Assembly: GCA_002726235.1 (NCBI GenBank)
Contig: PBSN01000004.1
Coordinates: forward strand, 76,570 to 140,569
Direction of reading: 5' to 3'
DNA: 64,000 nucleotides
Source of the DNA: Nitrospiraceae bacterium
GTDB taxonomy: Bacteria; Nitrospirota; Nitrospiria; Nitrospirales; UBA2166
Shown here: positions 1 to 64,000 of the stretch, one piece after another
Layout of the letters: every line of letters begins with the position of its first letter
How positions within the stretch are numbered: position 1 is the first letter of the stretch
Made by a program: the position numbers and the translations under genes
Notes under the pieces: model-generated
Told to the model about the DNA's origin: nothing
The model's database searches: none
Seen by the model: only the letters and a program-made list of their open reading frames with translations

Positions 1-328
1 CACAGACTTGGTTCGGTTTGAGATCCAATGCCTCTGCGGTGAAACTGGCCATATTAATCGTATCTGATAGTCCGCGTTGTCCGGTACAAGCATTTGCGTT
101 TCCGCTGTTAGTGATAATTGCACGAATCTTTCCTGCACGAATATGGCGCCTAGTAACGGCAACCGATGCTGCGGAGCATTTGTTGGTGGTGAACACTCCA
201 GCTGCGGTCGTGTCATGTGTGGATAATATGAGGGCGAGGTCGAGTTCCGGTGCACGTTTAATTCCGGAATGGATACCTGCGGTAAGAATGCCAGGCACGG
301 TCGACAGACCAGTATGTTTGGCGCTCAC
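1..328 (-). CDS. argJ: ArgJ, bifunctional ornithine acetyltransferase/N-acetylglutamate synthase (N-terminal part)
   Basis: About 109 N-terminal residues are visible; the rest lies beyond base 1. The reading includes TAGIHSGIK near the start and the family hallmark TNSGNANACTG near residue 90, part of the substrate pocket in ArgJ. ArgJ transfers the acetyl group from N-acetylornithine to glutamate in the cyclic arginine pathway. The chosen GTG start overlaps the argC stop (GTGA), so the two are probably translationally coupled. A second in-frame GTG ten codons later is the alternative start. The order argC-argJ behind rplM-rpsI is a common bacterial arrangement. Family call is firm; start is moderate. 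Confidence 0.9.
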   Translation of the reverse strand, partial: MSAKHTGLSTVPGILTAGIHSGIKRAPELDLALILSTHDTTAAGVFTTNKCSAASVAVTRRHIRAGKIRAIITNSGNANACTGQRGLSDTINMASFTAEALDLKPNQVC

Positions 329-1395
329 GGAAAGATTCCTACCACGTCCAAACCGGTGGATTCCAAATTCCCAACCATGAGGTTCATGGCTTGGACGGCT
401 TGCCCTCCAGCACCTTTTACCAAGTTGTCGAGTGCCGCTAACACCGTTGTCCAACCGGTCCGTTGATCGACATATACTGCGAGGTCACATCGATTCGACC
501 CACGTACATCGTGTGGATTGGGCAGTCGATCCTTCGGGGTTATACACACAAATGGTTCATCGTGATACCACTCTTGGAAGATAGCTCGAAGATCCTCAGT
601 CGACATCGGAGTCCGAAGTCGCACAAATGCCGTGCTGAGGATTCCGCGATTCATTGGGACACGCGTTGGTGTAAAAGTCACCTTAATTTCTGATTCAGGC
701 GCAGATGTATCTCGCGGGTATCGATTCGAGACCTCACGTAATCCTTGCTCTATTTCCGGCGTATGGCGGTGATGCCCAAGGTTATATGCTTCAACTCCAT
801 CATGTGCTTCTGAGAAGTGGGAAGTGAGGGTGGGTTTTCTCCCAGCTCCTGAAATTCCAGATTTTGCGTCGATCGCAATGAGATCATTATGAATCAAATG
901 TTGCTGCAATAACGGAGCTATCTGCAGTATTGCGGCTGTCGGGTAACAACCCGGTGCCGCAACAAGGAGTGCGTTTCGGATCCGTTCACGATTGAGTTCA
1001 GGCATCCCATACACAGCTTCTGACAGTAATTCCGGAAAGAGGTGCGCAGAACCGTACCAGGTTTGGTAAGCCTCGGGATCGTTGAGCCGAAAGTCTGCAC
1101 TGAGGTCAATGACTCGCAGTCCGGCTTTGAGACAGGCATCCACTGCCGGCATCGATGTCATATGTGGGAGCGCTAAAAATACAAGGTCAGTCTTGCTGGC
1201 AAGCTGGGTGGCATCAAACATTTCAAGGGTGAGCGAAAAACGGCCTGCGAAGTGAGGAAATACCTCTTGGATGGGTTTTCCCGCATTGTGCTCTGACGTG
1301 ACGGCCGAAACGACCACATTGGGGTGTCCGGCCAGTATGCGAAGGAGTTCAGCGCCGACATACCCACTCGCACCCACAATGCCGACACGCAACAT
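325..1395 (-). CDS. argC: N-acetyl-gamma-glutamyl-phosphate reductase
   Basis: 356 residues, usual length for the long ArgC type. It reduces N-acetylglutamyl-5-phosphate to the semialdehyde with NADPH, third step of arginine synthesis, in the cytosol. The N-terminal Rossmann motif GASGYVG is at residues 8-14; the catalytic cysteine is C150 in APGCYPTA; the later HRHTPEI motif is typical of the family. It overlaps argJ by 4 nt. No clear Shine-Dalgarno sequence precedes the ATG, but no better start is seen. The preceding step (argB) is 23 kb away, so arginine genes are dispersed. Confidence 0.96.
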   Translation of the reverse strand: MLRVGIVGASGYVGAELLRILAGHPNVVVSAVTSEHNAGKPIQEVFPHFAGRFSLTLEMFDATQLASKTDLVFLALPHMTSMPAVDACLKAGLRVIDLSADFRLNDPEAYQTWYGSAHLFPELLSEAVYGMPELNRERIRNALLVAAPGCYPTAAILQIAPLLQQHLIHNDLIAIDAKSGISGAGRKPTLTSHFSEAHDGVEAYNLGHHRHTPEIEQGLREVSNRYPRDTSAPESEIKVTFTPTRVPMNRGILSTAFVRLRTPMSTEDLRAIFQEWYHDEPFVCITPKDRLPNPHDVRGSNRCDLAVYVDQRTGWTTVLAALDNLVKGAGGQAVQAMNLMVGNLESTGLDVVGIFP

Positions 1396-1683
1396 GTGAT
1401 CGGACTACAAGTTCGTTCCGCCTAGCACGAGCCGGCCATTGAGAAGTCTGATTTTGTTTGCGAAGAATGTTGCATTTCCACGCATAAAATAGTCGGCAGG
1501 TTGCTCCACAGAATGTTCAAAATTTCCCCAGCGTGGTCATTGTGGCGAATTGGCGACACACACAGATTGAAACCATGAGACATACGAGGCATAAAGCCGG
1601 AAGCCTTCTTCAACATCCATACTAGATGCACGGGGAAACCAGCGAAAACAAACTGAGATTGAGGCTGATGCGCTGACGATATC
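1396..1683. other. Intergenic stretch rpsI-argC
   Basis: 288 bases between the rpsI stop and argC start, both on the minus strand. A minus-strand open frame crosses it, but it runs antiparallel in another frame through rpsI and has no family signature. I see no convincing gene, promoter or terminator here. Confidence 0.5.
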
Positions 1684-2076
1684 TCAGCGTTTGGAAAACT
1701 GAAACTTTGCTCTAGCGCCTTTTTGACCGTACTTCCGCCGTTCTTTTTTTCTAGGGTCACGCGTGAGAAAACCTTCCTTTTTGAGGGTTTCTCTGTATGT
1801 TGAATTGAGTCCAACAATGGCTTTTGCAACCGCGTGTCTTAGGGCGAGAATTTGTCCCGTCTGGCCTCCCCCTCGAACAGTGGCGTGAATATCGTATTTC
1901 CCTAATAACCCTGTGATCTCAAGCGGGGGTTGCATCATCAGCTTGTGTGATGCTCGTTGGAAATACTCATCAACTGCACGGGAATTGATCGTAACCTGGC
2001 CTGTTCCTGGCGTTAGCCACATTCGCGCAATCGCATTTTTGCGTTTCCCTGTGGCGTATGATGTCGTAGCGTCCAT
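1684..2076 (-). CDS. rpsI: 30S ribosomal protein S9
   Basis: 130 residues, normal length. YATGKRKNAIARMW at the start and the basic C-terminus ending KFQFSKR are diagnostic; the S9 tail reaches the ribosomal P site tRNA. An AGAAGGA Shine-Dalgarno sequence lies 9 nt before the ATG. It follows rplM on the same strand, as in most bacteria, but with a 164-nt gap rather than the usual short spacer, so rpsI may have some expression control of its own. Confidence 0.97.
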   Translation of the reverse strand: MDATTSYATGKRKNAIARMWLTPGTGQVTINSRAVDEYFQRASHKLMMQPPLEITGLLGKYDIHATVRGGGQTGQILALRHAVAKAIVGLNSTYRETLKKEGFLTRDPRKKERRKYGQKGARAKFQFSKR

Positions 2077-2240
2077 AAAATAAGTCCTTCTCTTTAAGTG
2101 TTAGTTAAGACTTGCCGTAGAGCTGAGTGGTTAGACATCGGCACTTAGCCATCATAAATACATGAAGGCACGTGCATCCATTCATTTTTGTTATTGTTTT
2201 CCGTCTTTCTGATGTCCAGCTATTGACCTGTATCTACTAT

Positions 2241-2669
2241 CTATACCGTCAGTGGCTGTGGTTTTTGTGCGCTATGGGGGTGTTCAGGCCCCGCATAGAC
2301 GCGAAGTTTTGCGGCTAGTTGCTTTCGCAACTTATTTTTCGGAAGCATCCCATATATTGCCTTACATAAGAGATCGGTGGGCTTCTTTTCAAGTAATTGC
2401 TCTGCAGTGATTGACTTGAGTCCACCTGGGAATCCTGTGTGATGATGGTAAACTTTTTTCTTCAATTTCGATCCGGTGAGATGAATTTTCTCTGCGTTCA
2501 CAATAATAACGTGGTCGCCAAGATCAAGGTGTGGAGTGAATGTTGGTTTATGCTTGCCGCGAAGAATACCAGCCACTCTGGACGCTAATCTTCCGAGGAC
2601 CTTTCCTTGGGCATCAATGACATGCCATACGGGAATCATATGTTCAGGTTGAGCGGGACGGGTTCTCAT
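2241..2669 (-). CDS. rplM: 50S ribosomal protein L13
   Basis: 142 residues. [16 protein letters not shown] near the N-terminus, the [12 protein letters not shown] segment and the YAGPEHPH C-terminal motif identify L13, an early assembly protein of the large subunit. The ATG start has GAGG 11 nt upstream and lies inside the 3' end of the upstream DUF151 gene (26-nt overlap), implying coupled translation with a nuclease-family gene. The first ten residues ([10 protein letters not shown]) vary in the family. Confidence 0.97.
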
Positions 2670-3132
2670 CGCAGTTAAACCTCATATATTTTTTTCCGGA
2701 ATTTTGCGGATCAAGCTTCTGCAACCACGCGTCCAGTTTTTCTCCGGCGCGATGTTTCATGACGTCACCTGTTGCATAGATTGGGCAAGGCACCCGTAAG
2801 GCAAATGCGATGGCATCACTTGGACGTGCGTCAATGGTGTGTTCCGAACCGTTCATTTTGACATAAATAGCAGCATAATACGTATTGTTGCTGATATCGG
2901 TTACCACCACTTGAGTTACGACGAGTCCGATATTTTGTGCAATGTCCTTGAGCAGATCATGGCTTGTGGGGCGTGGGGGGACAACGCCTTCCATTGCCAA
3001 GCGTATGGCATGCCCTTCTGCTCCCCCAACCCAGATTGGAAGAACCTCAAATCCACCTTCTTTACGAAGGACGACGACCTGTGTATCTGTGTTTGGATCA
3101 GCAAGGACTCCATGCACTTTGAGACGTACCAT
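2644..3132 (-). CDS. Bifunctional nuclease family protein (DUF151), copy 2
   Basis: 162 residues dominated by one DUF151 domain: [24 protein letters not shown], then [14 protein letters not shown] and the hallmark [14 protein letters not shown]. Members are small acidic proteins; a plant relative has DNase and RNase activity and thermophile structures are known, but the bacterial role is unsettled. It is a diverged paralogue of the gene just upstream (ends 10 nt before) and overlaps rplM. Family call strong; biological role unknown. Confidence 0.85.
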
Positions 3133-3141
3133 CGTGCCGCA

Positions 3142-3597
3142 TCACACCTCATATTTTCCAAAGTCCTCTGGCTTGAGGTTCTCAAGCCACCGATCGACCT
3201 CTTCGGCATCGTGCTTTTGGATCACATCTTCTGAGGCGAATATGGGCGCTTCTGTCCGAATGGCAAAGGCAATGGCATCGCTCGGTCTGGCATCGATAGC
3301 AAAAAATGAGTTCCCATAGGCAATATGGACTTTGGCATAATACGTGTTGTCTTTCAAGTCAGTAATGTTGGCACTCAATACCTTTGCATCAACCGAATCG
3401 ACAAGAAGTTTCATCAGATCATGAGTCATTGGGCGTAGAGTGGGAACGCCTTCAAGTGCAAAGCTAATTGCGCTGGCTTCTGGCTTCCCAACCCAAATCG
3501 GGAGCATATTCTGAGTCTCTTCGCATCGTAGCAAAACGATGTACGAATTATTGTAGGGGTCAAACATCAATCCCCGAATTTTCATCTGGGTAATCAT
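3142..3597 (-). CDS. Bifunctional nuclease family protein (DUF151), copy 1
   Basis: 151 residues from the ATG at 3597, chosen because GAAGG stands 5 nt upstream; the open frame extends to 3669 but those 24 extra residues (basic, no family match) lack such a site. The DUF151 domain shows the IWVGKPEASAISFALEG motif, NNTYYAKVHIAYGN and [14 protein letters not shown]. The C-terminal tail is acidic. It and the next gene form a tandem pair feeding into rplM-rpsI. Same uncertainty of function as copy 2. Confidence 0.84.
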   Translation of the reverse strand: MITQMKIRGLMFDPYNNSYIVLLRCEETQNMLPIWVGKPEASAISFALEGVPTLRPMTHDLMKLLVDSVDAKVLSANITDLKDNTYYAKVHIAYGNSFFAIDARPSDAIAFAIRTEAPIFASEDVIQKHDAEEVDRWLENLKPEDFGKYEV

Positions 3598-3739
3598 CAA
3601 ACCTTCGTTGAATTTTACACGCTGGACGCGCTTTCGGCCTGCTACCCATGTACCATTTCCCTTGCCCAAGTGTCAATGTAACAGTGCACATTGCAGGATT
3701 GATGTTGATGTGCTGAGAGCGCTTCTACGCTAAAAATTG

Positions 3740-3979
3740 TCATTCTTCTTTTGGGAGATTGAGAAATGTCCACATCTGTTGCTTGAGTTGATCTCTTCCG
3801 CTCGGATCGCCAAGGTTGAGGCGTAACTCGTTGATCACCATTACGCGCATATTTGTCCATTCGACCCAACACGGACGACAAACATTGGCCTTAATCAATG
3901 GTTCGATTTTTCCCATATAAAGGGCTTCCTCAATCGGGTCTCCTTGGGTCCCGCACTTTGAACACTGCTCTATTGGCAT
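3740..3979 (-). CDS. Zinc-ribbon protein related to Fe(II)-trafficking protein YggX
   Basis: 79 residues. The C-terminal half matches the YggX core by eye: a W..W pair, then MVINELRLNL and a QQM..FL ending, as in MLINEKKLNM and EQEMVNFL of E. coli YggX. YggX is linked to Fe(II) supply and protection of Fe-S clusters from oxidation. Unlike E. coli YggX, this protein carries two CxxC pairs (C6/C9 and C34/C37), which look like a zinc- or iron-binding ribbon. It lies ~140 nt upstream of the DUF151 pair, same strand. Homology is from memory; function is inference. Confidence 0.65.
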   Translation of the reverse strand: MPIEQCSKCGTQGDPIEEALYMGKIEPLIKANVCRPCWVEWTNMRVMVINELRLNLGDPSGRDQLKQQMWTFLNLPKEE

Positions 3980-4012
3980 ATGGAACTTTTCACCATCTTA
4001 CGTGTGCTAGAG

Positions 4013-4651
4013 TCAGATGTCTTCTAAACTGGCAGGTTGATTTGGTGGCGGGTGATCCTCAGGTGAAGGATCCATTATTCCCAACCCCAAGGCGATGGTC
4101 ATGATCACGATTCCTGCCCCTAACCACCATACGTAGGGCTGGACGCCACCGACATCAGACAATGTTTGGTTCCAGATGTTTCCGGAAACTCGTGGCTGAC
4201 TATGGAGCATGTCAAGACTTCGCTTCACATGGCCGTAATACAAGTAATTGGAGAGTCCTCCAGCAACGATTCCCCAGATGAAAAGGGGTTCCATGCCCTT
4301 CAGTAACGAGATAGTCAGAAAGGGACCGACAGCAAACACAGCGGCGTACAGATACATTTTGCGATAGAGGAACCATAACCACCCCACCAAAAATGGATAC
4401 CAATTCCACGTTAGGGCAAACTGGTCGCCCCCTTCCCCCCGAAAACGTTCGAATTGCTGCAAGTAATATGTGGACCCTGGGCCAAGAAACTTGACCCAAT
4501 CTTGCTGCTCGGAGGAAACGTGAGGCGAAGAAGCTGGCGTGGAAGGAGTGTCGGCCTGTTTTTCCGGAGTGCGTTGGCCGCAATCGCTACAAAAACGTGC
4601 ATCATCTTCAAGTTGTCGCCCACACGACCCGCAGGGTTTCGTCATGTCCAC
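4013..4651 (-). CDS. Zinc-ribbon DUF2628 membrane protein
   Basis: 212 residues. The N-terminus is a zinc ribbon (CGSCG and CSDCG, residues 7-25); a proline/serine linker follows; then a DUF2628-like part with YYLQQFERFRGEGG and WNWYPFLVGWLWFLYRKMY, a pattern seen in small membrane proteins of unknown role. About three hydrophobic segments follow (around residues 85-140 and 170-195). It ends 33 nt before the YggX-like gene and could be co-transcribed. The ribbon probably faces the cytosol. No function can be assigned. Confidence 0.75.
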   Translation of the reverse strand: MDMTKPCGSCGRQLEDDARFCSDCGQRTPEKQADTPSTPASSPHVSSEQQDWVKFLGPGSTYYLQQFERFRGEGGDQFALTWNWYPFLVGWLWFLYRKMYLYAAVFAVGPFLTISLLKGMEPLFIWGIVAGGLSNYLYYGHVKRSLDMLHSQPRVSGNIWNQTLSDVGGVQPYVWWLGAGIVIMTIALGLGIMDPSPEDHPPPNQPASLEDI

Positions 4652-4749
4652 ATTCCGCTTTAGTAAAATCGCTTAATTTTCATCGAATTCCGCATTCTAT
4701 CTGGAAGAGGCCGTAGTGTCCATATCACGTTTTTTGTGTGGCCTCTCCT

Positions 4750-5922
4750 TTATGTGATCATGGTAATTCCTAGGTATGCAATTGCAACGATAAGCATTCC
4801 TCCAGCGGTAAGGAATGCTGCGGGATATCCGACGCTTGAGATGAGAACCCCGCTCATAATAGGTCCACTGGCATGGCCGATATCCAAGAGGGTGCCATAC
4901 ACTCCCATTGCAGAACCCACGAATCGCGGTTCCGTGCTATCCCCAACCAATGCGGCACTCGCCGTCATGATTGCCGCATCGCCAAAACCGAATATTCCGG
5001 CAAGCACGAGTAATCGTTCAAATTCGCTAGTGAATGTGATGCAGGACATCGCGAGAGCACAAAGTAAAAGTCCCAGAAGAATCAAGGGCCGCCGGCCTAT
5101 TGCGTCAGATGCCCTCCCAAGCAAGGGTTTTGATACAAGTGCAATTGCACTTTGAATACCGAACAAGAAGCCGATTTGTGTTCCACTCAGACCAATAGAG
5201 AACCCGTAGAGCGGAAGAAATGCCATCAGAACCCCAGTGCTGACCATTTTCGACATTCCTGCAACGCTGGCGGCAAGGACCGAACTATTGCGAATCACAG
5301 ATCGTACACCGGTTGACATCATAGGCAAGATGTTTTTGATGTTCATCGGCTCTGTACAACGCGTGAGCGCTGCTTCGGTATCAGCAATGTGGACTTGGAG
5401 GATCAGCAAGAGCCCTAAGAGTCCAATCACTCCAGCGACGGCGAACGCGTCGGAAAATGTTGATTGGTCAAGGAAAAACCCACCTGCCAATGGACCAAGA
5501 AGTGCGCCGGATTGAGTCGAAGCAGTATACCATCCTATCCTCGCCCCTCGCTTATCAGCAAACATTGATGCAACGGTCGCAAGAGCGATAGGTGCGAATA
5601 CCGCGGTTGCAAGTCCGTGACACAACCGCAGAACAAGCAACGCTTGGAGGTCTTCAATAAGAAGATAGGCAAAGGGTGCGATTCCAAAGGCGATTGCCCC
5701 GATGATCAGCAGACGTTTTCGACCAATGATGTCAGAAAGAATACCCATGGGAAGCTTGAGAAACACTCCGGTCATTGTTGAGGCTGCGACGATCACCCCT
5801 ATTGCCTCCGGTGTAGCGCCAAGTGATTCTGCGAACAGCGACAGGAGTGGCATCCGAACGAGGTTGTAGCTAAAGAAGCAACTCAACCCCGCAATGCAGA
5901 GAAATAGAAAAGGGTGGGTCAT
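4750..5922 (-). CDS. Major facilitator superfamily transporter
   Basis: 390 residues with about twelve hydrophobic segments in two halves. The MFS loop 2-3 signature appears as GILSDIIGRKRLL near residue 60 and again as GRASDAIGRRPLI in the second half. This length and spacing fit drug/metabolite exporters of the DHA type, but the substrate cannot be read. It starts 21 nt after ribD ends, so it is the last gene of the glyQ-to-ribD run; whether it moves a flavin-pathway compound is speculation. Confidence 0.88.
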   Translation of the reverse strand: MTHPFLFLCIAGLSCFFSYNLVRMPLLSLFAESLGATPEAIGVIVAASTMTGVFLKLPMGILSDIIGRKRLLIIGAIAFGIAPFAYLLIEDLQALLVLRLCHGLATAVFAPIALATVASMFADKRGARIGWYTASTQSGALLGPLAGGFFLDQSTFSDAFAVAGVIGLLGLLLILQVHIADTEAALTRCTEPMNIKNILPMMSTGVRSVIRNSSVLAASVAGMSKMVSTGVLMAFLPLYGFSIGLSGTQIGFLFGIQSAIALVSKPLLGRASDAIGRRPLILLGLLLCALAMSCITFTSEFERLLVLAGIFGFGDAAIMTASAALVGDSTEPRFVGSAMGVYGTLLDIGHASGPIMSGVLISSVGYPAAFLTAGGMLIVAIAYLGITMIT

Positions 5923-5943
5923 GCGATCACGTAAGTCTGTGAC

Positions 5944-7074
5944 TTATACGTGATTGACGGTGGAGGGAGGGGGAGTGTCGGAATCCGGACGGCCTTCAAT
6001 AATGAGATCTGGGCCGATGTGTCTGACGTGCAGGTCAGTAAGCATAATACGGTCTGCTAGTGTCGACTGTGTGGATCCTTCGAGAAGTGAGCGCGCACCG
6101 TGGCCACCTAGAAACATTGGGGCAGTCATGAGGAGTACATGGTCAACGATTCTGGCTTCAAGGGCGGACGCGTTGATATGAGAGCCACCTTCGATCATGA
6201 TGTGCGCGAAGCCCATTTGGCCCAAATGGGCCATCAATAATGGAAATGAAACTCTCCCATGCCCATTGCTGACCTCAATGATCTCTACTCCTTTTTTTTC
6301 AAGAACGCCCTTTTTAGTTGGGTTGGAGGTTGCGCATGCGATAAGTATTCTGACTCCTTGATATGCTCCGATGGCATTTGCTTCGAGGGGAATTCGGAGC
6401 TGAGAATCGATGATCACTCGATGGGGTTGATGACGATTTTCTCCGGGTAGACGGACGGTTAGTGATGGATCATCCATAAGAATGGTGCCGATTCCAACCA
6501 ACACCGCATCAACGCGTGAGCGAAGTCGATGAACGTAACGTCGCGCGGGAATCGACGTGATCCAACGCGATTCGCCGTTGGCGGCGGCAATTTTTCCATC
6601 TAGCGTTGATGAAATTTTTAACGTCACATAAGGGCGTCCGGTTGTAGCCAGCTTTATAAACGGTCTATTCAAGCGTGACGCTTGTGCTCTGCATACTCCG
6701 TCAGTGACGTTGAGGCCGGCCTGGCGTAGTGCATGAATCCCCTTTCCGTTCACCGCAGGGTTTGGGTCTGTCATTGCGACGATTACCCGCGCCACACCAC
6801 TAGAAATGATTGTGGGGACGCAAGGTGAGGTTCGTTTATTCTCATGAACGCAGGGTTCAAGAGTGACATACAGCGATGAGCCGCGGGCTTTCTCTCCTGC
6901 GTGTGCTAGCGCGTGTACTTCCGCGTGAGGTTCGCCGATGGCGTGATGGTATCCCTGCCCGATGACCTGCCCATTCTTAACAACTACCGCTCCAACCATG
7001 GGATTTGCCCCAGTTCTCCCCAGCCCTTTCGTAGCAAGGCGTAATGCCAGGCTCATATGGGTGACATCCGTCAT
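5944..7074 (-). CDS. ribD: Riboflavin biosynthesis deaminase/reductase
   Basis: 376 residues, typical for bifunctional RibD. The N-terminal deaminase domain has the zinc site H50-A-E52 and the two cysteines C75 and C85 in an LEPCxxxxxxxxxC arrangement; the C-terminal half is the NADPH-dependent reductase (SSTLDGKIA, IDSQLRIP, EGGSHINASAL). It deaminates then reduces the pyrimidine intermediate of riboflavin synthesis. The frame is open to 7257, but the upstream 61 residues lie inside ppdK in another frame; the ATG at 7074 forms an ATGA overlap with the ppdK stop, which decides the start. Other rib genes are not in the window. Confidence 0.94.
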   Translation of the reverse strand: MTDVTHMSLALRLATKGLGRTGANPMVGAVVVKNGQVIGQGYHHAIGEPHAEVHALAHAGEKARGSSLYVTLEPCVHENKRTSPCVPTIISSGVARVIVAMTDPNPAVNGKGIHALRQAGLNVTDGVCRAQASRLNRPFIKLATTGRPYVTLKISSTLDGKIAAANGESRWITSIPARRYVHRLRSRVDAVLVGIGTILMDDPSLTVRLPGENRHQPHRVIIDSQLRIPLEANAIGAYQGVRILIACATSNPTKKGVLEKKGVEIIEVSNGHGRVSFPLLMAHLGQMGFAHIMIEGGSHINASALEARIVDHVLLMTAPMFLGGHGARSLLEGSTQSTLADRIMLTDLHVRHIGPDLIIEGRPDSDTPPPSTVNHV

Positions 7075-10043
7075 TGACGAGAACGCGTAGCGGTCTTGCC
7101 TCGCTTTTTTCCAGTTCGCATTTGACGTCTTGGGAGGGAAGCTTGACGTGCAGCAGAGGAAATGCCGTGGTTGATGGCAGCTTGAGCTGCAGCCAGACGT
7201 GCGACAGGTACGCGGTATGGCGAGCAACTGACATAGGCTAGGCCTGCACGGTGGCAAAACTCAACTGAACTTGGATCGCCCCCATGCTCACCGCAGATTC
7301 CCAGCTTGAGATCAGGGCGTGTCGCACGTCCGCGTTCAATGGCAATTTGAATAAGCTCTCCGACGCCTCTTTGGTCAAGTGTGGTAAAGGGATCTCCGGT
7401 CAAGATGTTATCCAACCGTTCAGTAATTTGGAATCCGCAGGCTCGGCAAAGCATCGTCTTTTGATCGATGTCCATGGCCTGGCATCGTGGGCAGTGATCG
7501 TGTATGGTCATATAGAAATCGATGATCTTAGCGGCATCGTCGCGTGAAAATCCAAAGGTGGTTTGAGTGAGGTCATTAGTTCCGAACGAGAAGAATTCCG
7601 CTTCTTCGGCAATTTCGCCTGCCATGATAGTTGCACGTGGAAGCTCTATCATGGTTCCAACCTGATAGGGAATGACTCTGTGATACTCGGCCATGACCTG
7701 TGAGGCAACTTCCTGAATTACCCGTTTTTGAGCCCTCATCTCTCCCCAAATCCCAATCAACGGCACCATGATTTCTGGGAAGATTTTCCCCCCTTCCTTG
7801 GTGACTTCGCATGCGGCCTCGATAATGGCTCTGACCTGCATTCGGGTGATCTCTGGCATCAAAATTCCTAATCGGCATCCGCGTAGGCCAAGCATGGGGT
7901 TAAACTCGTGAAGTTCCTCGACACGTGCGAGAATGCGCTTTGTCTCGGCTAGCCCATCCGAATCCTTGCCGGTCAGCTCTGCTTTCGCAATCTTCACCAT
8001 CAGGTCTTCTCGTTTTGGAAGAAACTCGTGGAGGGGGGGGTCAAATAGTCGGATAGTAACAGGGTAGCCATCCATCCTTTTGTAGAGTCCGATAAAGTCT
8101 TGTTTTTGTAAGGGGAGCAGATTGTCGAGATGTTTCATGCGGTCTGCAGCCGTCCTCGCCATAATCATGTCTCGCATGATCTCGACACGGTCTTCGGCAA
8201 AAAACATGTGTTCCGTTCGGCAAAGCCCTATGCCTTGTGCCCCAAAACCTCGTGCCACGACCGCCTGATCTGGAACGTCTGCGTTTGCGCGAACGTCCAA
8301 CGCACGAAACGTATCCGCCCACTGCAGGACCTTCAAAAAGTACTGATATCGCTCAGACTGTTCTGGTTTCAGTGTTCCTTGAATAACTTGAACGACTTCT
8401 GATGCCATGACGGAAATGTCTCCACAGTACACACTACCGTCGAAACCATTAATCGAAATGAAGTCACCGCGGTTGAGTGTGACCGATCCAATCCGGACCG
8501 ATGAGTCTCCGTTGACCTCTACCGCCTCACAGCCAGCGATGCACACTTTTCCCATCTGGCGAGCAACAACTGCGGCATGGGAGGTCATGCCTCCTCGAGC
8601 GGTGAGAAATCCTGATGACGCGCTCATGCCGTGAATGTCATCTGGGCTGGTCTCCATTCTTACCAGAATTACTCGATCGCCTGCGGCCTTCATGGTAATG
8701 GCCTGCTCTGGGGTAAGTGCTATTTTGCCAGCAGCAGCGCCAGGACCTGCTGGCAATCCTTTCCCTTGCTTGGTGTAACGGGCCTCTGTGCTAGGGTCGA
8801 ATACGGGATATAAGTATTGCTCAATGTGTTCCGGTTCGACTCGTAGAACAGCTTCCTCTTTGGTAATGAGGCGTTCTTTAACCATGTCAACGGCAATTTT
8901 GACAGCGGCAATGCCGGTGCGCTTACCTATACGGGTTTGAAGCATGTAGAGTTGGCCTTCTTGAACGGTGAATTCGAGGTCAAGCATATCGCGGTAATGC
9001 CGTTCGAGTTTTCGATGGATCTTCGTGAGGGCTTTGTACGCCGCAGGAATAGTAGCCTCAAGCTTCGTAATCGGTTGGGGAGTACGAACGCCAGCGACAA
9101 CGTCTTCGCCCTGAGCGTTCGAAAGGAATTCACCGAAGAGCGTTGCTTCTCCAGATGATGGAGAGCGCGTGAAGACTACACCCGTTCCACTATCGTCTCC
9201 CATGTTGCCAAACACCATTGCCATAACATTCACTGCAGTGCCCCATGCGTCCGGAATTTTGTAGATCCGCCTATACGCAATGGCACGATCCCCATTCCAA
9301 GACTCAAAAACTGCATTTATCCCCATCCGTAATTGATCGATGGGGTCCTGCGGAAAATCGTGGTCTGTGTGTCGGTGTACCAGGACTTTAAATTCGTTGA
9401 TCAGTTCTCGAAGTGCGCATGCGTCAAGGTCAATGTCGTGGGTGCATCTCAGCGAGATCTTCTTGGCGCGTAAACATTCCTCAAAGACTTCACGTTTCAT
9501 GCCCATGACAATAGTGCTAAACATGGCAATAAACCGGCGGTATGCGTCGTAACCAAATCGCTCATTATCGGTTTTCTTGATGAGCCCTTGGACGGTTTGG
9601 TCATTCAATCCCAAATTGAGTACCGTATCCATCATGCCGGGCATCGATGCACGTGCACCCGATCGGACAGAGACCAAGAGGGGGTTGGAAGAATTACCAA
9701 ATCCTATGTTAGGGGATACTTTCTGCATGGTCTTTTCTAGGCGTGTCATGTACTTGAGGACAGCGTCCCATAACCCCGGGGGATACTTTCTGCGTCGACG
9801 AGTATATTCAACGCAGGCCGTAGTGCTGATGGTGAAACCTGGCGGAACAGGAATGCCGAGATTGGTCATTTCGGCTAATCCAGCACCTTTGCCTCCCAAC
9901 AGCTCTTTGAGCCCACTCTTGCCTTCGGCCTTTCCGTTGCCGAAGAAATATACATATTTCGTAGTTGATTTTGGCGTGACCTTGATCGTCCTTACCGCTC
10001 TCTTCGCCGCTTTCACCGGCGTTTTCGTCTTCTTCAGCGCCAT
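7071..10043 (-). CDS. ppdK: Pyruvate, phosphate dikinase
   Basis: 990 residues, longer than the common 870-900. It interconverts pyruvate, ATP and phosphate with PEP, AMP and pyrophosphate. Visible parts: the nucleotide-binding domain (GGKGAGLAEM, VVFTRSPSSGE), the phosphohistidine loop GGMTSHAAVVAR and the C-terminal PEP/pyruvate barrel (GTMIELPRA, SFGTNDLTQ, ICGEHGG). Start: ATG at 10043 preceded by a G-rich Shine-Dalgarno run; a 7-codon longer frame begins at 10064. Both ends carry basic tails: ~28 N-terminal residues rich in K/T and ~30 C-terminal residues rich in K/R. It sits between cysM (14-nt gap) and ribD (4-nt overlap). In autotrophs running a reductive TCA cycle PPDK makes PEP from pyruvate; that role is plausible here. 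Confidence 0.95.
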   Translation of the reverse strand: MALKKTKTPVKAAKRAVRTIKVTPKSTTKYVYFFGNGKAEGKSGLKELLGGKGAGLAEMTNLGIPVPPGFTISTTACVEYTRRRRKYPPGLWDAVLKYMTRLEKTMQKVSPNIGFGNSSNPLLVSVRSGARASMPGMMDTVLNLGLNDQTVQGLIKKTDNERFGYDAYRRFIAMFSTIVMGMKREVFEECLRAKKISLRCTHDIDLDACALRELINEFKVLVHRHTDHDFPQDPIDQLRMGINAVFESWNGDRAIAYRRIYKIPDAWGTAVNVMAMVFGNMGDDSGTGVVFTRSPSSGEATLFGEFLSNAQGEDVVAGVRTPQPITKLEATIPAAYKALTKIHRKLERHYRDMLDLEFTVQEGQLYMLQTRIGKRTGIAAVKIAVDMVKERLITKEEAVLRVEPEHIEQYLYPVFDPSTEARYTKQGKGLPAGPGAAAGKIALTPEQAITMKAAGDRVILVRMETSPDDIHGMSASSGFLTARGGMTSHAAVVARQMGKVCIAGCEAVEVNGDSSVRIGSVTLNRGDFISINGFDGSVYCGDISVMASEVVQVIQGTLKPEQSERYQYFLKVLQWADTFRALDVRANADVPDQAVVARGFGAQGIGLCRTEHMFFAEDRVEIMRDMIMARTAADRMKHLDNLLPLQKQDFIGLYKRMDGYPVTIRLFDPPLHEFLPKREDLMVKIAKAELTGKDSDGLAETKRILARVEELHEFNPMLGLRGCRLGILMPEITRMQVRAIIEAACEVTKEGGKIFPEIMVPLIGIWGEMRAQKRVIQEVASQVMAEYHRVIPYQVGTMIELPRATIMAGEIAEEAEFFSFGTNDLTQTTFGFSRDDAAKIIDFYMTIHDHCPRCQAMDIDQKTMLCRACGFQITERLDNILTGDPFTTLDQRGVGELIQIAIERGRATRPDLKLGICGEHGGDPSSVEFCHRAGLAYVSCSPYRVPVARLAAAQAAINHGISSAARQASLPRRQMRTGKKRGKTATRSRQ

Positions 10044-10057
10044 GTTACTCCCCCCCC

Positions 10058-11002
10058 CTACCACATGGGACCGGTAAATCGCTCACTCACGGTCCTGGCA
10101 TCGTCTGTCCATATTTGTTCGCTGAGGTATTTCCAGCCACCATCTGGGAGTATGGTAACGATCACACCATTCTCCATGCACTCGGCAGCTTTAAGCACTC
10201 GATAAACAACTGCTCCGGACGAGATGCCTCCAAGGATCCCTTCAACCTCGGCGAGTTGTTTCACCATTCGAAACGCATCCTCGTCTTTGACAACTTCGTT
10301 CACATCGATGCGACTTATATCAAAGATTGGGGGAACATATCCGTCCATCAGGCTTCGCAAGCCTTGCAATCCGCCTTTCGGATACGGTTGGACGGCTGTA
10401 ATTTTCATGTTTGGGAATGTTTCTTTTAAGCGCTGTCCTGCCCCCATAAGGGTTCCGCCGGTGCCAAGTCCCGCAACGAAAAGGTCGATAGAGTTCACAG
10501 TGCCTTTGAGATCCTCAAGAATCTCTCCAGCCGTGGTCTCATAATGAGCTAAGACGTTGTTTGGATTTCCGTACTGATCCAGCATGAAATACCGGTCGTC
10601 ATCTTTCAACATCTCTTGCGCCATCCGAATTGCGCCATTGGTCCCTTCGCTACCCGGACTGAGGATCACCTCGGCGTCAAACGCGTACAGGAGTTCTCGT
10701 CGTTCGGTACTGACGTTATCCGGCATCACAACGCGCAAAGGGTATCCCTTGAGCTTGGCAAACATCCCGAGTGAGATTCCAGTGTTCCCACTTGTAGGCT
10801 CAAGGAGAATCTTGTCCGACGTAAGTTCACCGGAGGCCTCAGCGCGTTCGATCATGTATTTGACGATACGATCTTTGAGGCTTCCCGTGGGGTTGAAGCC
10901 TTCCAGCTTGACAAAGATCCTGACGGCAGGATTGGGATTGAGTCGACGAAGCTCAATCATTGGGGTGTTTCCGATTACTTCTGTTAAGTCTGAATAAAGC
11001 AA
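10058..11002 (-). CDS. cysM: Cysteine synthase (O-acetylserine sulfhydrylase, CysM-like)
   Basis: 314 residues. PLP-dependent fold type II enzyme: the Schiff-base lysine is K43 in PTGSLKDR, the phosphate loop is TSGNTG at 69-74, and GLGTGGTLMG and SSGAVV follow. The C-terminal TILPDGGWKYLS resembles the CysM branch more than CysK, but use of thiosulfate or O-phosphoserine cannot be read from sequence. The ATG abuts the glyS stop with no gap, and ppdK starts 14 nt after its end, so it lies inside the glyQS operon. Confidence 0.9.
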   Translation of the reverse strand: MLYSDLTEVIGNTPMIELRRLNPNPAVRIFVKLEGFNPTGSLKDRIVKYMIERAEASGELTSDKILLEPTSGNTGISLGMFAKLKGYPLRVVMPDNVSTERRELLYAFDAEVILSPGSEGTNGAIRMAQEMLKDDDRYFMLDQYGNPNNVLAHYETTAGEILEDLKGTVNSIDLFVAGLGTGGTLMGAGQRLKETFPNMKITAVQPYPKGGLQGLRSLMDGYVPPIFDISRIDVNEVVKDEDAFRMVKQLAEVEGILGGISSGAVVYRVLKAAECMENGVIVTILPDGGWKYLSEQIWTDDARTVSERFTGPMW

Positions 11003-13105
11003 TTATCCCTCTACCTCAATGACAACTTTGGAAAAATCGGCATATTGGTGAAAGAGTGATTGCAATTGACCGAGCAGTGCGAGTCGATTGTTGCGCACGG
11101 CGGGATCTTCGGCCATAACTAGCACGTCAAGGAAAAAACGATCAATGGGCTCCTTGAATGACCTGAGAAGAGAAAGGGCACGAGTGTGCTCTCCAGACGC
11201 TAGGTGCTCGGCTATTTGGCTACGGCTTTTTTGCAATTTCGCGTACAATGCGCGTTCCGCGCCAGCAGAAAAGAGAGCTTCAGATATGGCGTTGGGAGGG
11301 GAATCAGGGAGAATATTAATCACCCTTTTGAAGGCGCCAACAAGGTCCACAAATGTTGGATCGGACGCGACACGCTGGAGCGCTGTAACACGGTGCATGG
11401 CATCAAGGGGGTCGTCGAATGTGTCGCGCTCAAGTACCGCCCTCACAAGATCGTAGCGATAGCCTTCACTCCCACAGGTCGATTCCATGCGCTGTCGGAG
11501 AAAGCCAAGGATATCAATTAAGACTTTGTCTCGATTGAAATCTAATGTTGGCTGGAATGCATCCAGTGCTCTCTCCACAAGATCGCGCAGGGAAAGAGGT
11601 GTGTAGCCAGCTAGGGCAATTTGCAAAACTCCTTGTGCCTGCCGTCTTAGGCCAAAGGGGTCTTGTGATCCTGTTGGGGCACACCCCACGACAAAGTATC
11701 CGGCGATGGTGTCGATCCGATCAGCGATCGATACGACTGCGCCTGGAAGACTCTTGGGAATCGCATCGCCGGAAAATCGAGGGTAGTAATGTTCGGCAAT
11801 GGCTCGTGCAACCGATTCAGGTTCTCCATCGCGTCTGGCGTATTCCCGCCCTATCACGCCTTGCAAGCTTGGAAACTCGCCGACCATACCTGTCACAAGG
11901 TCGACTTTGCAGAGTTGAGCCACCCGTCGACATGTTTGTTCTTCCGACGGATTCCACAATCTTGCGAGATACATGACGAGAGTCTCAATCCGCTCGACTT
12001 TCGCATGTAATGAGCCAAGGTGCTTCTGGAATGTCACTGTGTGGAGTTTTGGCAGCTTGGCTTCAAGAGAAGTTTTTCCATCCTCTGTAAAGTAGAATTT
12101 TGCATCCGCGAGTCGTGCGGCTAACACCCGCTCATTGCCTCGTTGAATCTCTCCCATGTCCGCGTATTCCACGTTGCACACTGTAATAAAATGGGGCAAC
12201 AAGGTTTGTTTTTTTGAAATCATCGCGAAAAACCCCTGATGTTCTTGCATGGCGGTCACGATGACATCATTGGGAAGAGCGAGATAGGAAGGATCAAATT
12301 GTGCGGCAAGCGCATAAGGCCACTCTACCGAAAAGGTCGCTTCCGAAAGGAGCGATTCATCATACTCAAGGGTGCCTCCGTGGTTGCTCGCCGCCGCATT
12401 GATTTTGTCACGAATCATGTTTCGTCGCCGTTCCTGGTCCAGGATGACGCCATGTTGCTCCAGAGATTTCGCATACGATTCGAAGTCCTTAACTTTTATT
12501 CCCTTGAGGGCTTTCTTTTCCCGATGCGATGACATAAAGCGGTGGCCAAAGGTTGTCGTGCCAGCCTTAATTCCAGCGTAGGCGAATGGTACAGTTCTGC
12601 CACCGTACAATGCCACAATCCATCGGATTGGACGTGAAAAACGAGTACCACTTGAACTCCACCGCATGGATTTATGGAAAGAGAGGGAATGCATGTAATT
12701 ATCTAACAGGGCAGGCAACAAGGAGGAAGTTACACGTCCTTTGTGGCGTTTTACTGCAGCAACATACTCGCCCTTCGGCGTGTGGCGGATGATGAGCGCG
12801 CTGACATTCACGCCCTGTGCAATGGCAAAGCCTATTGCGGCCTTACTTGGATTGCCGTTCTCGTCGTATGCTGCTTTGCGTGGAGGGCCAAGTGTTTCTT
12901 TGCTTGTGGGCGTTTGCTGAGTGCCTAACTCTGGAACCCAGAGAGTCAAGCGTCTTGGTGTTCCAAATGTGCGAACAGTGTTGCACGCGATACTTTGTTC
13001 ACGAAAGAGGGTCATTGCGCCGGTTTTCATCTGCTCAAGAACCGGTTCAATGACTGTGGCGGGAAGTTCCTCTGTTCCGATCTCAAGTAGCAACTCTTTG
13101 GTCAT
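11003..13105 (-). CDS. glyS: Glycyl-tRNA synthetase beta subunit
   Basis: 700 residues, the normal size. Begins with [12 protein letters not shown], the standard GlyS opening, and contains [25 protein letters not shown] and the later HD-like and DALR-type C-terminal regions. Beta chains bind tRNA-Gly in the bacterial alpha2beta2 enzyme. It overlaps glyQ by 4 nt (ATGA), so the subunits are made in a coupled way. Confidence 0.97.
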
Positions 13106-14019
13106 TGGCTCTGGGTCGCGGGTACTGAATTTGGCAGTTTATTATCCTTCAAGAGCGGAAAGTTCTTGGCTTCACGGTCTTTCAGGTACCCTGCTGCACA
13201 CCCTCGGGCCAATGCACGGACACGAGCGATATATCCCACACGCTCAGTTACGCTGATGGCCCCACGTGCATCCAAAAGGTTAAAGATGTGTGAGGTTTTC
13301 ATGCACCAGTCGTAGGCTGGGAGGATTAGACCCTTGGCGAGAAGACGTTGGGATTCGCGTTCGGTGGTGCAAAACCTATCGGTGAGCATTTCAATATCAG
13401 CATCATCGAAATTGTATGTTGAGAATTGTACTTCGGAGTCATGATGGATGTCCCCATATGTGATGCCATCCGACCATACCATGTCGTATACACTGTCGAC
13501 TTGTTGGAGATACATTCCGATGCGCTCAATTCCATACGTAAATTCAACTGGGATCAAGTCAAGCGCAATGCCTCCAACCTCTTGAAAATAGGTAAACTGG
13601 GTAATTTCCATGCCATCAAGCCGCACTTCCCATCCTAATCCCCATGCTCCGAGGGTTGGCGATTCCCAATCGTCATGAACGAAACGAATATCGTGGTGGC
13701 AAGGGTCAAGACCCAAGCTAGTCAAACTTTTAAGGTAGAGAGTTTGAGCATCATCCGGGCAGGGTTTCAGGATGACTTGGTACTGGTAGTAGTGTTGAAG
13801 GCGGTTTGGGTTCTCCCCGTATCTTCCATCGGCAGGGCGACGGCAGGGTTGCACATACCCCACGTTCCAAGGTTCAGGGCCAAGTGATCTCAGAAATGTC
13901 GCAGGATGAAAGGTTCCGGCACCAACTTCTAGGTCGTAGGGTTGGACGATGATGCAACCGTGATCCGCCCAATAACGATGAAGAGACAAAATGATGTCCT
14001 GAAAGGACAATTTTGGCAT
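13102..14019 (-). CDS. glyQ: Glycyl-tRNA synthetase alpha subunit
   Basis: 305 residues. [32 protein letters not shown] and the class II signatures [17 protein letters not shown] and FTYFQEVGG mark GlyQ, the catalytic chain that forms glycyl-adenylate. First gene of a leftward run glyQ-glyS-cysM-ppdK-ribD-MFS. No strong Shine-Dalgarno sequence is visible, but the promoter at 14082-14110 places this ATG about 55 nt after the start of transcription. recO, often next to glyQS, is absent. Confidence 0.97.
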
Positions 14020-14081
14020 AAGACAGCTGTCAACTCGCAGGCAATATCATCGAATGTTACGGTTGCTAAAGGGTGGACGCC

Positions 14082-14110
14082 ATTATAGGTAAACAGCGCA
14101 ATACAGGCAA
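14082..14110 (-). promoter_or_regulatory. Sigma-70-type promoter of the glyQS operon
   Basis: On the minus strand TTGCCT (14105-14110) and a perfect TATAAT (14082-14087) are separated by 17 nt. Transcription would start near 14075, giving a leader of about 55 nt before glyQ. It is the only strong promoter I see upstream of the six-gene run. The 14020-14299 gap holds nothing else I can recognise; no T-box-like leader is apparent at this leader length. Confidence 0.6.
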
Positions 14111-14299
14111 ATTTGCCTAATGCATACTGTCTGTTAACGTCCTTCCCTGTGGGGAATCGTTCGAAAATTTCTCGGTTGCAGACTTTCCCTGACAGTTTCT
14201 CGAACAAGTGAGACGGCCCTCAGAATGTGCCATTGGAGCTGACGATTTCCGCGCCACTCAGTGTGAAACAGTTGGTACCTTGCTATGCTTTGCTAGCCA

Positions 14300-14671
14300 T
14301 CAGGTGCCATGCCAGTCGCGGGCCAACTGTTCTGCTTCAGCAATCTCATGTGGAGACATCGTTTGTGCGAGAGCATCACGGGAATTGACTGCAAGAACTC
14401 TTACTTTATGGTCGGTCGAAGTTGCGGCGGCAATGTGAAACCATTTGTATGCTTGCACGTCATTTTGTGACACACCCTTCCCGTAGGCGTACGACACGCC
14501 AAGCATGTATTGGGCTTTCGTATGACCCGCCTCAGCGGCGTTTAGAAATTTCTGAAAGGCCGTTGCAAAGTCCTTATGAGCAAGCGCATCCTTGCCATCT
14601 TCAAAATCACCTGCCAGCACGGCGCTGGTTACACCGAACAGCAGTAGCAGTGCGAGCAATGTGTGTTTCAT
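14300..14671 (-). CDS. Secreted Sel1-repeat protein (single/short repeat)
   Basis: 123 residues. A signal peptide of about 20 residues ends in VLAGDFEDG. One recognisable Sel1 unit follows (AAEAGHTKAQYMLGVSYAYGKGVSQND), then a helix and the tail MSPHEIAEAEQLARDW. Sel1 repeats are TPR-like helical pairs for protein contacts. The same signal peptide style, opening DFE(D/E)G..A..K(D)FATA and tail recur in the genes at 14894-15514 and 41293-42033, so these are paralogues. Likely periplasmic; partner unknown. Confidence 0.82.
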   Translation of the reverse strand: MKHTLLALLLLFGVTSAVLAGDFEDGKDALAHKDFATAFQKFLNAAEAGHTKAQYMLGVSYAYGKGVSQNDVQAYKWFHIAAATSTDHKVRVLAVNSRDALAQTMSPHEIAEAEQLARDWHGT

Positions 14672-14698
14672 CGCGTCTCCAATGGGTGGAATGATAAC

Positions 14699-14727
14699 AG
14701 AATATGCGTGGGACTTGCTTTGTTCAA
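14699..14727 (-). promoter_or_regulatory. Promoter of the short Sel1 gene
   Basis: Minus-strand TTGAAC (14722-14727) and TATTCT (14699-14704) with a 17-nt spacer; the transcript would start about 20 nt before the ATG at 14671, where TTGGAG serves as ribosome site. Upstream sequence resembles that of the neighbouring Sel1 gene (shared CATGGCA..G.ACAAAGC and ATTGGAG blocks), and the third Sel1 gene at 41293 has a matching TTGAAC-17-TATCCT. Confidence 0.5.
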
Positions 14728-14893
14728 TGCCATGCAGGAAAGATGATGCATGAAGCTAGCGTGTGTAATACTGGTCATAGCAATTTAGCGATGCAGTCCA
14801 CATTCTGCGTGAACGCGATGGTATTCGGCGATAGCGATAGAAGCAACGGTGTACTCATCAGCACGTTGGACGTTAGTTGTTGCAGTCTCGCGT

Positions 14894-15514
14894 CTAGCGG
14901 TCTGGTGTCGTCCGAGTTGTCGGCTTCCATTCTCGAGCTAGCTGTTCTGCGTCAGCGATTTCCTGCGGTGACATTGTTTGGGCAACGGCATCACGGCGTT
15001 TGGCTGCTCGTTTTTTCGTTTTTTCGCTCGTTGCATGAGCCACGGCAAGACTGAACCATCGATGGGCTTGCACGTGATCCTGCGGCACACCCTTCCCATT
15101 CTGGTATCGCAGGGCAAGATAGTATTGCGTTAGCGCGTGGCCGGCCGCGGCGGCTTTTCGATACCAACGCACCGCTTCCTCGTCGTCTTGGGGAATACCC
15201 CTTCCATTGGCGTACATCAGCCCAAGACGGTTTTGGGCTTCGATGTGGCCGCCTACGGCAGCTTTTCGATACCAGCGCACCGCCAGCGCATTATCATGCG
15301 CTACGCCTTCACCCTCCTTCTCATTTTGGTAGATCGTGGCAAGGCGGTATTGGGCCTCCGCATGCCCAGCTTCGGCGGCTCTCGTGTACTTCTCGATAGC
15401 AGTCGCGTAGTCCTGACGATCATACGCATCATTAGCCTCTTGAAACTCGCCTGCCGTTGTGACGCTGGGCACGCCGAACAGCAACATCAGTGCGAACAAT
15501 ATGCGGTACATCAC
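14894..15514 (-). CDS. Secreted Sel1-repeat protein (three to four repeats)
   Basis: 206 residues. Signal peptide to about residue 21 (SVTTAGEFQ). Sel1 units follow at roughly 45-80, 82-117 and 118-153, each with an A..GH..AQ.(R/Y)L.......G.G...D pattern and W(Y/F)(R/S)KA. The C-terminal MSPQEIADAEQLAREW block matches the 123-residue paralogue downstream. It is probably a periplasmic scaffold. The duplication is local, with 222 nt between the two genes, and the upstream regions are partly conserved too. Confidence 0.85.
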   Translation of the reverse strand: MMYRILFALMLLFGVPSVTTAGEFQEANDAYDRQDYATAIEKYTRAAEAGHAEAQYRLATIYQNEKEGEGVAHDNALAVRWYRKAAVGGHIEAQNRLGLMYANGRGIPQDDEEAVRWYRKAAAAGHALTQYYLALRYQNGKGVPQDHVQAHRWFSLAVAHATSEKTKKRAAKRRDAVAQTMSPQEIADAEQLAREWKPTTRTTPDR

Positions 15515-15870
15515 GCCTCCAATCGGGAGTTGATGTTGATAGAGTGAAGTGCGGGGCTAGGCTTTGTCCAGTGCCATGAAAAAAGCCCACGCACAATATC
15601 ACCGTAAATTCTCATGCTTTGCTTCCCTCTCTAAAATATTCTCCAAACGGAGCGCAACTCCACGCTACGCACTCCGCGTGCATCGTGAGGGGCAAAAAGC
15701 TCCACTCACACGTTACAATTTATCACATCGGCACGCCGAGAAGAATGTGGGCTGGTTTACTTTTGCCGTTTGGTTGCGGAGAAGATTCAAATATTATTAC
15801 GCTACAAGGGCGATCCAGGATCGACTTGAACAGTTTCTGCCATGCCCGCCCCTCGAAACATCATGACGAA
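15515..15870. other. Non-coding stretch between Sel1 gene and tRNA-Arg
   Basis: 356 bases. A 100-codon plus-strand frame crosses it but has no Shine-Dalgarno site, no family signature and an unnatural residue mix; I do not accept it. The left end should contain the promoter of the Sel1 gene: a minus-strand TGGACA at 15565-15570 is the likely -35, with a weak -10. No terminator with a T-run is obvious downstream of the tRNA. Confidence 0.4.
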
Positions 15871-15947
15871 TGGCGCGCCCGGAGAGATTCGAACTCCCGA
15901 CCCCCTGATTCGTAGTCAGGTACTCTATCCAGCTGAGCTACGGGCGC
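15871..15947 (-). tRNA. tRNA-Arg (anticodon ACG)
   Basis: 77 nt including an encoded CCA (TGG at 15871-15873 on the plus strand). Minus-strand cloverleaf: acceptor GCGCCCG/CGGGCGC, D-stem GCTC/GAGT, anticodon stem CCTGA/TCAGG with loop CTACGAA, T-stem GGGAG/CTCTC around TTCGAAT, discriminator G. The ACG anticodon would be read as ICG after TadA editing, decoding CGU, CGC and CGA. Confidence 0.95.
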
Positions 15948-15990
15948 GCGTGAGGCGAAACAGCGCAATATTGGCGTGGTGACACCGGGA

Positions 15991-16020
15991 TTTATACAGG
16001 GACAAAAGATGGGGTGTCAA
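15991..16020 (-). promoter_or_regulatory. Promoter of tRNA-Arg
   Basis: Minus-strand consensus TTGACA (16015-16020) and TATAAA (15991-15996) with an 18-nt spacer. Transcription would begin about 37 nt before the mature tRNA 5' end, leaving a leader for RNase P. Orientation and distance fit the tRNA and nothing else. Confidence 0.72.
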
Positions 16021-16220
16021 TTCAGCACGATGACAGCGTATAGCCTTCGAGGCACGGCAGGGCTGCCGCCTGTGCCCGGGATGCAGCGAGTGGGCAAAGT
16101 CATTACAATGGAGACTGCACCAGAGAAGTAGACACATGTACGGCAGGCACGGTACGACGATATTTCGCCAGATGCACATGTACAAGGACGCACATCGATC
16201 GGACTTAAGGGAGGGATGAG

Positions 16221-18938
16221 TTGAAGGGAAATATTCCGACTGCTGTGTTCGAGGTTGTTTCTCGGAGCGCAAACCAGACAGCCATGCAGGTGTTCAAAGG
16301 GGCTCTTTGTGATGTCTGGACGTTTCAGGACGTTGGAAACACCGTAAAAAAGTTTGCTGCAGCACTCCGATTTATGGGCATCGGCACAGGTGACCGAGTT
16401 GTCATTCTCGCCGAAAATCGGCCGGAATGGGGTATTGCCTATCTTGGGGTGGTAACGATCGGCGCAACAGTCGTTCCATTTGATGTCCAATATACCTCCG
16501 ATGAAGTTAAGACGTTGATTCAGGATTGTGAACCGCATACGATCATCGTGACTGCTCAGACCTACTCTCTGCTTCCTGCACGGGAGGAGAAGCAGTGCGT
16601 TATCACCTTAGATGAGCCAGTTGATTCCTTGGACATTGGGTTCCGTGACTGTATTGCAAAGTATGGTATTGCTGTCGAGCATGTGAGTAACTTTTCTCGT
16701 ACCATCCCACCCGATACTGTTGCCTCACTGTTATACACGTCGGGGACAACTGGAACTCCAAAGGGGGTGCTTCTCTCGCACGAAAATCTTCTTTCCAATG
16801 CTGGGGCGATCAAGGCGGCTGGCTTGGCAACAGGTAGCGACAATATTTTATCTATTTTGCCGCTTCACCATGCTTATCCATTTATGGTCTCGTTTTTGAT
16901 CCCCATTCTTTTAGGCGCACGAATCACCTTTCTTCAGACACTCAAAGGGCCTGAGCTTCTGGCGTGTGTGCGAGAGGCCGAGGTTTCCATTGTTGTTGGC
17001 GTTCCGCAGGTCTACGCACAGTTTTATCGTGCCATGGCGAATGAGTTGGAAGCGCAACCCGAAGCAGTTCAGAAGGTGGCTGCAGTGTTGATGGGATGCT
17101 CAGGTTTTGTGCGTGATTGGACGAATTTGAATATCGGCAAAGCAATTTTTCCTGCAGCGCACAAACGGTTTGGACCTACACTTCGTCTTTTGATTTCTGG
17201 TGGTGCGAGGTTAGATCTCACTGTTGCTCGATTTCTATATCGCATGGGGTTTACTATTTTGGAGGGGTACGGGTTGAGTGAAACCGCGCCGATTCTTACA
17301 TTCAATCCGCTCGCAAAACAAAAGATTGGGTCGGTCGGACGGTCGATGATGAATGTTGATCTTCAGATTGCCGAATCGGATGAGAAGGGGATTGGGGAGG
17401 TCACAGCGCGTGGTCCGAATGTGATGCTCGGTTATTTCAAAAACGACCACGCAACGACTGAGATGATTCACGATGGAGTGTTGTGGACAGGGGATCTTGG
17501 CTACTTTGATCAAGACGGGTATCTGTTTTTGACCGGGCGGAAGAAGGAACTGATTGTCTTGGCTGGGGGCAAGAACGTCTATCCCGATGATGTCGAATCC
17601 GTGTACCGTTTGAGTCCTGCCATTTCCGATATCTGTGTTGTTGGGGTAGAACACTCAGAAGAGGGTGGTGAAGCATTGCATGCCGTGGTGTACCCAAACT
17701 TTTCGTACTTCAAGGAGAACAAAATAGGCAATGTTGAAGAATTTATACGTAGCGACTTGCACGGTCTGTCTGGGCGACTGGCGTCGTATAAGCAAGTCAG
17801 TGGGTTAACCGTCGTTACAGAACCACTTCCGAGAACGCGACTTGGCAAGTTGCAGCGTCATCGTGTGAGGGCGATGATTGATTCAGCCCCCACAGGGGTC
17901 GCCCCTTTGAAATTGAGTGTTGGCGATGAGGCGATGATGAGTATGGAACCTGCTATCAGCATCGTATCGGCACTGCGGGATGTGCTTGGAAAGGGACGTT
18001 CGATTCGCCTCGATGATCATCTCGGGTTAGATCTGGGCATTGACTCGCTTCGGCGTGTTGAGATGGTGGTAGCGCTTGAGCGGAAATTTGGGCCGTTGCC
18101 GGAGTCGTTTGGTGCTGAGGTGGCAACCATGCGAGATATCATCGCGCGGATTACAGACCTTCGACTGGCAGGAACATCCACGGAATTATGGGTGGATGCT
18201 CGAGGCGAAAACCTGCGGTCGTGGGCTGATATTCTCAAGAACAATACGTTTGAGGTGGATCGGTTGCCACCACATGCGCATCTCATTTCGTGGCAGCATC
18301 GTCTGCAAATTTGGTTCGGATGCGGGTTGTTATATCTCGTCGCTCGAGTAGGGTTTCGTGTATCAGTCTCAGGCGTTGCTCACATTCCTCCACGTGGCCC
18401 CTGTCTTCTCGCGGCAAATCATGCCAGTTTTATGGATGCGTTTGTCGTCTGCGGCGTCGTGCCGTATGTCGTATTTGAGCGACTGTTTTTCTTCGGGTTG
18501 GAACAATATTTCAGGACTCGTTTTACGGCCTGGTTTGCGAGGGGAGCACATATTGTTTCAGTCGATGCGGAAAAACATCTTGTCAATGCGATGCAAACAA
18601 CTGCTGCATTACTGCGACGAGGAAAAATGGTCATGATCTTTCCAGAGGGGTGTCGAACCCTTGATGGGTCGCTGCTCCCATTTCGAAATGGGATAGGTGT
18701 ATTGGCGGCTGAACTTGGTGTTCCGATCGTGCCGGTGTGGATTCATGGCACCTATGAGGCTTGGCCGGTAGGCCAACTGCTTCCGCGGTTTGGCAAGGTT
18801 GCCGTCAGTTTTGGAAAGCCCGTTAAGATTAATGCAGATGAACGCAAAGAATGGAGATTCCAAGGATGGGATGAATATGAACTTGCGACACAGAAAATTC
18901 GAGAGGCCGTTGTGGAATTGTCATGCGATCGATCGTAG
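16221..18938 (+). CDS. Acyl-ACP/CoA synthetase - acyl carrier - acyltransferase fusion (Aas-like)
   Basis: 905 residues in three parts. Residues 1-540: adenylate-forming ligase with LYTSGTTGTPKG (171-182), EGYGLSETAP and WTGDLGYFDQDGYL. Residues 570-660: acyl carrier domain with the phosphopantetheine serine S609 in LGIDSLRRVE. Residues 700-905: PlsC-type acyltransferase with H734....D739 (NHASFMD) and FPEGCRT. A fatty acid could be activated, loaded on the built-in carrier and passed to a lysophospholipid or glycerol phosphate acceptor. E. coli Aas has acyltransferase first and ligase second; here the order is reversed. Start is TTG with GGGAGG 6 nt upstream; the nearby ATG at 16216 runs into a stop after two codons. 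Confidence 0.88.
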   Translation: MKGNIPTAVFEVVSRSANQTAMQVFKGALCDVWTFQDVGNTVKKFAAALRFMGIGTGDRVVILAENRPEWGIAYLGVVTIGATVVPFDVQYTSDEVKTLIQDCEPHTIIVTAQTYSLLPAREEKQCVITLDEPVDSLDIGFRDCIAKYGIAVEHVSNFSRTIPPDTVASLLYTSGTTGTPKGVLLSHENLLSNAGAIKAAGLATGSDNILSILPLHHAYPFMVSFLIPILLGARITFLQTLKGPELLACVREAEVSIVVGVPQVYAQFYRAMANELEAQPEAVQKVAAVLMGCSGFVRDWTNLNIGKAIFPAAHKRFGPTLRLLISGGARLDLTVARFLYRMGFTILEGYGLSETAPILTFNPLAKQKIGSVGRSMMNVDLQIAESDEKGIGEVTARGPNVMLGYFKNDHATTEMIHDGVLWTGDLGYFDQDGYLFLTGRKKELIVLAGGKNVYPDDVESVYRLSPAISDICVVGVEHSEEGGEALHAVVYPNFSYFKENKIGNVEEFIRSDLHGLSGRLASYKQVSGLTVVTEPLPRTRLGKLQRHRVRAMIDSAPTGVAPLKLSVGDEAMMSMEPAISIVSALRDVLGKGRSIRLDDHLGLDLGIDSLRRVEMVVALERKFGPLPESFGAEVATMRDIIARITDLRLAGTSTELWVDARGENLRSWADILKNNTFEVDRLPPHAHLISWQHRLQIWFGCGLLYLVARVGFRVSVSGVAHIPPRGPCLLAANHASFMDAFVVCGVVPYVVFERLFFFGLEQYFRTRFTAWFARGAHIVSVDAEKHLVNAMQTTAALLRRGKMVMIFPEGCRTLDGSLLPFRNGIGVLAAELGVPIVPVWIHGTYEAWPVGQLLPRFGKVAVSFGKPVKINADERKEWRFQGWDEYELATQKIREAVVELSCDRS

Positions 18939-19207
18939 AACAAGAACCGAACAAAATTCTGACTATCCTTAGCGAAATTGCGTTAAGGGGAAAAGGGGCG
19001 ACGACGGAGTGTTTGCTTGATGAGGTACTGGATGCTGGGTTGACCGCGCCAACATATTTTCAGGCAGAAGGGGAAGATTCCGATGCGTCATATCTGGGCC
19101 AATCGCCCGCATGGGCTAAATATCATATTCGTGAATGGAAAAGGGTAGTCACGGTCTATAAAGGCGGTCAATCCGAATGGCGACTGCAAACAACTGAAAC
19201 GCCGTAA
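18923..19207 (+). CDS. Small hypothetical protein
   Basis: 94 residues, overlapping the end of the acyltransferase fusion by 16 nt, so likely translated from the same message. Soluble and mixed in charge; the middle (LRGKGATTECLLDEVLDAGL) could be two helices and the C-terminal part (WKRVVTVYKGGQSEWRLQ) two strands. I do not recognise a family. The tight overlap and normal composition argue that it is real. Confidence 0.55.
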   Translation: MRSIVEQEPNKILTILSEIALRGKGATTECLLDEVLDAGLTAPTYFQAEGEDSDASYLGQSPAWAKYHIREWKRVVTVYKGGQSEWRLQTTETP

Positions 19208-19342
19208 ATAGATTACCGTTCTCTTCTCAGAGTTAGACATTCTCCAGAGAGATCTCAATCTTCCCATGATTTACCGGATACCGGGACGTGAGGGATAGTG
19301 AGATGCAAGATGAATCGACAACGTGACGGATCATGAATATTG

Positions 19343-19972
19343 TCAGGTATTGTTCAGGAGGGGTTGAAATTCATCGATCAATTTTGGTGTTGTTTGGAAT
19401 TGGAAGGCATGAATGCCAAGTTGTGCTGCCGCGTTCACGAATTCGATTCTGTCGTCGACGTACCAGACCGACTCGGCAGGTACATTCCCAAGATTCAGGG
19501 CATGTTCATAGATGGCTCTCTCGGGTTTTCGAGAGCGTACCTTATAAGAGAGAATGGCGGTTTTCACATTCTTGATTACGGGGAAGGTGGCCTGTAAGCA
19601 TTCGAAGTGCATCTCGTTGGTGTTTGAAAGTAAGAAGAGGCGGTATCGTTCTCCCAAGTGATTGACGAGGGATGAGACCTCGGCGTTCTCGCGAAAGCAG
19701 GAATTCCAGGCTTCGCGAAACGTCTCAAAATCCATTGTGAGATGGTAGGTGGACACCATCTGTTTATAAAATTCCTCGGATGAGATTTTTCCTGTGTCAT
19801 AGTCATTGATCAGGATGGTACTGACCGATTTGAGTGCAGATAGTACTTCGGCCTGATCTGTATAGCGAGGATCTTTAGATGATTGGGCGAGGCGTGTTGC
19901 GATTTCGAGATGATCAACATCGATGATCACGCTCCCAATGTCGAAGAGAATCAGGCTAGGCAGTTTAGGCAT
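19343..19972 (-). CDS. HAD-superfamily hydrolase
   Basis: 209 residues. Motif I appears as LILFDIGSVIIDVD: the first nucleophile aspartate is present, but the usual second aspartate (DxD) is a G-S, as in the YihX/epoxide-hydrolase-like HAD subfamily. Motif II is LLSNTNEMHF, motif III lysine is in YKVRSRKPE, and motif IV is WYVDDRIEFV. Sugar-phosphate or flavin phosphatase activity is common in this subgroup, but the substrate is unknown. Single gene, convergent with the upstream small protein gene. Confidence 0.85.
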   Translation of the reverse strand: MPKLPSLILFDIGSVIIDVDHLEIATRLAQSSKDPRYTDQAEVLSALKSVSTILINDYDTGKISSEEFYKQMVSTYHLTMDFETFREAWNSCFRENAEVSSLVNHLGERYRLFLLSNTNEMHFECLQATFPVIKNVKTAILSYKVRSRKPERAIYEHALNLGNVPAESVWYVDDRIEFVNAAAQLGIHAFQFQTTPKLIDEFQPLLNNT

Positions 19973-20215
19973 CGGCTCAGTCTACTGTGCGGGCATGGTC
20001 ACGTCAAAATTGTGAGTCTCGCCGTAGGTGCTTTCCTTTTGCCTCATGGCAGGGTTGTGGTGCTACTCGAAGAATCCTCACGTATGGCCACTCTCAGTGG
20101 TGTATTTTTCGCTCTTGCCCTGAGAAAAAAATGAAGCAACCTGAGTAGTTGAAGCTGGATAGCTTATGCCCTCTTCTCGCGCATTTCCATGTTTCTCTGC
20201 ATCCCTATCTGTTTC

Positions 20216-20245
20216 TTGACTTCGTAAAAGACCTACTTCTAGAAT
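20216..20245 (+). promoter_or_regulatory. Promoter of the trmFO-xerC-hslVU cluster
   Basis: TTGACT (20216-20221) and TAGAAT (20240-20245) with an 18-nt spacer, about 27 nt of leader before trmFO. The rest of the 306-nt gap at 19973-20278, between the divergent HAD and trmFO genes, shows nothing else I can name. Confidence 0.58.
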
Positions 20246-20278
20246 AGCCCTTCTGAGATTTCCTCTGGAATAGAAATC

Positions 20279-21595
20279 ATGACATCGCAAATTGTGGTAA
20301 TTGGAGGCGGCTTGGCCGGCTCCGAAGCGGCATGGCAGGTGGCTAAGCGGGGCATTCCCGTAATCTTGTACGAAATGCGGCCGACAGCCAATACTCCGGC
20401 ACATGCGTCGGATAAGCTGGCGGAGTTGGTGTGTAGCAACTCGTTTGGGTCTGAGGATATCCTGAATGCCTCTGGCATCTTGAAGGAAGAAATGCGTCGG
20501 CTCGATTCGTTGATCGTAAAAACAGCGGATATGTGTCGAGTCCCCGCCGGATCGGCATTGGCAGTGGATCGCGAGAAATTCTCGGGCCACATTACGGAAA
20601 CGCTTGAAGCTCATCCTCATGTGATGGTGAGGCGAGAGGAGGTTACGCAAATTCCGACCGATCGGATTTCAATTATTGCCTCAGGTCCATTGACATCAGA
20701 TCGTTTGGCGAACTCGATCAAAGAACTCACGCTGGCACAGCACCTCGCATTTTTTGATGCGATCTCTCCGATCGTCGATGCGGAAACGATTGAGTATGAG
20801 ACGGTGTTTCGGGCGTCTCGGTATGGTAAGGGCGGGGCTGATTATCTAAATTGCCCGATGGAGAAGGATGAATACGATCGGTTTTATGATGCTTTGATTG
20901 CGTCGGAAAAGGTCGCCCTAAAAGATTTCGAAAATCTCGCGTATTTTGAAGGATGTATTCCTGTCGAGGTGATGGCAGAACGCGGGCGAGAGACACTTCT
21001 GTTTGGTCCGATGAAGCCTGTTGGTTTAGTCAATCCGCAAACGAACGGTATGTCTCATGCGGTGGTCCAGTTGCGGCAAGAGAATAAGTATGGGTCGTCC
21101 TACAACATGGTAGGATTTCAAACTAAACTAACCTATTCGGAGCAGCGGCGGGTATTTCGTATGATTCCGGGGTTGGAGAAGGCGGAGTTTTTACGGTATG
21201 GTAGCGTTCATCGAAATACGTTCATTAATGCCCCTGCCTTGATGCGTGATACTCTTCAGGTGAAAATGAATGGGGCGATTTTTTTCGCTGGACAACTGAC
21301 GGGTGTTGAGGGATATCTAGACTCTGCCGCGACTGGTTTGATTGCAGGGATCAACGCAGCCCGAGGATTTGAAGGGAAACCGCTTGTGAGACTTCCGGAA
21401 ACCACGGCGCATGGGTCACTGATTGCACATATCACTCAAAGTGATCCGCACAATTTTCAACCGATGAACACAAATTTTGGTTTATTTCCACCACTGCCGA
21501 TGAAGGTTCGAGAGAAAGACCAGAAACGACGCATGATTGGGAAACGCGCGCTGGAGGATCTTGAAAAGTGGATGATGCAATCCCGCGTTTCCTAA
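20279..21595 (+). CDS. trmFO: Methylenetetrahydrofolate-tRNA-(uracil-5-)-methyltransferase
   Basis: 438 residues. FAD-binding GGGLAGSEAA at the start, then LYEMRPTANTPAH, ELVCSNSFGS and ALAVDR, a set specific to TrmFO (Gid). It makes ribothymidine at position 54 of tRNA with a folate donor instead of SAM. First gene of a run with xerC, hslV and hslU, the same order as gid-codV-clpQ-clpY in Bacillus. Overlaps xerC by 28 nt. Confidence 0.96.
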   Translation: MTSQIVVIGGGLAGSEAAWQVAKRGIPVILYEMRPTANTPAHASDKLAELVCSNSFGSEDILNASGILKEEMRRLDSLIVKTADMCRVPAGSALAVDREKFSGHITETLEAHPHVMVRREEVTQIPTDRISIIASGPLTSDRLANSIKELTLAQHLAFFDAISPIVDAETIEYETVFRASRYGKGGADYLNCPMEKDEYDRFYDALIASEKVALKDFENLAYFEGCIPVEVMAERGRETLLFGPMKPVGLVNPQTNGMSHAVVQLRQENKYGSSYNMVGFQTKLTYSEQRRVFRMIPGLEKAEFLRYGSVHRNTFINAPALMRDTLQVKMNGAIFFAGQLTGVEGYLDSAATGLIAGINAARGFEGKPLVRLPETTAHGSLIAHITQSDPHNFQPMNTNFGLFPPLPMKVREKDQKRRMIGKRALEDLEKWMMQSRVS

Positions 21596-22500
21596 ATCAT
21601 CTCAAGGTCGAGCGGGACGTGTCGCCACACACAATTCGAAACTATGGCATCGACCTTCGGCAATTCCAAGCGTTTGTCGCCGCAACAATAGGAGAGTGTT
21701 CGCCGACGGGGATTGATGCAGCTATGATTCGCACCTTCTTGGCGGGGCTAAGGACCAAGGGCGTGAAAGCGTCTTCAATCGCTCGAAAGCTCGCCACGTT
21801 GCGCAGTTTGTTTTACTATTTGGGGAGAGAAGGAGTTGTGCAGGTGAACCCCGCCGCCTCGGTGTCGTCGCCAAAACAGGCAAAGCGCCTTCCTCGATTT
21901 CTCACTCAGGAGGAAGCCTGCCGTTTGGTTGAACAGCCTTCGGCGTTACCGGCACGGTTTGGTCTTCGAGATCGTGCGATTTTGGAGACGTTGTATTCGA
22001 CAGGGATTCGCGTCTCCGAACTGGCCGCATTGTCGATCGAAGATGGCCTCCTCCCTGACGGCCTTATTAAGGTGTTAGGAAAAGGACGAAAGGAGCGGGT
22101 GGTGCCTATCGGATTGCACGCGACGGAAGCGATCATCGCGTATCTTGAATCGCTTCCTCCTCGTCCAAAATCAACTGCACAGTCATCTCCGCATGTTCGA
22201 ACGCCTTTGTTTCGTAACCGGTTTGGGAAACGACTGTCCGTTCGAAGTGTTGAACGCGTCGTTGAAAAATGGAGCCGTCAACTTGCTGACATTCCTTCTA
22301 TCAGTCCACATGCCCTTAGGCACTCGTTCGCCACTCATCTTCTTGATGGTGGAGCAGATCTTCGATCGATTCAAGAATTGCTTGGGCACGAACGCCTTTC
22401 CACCACACAACGGTATACGCATGTTGCCACTCAGCGGCTAATGGAGGCATATGATAGTGCTCACCCGCGTGCGAAGAAGTCGAAAAGTTCATTGCCTTAA
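21568..22500 (+). CDS. xerC: Tyrosine recombinase XerC
   Basis: 310 residues, standard XerC/XerD size. N-terminal SAM-like domain (FLNHLKVERDVSPHTIRNY), then catalytic residues: Arg in TGIRVSEL, Lys in GKGRKERVVPI, His-x-x-Arg in HALRHSF, His in LGHERLSTTQ and the nucleophile Tyr in RYTHV. It resolves chromosome dimers at dif with a partner recombinase. Its start lies 28 nt inside trmFO. Placement next to trmFO-hslVU argues for the housekeeping recombinase rather than an integrase. Confidence 0.92.
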   Translation: MDDAIPRFLNHLKVERDVSPHTIRNYGIDLRQFQAFVAATIGECSPTGIDAAMIRTFLAGLRTKGVKASSIARKLATLRSLFYYLGREGVVQVNPAASVSSPKQAKRLPRFLTQEEACRLVEQPSALPARFGLRDRAILETLYSTGIRVSELAALSIEDGLLPDGLIKVLGKGRKERVVPIGLHATEAIIAYLESLPPRPKSTAQSSPHVRTPLFRNRFGKRLSVRSVERVVEKWSRQLADIPSISPHALRHSFATHLLDGGADLRSIQELLGHERLSTTQRYTHVATQRLMEAYDSAHPRAKKSKSSLP

Positions 22501-22512
22501 TGGAGTAATAAC

Positions 22513-23118
22513 ATGACCGAAGGATTTGGTATGCGACGCAAGGTAAACAGAATTCATGAGCGGCTTGTTCCGCTTGACCGTGCGAAAGTCAGGAGCACAA
22601 CCATTTTGTGTGTGCGGCGCCAGGATCAGGTCGCCATTGCTTCGGATGGTCAAGTTACCGTTGGAAATACCATTATGAAAAGCAATGCCCGCAAGCTTCG
22701 ACGTATTTACCATGACCGGATTCTTGCCGGATTTGCCGGGGCTACCGCGGATGCACTGACGCTATTTGAGAAATTTGAGCAGCGGGTGGAAGAATATCGC
22801 GGGAATCTAGCTCGAGCGGCAGTTGAGATGGCCAAGGATTGGCGAACTGATCGTGTACTGCGTCGCTTGGAGGCATTGATGGCTGTTGCAGACCAACGTT
22901 CCTCCTTCATTATTACGGGTACTGGAGACGTCGTTGAGCCTGAGGATGGGGTTATCGCGATTGGATCGGGGGGTGGCTATGCATTGGCTGCGGCTCGAGC
23001 GTTGATCTCAAAAACTGATTTAGGCTTGCGTGAGATCGTAATCGAGGCCATGAAAGTTGCAGCTGGGATTGATATTTATACCAATGAAGCTATTCAGATC
23101 GAAGAGTTGACATCGTGA
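22513..23118 (+). CDS. hslV: HslV peptidase subunit of HslUV protease
   Basis: 201 residues. The catalytic N-terminal threonine is at T29-T30 in STTILCVRR, so 28 residues must be removed, whereas E. coli HslV loses only Met. TGGAG 7 nt before this ATG supports the long form; an ATG at 22531 (with GAAGG) would still leave 22 residues. The body ([43 protein letters not shown]) is standard. It pairs with HslU to degrade unfolded and regulatory proteins. Confidence 0.95.
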
Positions 23119-24527
23119 AGAGTGTCGAAACGCCGCAATCTCTACCAACACCTGAAACCTTGGAATCGTTGACCCCACGGCAAATTGTTGTTGAGCTTGA
23201 TCGATATGTGGTAGGGCAACGCAATGCAAAACGGATGGTTGCGATCGCGCTGCGAACTCGCTGGCGCATGCAACGACTTCCAGAGCATCTCCAAAATGAC
23301 ATCATTCCAAAGAACATCATCATGATTGGACCGACGGGTGTGGGGAAGACCGAGATTTCGCGACGGCTTGCGAAGCTTTCCGGGGCACCATTTCTCAAAG
23401 TCGAAGCGTCAAAGTTTACCGAGGTTGGATATGTCGGTCGTGATGTCGAGTCGCTAGTTCGTGATCTTACTGAATTGTCGGTCAACATTGTCAAGGCTGA
23501 ACATCATGAGCAGGTTCAGGAAAAAGCTAAGTCCTATGGCGAAGAACGGCTGTTGGATCTTATGTTGCCTCCGCCCACCGCGCGACCAACTCTGGAGCCT
23601 CAACACGATGGTGAGAATGGACAAGAAGAAGCTTCTCCTACCGATTCGTATATGCAGACGCGAGAGAAGCTTCGTGCGCAGCTTTTGGCGGGGAAGCTTG
23701 ATGCCCGAAACGTTGAGATTGAAACGAAGGAGAAATCTATTCCAATCGGTGTAATTTCCAATGTTGGGATGGAGGAAATCGAATCGAATCTTCGTGAAGC
23801 ATTGGGTGGGCTCTTTCCGGCGAAGAGAAAAAAACGAACGATGAGAATCGATGATGCTCTCAAGACACTGATTCAAGAAGAAGCCCAAAAGCTTATTGAT
23901 ATGGATGAAGTGGTTCGGTTAGCAGTGCATAAAGTTGAGCAGACTGGCATCGTGTTCCTGGATGAAATTGACAAAATTGCTGGGAAGGAGCGTTCCTCCG
24001 GCCCTGATGTCTCGCGTGAGGGAGTCCAACGCGATCTGTTGCCTATCGTCGAAGGCTGTGCTGTTAGCACGAAATACGGCATTGTTAAGACCGACCACAT
24101 TTTGTTCATTGCGGCTGGGGCATTTCATGTGGCTAAGCCGTCTGACTTGATTCCTGAACTTCAAGGCCGGTTTCCGATTCGTGTGGAACTTGAAGCGCTG
24201 TCAAAAGATGACTTTGTGCGTATTTTGACCGAACCTAATAATGCTCTGATTACGCAATATTGCGCACTCATCGGAGCAGAAGGAGTTGCCCTCCAATTCA
24301 CCGACGATGCCGTAAAAGAGATTGCCGAAATTGCGGTATTAGTGAATGAGCGGAGCGAGAATATTGGAGCCAGGCGATTGTTTACCATTCTTGAGCTCCT
24401 GTTGGATGAGGTTTCCTTTGAGGCTCCAGATCTCATCGAAAAAATGCTTTCGATCGATGTGGCCTATGTTCGAGATCGACTTAAGGATATCGTAAAAGAT
24501 GAGGATTTGAGTCGATATATCCTCTAG
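23115..24527 (+). CDS. hslU: HslU ATPase/unfoldase subunit
   Basis: 470 residues. [17 protein letters not shown] opening, Walker [10 protein letters not shown], the pore loop GYVGRDVE, Walker [10 protein letters not shown] and sensor regions, ending with the conserved RYIL tail that activates HslV. The intermediate domain (about residues 130-230) is present. Starts with GTG overlapping the hslV stop (GTGA). No codY follows, unlike Bacillus; argB comes 108 nt later. Confidence 0.96.
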
Positions 24528-24635
24528 TATTTGTCTGGGGTGGGGGTGCTTTGGAAGCAAGGGAAGAACTCTGGCCTCACCCTTCTTTATTTAACCAAAT
24601 CATGACCAGCGGTCCTTGAATTTCGGGAATTTTCA

Positions 24636-25580
24636 ATGGAGTCTCTCATCAAAAAAGCCGACACGCTTATCGAGGCTTTGCCGTATATCAAGGAGTTTTC
24701 GGGTAAAACGATTGTGATCAAGTACGGTGGACGTGCGATGGTGGACCCAACTTTGAAGGAAGGTTTTGCGCGGGATGTGGTGTTGATGAAGTTTGTGGGG
24801 ATGCACCCGATCGTTGTTCATGGGGGCGGGCCACAGATTGACGGGATGCTCAAAAGGGTTGGATTAGAACCGAAGTTTCGTCATGGGATCCGTGTGACGG
24901 ATCAGGCAACCATGGATGTGGTTGAAATGGTGTTGGGGGGGACAATCAATAAGGAGATTGCCTCACTCATCAGTCGCCATGGGGGGCAAGGGGTTGGGTT
25001 AAGTGGCAAGGATGGGAACCTGATATCGGCACGGCCATTGACAAAAAATGAATGGGTCAAACGCATTGGGCGAGGCGCCGGTTTCTTTGAAGGTAAAGAG
25101 AAGGAAAAACAACAACGGTCGAAAACTCAGATATCTGAGTCTGAATATGGCATGGTTGGTGATGTTGACAGAGTCGATGTCCAGGTGTTGAGCCGTCTAC
25201 AGGAGAGGGAGAGCCGGTCCATTCCGGTTATTGCACCGATTGCTTCAGGTATTGATGGGAAGGTCTATAACATCAATGCTGATAGTGTCGCGGGTGCCAT
25301 CGCCAGCGCCTTGACAGCCGAAAAGCTTCTTATGCTTACGGATGTCCAGGGCATTCATGGAGCAAACGGCCAGCGTCTTGCACACTTGTCCCGAAAGGAT
25401 ATTGGCCAGTTGGTCAAAAAGGACATTCTCAAGGATGGCATGCTCCCAAAGGTTCACGCATGTCTTGCGGCTCTGGAGGGAGGCGTACGGAAAGCCCATA
25501 TTATTGACGGCCGAGTTTCGCACGCGCTGTTGTTGGAAATTTTTACGGATGAGGGAATTGGAACGGAGATTGTCGCGTAG
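24636..25580 (+). CDS. argB: Acetylglutamate kinase
   Basis: 314 residues. IKYGGRAMVD near residue 30 (phosphate-binding lysine), VHGGGPQI, RVTD and the C-terminal GGMLPK-like segment (KDGMLPKVHACLAAL, VSHALLLE) identify ArgB, the second arginine step and usual feedback point. A charged insertion of about 20 residues (around 150-170, EGKEKEKQQRSK) separates the two lobes and is longer than usual. It is 108 nt after hslU and may have its own promoter. argC and argJ lie far away on the other strand. Confidence 0.95.
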   Translation: MESLIKKADTLIEALPYIKEFSGKTIVIKYGGRAMVDPTLKEGFARDVVLMKFVGMHPIVVHGGGPQIDGMLKRVGLEPKFRHGIRVTDQATMDVVEMVLGGTINKEIASLISRHGGQGVGLSGKDGNLISARPLTKNEWVKRIGRGAGFFEGKEKEKQQRSKTQISESEYGMVGDVDRVDVQVLSRLQERESRSIPVIAPIASGIDGKVYNINADSVAGAIASALTAEKLLMLTDVQGIHGANGQRLAHLSRKDIGQLVKKDILKDGMLPKVHACLAALEGGVRKAHIIDGRVSHALLLEIFTDEGIGTEIVA

Positions 25581-25796
25581 TGTAGTGTTTCACGAGTCTC
25601 TTCCCTTTGATTGCTATTCTAGACTTAACCTGGAACCGATGGTTTGTGAACTGGATTTCCGTTTTCGTGAGCATGATGGCTTTGCGATTCACGTGAGGAA
25701 GCGTGAGGGCTGACACCCTAGATGAGGATGCTTATCGCGGCAGGGTTTTGTTTTTCTGCTGTCGTGAGGGTGGGGATGTTTGTTGGGTGACACATG
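25581..25796. other. Convergent gap argB / Lrp-domain gene
   Basis: 216 bases between converging genes, where terminators are expected. A weak inverted repeat (GCAG...CTGC around a T-rich loop near 25740-25765) is the only candidate; it is too short to call. Confidence 0.3.
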
Positions 25797-26027
25797 TTAC
25801 AGCTCGAGGCAGGTGGTGGTTTTTGTAATTCCTTCGACGCAACGGATTCGTGCAAGAGTTTCATCTCGTAACTCTTGAAGAGTTTCTACTTCGACTCTGA
25901 CGATTAAGTCGTGGTCGCCACAGACCGTATAGACCTTCTGTACCCCAGTGATACGGCTCAAGGTTTGCTGACAGCTTCTGGTATGGTCGCCAACGACGTC
26001 AACGAGAATAAATGCACCTAATGCCAT
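25797..26027 (-). CDS. Stand-alone Lrp/AsnC-type ligand-binding domain protein
   Basis: 76 residues, only the RAM/ACT-like effector domain of Lrp/AsnC regulators: ALGAFILVDVVGDHTRSCQQTLSRITGVQKVYTVCGDHDLIVRV, then a helix and VEGITKTTTCLEL. The DNA-binding helix-turn-helix is absent. Such free domains form octamers and may bind amino acids or modulate full-length Lrp proteins. GGGAGG sits 6 nt before the ATG. It is divergent from the midA-nuo cluster, so a link to its control is possible but not shown. Confidence 0.85.
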   Translation of the reverse strand: MALGAFILVDVVGDHTRSCQQTLSRITGVQKVYTVCGDHDLIVRVEVETLQELRDETLARIRCVEGITKTTTCLEL

Positions 26028-26171
26028 GCCATGCCTCCCGCGCTGTGTAAAAGTTGTACTAGTAGGTATTACGCTAACAGGCGCGTAAATTTCGAGTCAA
26101 GAGAGGTGGCTCACAAAACGAATTGGGAAAAGCAGTTGGGATGGAATTAGGGCGGGGTTTAGTCATAAAAA

Positions 26172-27401
26172 ATGAGTTCTAAGAGCCATCAGACAACCGA
26201 ACGGGCCAAACTTGGATCACCAGCCATCGACGGCGAATTTTGCAATCTCCCGTTGGTTAAAAAGATGAGCGATGAGATTATGCGCAAGGGCCCGATTGAC
26301 TTTGCGAAGTTCATGGCGATGGCCCTATACGATTCAGCATATGGCTATTATGAGTCGGGTGGCACTCTTGGATGGAAAGGTGATTTTTATACCAGTGAAG
26401 ATCTCCATCCCATTTACGGCGAGATGCTTGGACGGCAGCTGATTGAGGCATCGGAGCTAATTGCCCATAATGGGCCTGTCACAATTGTAGAAATGGGGCC
26501 AGGAAGGGGAACGCTGTGTCGGGACATTCTCACGTTTCTTGGGCGCGAGATCCCCCAAATTCGGTCGAGACTTCGCTATGTGCTGATTGAGCGAAGCGCC
26601 AAGATGCTTGAGCACCAGCGCAATCTGCTGCGGCCTTTCTTGTCGGCGGGTTGGCCAGTATCGTGGTGTAGTGGACTCGCTACCTTCCTTCCGCAAGGAA
26701 TTGAGGGGATTATTTTCTCGAATGAACTTATCGACGCGTTTCCGGTCCACCGCATCATTATTCGCAACGGCCTGCTCAGAGAGTGTTTTGTGTCCTACGA
26801 GCATGACCGATTTGTGGAGTGCGAAGGTGACCCATCCGTTGCGGTTGCGGATTATGTTCGACGTTTCATTTATGAGCAGGGGATTACGCTTGGGGAGGGA
26901 ATGCGCACCGAGGTTAACTTGGACGCTGTTGATTGGATGCAATCAGTTGCTGGGGTGTTGAAGAAGGGTATTGTGATGACGGTTGACTATGGTTATCCTG
27001 CACATGAATTGTACAGTTCTCAACGGTCCCATGGCACCTTGTTGTGCTATGTCCGGCATCGCATTTCAGACAATCCCTATACTGGTGTGGGGCATCAGGA
27101 TATGACTGCTCATGTCAACTTTACTGCGTTGGCGACCGTGGGGCAGGACAGAGGGTTAGATGTGACGGGTTTTACCAATCAGCAAAGTTTTCTTCTTGGA
27201 TTAGGCGTTGCAGAGAAAACCACTGAATCCAATGAGGAATTCATTGCTCGACTGATTCATCCTGAAGGCTTGGGGAGGACACATAAGGTGCTTATTCAGC
27301 ATACTGGAATGCCCCTTCCAGCCCTGTCGGGACTGAAATATCGGCCATTTTTCGATTCGTCTTTATTTGGTGAAGGTGGGGTGCATCATGTTGGTGGGTG
27401 A
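26172..27401 (+). CDS. SAM-dependent methyltransferase, MidA/NDUFAF7 family
   Basis: 409 residues. After a polar leader of ~35 residues comes the family core: KGPIDFAKFMAMALYDSAYGYY, GDFYTSEDLHPIYGEMLGRQL, SAM motif VEMGPGRGTL, the MidA hallmark FSNELIDAFPVH and VDYGYPAHE. In mitochondria NDUFAF7 dimethylates an arginine of the 49-kDa complex I subunit (NuoD equivalent) during assembly. Here the gene overlaps nuoA by 14 nt and heads the nuo cluster, and the target arginine is kept in NuoCD (R243). Complex I methylation is therefore a strong inference. No clear Shine-Dalgarno site or promoter was seen. Confidence 0.9.
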   Translation: MSSKSHQTTERAKLGSPAIDGEFCNLPLVKKMSDEIMRKGPIDFAKFMAMALYDSAYGYYESGGTLGWKGDFYTSEDLHPIYGEMLGRQLIEASELIAHNGPVTIVEMGPGRGTLCRDILTFLGREIPQIRSRLRYVLIERSAKMLEHQRNLLRPFLSAGWPVSWCSGLATFLPQGIEGIIFSNELIDAFPVHRIIIRNGLLRECFVSYEHDRFVECEGDPSVAVADYVRRFIYEQGITLGEGMRTEVNLDAVDWMQSVAGVLKKGIVMTVDYGYPAHELYSSQRSHGTLLCYVRHRISDNPYTGVGHQDMTAHVNFTALATVGQDRGLDVTGFTNQQSFLLGLGVAEKTTESNEEFIARLIHPEGLGRTHKVLIQHTGMPLPALSGLKYRPFFDSSLFGEGGVHHVGG

Positions 27402-27774
27402 AAGCATTCCGGTCAATTACGTACCGATTGCAATTTTTGCCATCATCGCGTTTGTCTTTGGGCTCGTCACGTTGACCGTTGGTCAACTCGTTCGCCCTTC
27501 TCACCCATACCACGCAAAATTAAGCGTGTATGAAAGCGGTGCGACTGTTTTTTCTGATGCACGGGTGAAAATTCCGATGCGCTACTACGTGATCGCAATG
27601 TTGTTTGTGATTTTTGATATCGAAGTGATCTTCTTGTACCCGTGGGCAGTCGTGTATGATACGCTCGGTGTCCTTGGTCTCGTGGAAATGGCTGTTTTTA
27701 TTATGATTTTGCTCGTTGGATATGCGTACGCTTGGAAGAAGGGGGTTTTGGATTGGGACGAACTAGACGGCTGA
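27388..27774 (+). CDS. nuoA: NADH-quinone oxidoreductase subunit A
   Basis: 128 residues with three membrane helices (about 9-31, 66-87, 93-115). Subunit A signatures: [43 protein letters not shown], the conserved charged loop near the quinone channel. The ATG at 27388 follows AAGGTGGGG and lies 14 nt inside the methyltransferase gene; a TTG seven codons earlier is less likely. First of seven nuo genes. Confidence 0.95.
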
Positions 27775-27787
27775 GGAACTCATCATA

Positions 27788-28267
27788 ATGGGATACCTGA
27801 ATCGACAACTTGACGCCAATATCATCACCACAAACATTGATGCGGTCGTTAACTGGGCGAGAAAGTCGTCACTCTGGCCTATGAGCTTTGGGCTTGCGTG
27901 TTGTGCAATCGAGATGATGGCAGCGGTGTCCTCACGTTACGATATGGATCGGTTTGGTGCGGGTGTGTTTCGTGCGTCCCCTCGGCAGGCAGATCTCATG
28001 ATCGTTGCTGGTACCGTTTGTCGGAAGATGGCCCCAGTTATTCGGCGAATTTACGATCAAATGGCTGAGCCACGATATGTCATCTCTATGGGTTCGTGTG
28101 CGACGTCAGGAAACCACTATAACAGTTACAGTGTTGTCCAGGGGGTGGATCAATTCCTTCCGGTCGATGTCTATGTCCCGGGGTGCCCACCGCGGCCGGA
28201 GGCCCTGTTGGATGGCCTTCTCAAGTTACAACAGAAATTGCAGAAAGAACGCGTGCTGGTGAAATAA
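27788..28267 (+). CDS. nuoB: NADH-quinone oxidoreductase subunit B
   Basis: 159 residues. Holds terminal cluster N2: the tandem cysteines in [11 protein letters not shown], a third in MGSCATSGN and the fourth in [13 protein letters not shown] precedes the ATG by about 8 nt. Residues such as YDMDRFGAG and [17 protein letters not shown] are invariant in the family. Sits at the junction of peripheral arm and quinone site, directly against NuoCD. Confidence 0.97.
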
Positions 28268-28269
28268 AC

Positions 28270-30036
28270 ATGCATCCCGTTTGTGAAGCCGTCCAGAAGG
28301 TCTTTCCTGAAGTTGTGCTGGGCGTGAGTGTGGACTACCAGACACCTACGATTGAGGTTCATCGAGATGGCCTTATTTCCGTGGCGACATTTCTCAAGGA
28401 AAATAGTGATTTGGACTTTAACCACATCACCGATATTTGTTCCGTCGATTATCCGGAAGACGATGAGCGGTTCGAGGTCGTATATTTTCTGCATTCGTTG
28501 CCACATCGACAACGGGTAGTTATCAAGACTAAGTTGTTGGAAGCCGACCCTTCTGTCGAATCGGTTACTTCGATATGGCGGGGAGCAAACTTTTTGGAAC
28601 GGGAAGTTTATGACCTCATGGGCATTTGCTTTAAGAACCATCCGGGCCTTCGGCGGATCTTGCTTCCCGAGGATTATGATGAAGGGCACCCACTTAGAAA
28701 AGATTTTCCGACGGAAGGAAAAGGATGGCGTTGTTCATTTGACTTCTTTCCCGACCTTAACGAGCAACCGAGGTCCGAGATTGATCATGATGCGGCGGAA
28801 CACGAACGGCAAGTGTTTGTGCGGTCAAATGGGGAAAGTGGTCATCGTGGGGTATCTGGTGGTCTGCAGCGCGAAGAAGAGTTTTTGCTCAATATGGGGC
28901 CGCAGCATCCGGCGACTCATGGCGTTCTGCGAGTTGTGCTTACGCTTGAGGGAGAGCGAATCGCCAAAGCCACCGTTGATGCGGGGTATCTTCACCGTGG
29001 CGTGGAGAAGTTAGCCGAAGGCCTCACCTACGGCCAGATCATACCGCATACCGACCGATTGGATTACGTCTGTGCTATGGCGAACAATTATGCCTATGTT
29101 CGATCGGTTGAGATGCTTCTTGGATTGGCGGTGCCTGATCGCTCAGAATACATTAGGACGATTGTTGCGGAAATGCAGCGGATTATTGGACATCTTTTTT
29201 GGCTCGGAACTCAGGCTCTTGATATTGGCGCGATGACGGTCTTTTTCTGGACTTTCCGTGAGCGCGAAGAATTGTTGGATATGTTCGAGGTGCTTTGTGG
29301 CGCGCGGCTGACGCTGAACTATTTTCGCGTTGGAGGAGTTGATAGAGACTTCAAACCTGACCTTGTGGCACGATTGTCACGCTTTCTCGATGCGTTCCCA
29401 AGCCATATCGATGAATATGACATCCTGTTGGCAAATAATCGAATTTGGCTTGCTCGAACCAAAGACGTTGCCGTGATTTCCGCGGAAGACGCGATCAATT
29501 TTGGCTTAACCGGTCCGGTGATTCGAGGATCAGGTGTTGCATATGATGTGCGAAAATTCAGTCCGTACGGTGCTTATGGGGATGTTGAGTGGGATGTTCC
29601 GGTCGGAAAGTGCGGTGATACCTATGATCGCTATTGGGTTCGGATGGAGGAGATGAGGCAGTGTTGTCGAATCATCCGACAGTGCCTCGATCGACTTCCG
29701 AATGGTCCAATTATGGCTGATGCGCCCGACATTGTTCCGCCACCTAAGGAAAACGTCATGCGGGATATGCAAAGCCATATTCACCATTTTGTTTTGTTCA
29801 CTCACGGGTTTCATCCTCCGGCCGGTGCTGTCTACTGTCCCACCGAGTCGCCAAAAGGTGAACTCGGATTCTATATTGTCAGTGATGGGAGTGCGCGTCC
29901 ATACCGAATGAAAATTCGATCACCTTCGTTTATCCACTTGGGAGCGCTTGATCACATGTCGAGAGGGTACTTAGTATCAGACCTTGTTACTGTGTTTGGA
30001 ACATATGACGTGGTGATGGGAGAGTGTGATCGCTAG
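28270..30036 (+). CDS. nuoCD: NADH-quinone oxidoreductase fused subunits C and D
   Basis: 588 residues. Residues 1-160 are NuoC (REVYDLMGICFKNHP, LRRILLPEDYDEGHPLRKDFP); a ~40-residue charged linker follows; from 205 on is NuoD (LNMGPQHPATHGVLR, YLHRGVEK, NNRIWLART, SPKGELGFY, ending GECDR). The quinone-site His (in PQHP) is kept. R243 in YLHRG corresponds to the human NDUFS2 arginine that NDUFAF7 methylates. The frame is open from 28183, but that part overlaps nuoB; the ATG at 28270, 2 nt after nuoB, is chosen. Confidence 0.95.
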   Translation: MHPVCEAVQKVFPEVVLGVSVDYQTPTIEVHRDGLISVATFLKENSDLDFNHITDICSVDYPEDDERFEVVYFLHSLPHRQRVVIKTKLLEADPSVESVTSIWRGANFLEREVYDLMGICFKNHPGLRRILLPEDYDEGHPLRKDFPTEGKGWRCSFDFFPDLNEQPRSEIDHDAAEHERQVFVRSNGESGHRGVSGGLQREEEFLLNMGPQHPATHGVLRVVLTLEGERIAKATVDAGYLHRGVEKLAEGLTYGQIIPHTDRLDYVCAMANNYAYVRSVEMLLGLAVPDRSEYIRTIVAEMQRIIGHLFWLGTQALDIGAMTVFFWTFREREELLDMFEVLCGARLTLNYFRVGGVDRDFKPDLVARLSRFLDAFPSHIDEYDILLANNRIWLARTKDVAVISAEDAINFGLTGPVIRGSGVAYDVRKFSPYGAYGDVEWDVPVGKCGDTYDRYWVRMEEMRQCCRIIRQCLDRLPNGPIMADAPDIVPPPKENVMRDMQSHIHHFVLFTHGFHPPAGAVYCPTESPKGELGFYIVSDGSARPYRMKIRSPSFIHLGALDHMSRGYLVSDLVTVFGTYDVVMGECDR

Positions 30037-30048
30037 ACGGATGTTGGT

Positions 30049-31884
30049 ATGTTCTCCGCTGAAGCAAAAAAACAGATTTCCACCATTCTGAAACGTTATC
30101 CGATCAAAGCGTCTGCCCTTCTTCCACTACTGAATCTTGCTCAAGAGGAAGAGGGTTCGGTGTCTGAGGACAGTATGCGTGAGATTGCCAAGTTGCTTGA
30201 TCTCACGCCTCCCAAGGTGTACGAGGTTGCCACCTTTTACACAATGTTGAATCTTAAACCGATTGGCCGGTTCCATCTTCAGGTGTGCAAATCCTTGATG
30301 TGTGCTCTGGGAGGATCGGAGACATTGCTCCAGTGGATTTATAAGGAATTAGGGATTAAACCCGGTGAAACTACGCAAGACGGCATGTTTACCCTGAGCA
30401 CGGTTGAGTGTCTCGCTTCGTGTGGAACGGCACCGATGATGCAGGTGAATAATGATTACTTCGAACGCCTGACACACGAAAAGGTTCGTCAGATTTTTGA
30501 GGATCTTCGGACCGCCGGGAAATGCTTGCTTGCAACTGGACCCTTTCGGTGGCCAGAACCAGTTGGATTAATGACGGCATTTGAGAGAGTCCTGCTGAAG
30601 AATATGGATATGCCAGGCTATTCTGGATCATTGAAGGACTATGAAGGAGCTGGTGGCTATAAGGCTATTCAGGCTGTCCTTGGGAAGATGAAGCCAGGCG
30701 ATCTCATTGATATCGTCAAACGATCTGGTTTGCGTGGGCGCGGAGGAGCAGGGTTTCCAACAGGCGTCAAATGGGGGTTTATTCCGAAAGACTCTCCGGG
30801 ATCGAAATATTTGTGTTGTAACGCTGATGAGAGTGAGCCTGGAACGTTTAAAGACCGCCAGCTTATAGAACGTGATCCTCACCAAATGCTTGAGGGCGTT
30901 ATTCTTGGGTGTTATGCGATAGGGGCAAAGGTCAGCTACATCTATATTCGTGGTGAGTTTATTCTTGGGGCAAAGATTCTGGAGAAGGCGCTTGCCGAGG
31001 CCTACAAAGCAGGATATTTGGGTATGAATATCTTGGGTTCCGGCTTCGATCTTGATGTGTATGTCCATCGAGGGGCGGGAGCCTACATCTGTGGCGAGGA
31101 AACTGCCTTGCTGGAATCTCTTGAAGGTAAGCGAGGAAAACCACGAACCAAACCGCCTTTTCCGGCAATCTCTGGACTGTATGGAAAGCCGACGGTCATT
31201 AATAATGTCGAGACCCTGTCAAACATCCCACATATTGTAAATCGAGGGCCGGAGTGGTTTATGTCCATCGGTTCACCGCCGAAGAGTCCAGGGACAAGGA
31301 TATTTTCTCTCAGTGGGCATATAGCACGGCCTGGAAATTATGAAGTTCCCATGGGGATTACCATACGGGAGATGCTTGAAGACTGTGGGGGAGGAATGCG
31401 AGATGGGAAGAAACTCAAAGCCATTATCCCTGGAGGGGCCTCCGCTGCTTTCCTGACCGAGAAACACCTCGATGCCAAACTAGATTTCGAGGGGATTGCC
31501 AACGCAGAATCAATGCTGGGATCAGGCGCGATCACCTTTATGAATGAAGATACATGTATGGTGTGGGCGGCAGAGCGACTCCTAGAGTTTTTTCACCACG
31601 AATCATGTGGCAAGTGTACTCCATGTCGTGAAGGGAGCATGTGGTTGCTTCAAATCCTTCATCGAATAGAGTCAGGGCAGGGAAGAAATGAAGATCTTGA
31701 TCTTCTGTCAAGGTTATGCGGCAATATTACAGGACAAACCGTTTGTGCCTTTGGCGATGCTGAAATTGCGCCGATTATCAGTACGCTCAAACATTTTCGA
31801 CATGAATATGAGGCGCATATTCGAGATGGACATTGTCCGTATCGCAGTAAACACGTAGCATTGGTCGGTATCGGAACCTCGTAG
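30049..31884 (+). CDS. nuoEF: NADH-quinone oxidoreductase fused subunits E and F
   Basis: 611 residues. Residues 1-155 are NuoE, thioredoxin-like, with the N1a 2Fe-2S cysteines in VCKSLMC and ECLASC. Residues ~170-611 are NuoF: the FMN/NADH loop GRGGAGFPTG, CNADESEPGTFKDR, the ICGEETALLESLEG segment, and N3 4Fe-4S cysteines in ESCGKCTPCREG plus a later GQTVCAFG. Joining E and F in one chain ties the NADH entry module together. No frameshift joins them; the fusion reads straight through. Confidence 0.95.
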   Translation: MFSAEAKKQISTILKRYPIKASALLPLLNLAQEEEGSVSEDSMREIAKLLDLTPPKVYEVATFYTMLNLKPIGRFHLQVCKSLMCALGGSETLLQWIYKELGIKPGETTQDGMFTLSTVECLASCGTAPMMQVNNDYFERLTHEKVRQIFEDLRTAGKCLLATGPFRWPEPVGLMTAFERVLLKNMDMPGYSGSLKDYEGAGGYKAIQAVLGKMKPGDLIDIVKRSGLRGRGGAGFPTGVKWGFIPKDSPGSKYLCCNADESEPGTFKDRQLIERDPHQMLEGVILGCYAIGAKVSYIYIRGEFILGAKILEKALAEAYKAGYLGMNILGSGFDLDVYVHRGAGAYICGEETALLESLEGKRGKPRTKPPFPAISGLYGKPTVINNVETLSNIPHIVNRGPEWFMSIGSPPKSPGTRIFSLSGHIARPGNYEVPMGITIREMLEDCGGGMRDGKKLKAIIPGGASAAFLTEKHLDAKLDFEGIANAESMLGSGAITFMNEDTCMVWAAERLLEFFHHESCGKCTPCREGSMWLLQILHRIESGQGRNEDLDLLSRLCGNITGQTVCAFGDAEIAPIISTLKHFRHEYEAHIRDGHCPYRSKHVALVGIGTS

Positions 31885-31899
31885 GGACTCTAACCCAAT

Positions 31900-34563
31900 A
31901 TGGAACACGTAAAGCTCACAATTGATAATCGCGAAGTCGAAGTTGAGCAGGGTACGCTTGTCATTGAAGCTGCCCGCGAGCTTGGTATCGATATTCCCCA
32001 TTTCTGCTATCACCCTAAGCTTGGGTATGATGCGAATTGCCGGATGTGTCATGTCGAGATCGAGAAAAGTCCAAAACTTCAGGCTTCTTGCAGTGTTCCT
32101 GTCACCGATGGCATGGTTGTTCATACTGATACCGCGCGTGTGAACGAATCACACAAATCTGTGCTTGAATTTATTCTCGCGAATCATCCGCTTGACTGCC
32201 CAGTCTGTGATCAGGGAGGACGTTGTGATCTACAAGATTACTCCCATCGATACACTCCGACGGTCAGCCGTTTTGAAGACGTGAAGCGGGTATTTGATAA
32301 AGAATATTTTGGTCCGGTTATTGAAAAACAGATGAACCGTTGTGTGTCTTGTATGCGCTGTGTGCGGTATTGCGACAATGTCATTGATGCTAAAGCGTTG
32401 GCGTCCACTGGACGTGGGTCGTCGAGTGAGATCAAACACTTCGGATCCCATCAGTTGGATTGTGAATTTTGTGGAGGATGTGTGCAGATCTGTCCCGTTG
32501 GGGCGTTTACCAATCGCGTGTCCATGTTCGATTATCGGCCATGGATGTTGAAACGTACGGACACGACGTGTGGCTATTGCGGCGATGGTTGTCAACTGAC
32601 GTTTCAGACGCGAGATCAGCAATCTGCAGCCAACACCATTATTGAAGTTCAGTCATTCCACGGTACTGGCCGCAATAATGGTGACCTATGTGCTCGGGGT
32701 TATTTTGGATTTGGTTTTGCCAATCACGAAGCGCGCCTCACCCATCCATTGATTAAACGTGACGGCACTCATGTCCAGGTTACTTGGGAAGAGGCATTGG
32801 AGTACGCGGCAGAGAGGCTTGTAGCAATCAAAGAACAACATGGTTCTGATGCGGTCGCTGGTTTGGCATCAGCACGGCTTACGAACGAAGATCTGTATGT
32901 GTTCCAAAAATTCATGCGCATGTCAATTGGGACGAATCAGGTTGATTCTTCCGTTCGCTATGGCCACATTAATGCTGCGATGGCCATGGGGATAGTCCAG
33001 GGGACCACGCGCTGGACGGTCACCTATGAAGATATTGTTAAGGCTCATACGATTTTGCTGTTGGGAACAAAGATCACGGACACGAATCCCATCGTTGGGC
33101 TCAAAGTGAAGGAAGCCGTCAAGAAGGGTGGAGCTCAGTTGATTACCGTTGAGTCGACGGTGCCGGTTATTCAAACCATAAGCAATATTACAAATCTGGC
33201 TTCGCTTCATCTGCAAGCCGATCCCATCGCCTATGGGGCTGTGGTCCAGGGGCTAGTCAATACCGTTCTTGATGATGGGTTGGTTAATGCAGAGATTCAA
33301 ATCCGCTATCCGCAGTACATCGAACGATTGAAGCAAGCTACCACGGCATTGTCTTTGCGCGATTGTGCACAGGTTTCAGGGGTATCTGCTGCTCAGATCA
33401 AAGTAGCAGCCAAGGTGTTTGCCGAATCCCCTAAATGTATTGTGCTTATGGGTCAGGGAGTGCTTCGCTCGCCGGGAGCGTTTGAGACCACTCTTAATGT
33501 CTTTGACCTTCTCCTTCTCACCGGGAAGCTTGACCAAGAAGGATCTGGTTTGGCCGTCCTGACCGAAGAAAATAATGAGCAGGGTGCACTTGAGATGGGG
33601 GTCGTTCCAGAGTATCTTCCTGGGCCTTCCGACCGGATGAGCGACACAGCAAAGCAAGTGATTCAAACACAGTGGGGTGTTGAACCAGCAACTGGCCTTG
33701 GGTTAAGGCTTCCAGAGATTATTGAAGCTGCTCGAGATGGCAGTGTCAAAGCAATGTATATCGTAGGCGAAAACCCAATTGAAAGCTTGCCGCCGTCGGT
33801 CAAGGTTCGAGATGCGCTCAATCATCTGGATCTTCTTATCTGCCACGAATTGTTTATGACTGAAACTGCAAAATGTGCGGATATCATATTCCCTGCGTGC
33901 AGTTATGCCGAAAAAGATGGAACTTTTACCAATTCCGAAGGTGTCGTTCAAAAAGTGTGCCGTGCTTTAGATCCGATCGGTGAGAGTCATCCGGATTGGG
34001 AAATACTCGTTCAGGTCTCGAATTTTATGAACGTTTCGATGGAATATGGGTCAGTAAAAGATGTTCAAGATGAAATCAGCAGGGTTCAATCTTCGGCGCG
34101 AAAGACTGCGAAGCTAGACCGGAAGGTTCTTGATCGGTATATCGAATGTGAAACCTCAAACCCTAGGGTCGATTCTCGATATGTGGTCGAAAAACCCAAG
34201 CCACGCGATGGTCGACCACTAATTCTAACGGTTGGCCAAAGTCTTTTCCATTCCGGTAAAATGTCAACATTTGCCAGTGGGTTAAAGGCAATACAGACTG
34301 TAGGTGCTCTTATGATGCATCCTGATGATGGGGAGAAATATGGTGTGATGGATGGGAGTTTGGTGAAGATGGAGTCCGAGCATGGTGAAGCCGTCATTCC
34401 GGTTAAGTTTAATGAACGATACCCACAGGGGACGGTCTTTTTCCCTGAACATTTTAGTGGAGCTATTGGAGCGGTATTATCAATGACGATTGATTCCACA
34501 ACAAACGCGCCGTATTTTGGTTCCGCTTATGTATCAATCGCACCATCTGTTTCCGGGGCATAA
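31900..34563 (+). CDS. nuoG: NADH-quinone oxidoreductase subunit G
   Basis: 887 residues. N-terminal 2Fe-2S domain (CYHPKLGYDANCRMC, C65-like SC), then the N5 cluster HPLDCPVCDQGGRC with its histidine ligand, N4 (CVSCMRCVRYC ... CEFCGGCVQICP), then a CGYCGDGC...C set that matches the off-path N7 cluster, then a molybdopterin-oxidoreductase-like C-terminal body without evidence of a bound cofactor. Last third contains a molydop-binding-like fold (SLFHSGKMS). Starts 15 nt after nuoEF. Confidence 0.95.
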   Translation: MEHVKLTIDNREVEVEQGTLVIEAARELGIDIPHFCYHPKLGYDANCRMCHVEIEKSPKLQASCSVPVTDGMVVHTDTARVNESHKSVLEFILANHPLDCPVCDQGGRCDLQDYSHRYTPTVSRFEDVKRVFDKEYFGPVIEKQMNRCVSCMRCVRYCDNVIDAKALASTGRGSSSEIKHFGSHQLDCEFCGGCVQICPVGAFTNRVSMFDYRPWMLKRTDTTCGYCGDGCQLTFQTRDQQSAANTIIEVQSFHGTGRNNGDLCARGYFGFGFANHEARLTHPLIKRDGTHVQVTWEEALEYAAERLVAIKEQHGSDAVAGLASARLTNEDLYVFQKFMRMSIGTNQVDSSVRYGHINAAMAMGIVQGTTRWTVTYEDIVKAHTILLLGTKITDTNPIVGLKVKEAVKKGGAQLITVESTVPVIQTISNITNLASLHLQADPIAYGAVVQGLVNTVLDDGLVNAEIQIRYPQYIERLKQATTALSLRDCAQVSGVSAAQIKVAAKVFAESPKCIVLMGQGVLRSPGAFETTLNVFDLLLLTGKLDQEGSGLAVLTEENNEQGALEMGVVPEYLPGPSDRMSDTAKQVIQTQWGVEPATGLGLRLPEIIEAARDGSVKAMYIVGENPIESLPPSVKVRDALNHLDLLICHELFMTETAKCADIIFPACSYAEKDGTFTNSEGVVQKVCRALDPIGESHPDWEILVQVSNFMNVSMEYGSVKDVQDEISRVQSSARKTAKLDRKVLDRYIECETSNPRVDSRYVVEKPKPRDGRPLILTVGQSLFHSGKMSTFASGLKAIQTVGALMMHPDDGEKYGVMDGSLVKMESEHGEAVIPVKFNERYPQGTVFFPEHFSGAIGAVLSMTIDSTTNAPYFGSAYVSIAPSVSGA

Positions 34564-34566
34564 CCA

Positions 34567-35562
34567 ATGGATGTGATAGTCACGCTTGCCATTATTCTCT
34601 TGCAGGTTGCTCTTGTCATGGCCATCATTCTTCTGAATGTGGCCTATCTTACCTACGCAGAGCGAAAGATTCTTGGATTTATGCAGGATCGTCTCGGACC
34701 CATGGAGGTTGGTCCATACGGGTTGCTTCAGCCGATTGCAGACGGCATCAAACTGTTTTTTAAAGAAGACATTATTCCTGCTGGGGCGAACAAAGTTATT
34801 TTTACGCTTGCCCCAATTTTGGCTTTTGTTCCCGCAATGATTGGTTTCGCCGTGGTGCCGTTTGGGGCTGGAGAAAAACCATGGATCATCAGCGATATCA
34901 ACGTTGGCATTCTCTATGTTCTGGCAGTGACGTCGATTGGCGCCTATGGCATTATCCTTGGAGGATGGGCGTCCAATAGCAAATACTCCCTCCTCGGGGG
35001 CTTGCGTGCGGCAGCACAGGTTATTAGCTATGAGTTGAATATTGGACTCGCGATCGTAGGGGTGTTGTTGCTCTCAGGATCGTTAAGTCTGGTGGAAATC
35101 ACTGAAGCTCAAGCGGGTGGATTCTGGCATTGGTACGTTTTCCCTCAGTTCGTTGCCTTTGTGATCTATAGCATTGCTGCGGTTGCCGAAACGAATCGCC
35201 TTCCCTTCGATCTTCCCGAAGCGGAGAGTGAACTAGTTGCCGGGTTTTTCACTGAATACAGCGGGATGCGATTTTCATTTTTCTTTATGGCGGAATACGC
35301 CAACATGATTCTTGTCTCCTGCATTGCCGCCATTCTGTTTCTCGGAGGATACAATGCGCCATTTCCATTTCTGGATTTCGTTCCGCCGGTCATATGGTTT
35401 ACGCTAAAAGTCTACTTCTTCTTGTTTCTTTTCATCTGGATACGCGCAACGGTGCCTCGACTTCGGTACGATCAGTTAATGCGACTTGGGTGGAAGGTTA
35501 TGTTGCCCATCGCATTAGCGAATATTATGCTCACGGCAGTGATTGTGTACGTGGTGGAGTAG
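34567..35562 (+). CDS. nuoH: NADH-quinone oxidoreductase subunit H
   Basis: 331 residues, about eight membrane helices. TYAERKILGFMQDRLGPMEVGPYGLLQPIADGIKLFFKED is the classic subunit-1 opening; AETNRLPFDLPEAESELVAGF and EYSGMRF form the charged quinone-channel loop. It links the peripheral arm to the proton pumps. Four nt after nuoG; its stop overlaps the nuoI start codon by one base. Confidence 0.97.
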   Translation: MDVIVTLAIILLQVALVMAIILLNVAYLTYAERKILGFMQDRLGPMEVGPYGLLQPIADGIKLFFKEDIIPAGANKVIFTLAPILAFVPAMIGFAVVPFGAGEKPWIISDINVGILYVLAVTSIGAYGIILGGWASNSKYSLLGGLRAAAQVISYELNIGLAIVGVLLLSGSLSLVEITEAQAGGFWHWYVFPQFVAFVIYSIAAVAETNRLPFDLPEAESELVAGFFTEYSGMRFSFFFMAEYANMILVSCIAAILFLGGYNAPFPFLDFVPPVIWFTLKVYFFLFLFIWIRATVPRLRYDQLMRLGWKVMLPIALANIMLTAVIVYVVE

Positions 35563-36092
35563 TGAGGGCGTTACTCAAGGCGGTGACATTCCCTGAAATT
35601 TTGATGGGATTGAAGGAAACGTTGAAACATCTGTTCACACCCTCAGTGACTCTTCAGTACCCTCATGTAAAGAGAAGCCTTCCCGGCGGCTATCGCGGTA
35701 TGTTATCGCTGCTTCGCTATAGTGACGGTGGCGAAAAGTGCGTCGGCTGCGATTTGTGTGAGGCTACCTGCCCTTCAAGGGTGATTACGGTGGTCAGTGC
35801 GGAGGTGCAGGGGGAACCTACTAAGCGCTATGCCAAAGAATACTATATGGACATGACGCGTTGCGTATTCTGTGGTCTGTGTGTTGAAGCTTGTCCCGTT
35901 GACGCCTTAGGCATGACTAAGGAATACGAATGGGCAGTGTATGATAAACGTTCACTTCGTCTCAACAAAGAGCAACTTCTTGCTATCGGTGATCGATCCT
36001 TTCCCGAACGTGAACGGCCGGTGCAGGACCAATACCATAACGTAGCAACTTTTAACATTGGCCGACCTCAGCTTCCTCAGAAGCAATACTAA
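35562..36092 (+). CDS. nuoI: NADH-quinone oxidoreductase subunit I
   Basis: 176 residues from a GTG whose first base is the last base of the nuoH stop. Two ferredoxin motifs carry N6a and N6b: CVGCDLCEATCP and CVFCGLCVEACP. The N-terminal amphipathic helices (FPEILMGLKETLKHLF) rest on subunit H. The open frame continues upstream to 35394, but that part is inside nuoH in another frame. It is the last nuo gene here: nuoJ, K, L, M and N are not next to it. Confidence 0.93.
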   Translation: MRALLKAVTFPEILMGLKETLKHLFTPSVTLQYPHVKRSLPGGYRGMLSLLRYSDGGEKCVGCDLCEATCPSRVITVVSAEVQGEPTKRYAKEYYMDMTRCVFCGLCVEACPVDALGMTKEYEWAVYDKRSLRLNKEQLLAIGDRSFPERERPVQDQYHNVATFNIGRPQLPQKQY

Positions 36093-36158
36093 GTTTTTCT
36101 CCTCCGCATGACCGGCTACTTTGTCTTCCGTTTTTGTTGAAGTGAGGAAACATGTTCT

Positions 36159-37169
36159 ATGAGTGTTGATGCAGTCATTCTTGTGTCGTTTGGTGGTCCT
36201 GAAGGCATGGATGATGTGATGCCGTTTCTGGAGAATGTGTTGCGCGGAAAGAACGTTCCTGAAGACCGCAAATTGCAAGTTGCCGAGCACTATAAACAGT
36301 TTGGTGGGGTCAGTCCGATCAATTCGCAAAATCGTGCTCTGATTGACGCCATCAAGGATGAGTTGGAGATGTGCGATATACGATTGCCTATTTATTTTGG
36401 CAATCGAAACTGGCATCCACTTCTTTCCGATGTGCTCAAGCAGATGAGAGATGACGGAATAAAACATGCGCTGGCCATTGTGACGTCCGCATACAGCTCG
36501 TATTCAGGTTGTAAGCAGTATCTCGACAATATTCAGCGTGCAGTTGATATGGTTGATGGTACGGTGATCATTCAAAAGTTGCGACAATACTATAACCACC
36601 CGGGGTTTGTTGAAGCGAATATTGACCGGGTAAGGGATGCTATTGAAACACTTCCCAACCCCACCGACTCATTTGCCGTGGCGTTCACTGCACACAGCAT
36701 TCCGATTGCGATGGCGAAAACCTGTCCATATGATGAACAGTTGCGCGAAGTTGCCGGCGTCATTGCCTGTCAACTGAAGATTGCTGATTGGAAACTGGTG
36801 TTTCAGAGTCGCAGTGGGCCACCCGATCAACCTTGGTTGGATCCCGATATCTTGGACCATATTCGGACGCTAAAGGCGAAAGGGTGTGGTCAGCTCGTTG
36901 TCGCTCCGATCGGGTTTATCTCTGATCACTTAGAGGTGGTGTATGATCTTGATCAGCAGGCCAAGAAACTCTGCAGTGAACTTGGGATTGCAATGATACG
37001 TGCTGGAACTGTGGGGTTGCATCCCGCTGTGGTGTCGATGTTTCGCGAGTTGATTGAAGAGCAGATCAGGCCGGGAATGGAGCGACGAGTCTATGGGAGT
37101 GGAACCGCATGGCCGGACGTATGTCCGCCAGACTGTTGTAGCTACACTTTTGGCCGCTCTTCAGATTAG
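36159..37169 (+). CDS. hemH: Ferrochelatase
   Basis: 336 residues. VILVSFGGPEG opening, the metal-site histidine in AFTAHSIP and the acidic GFISDHLEVVYDLD motif are standard. It inserts Fe(II) into protoporphyrin IX or coproporphyrin III; which one is not decided by sequence alone. The C-terminus carries C..CC in WPDVCPPDCCSY, a position where some bacterial and animal ferrochelatases bind a 2Fe-2S cluster. GTGAGG lies ~12 nt before the ATG. 66 nt after nuoI, so probably co-expressed with complex I. Its last 4 nt overlap the end of the convergent FKBP pseudogene. Confidence 0.93.
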   Translation: MSVDAVILVSFGGPEGMDDVMPFLENVLRGKNVPEDRKLQVAEHYKQFGGVSPINSQNRALIDAIKDELEMCDIRLPIYFGNRNWHPLLSDVLKQMRDDGIKHALAIVTSAYSSYSGCKQYLDNIQRAVDMVDGTVIIQKLRQYYNHPGFVEANIDRVRDAIETLPNPTDSFAVAFTAHSIPIAMAKTCPYDEQLREVAGVIACQLKIADWKLVFQSRSGPPDQPWLDPDILDHIRTLKAKGCGQLVVAPIGFISDHLEVVYDLDQQAKKLCSELGIAMIRAGTVGLHPAVVSMFRELIEEQIRPGMERRVYGSGTAWPDVCPPDCCSYTFGRSSD

Positions 37170-37647
37170 TGTGCGGGCTTTTCCGAACGTTCCACGCCTA
37201 AAATTTTGACATCAAAGGTCAAATCTTGCTCGCCAACGGATGGGTGAAATCCAGCATTGCCTTGTTTCTGTCAGTTTCAAGGCTGCATGGGTTCTCCCTC
37301 ACTTGGTGGCAGGGCTGAGCCACTTTCTTGCTCCGGTGGAGCTTGTTTCTTGTCGATCAATGCAGTGGCCTTGGTGTTATAGGTGTTGTACGTGTCGGTC
37401 ACTTTTACTGTGCTCGTTTTAGTTTGTCCTGCCTGCAGTTCCACGAATTCACTTTCGACATGAGGGGGAGCTGTGTGTTGCCCCTGGATGTAGAAAAGAG
37501 GCCTCTTCCGACATTGATGTCGGAGAGATATTTGGCGTCGGGAGTGAGTGTGTATTCAAATAGAGACGGTGAGGCTTGGGCAGTCTCAAGGTCGGCATCT
37601 GGAAGAGCGTGCGCCGACGAAATTAGTATAAGGCATATGGCGATCAC
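37166..37647 (-). pseudogene. Decayed exported FKBP-type peptidyl-prolyl isomerase (SlyD-like)
   Basis: Minus strand, three single-base frame changes. Segment 1 (37647 to ~37495) reads a signal peptide ending SSAHA and FEYTLTPDAKYLSDINVGRGL. A shift in the AAAA run at 37493-37496 restores FYIQGQHTAPPHVESEFVELQAGQ. A second shift near 37275-37285 is needed to reach NKAMLDFTHPLASK, the SlyD NHPLAGK block. A third near 37220-37227 gives DLTFDVKILGVE, the FKBP C-terminal strand, ending at 37166. Each repair needs one inserted base. Either a recently dead gene or sequencing error; three independent losses favour decay. Confidence 0.75.
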
Positions 37648-37705
37648 CGTGATCGTCCATTATCATGTTGTAATTACGGCGCATCCCTCCTCTCAGATTG
37701 GGAGA

Positions 37706-39046
37706 TTAGCGTAGAGATGCCGTGGTTCGTGCGGGGGTTCCGTGGCGAGATTTTTCGCCAAATTGGCGTATTCTTGTACCACTATCGGTAATGGATTGTG
37801 TGCGAGATCGTTTGACAAACGGTTTGCCGCTTCGTGACCGTGTTGCGGGGTTGTGCCGTGATTGTGGGCGGTTTTTCGTGGCACGAGGCACTGCTTGGCC
37901 AATAAGCTTCTCAATCGCTCGAAGATTGTTGCTGTCCTCTTCTGTCACGAAACTGGTGGCCGATCCAGTTTTTTGCATCCGACCTGTTCGACCAATACGG
38001 TGGACATAATCTTCGGCAGTGTATGGAAGGTCGTAGTTCACCACGTGACCGATGTTGTCAACATCAAGACCGCGGGCAGCGACGTCCGTTGCTACGAGAA
38101 CGGTAAAACGTCCTCGTCTAAACCCTTCCAAAGCGGCACGTCGTTGGGAAAGTCGACGGTCCCCGTGCAGAACTGCAACCCGATGTCCAAGCTTCTCGAG
38201 TGATTCCCCCAAACGGTTTACGCGGTGTTTTGTTCTAGCAAAGACCAAAACCGATTCGCGTTTCTCCTTCAGAAGAGAAAGAAGAAGCCCCGTTTTCTCT
38301 CCTTGGGTGGTGTGGTGAAGTTTGTGGGTCACGTTGGTTGCGGGCGTTGCCCGCTTGGACACCATCGCATGCACTGGGTTATTTAGGGACATCTTTGCCA
38401 AGTCGCCAAGATTACTGGGAAGGGTGGCAGAAAAGAGTAACGTCTGCCGCTCTTCAGGAAGCGCGTCAATAATTTGATTGAGTTGCTGGGAAAATCCCAT
38501 ATCGAGCATGCGATCCGCTTCGTCGAGGACCACAATTTTGAGTTTGTTCAATAGAATATTTCCCTGCCACATGTGGTCGAGTAATCGCCCAGGCGTTGCG
38601 ACGATAATCTCTGGACGTTGGCGAAGTCCACGCACTTGAGCGAGCATATCACTGCCACCAACAATGGCAGTGGAAAAGATTCGTCGGGACCGGCCAAGTT
38701 TGTCGACCGTTTCCTGAATTTGAAAGACGAGTTCACGTGTTGGAGCCAATATTAACCCACGGGGATTGCCTCTCGGTCCACCAGCTAGCCGTTCAATCAT
38801 CGGAATGACAAATGCGGCCGTTTTACCCGTGCCGGTTTGCGCACATCCCAGTACATCGCGGCCTTCAAGTCCGGGTGGAATTGCCTCCGATTGAATTGGG
38901 GTAGGGTTAACGAGTCCTGCGCGGTTCAAGTCCCGCACGAGCGGAGTGGATAGGCCGAATGATTGGAAGGTTTGAGTGGGTGTATCTGAAGCTGATTCTG
39001 AAATTGGAAATGAAGATGGAGTTGGTGCTGTTGCAGATGTTGGCAT
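37706..39046 (-). CDS. DEAD-box RNA helicase (RhlE-like)
   Basis: 446 residues. Q-motif FGLSTPLVRDLNRAGLVNPTPIQ, motif I AQTGTGKT, Ia APTRELV, II DEAD, III SAT, and in the second domain LVATDVAARGLD and HRIGRTGR. A low-complexity S/T/P leader of ~25 residues and a basic, R/K-rich C-terminal tail (about 390-446) probably bind RNA. The tail resembles RhlE more than DbpA or CsdA. Monocistronic; ends 59 nt from the FKBP pseudogene start. Confidence 0.92.
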   Translation of the reverse strand: MPTSATAPTPSSFPISESASDTPTQTFQSFGLSTPLVRDLNRAGLVNPTPIQSEAIPPGLEGRDVLGCAQTGTGKTAAFVIPMIERLAGGPRGNPRGLILAPTRELVFQIQETVDKLGRSRRIFSTAIVGGSDMLAQVRGLRQRPEIIVATPGRLLDHMWQGNILLNKLKIVVLDEADRMLDMGFSQQLNQIIDALPEERQTLLFSATLPSNLGDLAKMSLNNPVHAMVSKRATPATNVTHKLHHTTQGEKTGLLLSLLKEKRESVLVFARTKHRVNRLGESLEKLGHRVAVLHGDRRLSQRRAALEGFRRGRFTVLVATDVAARGLDVDNIGHVVNYDLPYTAEDYVHRIGRTGRMQKTGSATSFVTEEDSNNLRAIEKLIGQAVPRATKNRPQSRHNPATRSRSGKPFVKRSRTQSITDSGTRIRQFGEKSRHGTPARTTASLR

Positions 39047-39651
39047 AAAACGGTTTCCTCTCTAAAAGACTGGTCAAGTACGGCAGGATGAAGCGAGGAC
39101 CCTGATAGGCGTACCGTGCGTGGTATACGCAGAGGGGCTCAAGCAACGACAATGCCGCTGGAAGACCTTTCACTTATACTGTTGTGGGATCGATTGACAC
39201 GAGGTCAGAAAACTGTACGAAGCAGAATCAGGTAGGAGTCCGTTCCGAAGAGAGTCTGATCACGATACGATCACGGGTCCGTATCTTCAAGTAACGCCAT
39301 CGTCATCCGGACCACCAAACGATGATTGCGGGCAAAGATACAGGAGATCTGTCCTTATGTCAAATAATAGACGGTGTGCATGTTTTTTGTGGAGCGTGGC
39401 CACCATTCTCCGAGTCCTCGAGAAGTTTGCAGATGTGGACACAGAAGAACTCAAAGAAAGAGAGTCAGGGGGAATCATTGTCTTCAAAACCAATCTTTGG
39501 ATGACGATTTCGACCACGCTCTTTGTCAGACTGTCTTAGCGGTCGTTGTGGCTGATGATGTGGCCGATATTTTTGCCGAAGCAGGGCTAAAAACTTGGAC
39601 ATTTCGATTCTCTTCGATTAGTTTCTGGCCGCTGTGGAAAAGTTTTCCCTG
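39047..39651. other. 605-bp gap with one doubtful small open frame
   Basis: Between the divergently placed helicase start and the end of the DUF1015 gene. The best candidate gene is 39357-39539 on the plus strand (60 residues, ATG with AGGAG 10 nt upstream; LEKFADVDTEELKERES then a hydrophobic end), but I recognise no family and the flanking frames read like decayed sequence. A plus-strand TTGACA lies near 39195 without a good -10. Part of this gap must carry the helicase promoter, which I could not pin down. Confidence 0.3.
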
Positions 39652-40899
39652 TCAGGTGTCCCGTAACATGTGAATGAACAACCCGTCGCGTAGTTTTGGC
39701 TCAAACCAAGTGCTCTTTGGTGGCATGATGCGGTTAGCGTCGGATACGGCCATCAGCTCGTCGACGGTCGTTGGGTATAACCAAAACGCTACGGACCAGT
39801 TCCCTTGATCCACCATTTCCGCAAGTTTCTCGACCCCACGCACGCCTCCGACAAAATCTATACGAGGGTCGGACCGTTGGTCCACTATTCCCAATAGTGG
39901 ATCAAGCACAAGCTCTGTCAACACGGAGATTGCTAGAGAGCGAACCGGATCGAGGTTAATTTCTGACGACAAATCTTTGGTTGGTGTGGCACGGTGCCAC
40001 TGACCCTTGATGTACATGTCAAATCCAGCCGAAGGAGGATCGCCAGGTTGCGACGTCAATTGCAGTTCAAAGTGAGAGGCTACCGCCTCAATAAATTGGT
40101 TGGCGGTCAGGCCGTTCAAATCGCGAACTACTCTATTGTACGGAAGAATTTTAAGGTCGTCGTGTGGAAAGATCACTGCCAAAAAGCCTTCCTCGTGGGT
40201 ATCCGATGTTAGGGCGCTAGAATTACGACGTGCTGCTCGCACACGACTTGCGGCCGCGGAGCGATGATGCCCGTCTGCAATGTACATGGTCTCAATGGCT
40301 TGGAAGTCTTTCATAACTCGATGAATCGCAGATTGGTCCCGCACGCTCCAGACGGTGTGTTCAATTCCATCGGCGGCTATGAAGTGTGAATCAGGTGGGG
40401 TGTTGGTGACCCATTCAAGCCAGTGATTGAATGTTTCGGGACGGCGAAAAAACAGAAGGACAGGCCCGGATTGAGACTCATGTGTTTGAATGATTCGTAC
40501 ACGATCCGCTTCCTTCACCGGTCGAGTGAGTTCGTGTTTTTTGATAATTCCACGATCGTACTCGTCCACGGAGGCAAGTGCTACCAGTCCGGTCTGTTGG
40601 TGTGTACCCCATTGCTGTCGATAGACACCCAGTAAAGGGTGCTCTTCGTGGGTAAGAATGCCATTGTTTATGAGACTTTGTAGGTTGTCTGCACCCCTTT
40701 TATAGACAGTGCTGGAATATGAATCGATCTCGGAGGCAAACTCGAGTTCCGCTCGGCTCACACGGAGAAAACTATGCGGGTTTCCTTTAGTGAGGTCACG
40801 CGCTTCCTCCAACGATACAACATCGTATGGAGGGGCGGCGACTTTGGCGGCGAATTCTGGTGTGGGTCTGACCGCGCGAAATGGAGAGACTATCGCCAT
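39652..40899 (-). CDS. DUF1015 family protein
   Basis: 415 residues, normal length. Opening MAIVSPFRAVRPTPEFAAKVAAPPYDVVS is the family hallmark; also GNPHSFLRVSRAE, YRQQW, HELTRPVKEADR, YIADGHHRSAAA and a C-terminal MPPKSTWFEPKLRDGLFIH. Distantly related to ParB/SerK-like folds; some relatives act as free serine kinases in serine and cysteine metabolism, but the role here is not known. It stands alone, with no operon partner. Confidence 0.88.
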   Translation of the reverse strand: MAIVSPFRAVRPTPEFAAKVAAPPYDVVSLEEARDLTKGNPHSFLRVSRAELEFASEIDSYSSTVYKRGADNLQSLINNGILTHEEHPLLGVYRQQWGTHQQTGLVALASVDEYDRGIIKKHELTRPVKEADRVRIIQTHESQSGPVLLFFRRPETFNHWLEWVTNTPPDSHFIAADGIEHTVWSVRDQSAIHRVMKDFQAIETMYIADGHHRSAAASRVRAARRNSSALTSDTHEEGFLAVIFPHDDLKILPYNRVVRDLNGLTANQFIEAVASHFELQLTSQPGDPPSAGFDMYIKGQWHRATPTKDLSSEINLDPVRSLAISVLTELVLDPLLGIVDQRSDPRIDFVGGVRGVEKLAEMVDQGNWSVAFWLYPTTVDELMAVSDANRIMPPKSTWFEPKLRDGLFIHMLRDT

Positions 40900-41215
40900 G
40901 TTATTTTTCTCCTTCTGGAACGGGCCACCTTCTCGAGGAGAGGAGATGGGACACTTACATTGTTGAGGGGGGGAGTCAGTTTGGGAAGACGTCCATTCGA
41001 TACATGTGTAGAGTGCATTGGATTATCTTAGCATGTCGACACATTGACGATGAGAATGATTTAGTTCCTCGTTGTCTCTCAGCGTGGAGGAGAGCCTTTG
41101 TCTCCCACCATAGAATAATAGTATTACTTGATTCGAGGATAAGGCCTAGCTTGAAAATTCTGTTAAGGGTTTCTTTCTTTCGTACTCTCTTCCCATTCCT
41201 GCCATGCAGTGTCTA

Positions 41216-41244
41216 TTGAACCCTGCTCCGAACAGGCGTATCCT
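41216..41244 (+). promoter_or_regulatory. Promoter of the third Sel1 gene
   Basis: TTGAAC (41216-41221) and TATCCT (41239-41244) with a 17-nt spacer; a leader of about 40 nt reaches the ATG at 41293. It is nearly identical in layout to the TTGAAC-17-TATTCT promoter of the Sel1 gene at 14300-14671. Confidence 0.42.
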
Positions 41245-41292
41245 TTGTCAGCGATGATGCGAATGAATTCTGAGGAAATAGATCACGGCGTG

Positions 41293-42033
41293 ATGAAAAC
41301 TTTTGTGATTGCCCTGCTGCTGTTCGGGGTGAGCCAGCTTGCACTGGCCGGGGATTTTGAAGAAGGGTTGGCTGCAGCTGGCCGTGAGGACTATGCAACG
41401 GCTCTACAAAAGTGGGAGAAAGCCGCGGAGGCTGGGCATGCAAATGCCCAAAACAATCTTGGTGTGATGTATGACAAAGGGCTGGGGATGCCGAAGAATC
41501 CTGCTGAAGCATTGAGTTGGTATCATAAAGCTGCGGAGCAAGGGCATGTGCTTGCCCAGTATCACCTTGGGATTGCATACCGCGATGGCAGTGGGGATGC
41601 GCAGGACTACGCCGAAGCGTTTAAATGGTTTCGGAAGGCTGCAAAACAAGGGAATGCTGGTGCACAGAATGCCATTGGGGCCCTCTTTCAACAGGGGCAA
41701 GGGATATCGCAGAATACTAAGAAAGCGGCGAAATGGTTTCGGAAAGCTGCAGAGCAAGACGACATGGAAGCTCAGCTTAACCTCGCACTCTTGTATTCCA
41801 TCGGTGAAGGGGTGGCACAGGATTTTTCTGTGGCCGAAAAATGGTTTCGGAAAGCTGCAGAGCAAGGCGACATGGAAGCACAGTATTTCCTCGGAGCAAT
41901 GTACGCTGAAGGACGGGGAGGGCCGCAAAATCTTGAAGAAGCCTTCAAGTGGTATCGTAAAGCCGCAGATCAAGGTCATCGTGAGGCGCAGCAATTCATC
42001 AGTACGTTTGACAGTCTGATGAATAAGCAGTAG
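41293..42033 (+). CDS. Secreted Sel1-repeat protein (five repeats)
   Basis: 246 residues from the ATG that begins a clean signal peptide (KTFVIALLLFGVSQLALAG); the frame is open to 41209 but the extra 28 residues do not suit an exported protein. Five Sel1 units of 36 residues follow (about 50-235), with A..G...AQ..LG.....G.G.......A..W(Y/F)(H/R)KAA. Two units are almost identical at DNA level around 41745 and 41850 (KWFRKAAEQ.DMEAQ), a recent internal duplication. Paralogue of 14300-14671 and 14894-15514. It lacks their MSPxEIA tail. Confidence 0.85.
   Translation: MKTFVIALLLFGVSQLALAGDFEEGLAAAGREDYATALQKWEKAAEAGHANAQNNLGVMYDKGLGMPKNPAEALSWYHKAAEQGHVLAQYHLGIAYRDGSGDAQDYAEAFKWFRKAAKQGNAGAQNAIGALFQQGQGISQNTKKAAKWFRKAAEQDDMEAQLNLALLYSIGEGVAQDFSVAEKWFRKAAEQGDMEAQYFLGAMYAEGRGGPQNLEEAFKWYRKAADQGHREAQQFISTFDSLMNKQ
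41735..41883 (+). repeat. Internal tandem Sel1 duplication
   Basis: The block reading AAATGGTTTCGGAAAGCTGC followed by AGAGCAAG.CGACATGGAAGC occurs at about 41733-41772 and again at 41838-41879, one Sel1 unit (108 nt, 36 codons) apart. The near-identity, compared with the divergent other units, points to a recent unit duplication or gene conversion. Confidence 0.6.
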
Positions 42034-42306
42034 TTGAGCATCATCGCCACTTCGTTAGGAGTCAGATTCATCACGTTCCTAAGCCCGTTTGCATTCCCCC
42101 TCCCCTTCTGTTACTTTTTTGCACTCACAGGATTTCTGGTACAGAACACGCCTACCGTCGGTAGTTCTTGTCAGTGTTGTTAAACATCTCTTCGTAGATT
42201 TTGAAGTTAGGTCTCGGTCAGGGGTCGTATTACCTGAGTTAGTCAGGTGTGTGTTTGTGTAACTCGAAAAGTGGTTTGTCCTGTAGGGAAACAGGAGGCT
42301 GGTAGC

Positions 42307-44139
42307 ATGCCGCATCAAAAACGACGAAAAGATGTTCGTAACGTGGCAATTATTGCCCATGTCGATCATGGAAAGACGACTCTGGTAGATGCGTTGCTTC
42401 GACAAACTGGCGCACACGTGTTCAAGGAAGGGGATGCCGTCATCATGGACTCAAACCCTCTTGAGAAAGAGCGGGGCATCACGATTTTTTCAAAGAACGC
42501 TTCACTCAAGTATAAGGGTATCAATATCAATTTGGTCGATACTCCGGGCCACGCTGATTTCGGAAGTGAGGTTGAGCGCATTTTGCGTCTAGTCGATGGC
42601 GTATTGCTTCTTGTGGATGCGTTTGAGGGACCCATGCCTCAAACAAAATTTGTCCTAAAAAAATCACTTGACCTTCATCTGAAGCCGATTGTCGTGATTA
42701 ATAAGATTGACCGTCCGAATTCGCGCCCGCATGAAATTGTCGATCAGACCTTTGATTTGTTTAGCGAATTGAATGCGACGGACGAACAACTCGATTTTCC
42801 AATCGTGTTTGCCTCGGGGAAAGAAGGCCGGGCAACTCTAGATATGGATGATGACGCTGTGGATATGAAGCCTCTGATAGATACAATTGTTCATCGCGTA
42901 TTGCCGCCAGTGGCCGATCCTGATCAGCCGTTCCAAATGCTTGTCACCATCTTGGATTACGATTCTTATATTGGGCGGATCGCGGTTGGACGGATTGTTC
43001 GTGGAGAGGTACGCGTGACAGACTCTGTGACGTTGGTGAAGTGGGACGGTGAGATTGTGCGAGCGAAGGTGACAAAAATATTAGCCTATCAGGGGTTGGC
43101 TCGTGTGGAACGTGATTATGCGCAGGCCGGCGATATTATCTCTTTAGCCGGCATTCCGGATGTGAGGGTTGGGGAAACCATTACGTCTCCTGACCATTCT
43201 GTGGCATTGCCAACAGTCAATATCGATGAACCGACTATTTCAATGAACTTTTCCCACAACACCAGTCCGTTATCTGGCAAGGATGGTGGGCGGTTTCTGA
43301 CATCTCGTCACATTCGGGAACGTTTGGCTCATGAAGCCATGATGAATGTAGGAATTAAGGTGGAAGAAGCTGACGGCGGAGAGCGCTTTACTGTTTCAGG
43401 TCGAGGCGAGCTGCATCTGGCGATTCTCATTGAGACTATGCGGCGAGAAGGATATGAATTGGAGGTCTCCCCTCCGAAAGTTATCTTCAAACATCTTGAC
43501 GGTAATATCTTGGAACCCGTCGAGGAAGTTGTGATTGAAGTTGATGCGGGATATCAGGGCGGGGTTATTGAAGCGTTGGGGAATCGTCACGCTGATATGC
43601 GTAACATGCAGGTTAGCGCGGTGGGAACAATTCGCATGGAGTTTTTGGTTGCCTCTCGTGCTTTGATGGGATTTCGCAACGAGTTGTTGATGATGACCCG
43701 TGGAACTGGGGTTATGTCTCAAATTTTCTTCGAGTATCAATCGTTTAAAGGAGAGGTTCCACGACGTTCTGTTGGCGTGCAAATCTCGCAGAGTGCGGGG
43801 TCTGCTGTTGCATATGCACTCTGGAAATTACAGGATCGCGGTGAAATTCTCATTCATCCTGGTGAGCCACTCTACGAAGGCATGATTCTTGGCGTCAACA
43901 ACAAAGGTAAAGATATGGTGGTGAATGCGATTCGAGAAAAGAAACTCACCAACATTCGCGCGTCAGGCGCCGACGATGCGATTCAATTGATACGCCCTCG
44001 TGAGATGACGTTAGAATTTGCTCTCGAGTTTATCGAAGAGGACGAACTTGTTGAAATTACGCCAAAGCATATTCGGCTTCGAAAACGCTATCTCACTGAC
44101 AACGAGCGTCGTGCTGTACGCTCCTCGATGAATCGCTGA
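42307..44139 (+). CDS. typA: Translational GTPase TypA/BipA
   Basis: 610 residues from the ATG at 42307, with AGGAGG ~10 nt upstream; the open frame back to 42247 lacks a ribosome site. [19 protein letters not shown] (G1), RGITIFSKN (switch I), DTPGHADFG (G3), NKIDR (G4), then EF-G-like domains III and V and the TypA-specific C-terminal domain ending LTDNERR. A ribosome-bound GTPase of large-subunit assembly and stress adaptation. The final Arg codon and stop lie in the left end of an inverted-repeat element. Confidence 0.95.
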
Positions 44140-44241
44140 AATAGACTGTCTAGCAAGGCCGCGGCAAGCGAAGAGGCAAGTCGTGCTCTTGTACGTTGAG
44201 TTTTTAAATGAAGGAGAGCTTCGCTAGTAGACTTTTTCAAC
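44137..44241. repeat. Inverted-repeat intergenic element, copy B
   Basis: About 105 bp. Read on the minus strand it starts GTTGAAAAAGTCTACTAGCG, has CTCAACGTAC in the middle and GCGGCCTTGCTAGACAG near the end, and matches the copy at 61148-61257 along its length with gaps. The left terminal repeat has decayed (GCTGAAATAGAC versus GCTGTTCAAAAAG) and supplies the typA stop codon. It lies between the convergent typA and msrA genes, where it could also fold as a terminator. Confidence 0.65.
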
Positions 44242-44354
44242 GCGATGCCCAGCGTGAGGCAGTGAGTGTGAGTAGGTGCAGGGGCATGTTCGGGCGGATC
44301 AGAATGCCACATGAAGAGACTTTGGTCTTGCCGTAGAGTAGTTACGGTTAGCCG

Positions 44355-44987
44355 TTAATGTGCAGGAGGGGCATCGCTACCCCACAGTTCCGCCAAGCGA
44401 GCATCACGTTTACACATATACCGATAGACTTGGTAGCGGACGGGGTTCTTGTCAGAATAATCCTGGTGATGTTCTTCTGCGGGGTAGAAGGTGCTCGCCG
44501 GCGTGATTTCCGTAACAATCGGTTCAGGAAAGGTTTTTGTTGCCTCAATGGCCTGTTTTGATGTTTTTGCCAAATGTTCTTGCTCCGCATCGTGGAAGAA
44601 AATTGCGGTGCGGTATTCGGATCCCGCATCACAAAATTGTCGGTCAATGGTTGTGGGATCGATGTTGTGCCAGAAGATGTCCAAAAGTTTTTCGTAACTG
44701 ACCTTACGGGGGTCATAAACGATTTGGACAGACTCGGTGTGGCCGGTATTTCCGCGGGAGACTTTCTCATAAGTTGGATTGTTCGTGTGTCCTCCTGTAT
44801 AGCCGGCCGCTGTCGCAATCACTCCATCGAGTCTCGCGAATGGTGGCTGCATGCACCAAAAACAGCCACCGGCAAACGTTGCCCTCGCGTAGGTTTTTTC
44901 AGTTGGTTCGCCGATACTGTTTCCAACAATTCCAACCGCAATCACGGCAATAAAGCCAAACTGAATGAACCTGTGACGAAGCGTCAT
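44355..44987 (-). CDS. msrA: Exported peptide methionine sulfoxide reductase A
   Basis: 210 residues. N-terminal hydrophobic segment (10-27) ahead of the catalytic domain; nucleophile Cys42 in GGCFWC; then GYTGGHTNNPTYE, the NIDPTTIDRQFCDAGSEYR block and YYPAEEHHQDY-like YPAEEHHQDY. Reduces methionine-S-sulfoxide; the leader suggests a periplasmic or membrane-attached enzyme protecting envelope proteins. No msrB is adjacent. Family firm; export is inferred from the leader. Confidence 0.93.
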   Translation of the reverse strand: MTLRHRFIQFGFIAVIAVGIVGNSIGEPTEKTYARATFAGGCFWCMQPPFARLDGVIATAAGYTGGHTNNPTYEKVSRGNTGHTESVQIVYDPRKVSYEKLLDIFWHNIDPTTIDRQFCDAGSEYRTAIFFHDAEQEHLAKTSKQAIEATKTFPEPIVTEITPASTFYPAEEHHQDYSDKNPVRYQVYRYMCKRDARLAELWGSDAPPAH

Positions 44988-45039
44988 TTCACTCTTTCCT
45001 TACGACAAAAAGATATATTTGCAATCATTGGCCACAGCT

Positions 45040-45501
45040 CTAGTCGCTGGGAGGTTCGAAGTGCCCAGAGGGGCGTGACTGCCACGGAATTGTTGATCGC
45101 CGTGCCTGTTTGACTAAGCTTCGGAGGTTAGCTTCGGCAGCGCGGAGAAGGTTGGGATCACCTTCCTGTAGCAGGGTGGTGAGCAGGAGGTACAGTTCTC
45201 GATCTTGCTGCGCGCCGCATAACATGCGTTCGGTAATTTGATCTGGTGAATCGATCTCATCCAACGGCTCATTATCAGAGTCAGTGAGCAGGGCTTTAAC
45301 CGAACTTGGATGGTGAAATAGCCATGATATTGGCACGCCGATCGCGTTTGCCAATGCGACAATCATGGACGCGGGAGGATCTGTTTCCCCCGACTCGATC
45401 AATTCAAGCTGTTTTGTTGCGATTCTGGCTTTGGTTGCAATGGTTTCCACGGATTGACGTCGTTCGCGTCGCCATGCGTGAATGGTCAGTAGAACAGGCA
45501 T
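45040..45501 (-). CDS. XRE-family helix-turn-helix regulator
   Basis: 153 residues. The N-terminal 55 residues form a Cro/CI-type HTH (RRERRQSVETIATKARIATKQLELIESGETDPPASMIVALANAIGVPISWLF). The rest is an acidic helical part with no recognised sensor domain. It is 53 nt downstream of msrA on the same strand order, and starts 59 nt from the divergent ankyrin gene, so either could be its target. Target unknown. Confidence 0.8.
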   Translation of the reverse strand: MPVLLTIHAWRRERRQSVETIATKARIATKQLELIESGETDPPASMIVALANAIGVPISWLFHHPSSVKALLTDSDNEPLDEIDSPDQITERMLCGAQQDRELYLLLTTLLQEGDPNLLRAAEANLRSLVKQARRSTIPWQSRPSGHFEPPSD

Positions 45502-45559
45502 CCGGAAATGCTACCAAACGTCGAAAACGCTGTCTATGTGAGATGCGCTTGACCTTGGC

Positions 45560-46261
45560 ATGCCAATGTCTTACTTTTTCCAGATGGAAAAACCTGGATG
45601 GGGAGCGCTTGCTGTCATTGTAGCTGGGCTAGTTGTGCTTGCAGTCTTTCTGATCTTCCCGAATCAAGATTTGAAGGATTCAGCAGGACTTGACGAGAGA
45701 GGGTCTGGAACCCCAACGCTTGTGGATGAGCAGGTTGCCGATATGGCAAGAGATACGATGAACGTTGTGGATGGGGCCGAAAGTATGGCAGAGATCGTGA
45801 GAGGATCTGCTGAATCAATGGTAGAGACAGAATATGATCGTGCAGGTGCTTTGGGTGCGAGTGATAATAACGTCAATTCGCGTGCGGAGTCCTCGGATAA
45901 CAATCTTGGGGGGTATCTCAGCTCGCTGGCGTCGAACGCGCCTCGTTCAATATTTGAATTGATCAACTCAGGCGATTTCGCCATGGTACAAAATATGCTT
46001 GATAGCGGGGAAGATGTACATCAGAGAGATCAGGAGAAGAATGCGGTGATGCACCATGCGGCGGCCATCCAAGGATCTGTGGAGATTGGCGCATTTCTTA
46101 TTCGTTACGGGGCTGATGTGAATGCTGTCAATGGTGATGGTAGTACCCCATTGGATGTCGCGCGTTCGGCCAACAACCCGGAATTTGAGCAATTGTTGTT
46201 AGCGTATGGGGCGCGGTCAGGCAACGTATCCGATGTGCGTCCGGTTTCTGCGCCGGAATAA
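45560..46261 (+). CDS. Membrane-anchored ankyrin-repeat protein
   Basis: 233 residues (224 if translation begins at the ATG at 45587). One membrane helix near the N-terminus (WGALAVIVAGLVVLAVFLIF), a low-complexity acidic linker (about 35-130), then two to three ankyrin units (SIFELINSGDFAMVQNMLDSGED, MHHAAAIQGSVEIGAFLIRYGADVNAVNGDGSTPLDVA, EFEQLLLAYGA). Probably anchored with the repeats on the periplasmic side. Neither ATG has a strong ribosome site. Partner unknown. Confidence 0.78.
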   Translation: MPMSYFFQMEKPGWGALAVIVAGLVVLAVFLIFPNQDLKDSAGLDERGSGTPTLVDEQVADMARDTMNVVDGAESMAEIVRGSAESMVETEYDRAGALGASDNNVNSRAESSDNNLGGYLSSLASNAPRSIFELINSGDFAMVQNMLDSGEDVHQRDQEKNAVMHHAAAIQGSVEIGAFLIRYGADVNAVNGDGSTPLDVARSANNPEFEQLLLAYGARSGNVSDVRPVSAPE

Positions 46262-46283
46262 TCTTTCCTGCCGTATCAGAGAT

Positions 46284-47783
46284 TCACGTCTTTAGCCTCA
46301 GTCCTCGCGGCACGACCACTCGTTCCAGCAACTCAAAGAACCATTGGACGGCTATTGCCAGTGTTGCAGCGGGTATTGCTCCTTGTAAAATCAAACTCAT
46401 GTCGTCGAGTCGAATTCCGGTCAGGATAGATTCGCCGTACCCACCAGCCGCGATAAACGCACCAAGGGTTGCAAAGCCGACGTTGATTACTGCGGATGTC
46501 TTAATTCCAGCGAGGATAGAGCGGCTTGCCAGAGGCATCTCGATTTTTCGAAGTCGCATGAGTGGAGGGATACCGAGAGCCGCAGCCGACTCACGTAGAG
46601 GTTGTGGGATGTCGTGGAGTCCGGTGTAGGTGTTACGAACGATGGGAAGGAGACTGTACAGGAAAAGTGCTGCGATGGCCGCTGGGACGCCTATTCCAAG
46701 TAACGGAATCATGAAAACTAGCAGTGCAAGGGCAGGGATCGTTTGAATAATACCGACAATCCCAAGGATGACATGGCCAAGTCGCGGGAGGTGTGCCGCA
46801 ATGATTCCAAGTGGGAGAGCGATGAGAATTGCCGCTGAGAGCGAAATTGCGACAAGCGCGATATGTTCTCTGGTTGTTCGAAGGACGCGATCGGCTATGG
46901 ATTCCTCGTTATATTTTACGTGCATGCCCAGCTTCTTCTCGATAAAATCAGCCGCTGTGCGAGTTTCGGTTTCCCTCTCGATCTTTACCCGAACATTCAT
47001 GGCCCGCATCGATGTTTCCGAAATGGTTCCCTCCAACGCTTTCAACGCTGTGGTGACTCTTGGAGCGCGGTGTTCCAGATCCTTACGATAGAGCAGGACG
47101 GCGTGATATTCCGGGAAGTGTGACAGATCGTCTTCCAGAACTCGGAGTTTATAATATTGAATTTCGGCATCGGTCATATAGAGATCAATCGCGTCGATAC
47201 TTCCGCTTTCTAAACCGCGATATGCGAGGTCGTGCTCCAATCCATTGACGCGCTGCTGTGGTAGCGCATAGGTATTGCGGAGGCTTGGCCATCCGTCGCC
47301 ACGGTCCATGAACTCGTTGCTGAAGCCAAATCGTAGATCGGGGTGCGAACGCAGGTCGGAAATCGTATGGATTCCTAGAGCGGCGGCATGCGTTTCCATC
47401 ATGCCGATCGCGTACGTATTGTTGAACCCCAGGGGCCTAGTCATGCGGACTCCGTGTGCTGCAAGGGCGATTTGAATACTCGCTAGATCTCCCAACTGTT
47501 GCTCGGATAAAATTTCCTGCGTAATCGTTCCGGTATATTCAGGATAGATGCTGATGTCACCATTCTGCAGCGCATTCCATAGGACGCGTGTGCCCCCCAT
47601 GGCTCGTCGATGAGTGACAATTCCATCTGCGCTTCGTGCAAGGTGTGACGCAATCTCTCCTAGCACGACCGATTCTGTAAACGATTTTGATCCCACGGCC
47701 ACGTTCTGTGTGCCGCTAAAAACAGGTGAATTGAGCAATGAGATGATCAGACATAAGAGTGCGGTAAGGGAGGGCTTCATCAC
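46284..47783 (-). CDS. Betaine/choline-type ABC transporter: substrate-binding protein fused to permease
   Basis: 499 residues. Signal peptide 1-23, then an OpuAC/OsmF-type binding domain (VGSKSFTESVVLGEI, YPEYTGTITQEIL, FSNEFMDRGDGWPSL; about 25-285), then a five-to-six-helix permease (about 305-495) with the coupling motif ESAAALGIPPLMRLRKIEMPLA. Binding domain first and permease second, so one chain with periplasmic and membrane parts. Solutes of this family are betaine, choline, carnitine or proline betaine; which one is unknown. Overlaps the ATPase gene by 4 nt. Confidence 0.88.
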   Translation of the reverse strand: MMKPSLTALLCLIISLLNSPVFSGTQNVAVGSKSFTESVVLGEIASHLARSADGIVTHRRAMGGTRVLWNALQNGDISIYPEYTGTITQEILSEQQLGDLASIQIALAAHGVRMTRPLGFNNTYAIGMMETHAAALGIHTISDLRSHPDLRFGFSNEFMDRGDGWPSLRNTYALPQQRVNGLEHDLAYRGLESGSIDAIDLYMTDAEIQYYKLRVLEDDLSHFPEYHAVLLYRKDLEHRAPRVTTALKALEGTISETSMRAMNVRVKIERETETRTAADFIEKKLGMHVKYNEESIADRVLRTTREHIALVAISLSAAILIALPLGIIAAHLPRLGHVILGIVGIIQTIPALALLVFMIPLLGIGVPAAIAALFLYSLLPIVRNTYTGLHDIPQPLRESAAALGIPPLMRLRKIEMPLASRSILAGIKTSAVINVGFATLGAFIAAGGYGESILTGIRLDDMSLILQGAIPAATLAIAVQWFFELLERVVVPRGLRLKT

Positions 47784-48532
47784 AGCGTGTCTCTTCCGAG
47801 TGCGTCAAGTGGACTACGTTGTGCGTTCACAAAACGCGTCACAAACGAATCGGCGGGTGTCGTGACAAGTTCCGTCAAGGTTCCCTTCTGAATGACGCTA
47901 CCGTCGCGTAAGAGCAGAATTGGGTTTCCGAAAAACGCGGCTTCGCTCATATCATGGGTGACCAATACAACAGTTTTTTTCAAGGTCTCAAAGATCGATT
48001 TGAGTTCTGTCTGAAGATCGGAACGAACCATCGGATCGAGCGCGCCAAGAGGCTCGTCGAGCAAGAGGACGTGTGGATCTAGCATCAGCGCGCGCATCAG
48101 ACTCACGCGTTGCCGCTGTCCTCCTGAAAGTTGGACTGGATAGCGTGTGAGTCCATCGACGGGAAAATGGGTCAATTCGACTAGTTCTGAAAGGCGGGAG
48201 GCAATACGGGAGCCGTCCCAGCTGAGATGGCGAGCCATCAGTTCGACATTCTCTTGGGCAGTGAGATGCGGAAACAACCCTCCGTCTTGAATGACATAGC
48301 CCATTCGCTGACGAAGGATTAGCGCGTTATCAGGGGTAAGCTGCGCGGCATCGAAAAAAACCGCGCCGGCATCGGGTTGGATGAGGCCAATCATCAGCCT
48401 GAGCAGTGTGGATTTCCCACATCCGCTTGGCCCAATGAGGACTGTGGTACGGCCAGTTGGAATTTCAAGGTCACACGGATGGATCGCTATCGTTTGACCG
48501 AATCTTTTCGACACTCTGCACAATTCGAACAT
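47780..48532 (-). CDS. Betaine/choline-type ABC transporter ATP-binding protein
   Basis: 250 residues. Walker A GPSGCGKSTLL, signature LSGGQRQR, Walker B LLLDEPLGALD, H-loop VTHDMSEA. Upstream of and overlapping the permease/binding fusion (ATGA). It lacks the two CBS repeats that sense ionic strength in OpuA, so gating would differ. Together the two genes make a complete osmolyte importer. Confidence 0.9.
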   Translation of the reverse strand: MFELCRVSKRFGQTIAIHPCDLEIPTGRTTVLIGPSGCGKSTLLRLMIGLIQPDAGAVFFDAAQLTPDNALILRQRMGYVIQDGGLFPHLTAQENVELMARHLSWDGSRIASRLSELVELTHFPVDGLTRYPVQLSGGQRQRVSLMRALMLDPHVLLLDEPLGALDPMVRSDLQTELKSIFETLKKTVVLVTHDMSEAAFFGNPILLLRDGSVIQKGTLTELVTTPADSFVTRFVNAQRSPLDALGRDTL

Positions 48533-48535
48533 AGC

Positions 48536-50350
48536 TTACTGGGTCCCTTGCAGTTTCGCTTCAAGCTCTGCCCATCTGGCATAGAGATGGTGGACCTTTT
48601 CTTCGGCTTCATGAAGGTTGGAATATGCTTGTTGGAGTTCTGTATGTTGAGACGCGATGGCGGGGTCTTCAGTTTTCTTCTTCCACTGTTCAAGTTCAGT
48701 TTCGACCGCAAGAATCTGGACTTCCATGCCGTCATATTCTTTTTGTTCTTTGTAGGTTAGCTTTTTCGGTGAGGGTTTTTTGCGAGAGGTGCTCTCGTCA
48801 CGTGGCACCTTTGTTTTTCGACTCTTTTCTTGGGCTTGGTCCGCGAGCCAGTCTTCCCACTGCTCATATTCTGCAAAGTAACCATGCTCTCCTTTTCCGT
48901 CCAGCCCAATGAAGGTTGTACAAACCCGCATGAGGACATACCGATCGTGGGTGACCAAAACCATGGCTCCAGGGAAATCCTGCATGCTCTCTTCGAGAAC
49001 TTCAAGAGTTGGGATGTCGAGGTCATTGGTCGGTTCGTCCAGGAGCAGAACATCTGCTGGCTTCAGCATGAGTCTGGCAATGATCGCACGTGCTTGTTCC
49101 CCGCCTGACAGGAGACCTGTTCGAATATCTAGCTGTTCGGGGCGAAATTGAAATCGCTTGGCCCATGACACGATGTGCATTGCGCGTTCCCGATAGGTCA
49201 CATAGTCACCTGAGTCGATGAGGGTTTGTCGTAATGTCAGTGTGGGATCGAGTTGCTCTCGATCCTGATCGAAATAGACGACTTGAAGCTTATCTGCATG
49301 GGTGATGGTTCCCACGTTCGGCGTGACCGTTTTCGCAAGGAGTTTGAGCAGTGTCGATTTTCCAGAGCCGTTGTGTCCTAGAAGTCCCAATCTCATGCCA
49401 GGAGAGAGAACCACATCGATGTTCTTGATCAAGGGCGTGTGTCCAAATGTTTTTCCAAGGTGTTCACCCACGATAAGGCGTTTCGTCTTACGCCCGGAAC
49501 CAACAAAGTCAATTCCTGCATCTTCTTGGCGTAAACGTGTCGTTGTATCGGCCAGCTCAGCTTGGAGGGCGTGGGCGGAATCGATACGTGACTTTGCGTG
49601 TGTAGTACGGGCCTTTGGTCCACGCCTCAACCACTCAATTTCACGGTGGACTTTTCCAGATAAGGCTTGGGCTTGCTGGGTTTGAGCATGTTGATATTCC
49701 TCTCGTTGGAGTAAGAAGTCGGAATAGGTTCCTGTTGAGAGAAAGATGCCGTTGGGATATCGGCTGTTGAGTTCTGCAACCTTATTTGTCGCATGTTCCA
49801 GAAACCAGCGATCGTGGCTCACCATTAACCAGGCGAATGGAGTTTGAGACATGAGTTGAGCCAACCACAGCATGCCCTCAAGGTCGAGATGATTGGTGGG
49901 TTCATCCAACAGCATAATGTCAGGGTTCTGAACGAGTCCACATGCGATCGCCAGTCGCTTATGCCAGCCGCCTGAGAGTGGTCCTATCGATTGTTCGCCG
50001 TTTTGAAAACCAGTTCTTCCCAATGTTTCGCGTACTTGCGGAACCAAGTTCTCTGCCTCGCGACCAGCTTTTCGCGCGGCACGTTCGACTGTCTCAGACA
50101 CGGTGGCATTGGGATCAAAGGAGGATTGTTGAGCAATGTAGGCAATGCGGATGTGATTGCGGCGGGTGACGATCCCGCCATCGGCCACCTCGTGTCCTGC
50201 CATGATCTTTACTAGAGTAGATTTTCCGGATCCGTTGGGGCCGATAATCCCGACTCGATCTTGGACACTTACGCCAATGGTCAAGTCACTGAAAAGGCGT
50301 TTTGATCCAAACGACTTTGAGATATTCTGGCAATGGATCAACGCGGACAT
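48536..50350 (-). CDS. ABC-F ATPase (Uup-like)
   Basis: 604 residues with two ATPase domains: GPNGSGKSTLVKI / LSGGWHKRLAIACGL / LLLDEPTNHLDLEG and GHNGSGKSTLLKL / LSGGEQARAIIARL / LLLDEPTNDLD, no membrane part. The linker between them and the last ~90 residues (charged, coiled-coil-like, EVQILAVETELEQWKKK) match Uup. Ribosome-associated ABC-F proteins assist stalled or assembling ribosomes. Three nt upstream of the betaine ATPase start, but functionally separate. Confidence 0.88.
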   Translation of the reverse strand: MSALIHCQNISKSFGSKRLFSDLTIGVSVQDRVGIIGPNGSGKSTLVKIMAGHEVADGGIVTRRNHIRIAYIAQQSSFDPNATVSETVERAARKAGREAENLVPQVRETLGRTGFQNGEQSIGPLSGGWHKRLAIACGLVQNPDIMLLDEPTNHLDLEGMLWLAQLMSQTPFAWLMVSHDRWFLEHATNKVAELNSRYPNGIFLSTGTYSDFLLQREEYQHAQTQQAQALSGKVHREIEWLRRGPKARTTHAKSRIDSAHALQAELADTTTRLRQEDAGIDFVGSGRKTKRLIVGEHLGKTFGHTPLIKNIDVVLSPGMRLGLLGHNGSGKSTLLKLLAKTVTPNVGTITHADKLQVVYFDQDREQLDPTLTLRQTLIDSGDYVTYRERAMHIVSWAKRFQFRPEQLDIRTGLLSGGEQARAIIARLMLKPADVLLLDEPTNDLDIPTLEVLEESMQDFPGAMVLVTHDRYVLMRVCTTFIGLDGKGEHGYFAEYEQWEDWLADQAQEKSRKTKVPRDESTSRKKPSPKKLTYKEQKEYDGMEVQILAVETELEQWKKKTEDPAIASQHTELQQAYSNLHEAEEKVHHLYARWAELEAKLQGTQ

Positions 50351-50406
50351 GAAATTGGTGTGTTCCCGTGAAAAGATGAATTTGACAGGAAATTATTCTC
50401 TACGGC

Positions 50407-50433
50407 TTGGCATGAGATTTCAAACATTATAAT
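50407..50433 (+). promoter_or_regulatory. Promoter of the cyclophilin gene
   Basis: TTGGCA (50407-50412) and perfect TATAAT (50428-50433) with a 15-nt spacer, about 37 nt of leader before the ATG at 50477. The nearby TTGACA at 50382 is too far from the -10 to be its partner. Confidence 0.45.
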
Positions 50434-50476
50434 ATCTGCCACGGCAATTCTCTCTTTTTAGAAAGGAGCATAACGT

Positions 50477-51121
50477 ATGGCCCCTGATCGTACACTATCT
50501 CGTTCAACTCGTATTCCTCTGGAGGTAATAATGTTCATTAGTCTTATTGCATTGGCTGTCGGCGGCGTTCCGCCCGAAGCTGAGGCACGGTCTCAGCTTG
50601 ATGCCAAGATTACACACAAAGTGTTTTTCGATGTTCTTATTGACGGGAAGGATGCTGGACGCATTGTGATGGGTCTCTTCGGGGAGACCGTGCCAAAGAC
50701 CACTGAAAACTTTCGTGCCTTGTCTACCGGAGAAAAAGGGTTTGGCTACAAAGGTTCAACTTTTCACCGGATTATTCCGAATTTCATGCTTCAGGGCGGT
50801 GATTTCACGCGTGGAGATGGGCGTGGGGGGAAGTCGATTTACGGTGCCAGGTTTGATGACGAAAACTTTGAGCTGAAACATGTAGGGCCTGGTCTTCTTT
50901 CGATGGCCAACGCAGGGCCAAATACCAACGGCTCTCAGTTTTTCATCACCACCGTTCCGACACCCCACCTGGACGGTCGGCATGTGGTATTTGGTGAAGT
51001 CATTGAGGGAATGGACGTTGTGCGTAAAATTGAGGAGAAGGGGACCAGAGCGGGGACACCAAGCGTGCGGGTTACCATCTTAAACTCGGGGGAACTTACA
51101 GAGAATCCTGCCGAGGATTAA
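50477..51121 (+). CDS. Exported cyclophilin-type peptidyl-prolyl isomerase, eukaryote-like
   Basis: 214 residues. Leader with basic start (RTLSRSTR) and a hydrophobic stretch, cut near EAEARS; then a cyclophilin domain: [43 protein letters not shown] and a [14 protein letters not shown] segment. The [16 protein letters not shown] loop is of eukaryotic type (like cyclophilin A/B). The Trp that contacts cyclosporin A (W121 in human) is His. AAAGGAG precedes the ATG used; a second ATG at 50531 has an even better GGAGG, giving a shorter leader. Either way exported. Would fold proline peptide bonds outside the cytosol. Confidence 0.9.
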
Positions 51122-51438
51122 GATCCTTGATCGAGAGGAAAAAATGCAAATACTGGTGTGTCTGCGATGGGCAAGCATAGGAGGGGTGCTACGGGCTTTC
51201 CTGATGATTTGGACTTGGAATAATGATGTGCAGGCTAGAGCGGAAGGGTATTCCGCTATGGCGATTATGTTCACTCCACAATATCATCACCTTACTCTGC
51301 GAGTGTGGTAGCTGGACCATGGAAGCTTCTGAAGCGTTGACAGCGTCTTGCCTCGTTTTATATAGTGCCGTGGTTTTTCAGAGTGCCGGTTGCTTTACGT
51401 TCCGATTGTAAGCTCTCATGAAGGGTCGCGTGTAAATT
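51122..51438. other. Gap cyclophilin-sdhA
   Basis: 317 bases. It holds the sdhA promoter near its right end (51337-51366). The remaining sequence shows no open frame of note and no clear terminator for the cyclophilin gene. Confidence 0.4.
51337..51366 (+). promoter_or_regulatory. Promoter of sdhA-sdhB-sdhE
   Basis: TTGACA (51337-51342) and TATAGT (51361-51366), 18-nt spacer, about 65 nt of leader before sdhA. Strong match to the housekeeping consensus. Confidence 0.65.
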
Positions 51439-53142
51439 ATGCAGCATGATGTTCTCATTATTGGAGCTGGGTTGGCGGGCATGCGTGCCGCTTATGAGGC
51501 AAACGCTCAAGGTGCCAATGTTGCCTTGATTACCAAGGTTTACCCTGTCCGAAGCCACTCAAATGCCGCGCAGGGTGGGATTAATGCCGCACTCACGGAT
51601 CGTGGAGATGCGTGGGAAGACCATGCGTTCGAGACGGTTAAAGGTAGCGATTATCTGGGAGATCAGGATTCGATCACGATTCTCTCGCAGGATGCCGGCC
51701 CGGAGATTATTGCGCTCGAAAATATGGGGGTGATTTTTAGCCGAAATGAGGATGGCCGTCTTGGGACACGGCGTTTTGGAGGGCAGAAAAAGGCCAGAAC
51801 GTTTTTTGTTTCAGACTTTACCGGACAGGCAATTCTTCACGTGTTGTTTGAGCAAATCCTGAAAACCAATATTCCCACGTATAACGAATGGTTTGTTACG
51901 TCCCTAGTTGTCAAGGACGGCCAGTGTTATGGCGTTGTCGCTATGGAAATGGAAACCGGCAACGTGCAATTTATTCAGGCGAAGTCGGTGATTATTGCCG
52001 CAGGTGGACTTGGACGTGTGTATGAGCCATCGACCAATGCACTGATCTGTACTGGAGATGGGATGGGGCTTGCGTATCAAGCGGGCGCACCTTTGATGGA
52101 TATGGAAATGGTGCAATACCATCCCACGACCTTGAAAGCCAACGGGTTGTTAATCAGTGAAGCGGTTCGAGGTGAGGGTGGACATCTTTATAATTCCAAA
52201 GGGGAGCGGTTTATGGAGAAATACGCGCCTAACATGCTGGAATTGGCATCTCGAGATGTGGTGTCCCGATCTGAACAAACGGAGATTAACGAAGGTCGCG
52301 GCATCAACGGTTGCGTTTATCTGGACTGTCGGCATCTCGGCGAGAAATTTATTAAAGAACGCCTTAGTCAGGTATGGGAAGAAGCTCATACCTTTTCTAA
52401 TGTCGATATGACCAAAGAACCTCTCCCCATTCGACCCGGAATGCACTATCAAATGGGTGGAGTGAAGACGGATAATGATGGCAGATGTTGGGACATTAGC
52501 GGTGCCGGCTGGGGAGGCATCAAAGGGCTCTTTGCTGCTGGCGAGGCTGCCTGTGTGAGTGTTCATGGCGGAAATCGCCTGGGAGCGAATTCACTTTTGG
52601 ACACTGTGGTGTACGGGAAACGCTCAGGTCAGGCCGCGTCGGCATTTGCTAGGGAGACGTCGTTGCAAGACATTCCTTCGTCCATCATTTCCAAAGACGA
52701 AGACATGATCAAATCTTTATTGAGCCGCAAGGATAACAAGGATTCGGTAGCGGCTATTCGTCTTGAAATGGGAACGACGATGAACGATCATTTGGCGGTT
52801 TTTCGTGACCAAAAGGGAATGGAGACCGCTTTGGCAAAAATTCGATCCCTCCGTGAACGATGGAAAGAGGTGCCGATTCGTAGCAAGGGACGTATCTTCA
52901 ATACGACCTTGATTAACGCCATGGAACTTGGCTTCATGCTAGATTGCGCAGAAACCATTATCGTCGGTGCCCTCTTCCGAAAGGAAAGCAGGGGTGCGCA
53001 CGTTCGACTAGATTTTCGTGACCGAGATGATGAAAACTGGTTGAAGCATACCTTGATTTATAAGCAGCCTGGGGCGGCCCCGACAGTAGACACTCTCGCA
53101 GTTCGCATGACGCAATGGGAACCAAAACCTAGGGTGTATTGA
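51439..53142 (+). CDS. sdhA: Succinate dehydrogenase/fumarate reductase flavoprotein subunit
   Basis: 567 residues. FAD dinucleotide motif GAGLAGMRAA at the start; the flavin-linking His is in RSHSNAAQGG; substrate-site HPTT and the RGEGG and GGNRLGANSL motifs follow. It oxidises succinate (or reduces fumarate) and passes electrons to SdhB. First of three overlapping genes: sdhB starts on its last base. Confidence 0.96.
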   Translation: MQHDVLIIGAGLAGMRAAYEANAQGANVALITKVYPVRSHSNAAQGGINAALTDRGDAWEDHAFETVKGSDYLGDQDSITILSQDAGPEIIALENMGVIFSRNEDGRLGTRRFGGQKKARTFFVSDFTGQAILHVLFEQILKTNIPTYNEWFVTSLVVKDGQCYGVVAMEMETGNVQFIQAKSVIIAAGGLGRVYEPSTNALICTGDGMGLAYQAGAPLMDMEMVQYHPTTLKANGLLISEAVRGEGGHLYNSKGERFMEKYAPNMLELASRDVVSRSEQTEINEGRGINGCVYLDCRHLGEKFIKERLSQVWEEAHTFSNVDMTKEPLPIRPGMHYQMGGVKTDNDGRCWDISGAGWGGIKGLFAAGEAACVSVHGGNRLGANSLLDTVVYGKRSGQAASAFARETSLQDIPSSIISKDEDMIKSLLSRKDNKDSVAAIRLEMGTTMNDHLAVFRDQKGMETALAKIRSLRERWKEVPIRSKGRIFNTTLINAMELGFMLDCAETIIVGALFRKESRGAHVRLDFRDRDDENWLKHTLIYKQPGAAPTVDTLAVRMTQWEPKPRVY

Positions 53143-54101
53143 TGGAAAAAACACTTCGCATTAAGCGTTTTGATCCGGAAGCCGTGGTTCCCAAAGCCTA
53201 CCATCAGGAATTCAAGGTCGAGGTAGAGGAATCGAGTAGCGTGCTTGACGCACTCATCACCATCCGCGAGTCGATAGATGAATCCCTCGCAGTGCGTTGT
53301 TCCTGCCGCGGTGCCATCTGCGGATCATGTGGTTTGCGGGTCAATGGGCAGGCGACCCTCGCGTGCAAAACCAAGATCAATAGTTTCCGTGGGAATAACG
53401 GAATCATCACCGTCGAACCGATGGGTAACATGACCGTGGTCAAGGATCTTGTGACGCTGATGCGGCCGTTCTGGGAGAAGATTCGACAAATTACTCCTTG
53501 GTTACAGACGACAGGCGATCCTCCAAAAGCGGAGTATCTTGCTCCTCCTGAAGCGATGACGCATCTCAACGGGGTTATGGGATGCATCATGTGTGGGGTG
53601 TGTGTCTCGGATTGCACGGCGCTAGAGGTCGACCCGACATTTGTTGGACCCGCGGCTTTGGCTAAAGCTTACCGGTTTATTGCTGATCCTCGAGATGCCG
53701 CCACAAACCAGCGTTTGCGTGACCTCGATGAATCGACTGGCATGTGGGAATGTACCCGATGTATGGCTTGTGTTGAGGCCTGTCCCAAAGGTGTTGCGCC
53801 AATGGATCGAATTATGGCCTTGCGTTCGAAGGGAATGAATGCAGGTCTGACGGATACCTATGGTGCCCGTCACTCCATGGGGTTCATCGATGTGATTCGA
53901 CACAAGGGCATTCTCGACGAGTTTATGCTGACCGTGAAGACATTGGGGGTGTTCAACATCCCGAGATTCATGTCATTACTACCCGTTGCCATTCGATCAC
54001 TGCTTCATGGGAAACTCCCAAAACCTGGCCCGTTCCACAAGCCCATTCCTGGGATGCACAATGTACGACGCATTGTTGAGACCACGGAGAAAATGAAATG
54101 A
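53142..54101 (+). CDS. sdhB: Succinate dehydrogenase/fumarate reductase iron-sulfur subunit
   Basis: 319 residues. 2Fe-2S ligands in CSCRGAICGSCG plus a distal TLAC; second and third sets CIMCGVCVSDC and CTRCMACVEACPKG. The extra C-terminal part (about 240-319) is longer than in the classic enzyme, a feature shared with type E complexes. The ATG at 53142 shares its first base with the sdhA stop; the TTG three bases earlier is unlikely. Confidence 0.95.
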   Translation: MEKTLRIKRFDPEAVVPKAYHQEFKVEVEESSSVLDALITIRESIDESLAVRCSCRGAICGSCGLRVNGQATLACKTKINSFRGNNGIITVEPMGNMTVVKDLVTLMRPFWEKIRQITPWLQTTGDPPKAEYLAPPEAMTHLNGVMGCIMCGVCVSDCTALEVDPTFVGPAALAKAYRFIADPRDAATNQRLRDLDESTGMWECTRCMACVEACPKGVAPMDRIMALRSKGMNAGLTDTYGARHSMGFIDVIRHKGILDEFMLTVKTLGVFNIPRFMSLLPVAIRSLLHGKLPKPGPFHKPIPGMHNVRRIVETTEKMK

Positions 54102-54982
54102 AGTACGCTTTTTATCCAGGTTGCGTGTCCAAGGGAGCGTGTCCAGAGCTGTATCAGTCTGTAATGGCAGTCTATCCAAGGTTAGGTATTGCACTCGAAG
54201 AACTGACTGAAGCCGCCTGTACCGGGGCTGGTTGCCTACAGGAGAAAGACCAACGTCTCGGCGATACGCTCAATGCTAGAACCTTGGCCATGGCCGAACA
54301 CAAGGGTCTTTCCCTTATGACTATTTGCAGTACATGCCAAGGAGTCTTCGCTCAAGCAAATAAGCGGCTTAAAGACGATTCTGATTATCTCGCTGAAGTC
54401 AACAAGATGTTAGCTCCGGAAGGCCTCAGCTACAAAGGCACCACAGTGGTGAAACATTTTCTCTGGGTGTTGCTGGAAGACCTTGAGGAAAGTGTCTGGC
54501 AGGACAAGGTTGTGAAACCGTTAAAAAACCTCCGTGTTGCCCCATTTTATGGTTGCTATATGCAGCGCCCTTCAGCGGCGTTAGGATTTGATGAACACCC
54601 GAAACGCCAAACATCCCTTGAGCAACTTATTGCTGCGATCGGCGCTGAAGTCATTGATTTTGCGGGGAAGGATCGGTGTTGTGGGTTGCCGATTCTCACG
54701 ATTAACGAACCTAATTCTATGGCGATGGTGCATAAGCACACCACTGACGCCAAAACATCTGGTGCCGATGTCATGGTGACACCATGTCCCTTGTGTCACT
54801 TGAATCTTGATGGGTTACAACACACAGCCGCGAGCCGACATGATGTGACCATTGACATGCCAATCCTTCACTTCTCACAATTACTCGGCTTAGCGATGGG
54901 GTTAGATGCAAAATCGTTGGGACTGAAGCGCAATATTATCTCGCCTAAGGCCGTGCTCGAAAAAGCCGGCGTTGGGCTGTAA
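54098..54982 (+). CDS. sdhE: HdrB-like subunit of type E succinate:quinone reductase
   Basis: 294 residues with two CCG (cysteine-rich) domains of the heterodisulfide reductase B family. First domain: YPGC (C9), C15, CTGAGC (C41-C46, lacking the double Cys) and CSTCQG; second: FYGCYM, DRCCGLP and TPCPLC. It overlaps sdhB by 4 nt and no SdhC/D-type helices follow, so this looks like a type E enzyme, as in Sulfolobus and cyanobacteria, where the HdrB-like chain replaces the haem anchor. A separate amphipathic anchor (SdhF) is not seen here. The name sdhE in this sense is distinct from the flavinylation factor. Confidence 0.85.
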   Translation: MKYAFYPGCVSKGACPELYQSVMAVYPRLGIALEELTEAACTGAGCLQEKDQRLGDTLNARTLAMAEHKGLSLMTICSTCQGVFAQANKRLKDDSDYLAEVNKMLAPEGLSYKGTTVVKHFLWVLLEDLEESVWQDKVVKPLKNLRVAPFYGCYMQRPSAALGFDEHPKRQTSLEQLIAAIGAEVIDFAGKDRCCGLPILTINEPNSMAMVHKHTTDAKTSGADVMVTPCPLCHLNLDGLQHTAASRHDVTIDMPILHFSQLLGLAMGLDAKSLGLKRNIISPKAVLEKAGVGL

Positions 54983-55113
54983 GTCTCCTCTTCGTAACAT
55001 AGCCCAAAATATAAGGGCTTGCCATCAATCATTGATGAATATGTTTTGTGAGGTGGACCCTTAGTTTCCGTTTCCTGGATTCCTCCGGAGGAGTTTGTAA
55101 CCGACTGTCACTC

Positions 55114-57849
55114 ATGCGGCACCTTATTTTGACAATCGTTTTCATCGCTTGGGCTGGAGGACTCGCCTTAGCCGCCACACCAATCAACGAGGAAATTGTT
55201 TTTGAAAACGGGTTCACGGCCATTCTGATCGAAAATCACGGGGCTCCCATGATTGGGAGTTCGGTCATCGTCAGGGCGGGTTCAATCCACGAGGATGCTT
55301 CAAATAACGGCGTCTCTCACATGCTTGAGCATCTCCTTTTCAATGGCACTACAACCCGCACGCAGGAATCTTTGTATGCTGAGCAAGCGCAATTTGGCAT
55401 CTACAACAATGCTCATACCGCACAGGCCTATACCAATTACATCGTTCTTGCAGAGCATGATCACTTCCAAACGGCTATTGCCATCCAATCTGACATGCTC
55501 TTCAACTCAGTGATCCCTCCAGAAAAGTTTGAAAAAGAGAAGGGCATTGTTCTTAACGAAATTGCCAAGGATCGGATTTCTCCTGGCTACTGGGCAGCGG
55601 AGCAATTTAACCGAACATTCTTTAAAGGCACACCGTATAACCTTACAGTTCTCGGTACCCCCACAAGCATTCGTGGGATGACGCGCGCACAGGTTCTTGA
55701 CTATTACCAGGCGCGCTATGTGCCTAATAATATGACTGCCGTGATTGTCGGAGACTTTGATCGCGATCAGATGATCACACTGCTTAGAAAACATTTCGGC
55801 ACTCAGTCGCCTGGGCTCTTGCCAGTTGCCCATCATCATGTATTAGACGCAACGGTTTTTGGAACACGGACGATATCTCAGATGGCGGTCCCTTCCCCGT
55901 ACCTTACGATAGGTTTTCTGGCTCCCCAAATAGATGACCCCGATTACTATCCGATGTCTATCTTCACACATCTTGCGCAGCGAACTGTTAAACGATTGCT
56001 AGATCAGGAATTGATACGTAGGGGTAAGAAGCCAATCCAGAGCATCAGGTTGAGTTATGAGGCAAACCACGACTTCGGGGTTTTTCAAGTGGTATCCATC
56101 CTTCAAGAAGGAGAAGACCCATCATCAGTGTTTGGAGCTCTGAGAACAGTGTTGCCTCAAACAGTTGCGGCTGAGCACAATCAAGATATCATCACTGATA
56201 TCGGAACAGAGCTTAAGGTTCAAGATCTCTCTCTCCTTGAGAAACCCCATTATTACGGAATGATGAAAGCCGATGCCATTGCTAACGGAGGATGGCAGCT
56301 AGCAAGATCATACAGTGAAAAAATTTCTACCGTCACAGCAAAAAACATTACCAATGTTGTGACACGTTTTTTTACAACGTCAAAGGACTTTGCAAGCATC
56401 ATTGTTCCGGGTGCCAAAACTTTTGACGAACTTGCTCCTACCATCGTGCCTCAATACCACGTGAAGCCTCCCACGGATAACGAATACAGCACGTCGAGTC
56501 TGATGCGTGTTGAAGCGTGGACATCAAAGCAATTCAGGACGTCGGTTAGGGAGGAAACGACGGGTGTTCACTGGACACTACCTGCCTCAGACGATCCTGC
56601 AGCAAATCACCAGAAGAAATTTCGGTTGAAGAATGGCCTGACGGTACATATTGACTCCAATACTGACTCGACCATTTTTGCCATGCATTTGTTGGCAAAA
56701 CATCGTGTTTGGTTGGAACCTCCGGGAAAAGAAGGAATTGCAGACCTTTTTCACAATCTTCTTGAAAGCGGCACAGAGACATTGAGCCGTGAGGACTTTG
56801 AAAAAGAGCTTTCACGAATTGGTGCGATCCTCAAAACACGCGATTCAGATACAATTCCGTTTGATGATTACTACCACTCCAGACTCTATTCGTATATTCG
56901 ATTATCAACTATTGATGAATTCGCCGAGCAGGGCATTCGCCTTTTTTCCAAACTCGTAATGCATCCACGGTTGCGTCAGGCAGATCTTGAAAGTTCGCAG
57001 CAGGAGGCGTTGGCACGCATTGTGGCGCGGGACGTAAATCCGTCTAAGCGTGCCGAAACTCTCCTTTATCAAACTGTTTTTGCAAACGATGTCCGTGCAA
57101 ATTCTATCGAAGGAACCAAAGAGAGTATCGAGTCCATTACGATAGAAGATCTTAAGAGATTCCATGCCAAATATTTTTCCCCAAGCAATCTTGTGCTCTC
57201 GGTGGCAACTGCATTGCCGCATGCGACCATCACAACACTCATCGAGAATGTATTCGGAACTCTTCCAGCTACGGATGTTCTCACGCCATCATCGGTTGAT
57301 GTTCCGCTAACGTATCAAGGGAAAGAGGTGCGCGAATTCCTTGGCGCTTCGCAGTCCTATATTCGTTTTGGGGCTGTTTTCCCAATTAAGCTCACTGATC
57401 ATCCGGTGCTGACAGTATTGAACTCCTTCATCTCCAATCATCTCAGTTTCAAGTTACGAGAACAACAAGGGCTTGCGTATTTGGTTGGGTCTGACATTTC
57501 GTTTATGGGGATGCAGGCAATGTTGAACGTTTACATGGGCACAACGCCACAAACGCTAGATAAAGCCTTAGATGCCTTGACTGAGGCGTTGCGTGGAGTG
57601 CCACATATTGCCATTCGCGATGACAACATTGAACGGATTGTCAACGCACGAAACTCACGATACTTGATGCGCCGGTTGACTCGAATCAACCAAACCTATC
57701 GTTCAGGGCTGACCGAATTTTTTCGTGGCCGCTCTGGATGGGATTCGCCATCTCCTGCAGAACTCAAACAGGTGACTGCTCAGGATGTCACGCGAGCAAT
57801 GAAGACGTATTTTGAAAACATCGAGTTCACAAAAGTTGTGATCGAATAA
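55114..57849 (+). CDS. M16-family zinc metallopeptidase with two domains
   Basis: 911 residues. Signal peptide to ~residue 20. The first M16 domain has the inverted zinc motif H69-x-x-E72-H73 (SHMLEHLLF) and the downstream glutamate in VLNEIAKDR; the second (from ~530) reads FHNLLESG at the same place and is probably a non-catalytic partner, as in pitrilysin-type folds. The ATG at 55114 opens the signal peptide; the frame is open to 55048, and a GGAGGAG lies 23 nt upstream, too far for a classic start. Likely a periplasmic peptide-degrading enzyme. Confidence 0.92.
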   Translation: MRHLILTIVFIAWAGGLALAATPINEEIVFENGFTAILIENHGAPMIGSSVIVRAGSIHEDASNNGVSHMLEHLLFNGTTTRTQESLYAEQAQFGIYNNAHTAQAYTNYIVLAEHDHFQTAIAIQSDMLFNSVIPPEKFEKEKGIVLNEIAKDRISPGYWAAEQFNRTFFKGTPYNLTVLGTPTSIRGMTRAQVLDYYQARYVPNNMTAVIVGDFDRDQMITLLRKHFGTQSPGLLPVAHHHVLDATVFGTRTISQMAVPSPYLTIGFLAPQIDDPDYYPMSIFTHLAQRTVKRLLDQELIRRGKKPIQSIRLSYEANHDFGVFQVVSILQEGEDPSSVFGALRTVLPQTVAAEHNQDIITDIGTELKVQDLSLLEKPHYYGMMKADAIANGGWQLARSYSEKISTVTAKNITNVVTRFFTTSKDFASIIVPGAKTFDELAPTIVPQYHVKPPTDNEYSTSSLMRVEAWTSKQFRTSVREETTGVHWTLPASDDPAANHQKKFRLKNGLTVHIDSNTDSTIFAMHLLAKHRVWLEPPGKEGIADLFHNLLESGTETLSREDFEKELSRIGAILKTRDSDTIPFDDYYHSRLYSYIRLSTIDEFAEQGIRLFSKLVMHPRLRQADLESSQQEALARIVARDVNPSKRAETLLYQTVFANDVRANSIEGTKESIESITIEDLKRFHAKYFSPSNLVLSVATALPHATITTLIENVFGTLPATDVLTPSSVDVPLTYQGKEVREFLGASQSYIRFGAVFPIKLTDHPVLTVLNSFISNHLSFKLREQQGLAYLVGSDISFMGMQAMLNVYMGTTPQTLDKALDALTEALRGVPHIAIRDDNIERIVNARNSRYLMRRLTRINQTYRSGLTEFFRGRSGWDSPSPAELKQVTAQDVTRAMKTYFENIEFTKVVIE

Positions 57850-58074
57850 CACTTTGGGCATCACCTGTGGAATGAATTTTTCACAGGAGGTTGGAAGAGA
57901 CATTCAGTTTTGCTCCCGCATCGCTCAGAATTTCGACATATACAACCGCAAATCTCAGAATTTGCTTGCCGAGGCCACGCTGAACGGGGTGTTTGAATAC
58001 TCTGCGGGCTATTCCGTCGACCGTGTCGTGTGTGTTGGTGCAATGCAACAGAAATAGGGTTTTTCAACAGCCGG

Positions 58075-58548
58075 TTAGTACTGGATTTTAATATTCAGAA
58101 TCGTTTTTTCTGCCTCAATGAGAACGATAGCTTCGGAGTGTTTTGGAGGGGCAAGGAGTACATCTGGGTTGTTTGAGAACCCAAACCCTTCAGTAGGAAG
58201 ACCTATCCATGATCGTGTGATCCTCCCATTCCCATCTTCGTCATGGTATGCGACGATGGCGTAATCGCCTATGTGAGGAGCCGCAATACAGACTGAGGTG
58301 GTACCCTTTATCGCCGGCACACGTAGATGACCCAACTTTTCCCCTTTTTTAAGAAAACGCTCAGGGTCATCGTCATAGAGTGCAACCGTCACATTTCCCT
58401 TATCGTTTTTCACAGCATCGACATGAATTAGAATCGAATAGGGTGTTTTGCCACACAGTTGAAGAGATTTTGCTGCCCCATATGAAGAGCAAAATAAGAT
58501 GGTTGCAAATACAAGAGTTCCCTTCATAAAAAGTTTTGGCATGGTCAT
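58075..58548 (-). CDS. DUF2141 family secreted protein
   Basis: 157 residues. Signal peptide (about 1-25), then a beta-rich domain with VTVALYDDDPERFLKKGE, YAIVAYHDEDGNGRI and GLPTEGFGFSNNP, the DUF2141 pattern, including a calcium-site-like DEDGNG. Function unknown; found in exported proteins of many phyla. Convergent with the M16 gene and 180 nt from the end of mgtE. Confidence 0.8.
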   Translation of the reverse strand: MTMPKLFMKGTLVFATILFCSSYGAAKSLQLCGKTPYSILIHVDAVKNDKGNVTVALYDDDPERFLKKGEKLGHLRVPAIKGTTSVCIAAPHIGDYAIVAYHDEDGNGRITRSWIGLPTEGFGFSNNPDVLLAPPKHSEAIVLIEAEKTILNIKIQY

Positions 58549-58728
58549 CTTGGCGTTTTCCTCGCACGATATTTTATGCTTGTATCATCATGCTCGACAT
58601 GTGAGAAGAAACGTTCAAAACGATCTGTCCGCAAAGCTATAGGCTCTTTGTTGTGCGGATCGTATGTGGACGCGCGCAATCCTGACAATGTGCCGAGCGT
58701 GCCAATGGTGGCCTTTCTCAACATCTTG

Positions 58729-60006
58729 CTATGATAGCGATGATAGCAGTACTGTCGCTGTCATAAGGTAGATCGTGATACTTGCGATATCTGTTGCTGT
58801 CGTGATCAATGGCGCAGCCGCAATGGCAGGGTCAAGTCCGTTGTACTTCAATAGAATCGGTAACGCTGTAGCCATGACGACCGCAATCAAAAAGGTTAGC
58901 GTCATGGAGAAACCAACAACCACACCCAGCATTACGTGAGCATGCCATGCTAGCGTTATCAACAGGATTACCCCGCCGCAGATACTTCCCATGAGTAACG
59001 CTACCCAGCTTTCGCGTACACAGAGTGTCCACAGATCACGTCGGTCAATTCTTCCGATTGCAAGACTTCGAATAACCAGTGTCGACGATTGGAGACCTGC
59101 ATTGCCTCCGAGCGCAGTAATGATTGGGATAAAACTTATGATAGCGACGACTTCCTGAATGGTATACCTGAAGAACCAGAGAATGTAACCAGCGAGGATG
59201 CTGCCAAGCATATTCACAAAAATCCACGGGAGTCGACGTTTCGCTTCTTGCAGTCCTGAAACGTAAAATTGTGGATCATCTTGCTCGGTAGTAGAGATTC
59301 CCGACATGCGTAACATGTCTTCGGTCGTTTCTTCCTGGATGACGTCGACAACATCATCGATCGTGATGATTCCCATGAGTTTTCCAGTAGGATGCACGAC
59401 GGGAATGGACAGTAAATTATATCGAGCGACTTTGTCGGCGACTTCCTCTTGATTCGTTTCGGTTGTAACGAATATTGGTTCTCGATCCATAATCTCTGTG
59501 ATTCGCGCTTTTCGCGATGCCCGAAGCAAGGCACGAAGGGCTACAACTCCCATGAGGTTGCCTTGATCATTGGTGACATAGATCTCGTAGATCATTTCCT
59601 CAATAGAGGATTTTTGAATCGCTTTGAATGCTGTATCAACCGTAGCATCCTGATGTATAGCTACATACTGTGTGGTCATTACCCCACCGGCAGATCGCTT
59701 GGGGTATGTCAGGAGGCACTCGAGTTGCGCAGCCTCCTCATGAGCTATGCCACGAAGAATGGCCGGTACCGCCTCCTGCGGGAGGACTCTAAGAATGTCA
59801 GTTGCATCATCGCGTGGGAGTTCTTTAATCAGCGCGGAGAGTTCTGTGAGCGGAATGCCCCGTAGCACTTGGACAACATGCTCACTGGAAAGTTCACTGA
59901 GGACATGAGCTTTGGTTGATGAACTTGCGATGTCTTCAAAGAGTCGTCGCTTCTCGGCAATGTCAGGGGAATCGTGTATGGATTTAGCGATATCGGCAGG
60001 ATGCAT
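58729..60006 (-). CDS. mgtE: Magnesium transporter MgtE
   Basis: 425 residues. N-terminal MgtE_N domain (about 15-115, RDDATDILRVLP), two CBS modules (GVVALRALL..., MGIITIDDVVDV), then five membrane helices with the pore motif NAGLQSSTLVIRSLAIG. The pore closes when Mg binds the cytosolic domains. No room for a long leader: only 58 nt from fbpC, so it may be co-transcribed with the iron transporter. Confidence 0.92.
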   Translation of the reverse strand: MHPADIAKSIHDSPDIAEKRRLFEDIASSSTKAHVLSELSSEHVVQVLRGIPLTELSALIKELPRDDATDILRVLPQEAVPAILRGIAHEEAAQLECLLTYPKRSAGGVMTTQYVAIHQDATVDTAFKAIQKSSIEEMIYEIYVTNDQGNLMGVVALRALLRASRKARITEIMDREPIFVTTETNQEEVADKVARYNLLSIPVVHPTGKLMGIITIDDVVDVIQEETTEDMLRMSGISTTEQDDPQFYVSGLQEAKRRLPWIFVNMLGSILAGYILWFFRYTIQEVVAIISFIPIITALGGNAGLQSSTLVIRSLAIGRIDRRDLWTLCVRESWVALLMGSICGGVILLITLAWHAHVMLGVVVGFSMTLTFLIAVVMATALPILLKYNGLDPAIAAAPLITTATDIASITIYLMTATVLLSSLS

Positions 60007-60064
60007 AGTACTGAGTCCTCAATTTTTAACTGCAGATTTTCTGCTTCCGGATAAGATTCCCACG

Positions 60065-61135
60065 CTATAAGCAATGCCCCCCTTGAGTGTCCCGAAGAAA
60101 AACGATGGTATGGAGGGTTTCGACGTGAATGTCAACATTGGTTCCTACTGGGTAGATCACGGTCGATGAATCGCTACTGTACAGTAGTTGTCCTGACGGC
60201 AGGAGAATTCTGTACAAATTTTCTGAACCTCGAAAATGTCTTCTGAGGATTCGTGCGGACGCTGTTTCGCATGGCTGGATCCTGACATCGTCCGGTCTGA
60301 TCATGACTAGCACTTGAGTAGAATCCTTAAGTCTTCCCACATTCTCGAATATACCAACTTCTGTAACAACCTTTCCTTCAGTGACCTGCCCTGGAACGAA
60401 GTCGGCTTGGCCAACGAAGTCTGCCACGAATGCAGTTGTTGGAGTGTGATAGATTTCATCTGGCGTGCCTAATTGTTCCAGTCGGCCCGTGTTCAGGACG
60501 GCGACGTTGTCAGCCATATCGAGTGCCTCTTCATGATCATGAGTGACAAGGATGCTTGTCGAACCCGTTCGTTCAAGAATCTCGAGCAGTTCTTCTCGCA
60601 TGCGCTCTGTCATATCCGGATCGAGACTGCTGAAAGGCTCGTCCAGTAGCAATACGGCTGGTCGTGGTGCAAGGGCTCTGGCCAGCGCAACGCGCTGCTG
60701 TTGGCCGCCAGAGAGTGCACTCGGATAGTGTGACTCGAAGCCTTCCAATCCAATGAGGGCAAAGACTTCCCTTATCTTTTCTCGTTGTGAATTTGGCGTG
60801 ACGCCCCGTAGTCCGAACGCCACGTTTTGCAAAACTGTGAGGTGGGGGAATAGCGCATAATCTTGGAAGACCATCCCGACCCCGCGATGTTCCGCCTCAA
60901 CCCATGTGTTGGCGCTGGCAACTGATTTTCCCGAGATGACTACATGTCCATGTGCCGGACGTTCGAAACCTGCGATGACACGTAGCACGGTTGTCTTTCC
61001 ACATCCGCTTGGACCAAGAATTGCCGTCAAGTCACCTTCGCAAACTGAAAACGAAATGTCCGTGATTGCAGGCGATGTGGAACCTGGATAGGTGAGGGAA
61101 ACGTGCTCGAGTGTAATAAGCGGTTTAGTAGTCAT
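60065..61135 (-). CDS. fbpC: Iron(III)-type ABC transporter ATP-binding protein
   Basis: 356 residues from the ATG at 61135. Walker A GPSGCGKTTVL, signature LSGGQQQR, Walker B LLLDEPFSSLD, H-loop VTHDHEEA, and a C-terminal TOBE-like regulatory part (about 245-345). The open frame goes on to 61228, but those residues come from the inverted-repeat element that separates this gene from fbpB. Role in ferric iron uptake is inferred from the neighbouring permease and fur; the binding protein is not in the window. Confidence 0.85.
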   Translation of the reverse strand: MTTKPLITLEHVSLTYPGSTSPAITDISFSVCEGDLTAILGPSGCGKTTVLRVIAGFERPAHGHVVISGKSVASANTWVEAEHRGVGMVFQDYALFPHLTVLQNVAFGLRGVTPNSQREKIREVFALIGLEGFESHYPSALSGGQQQRVALARALAPRPAVLLLDEPFSSLDPDMTERMREELLEILERTGSTSILVTHDHEEALDMADNVAVLNTGRLEQLGTPDEIYHTPTTAFVADFVGQADFVPGQVTEGKVVTEVGIFENVGRLKDSTQVLVMIRPDDVRIQPCETASARILRRHFRGSENLYRILLPSGQLLYSSDSSTVIYPVGTNVDIHVETLHTIVFLRDTQGGHCL

Positions 61136-61147
61136 GATTAGGGTGCT

Positions 61148-61257
61148 GTTCAAAAAGTTTGTACAGCAAGGCCTCAGATAGTAAAAATGCTGAGGGGTGC
61201 GAGAGCGTGCGTTGAGGCTTTCGAGCACCGAGAACGATGCTGGTGGCCTTTTTCAAC
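61148..61257. repeat. Inverted-repeat intergenic element, copy A
   Basis: About 110 bp with terminal repeats GTTCAAAAAG (61148-61157) and, on the other strand, GTTGAAAAAG (61248-61257), 9 of 10 matching. Middle parts share GCCTTGCT, CTCAACG and GTTCTC blocks with copy B at 44137-44241. It sits between fbpB and fbpC within what should be one operon. From memory, similar sequences ending in GGCCTTGCTG..TTTTTGAACA are abundant between genes of Nitrospira; that should be checked by search. Confidence 0.68.
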
Positions 61258-61264
61258 CGTTCCA

Positions 61265-62836
61265 TTAGATGAGATGCTTTTCTCTTATTGTTGAGATGAC
61301 AAGCCATGGTACGGCGGTTGCCGCAATGAGCACGATTGACATGACGGCAGCTGTGGAATATTCGGCTTCGACCGTGTGGATGTAGATTCTGACTGGGATC
61401 GTATCGAAGCCCGCAGGGCGTAAGAGCAGGGTGGCATCCAGTTCTTTCATTGCAGAGATAAAGACCAGAGCCCATCCGGAAAAAAGCGCGGGTTTCGTGA
61501 TTGGAATGACGACACGCGAAACTACTCCGAACGCACGGGTCCCCAAGCTTCTCGCGGCTTCTTCAAGGTTGCGATGTATGCTGATAAGTGCGGCCTCGCT
61601 TCCTTGGACCGCTTGGGTGAGAAAGCGAATGAGGTATGCCAGAATGATTACGGTCACAGATCCGTAGAGCCACGGTACATAGGTGTTGTACAGAAGAATT
61701 AAGCTTAAGCCAAGCACTGTCCCAGGGATCGCGTAGCCGATCTGAGGGATATTGGACAAAGGTTTCCCTGCCCACGGGCCCAATCGTTGTGAGATATAAG
61801 CCACCATTGCTCCGATCGAGATGGCAAGTGTTGCTGTAAGTGCTCCAATCCACAGACTATTGGCCATAAAGGGCCATTGCTCCTGTAAAACGTTGACGAA
61901 CAATGAACCGATACCGGATTGGTAGACCAACAATCCCAACGGAAGAAAGAATGAAATGGTCAGAACCATCAGAATCCAGGTGAGGGCGAGCCATCGCCAT
62001 GGCCCAAGATCAAGTGGACGCGGTTCGCGTGTACTCCCGGTCACAGTCGTGTAATTTTTTCTGCCCAATAATATGCGCTGTCCAATCAGCACGATGATGG
62101 CAATAACGACAAGAACGCACGACAAGAGTGCCGCGGCGGTTTGGTCAAAGCGTGTATTGAGTTGATGATATATTTCCGTGGTCAGGACTTGGACGCGAAG
62201 GAGGGAAAGGGCGCCGAAGTCAGAGATCGCATAGAGGAAGATCAATAATCCGCCCGCAAGCATTGTCGGTCTGAGGAGAGGGAAGGTGACGAGACGAAAG
62301 ACGCCAAGCCGTCCGAGCCCTAAACTGCTTGCCGCTTCTTCCAAGGCTGGATTGGTGTGCTCCAATGCGCTGGTCAGGAAGAGGAACATGATTGGATAAG
62401 TAAAGCTTCCGAGCACGAACACGCCTCCCCAAAATCCGTAGATATTGACCCAAGGTGTCACGTCGCTGGTGATTGATCGGATCACATCGTTCACCAGTCC
62501 TGCAGGACCGAGGAGAGTAATATAGGTTAAGGCACCAATGTACGATGGGATTGCGAGCGGGATTGTTCCCACCCACCGCCATAGGCCGCGCCAAGGAATA
62601 TTGGTTCGAACCACTAGCCATGCAAAGGGAAGGGCTAAGATCGTTGCCCACGTGGTGGCAAAAGCGGCCAGCAACGCTGTTTTCATGACCAATGTTGCCA
62701 GATGATTGATCCCGATTGCAGAGAAGACTGAAAATCCCGCGCGGAACCCATTTACAATGAGCGAAACGAGTGGTGGAAGAAAGAGTAGGCCAAGGATGCA
62801 CCCGAGGATGCCTGCCATATATTTGTGCCAGCGCAT
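61265..62836 (-). CDS. fbpB: Iron(III)-type ABC transporter permease (two fused permease domains)
   Basis: 523 residues, about twelve helices in two similar halves, each with an EAASSLG...FP / EAARSLGTRAFG coupling motif (around residues 165 and 420). This double-length form is the FbpB/ThiP type. Next to fur and upstream of the ATPase gene, so ferric iron is the likely cargo, though thiamine or phosphonate transporters look alike. Confidence 0.85.
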   Translation of the reverse strand: MRWHKYMAGILGCILGLLFLPPLVSLIVNGFRAGFSVFSAIGINHLATLVMKTALLAAFATTWATILALPFAWLVVRTNIPWRGLWRWVGTIPLAIPSYIGALTYITLLGPAGLVNDVIRSITSDVTPWVNIYGFWGGVFVLGSFTYPIMFLFLTSALEHTNPALEEAASSLGLGRLGVFRLVTFPLLRPTMLAGGLLIFLYAISDFGALSLLRVQVLTTEIYHQLNTRFDQTAAALLSCVLVVIAIIVLIGQRILLGRKNYTTVTGSTREPRPLDLGPWRWLALTWILMVLTISFFLPLGLLVYQSGIGSLFVNVLQEQWPFMANSLWIGALTATLAISIGAMVAYISQRLGPWAGKPLSNIPQIGYAIPGTVLGLSLILLYNTYVPWLYGSVTVIILAYLIRFLTQAVQGSEAALISIHRNLEEAARSLGTRAFGVVSRVVIPITKPALFSGWALVFISAMKELDATLLLRPAGFDTIPVRIYIHTVEAEYSTAAVMSIVLIAATAVPWLVISTIREKHLI

Positions 62837-62854
62837 GATTGAATTGTATCTGTG

Positions 62855-63277
62855 TTAGCCGTGGCAGGTAGAACACTGACCGTACAGTTCAAGTTTGTGT
62901 GTGGTGATGTGAAAGTCGTGTTGGCGTGCGACCTCTTCTTGTAGTTCTTCAATGTCACAATTCTCGAACTCGATAATCGTTCCACATTTGGTGCAGATCA
63001 TGTGGTCGTGATGGCCCTTGCGGGAAATGTTGTCGTAGTGGGTTTGTGTTCCAAAATTTCGTTGTTGCGCAAGGCCACACTCACAAAGAAGATTTAGTGT
63101 TCGGTAAATGGTGGCGAGTCCGATATGAGGTTTATGCTTGGCCAGCGCGTGGTAGAGCTGTTCGGCCGTGACATGTTCCATCTTCAGGAAGGTTTCGAGG
63201 ATCATTTCACGCTGGCTGGTCACTCGTAGCTCATGATCGGCGAGATGCTCTCGAAGAATAGCTATCTCGTTTTGCAT
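62855..63277 (-). CDS. fur: Fur-family metal-dependent repressor
   Basis: 140 residues. Winged helix (TSQREMILETFLKM, HIGLATIYRTLNLLCECGL), metal site HHDHMICTKCGTIIEFE, and a C-terminal CSTCHG giving a CxxC pair with CTKCG for a structural zinc. Length and motifs fit Fur; PerR or Zur cannot be excluded. 18 nt upstream of fbpB, so it is the first gene of fur-fbpB-fbpC-mgtE. A Fur-box-like site lies in its promoter. Confidence 0.9.
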   Translation of the reverse strand: MQNEIAILREHLADHELRVTSQREMILETFLKMEHVTAEQLYHALAKHKPHIGLATIYRTLNLLCECGLAQQRNFGTQTHYDNISRKGHHDHMICTKCGTIIEFENCDIEELQEEVARQHDFHITTHKLELYGQCSTCHG

Positions 63278-63323
63278 GGCTTTCTTTTTCTTTGTAGGGA
63301 GGACAGTCAGAGTGATCCCCGCT

Positions 63324-63342
63324 GATATTGATAATGAATTTC
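63324..63342. promoter_or_regulatory. Fur-box-like operator upstream of fur
   Basis: GATATTGATAATGAATTTC matches 15 of 19 positions of the classic palindrome GATAATGATAATCATTATC. It lies just downstream of the -10 element of the fur promoter, where repressor binding would block transcription, which fits autoregulation of fur and the fbp genes. Confidence 0.55.
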
Positions 63343-63345
63343 TTT

Positions 63346-63372
63346 ATTATACCATCGGCGGGGATACGTCAA
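63346..63372 (-). promoter_or_regulatory. Promoter of fur-fbpB-fbpC
   Basis: Minus-strand TTGACG (63367-63372) and perfect TATAAT (63346-63351), 15-nt spacer. Transcript would begin at about 63339, within the Fur-box-like site. Confidence 0.6.
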
Positions 63373-63398
63373 GGTTTGATTGGCTAAAACTCCTGTAT

Positions 63399-64000
63399 TT
63401 ACAGCAGTCCTGTGATCTCGTGGTTGAGTGCTACAGCCTTAATATTGGCGTAGACCATTTGTCCTGGCGTGAGTTTCAATGAGGCCATGGACTTGCGGGT
63501 GATGCGTGCGAGAAGAGGGCATCCGACGTCGAGTTTGATGTCGACGGAATGACGGTCGTGGGACATCGTTCCGATTTCGACCACCGTTGCTTCGAATACG
63601 TTGAGGATACTGGTTTGGCGTGGTGGTGGGCCGACGACAATGCTTACGTCGCGGGAAAGGACGTGAACACGTAGTGGGTGGCCAATCGGGAGGTATTGTT
63701 GCGGAACGAATAGGTGCCTTCCATTGAATCCGATGCGGGTGAGTCCGAACTCGGGTTCGTGAGCTTCAACCTGCGTCTCGAGCACAGCGCCAATGGTATC
63801 TTGGTTTAGGTATTGGTCTAGATCGAGGCGCGAAAAAACTTCGCTAAGGGCGCCGGAAGCCACAGTTTTTCCGTCTTCCATGAGGAGCAGTGTCGTAGCC
63901 AGTTGCAGAACCTCATTGATGGCATGGGTAACGTACACAATCGGAATGTGGAGAGTATCGCGCAGTTGTTGGATTAGAGGGATGATTTCACGTTTTCGCT
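63399..64000 (-). CDS. modC: Molybdate ABC transporter ATP-binding protein (C-terminal part)
   Basis: About 200 C-terminal residues; the gene continues past base 64000. Visible: IVYVTHAINEVLQLA (H-loop), DGKTVASGALSEVF, and at the end a TOBE/mop domain (IGTMSHDRHSVDIKL, LLARITRKSMASLKLTPGQMVYANIKAVAL) that binds molybdate in ModC. Molybdenum is needed by nitrite oxidoreductase-type enzymes, which suits a Nitrospira-like host. Ends 122 nt before the fur start; separate unit. Tungstate as cargo is possible. Confidence 0.88.
   Translation of the reverse strand, partial: RKREIIPLIQQLRDTLHIPIVYVTHAINEVLQLATTLLLMEDGKTVASGALSEVFSRLDLDQYLNQDTIGAVLETQVEAHEPEFGLTRIGFNGRHLFVPQQYLPIGHPLRVHVLSRDVSIVVGPPPRQTSILNVFEATVVEIGTMSHDRHSVDIKLDVGCPLLARITRKSMASLKLTPGQMVYANIKAVALNHEITGLL

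Follow-up and report, generated by a model that had tools for sequence, protein, structure and literature searches.

A MidA-family methyltransferase gene at the head of a nuo operon in the order Nitrospirales, with NuoCD Arg243 as its predicted target

Introduction

Does a methyltransferase gene placed at the head of a bacterial nuo operon act on the complex I encoded by that operon, and if so, on which residue? This question is raised by a window of 64,000 nucleotides (the whole stretch of DNA analyzed here, from a Nitrospiraceae bacterium), in which a gene of the MidA/NDUFAF7 type lies directly in front of nuoA. NDUFAF7 is required for the dimethylation of NDUFS2 Arg-85 in human cells (PMC3829151), and replacing the arginine in Yarrowia abolished the N2 cluster (PMC8042128). 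The arginine is symmetrically dimethylated in cow, human, Pichia, and Paracoccus denitrificans, where the modified residue is Arg-65 of NuoD, while Arg-249 of E. coli NuoCD is unmodified and Thermus carries a threonine at this position (Carroll et al. 2013, PMC3750175). The mark has been known in bacteria since 2013, and a proteobacterial origin already appears in the title of a 2018 Cell Rep paper (cited in PMC9006661; title of PDB 5ZTZ). Outside eukaryotes, the measured support that we found for the mark comes from one alphaproteobacterium.

Results

Organization of the midA-nuo locus

The plus strand of the window carries the gene order midA-nuoA-nuoB-nuoCD-nuoEF-nuoG-nuoH-nuoI. The first gene, midA (26172..27401), encodes a 409-aa methyltransferase of the PF02636/COG1565 family and runs into nuoA (27388..27774). 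With ATG 27388 as the nuoA start, the overlap has the 14 nt (27388..27401) reported by the first-pass annotation; with GTG 27394 it shrinks to 8 nt, and the NuoA N-termini of relatives (MGSEAVPLNY...) agree slightly better with this second start. The predicted overlap is accordingly 8-14 nt, depending on the nuoA start. Next come nuoB (27788..28267) and nuoCD (28270..30036, start ATG 28270), whose 588-aa product fuses the C and D subunits and is the proposed substrate. Its Arg243 lies in GYLHRGVEK and corresponds to NDUFS2 Arg-85 in mature numbering; the position and codon first assigned to it (CGT, 28996..28998) were confirmed. The operon continues with nuoEF (30049..31884, 611 aa), in which E and F are fused, these being separate genes in relatives, followed by nuoG (31900..34563), nuoH (34567..35562), and, as its last gene, nuoI, whose open reading frame (35394..36092) probably has its true start near 35562. 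A gap of about 590 bp separates midA from the end of argB (25580) upstream, and a search of the midA-nuoA junction for terminator-like sites gave none; the transcription unit therefore most likely begins with midA. The physical coupling to the presumed substrate operon that had been described thus stands, midA being directly upstream of nuoA.

After nuoI the window operon ends and hemH comes next, while the operons of relatives run on through nuoJKLMN (L305-L308); the examined parts of the genome yielded no nuoJK belonging to this operon. A second nuo operon in the same genomes has the order A-B-C-D-G-I-J-K without adjacent E/F, and no MidA was found beside it in the fetched relatives of the order (L102-L115) and class (L116-L117). 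In the window's own genome, this second operon, likewise without E/F, apparently goes on with L-M-M-N (2M-like) on contig C3, and a radical-SAM-like gene (L120, contig C27, 6877-8529) sits on the opposite strand between its nuoC and nuoD. On contig C22 of this genome (L312), a NuoL-like gene adjoins a DabA-like gene, which suggests a dissolved inorganic carbon transporter.

Family, fold, and phylogeny of MidA

Positions 1-249 of the window MidA match PF02636 with an E-value of 3.3e-61 (206.5 bits, cut-off 23.3), and this is the sole match to the family in its genome (1.87 Mb, 90.65% complete); no NCBIfam model matched the protein. The nearest solved structures by sequence were the Burkholderia COG1565 protein 4F3N (E 5e-42), R. 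palustris 1ZKD, and Dictyostelium MidA 5ZTZ. The predicted structure (pLDDT 81) gave Z-scores of 38.4 with 4G67, 37.5 with 5ZTZ (362 residues), and 36.0 with 1ZKD, versus 14.9 for the next unrelated fold. The Burkholderia protein (4F3N/4G67), to which its depositors assigned no function, is therefore the closest structure by both sequence and fold. When the window MidA was aligned with 20 alphaproteobacterial sequences, E107, G109, P110, G111, R112, and G113 of SAM motif I (E-x-G-P-G-R-G) were invariant in all 21, as were N184, E185, D188, and P191 of an acidic loop (N-E-x-x-D-x-x-P). The motif, EMGPGRG in the window (residues 107-113, 26490..26510 on the plus strand), is identical in Dictyostelium MidA. 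Profile, fold, and SAM motif all place the protein in PF02636/COG1565, and its first description as a MidA/NDUFAF7-type enzyme heading the nuo operon was borne out.

With human NDUFAF7 and Dictyostelium MidA, the window protein shares the domain, the fold, the motif EMGPGRGTL, and complex I as partner, but identity over the structural alignment is about 21%, and its gene, unlike theirs, lies in the substrate operon and encodes a predicted activity. Alphaproteobacterial MidA, including R. palustris 1ZKD, has the same family and fold but is only 26-31% identical (20 sequences). In a 69-row tree, MidA of the window's phylum formed its own 30-row clade (support 100/99), alphaproteobacterial and Dictyostelium MidA formed a separate clade (100/100), and further sequences fell into one clade with the Burkholderia protein and a fourth clade from Pseudomonadota. 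By this tree, the window MidA lies outside the narrow NDUFAF7 clade (alphaproteobacterial/mitochondrial) and may yet be a vertical orthologue. Given this separate placement, it is a family member with a long history of its own and no close copy of the mitochondrial enzyme.

In most examined genomes of the order, PF02636 also matches another protein weakly, one of about 480-530 aa (e.g., G081:C1:1406038-1406388). These copies were rejected as additional MidA proteins, being mostly distant paralogues with weak E-values.

Conservation of the midA-nuoA linkage

Adjacency confined to this genome, which the first-pass annotation had named as a refuting result, was not what we found. Each of the other 55 genomes in the order of the window has a strong MidA, which in 54 of them immediately precedes nuoA on the same strand, so the linkage is not due to chance; within one order it represents a single inherited event. 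In the remaining genome (G105, L319), nuoA-G are missing at the locus and MidA is followed by nuoH-nuoI-nuoJ: either MidA outlived the neighboring NuoCD or the bin is misassembled. The midA-nuoA gap ranged from -14 to +193 nt in the 39 measurable loci of the order, with an overlap in four; nearness of the two genes is conserved and the overlap is not. Linkage was kept while the MidA sequences of the order diverged to about 40-50% identity.

Beyond the order, the same arrangement was found in class families f4, f5, f7, and f9, and in families f8 and f11 MidA lies 4.5-5.3 kb upstream. In f6 and f10, MidA lies elsewhere, with no nuo linkage, and it is likewise elsewhere in the other members of the phylum that were sampled. 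Among 198 genomes of the phylum, PF02636 was present in 165 and NuoA in 188. Five had MidA and no nuoA match: two of these have a truncated NuoD (G067, where it is at a contig start, and G116), and two are bins 71-81% complete; the fifth, the fragmented G114, is covered by neither explanation.

MidA and complex I in Pseudomonadota

No nuo gene was found within 10 kb of MidA in 80 named Alphaproteobacteria, the class in which the mark was measured. The context there is lgt-midA-pgeF; in two loci read closely, an lgt-like gene precedes MidA, and pgeF- and prs-like genes follow. A survey of midA-nuoA adjacency across Nitrospirota and Alphaproteobacteria, proposed at the outset, was thus positive in the window's order and four further families of its class and negative in Alphaproteobacteria and in f6 and f10.

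Among 249 Pseudomonadota genomes, MidA was detected in 179 and NuoA in 215; nuoA was present in 179/179 genomes with MidA, and MidA in 0/34 genomes lacking nuoA (Fisher p 1e-22, relatedness not corrected for). One of the 179 matches (G429, 4.6e-4) is doubtful and probably a paralogue. In 12 of the 101 genomes in which the places of both MidA and nuo genes were listed, MidA directly follows nuoN and so closes a complete nuo operon on its 3' side, usually with a fabI-like (enoyl-reductase-like) gene behind it where downstream genes were readable. As this MidA belongs to a different clade from that of the window's phylum, nuoN-midA is a second, separate linkage at the opposite end of the operon. 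In the Burkholderia clade, the flanks of five unlinked loci were read; none was beside nuo, and three were beside a cca-like gene.

Twenty Pseudomonadota genomes with nuoA and without MidA were fetched (G429 included). Sixteen have a fused, E. coli-type NuoCD, and three have a canonical NuoA; for one of the latter (G271), the lack of MidA is explained by a contig that ends about 100 bp past nuoN. NuoC and NuoD were separate in 30/30 nuo regions compared from genomes with MidA. MidA is thus nested near-strictly within genomes carrying canonical complex I.

The target arginine

The first-pass annotation had also argued from conservation of the target arginine, and this argument did not survive. 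The residue is invariant in all 93 tabulated NuoD sequences, including E. coli-type complexes without MidA, and is kept in the NuoD fragments of two further MidA-less genomes (G015 and G048). Because it is invariant whether MidA is present or absent, and is unmodified in E. coli, its conservation proves nothing about methylation and was rejected as evidence. The residue two positions before it is Leu (xLHR) in MidA-bearing lineages and His (HHR) in E. coli-type complexes, a difference that may be a lineage marker only. HRA replaces HRG at this site in some MidA-bearing Pseudomonadota (L273, L274, L275, L280, L283, and L286).

E. coli shares with the window the arginine and a fused NuoCD but differs in having HHRG instead of LHRG and an unmodified arginine (PMC3750175). 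A PF02636 search of the E. coli and Thermus composti controls gave no MidA match, and where checked in these controls, the MidA pattern agrees with the distribution of the mark. Likewise, the 16 MidA-less Pseudomonadota with a fused NuoCD carry HHRG in place of LHRG, which agrees with the measured contrast between unmodified Arg-249 in E. coli and dimethylated Arg-65 in Paracoccus.

Discussion

The gene order and its conservation, the family, fold, and SAM motif of the protein, the presence of the target residue, and the co-occurrence with canonical complex I were observed directly, and we consider it probable that the leading gene codes for a MidA that serves as the complex I methyltransferase and would dimethylate NuoCD Arg243 during assembly. 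The reaction, residue, and timing are drawn by analogy from human and Dictyostelium NDUFAF7/MidA and from the Paracoccus mark. In the proposed mechanism, MidA would be produced alongside the nuo subunits and would draw on S-adenosylmethionine to symmetrically dimethylate Arg243 of newly made NuoCD, in the HRGxE motif next to cluster N2. Dimethylation would take place before or during the joining of NuoB and the membrane arm, and may help assembly and tune N2.

MidA might instead serve complex I by another route, methylating a different residue or subunit or acting mainly as an assembly chaperone. Genomic context indicates complex I and no particular residue, and in G105 MidA adjoins nuoH though nuoA-G, with NuoCD, are missing there. 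Moreover, because of the low identity to alphaproteobacterial MidA and the separate clade, the substrate of MidA in the window's phylum could differ from the alphaproteobacterial one. We nonetheless regard this route as unlikely: both the SAM motif and the entire fold are preserved, and in human cells this arginine is the site on which the studied family member acts (PMC3829151).

A further reading gives MidA a broader or different substrate, such as DNA, and leaves its operon position to co-regulation with respiration. According to one report, the Wolbachia protein methylates adenine and cytosine in DNA when it is expressed in E. coli (PMC12455994). However, a general DNA methylase is not expected to track the type of complex I, and MidA of Pseudomonadota occurs only in genomes with complex I, with linkage to nuo found twice, which makes such a substrate quite improbable. 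The least probable reading in our estimate is a chance neighborhood, fixed once in an ancestor and passively kept. Vertical inheritance of the linkage within the order would fit it, as would f6, f10, and most of the remaining phylum being without linkage, but retention in 54/55 genomes despite the divergence of MidA, on the same strand and with short gaps, argues against passive maintenance, as does the separate nuoN-midA linkage of Pseudomonadota, at the opposite end. Dimethylation of NuoCD by MidA therefore remains our preferred reading.

The first-pass annotation further suggested that arginine methylation of complex I is a bacterial trait. The recurrent linkage supports this idea, which has prior art (Carroll 2013; Cell Rep 2018). 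No nuo-linked MidA was found in the searchable open papers. Against the papers searched, three things are new: a conserved operon that joins midA to nuoA in a second phylum, the placement of midA behind nuoN, and the near-strict confinement of MidA to genomes with canonical complex I. We put forward, at slightly less than even odds, that canonical bacterial complex I ancestrally had its HRG arginine dimethylated by MidA, before the window's phylum and Pseudomonadota split. MidA would then be a near-obligate partner gene that twice joined the nuo genes in one operon and disappeared where the E. coli type took over.

The operon linkage supports the published idea that this methylation is an ancient trait of bacteria, and it opens a new phylum to an easy test of that idea. 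Together, the linkages and the nesting give a simple rule, that the mark is to be expected where MidA is present, and indicate organisms for testing; among these, the methylation state of the MidA-bearing Pseudomonadota with HRA bears on the sequence requirement. They also give a reason for the missing modification in E. coli, the bacterium in which complex I is usually studied.
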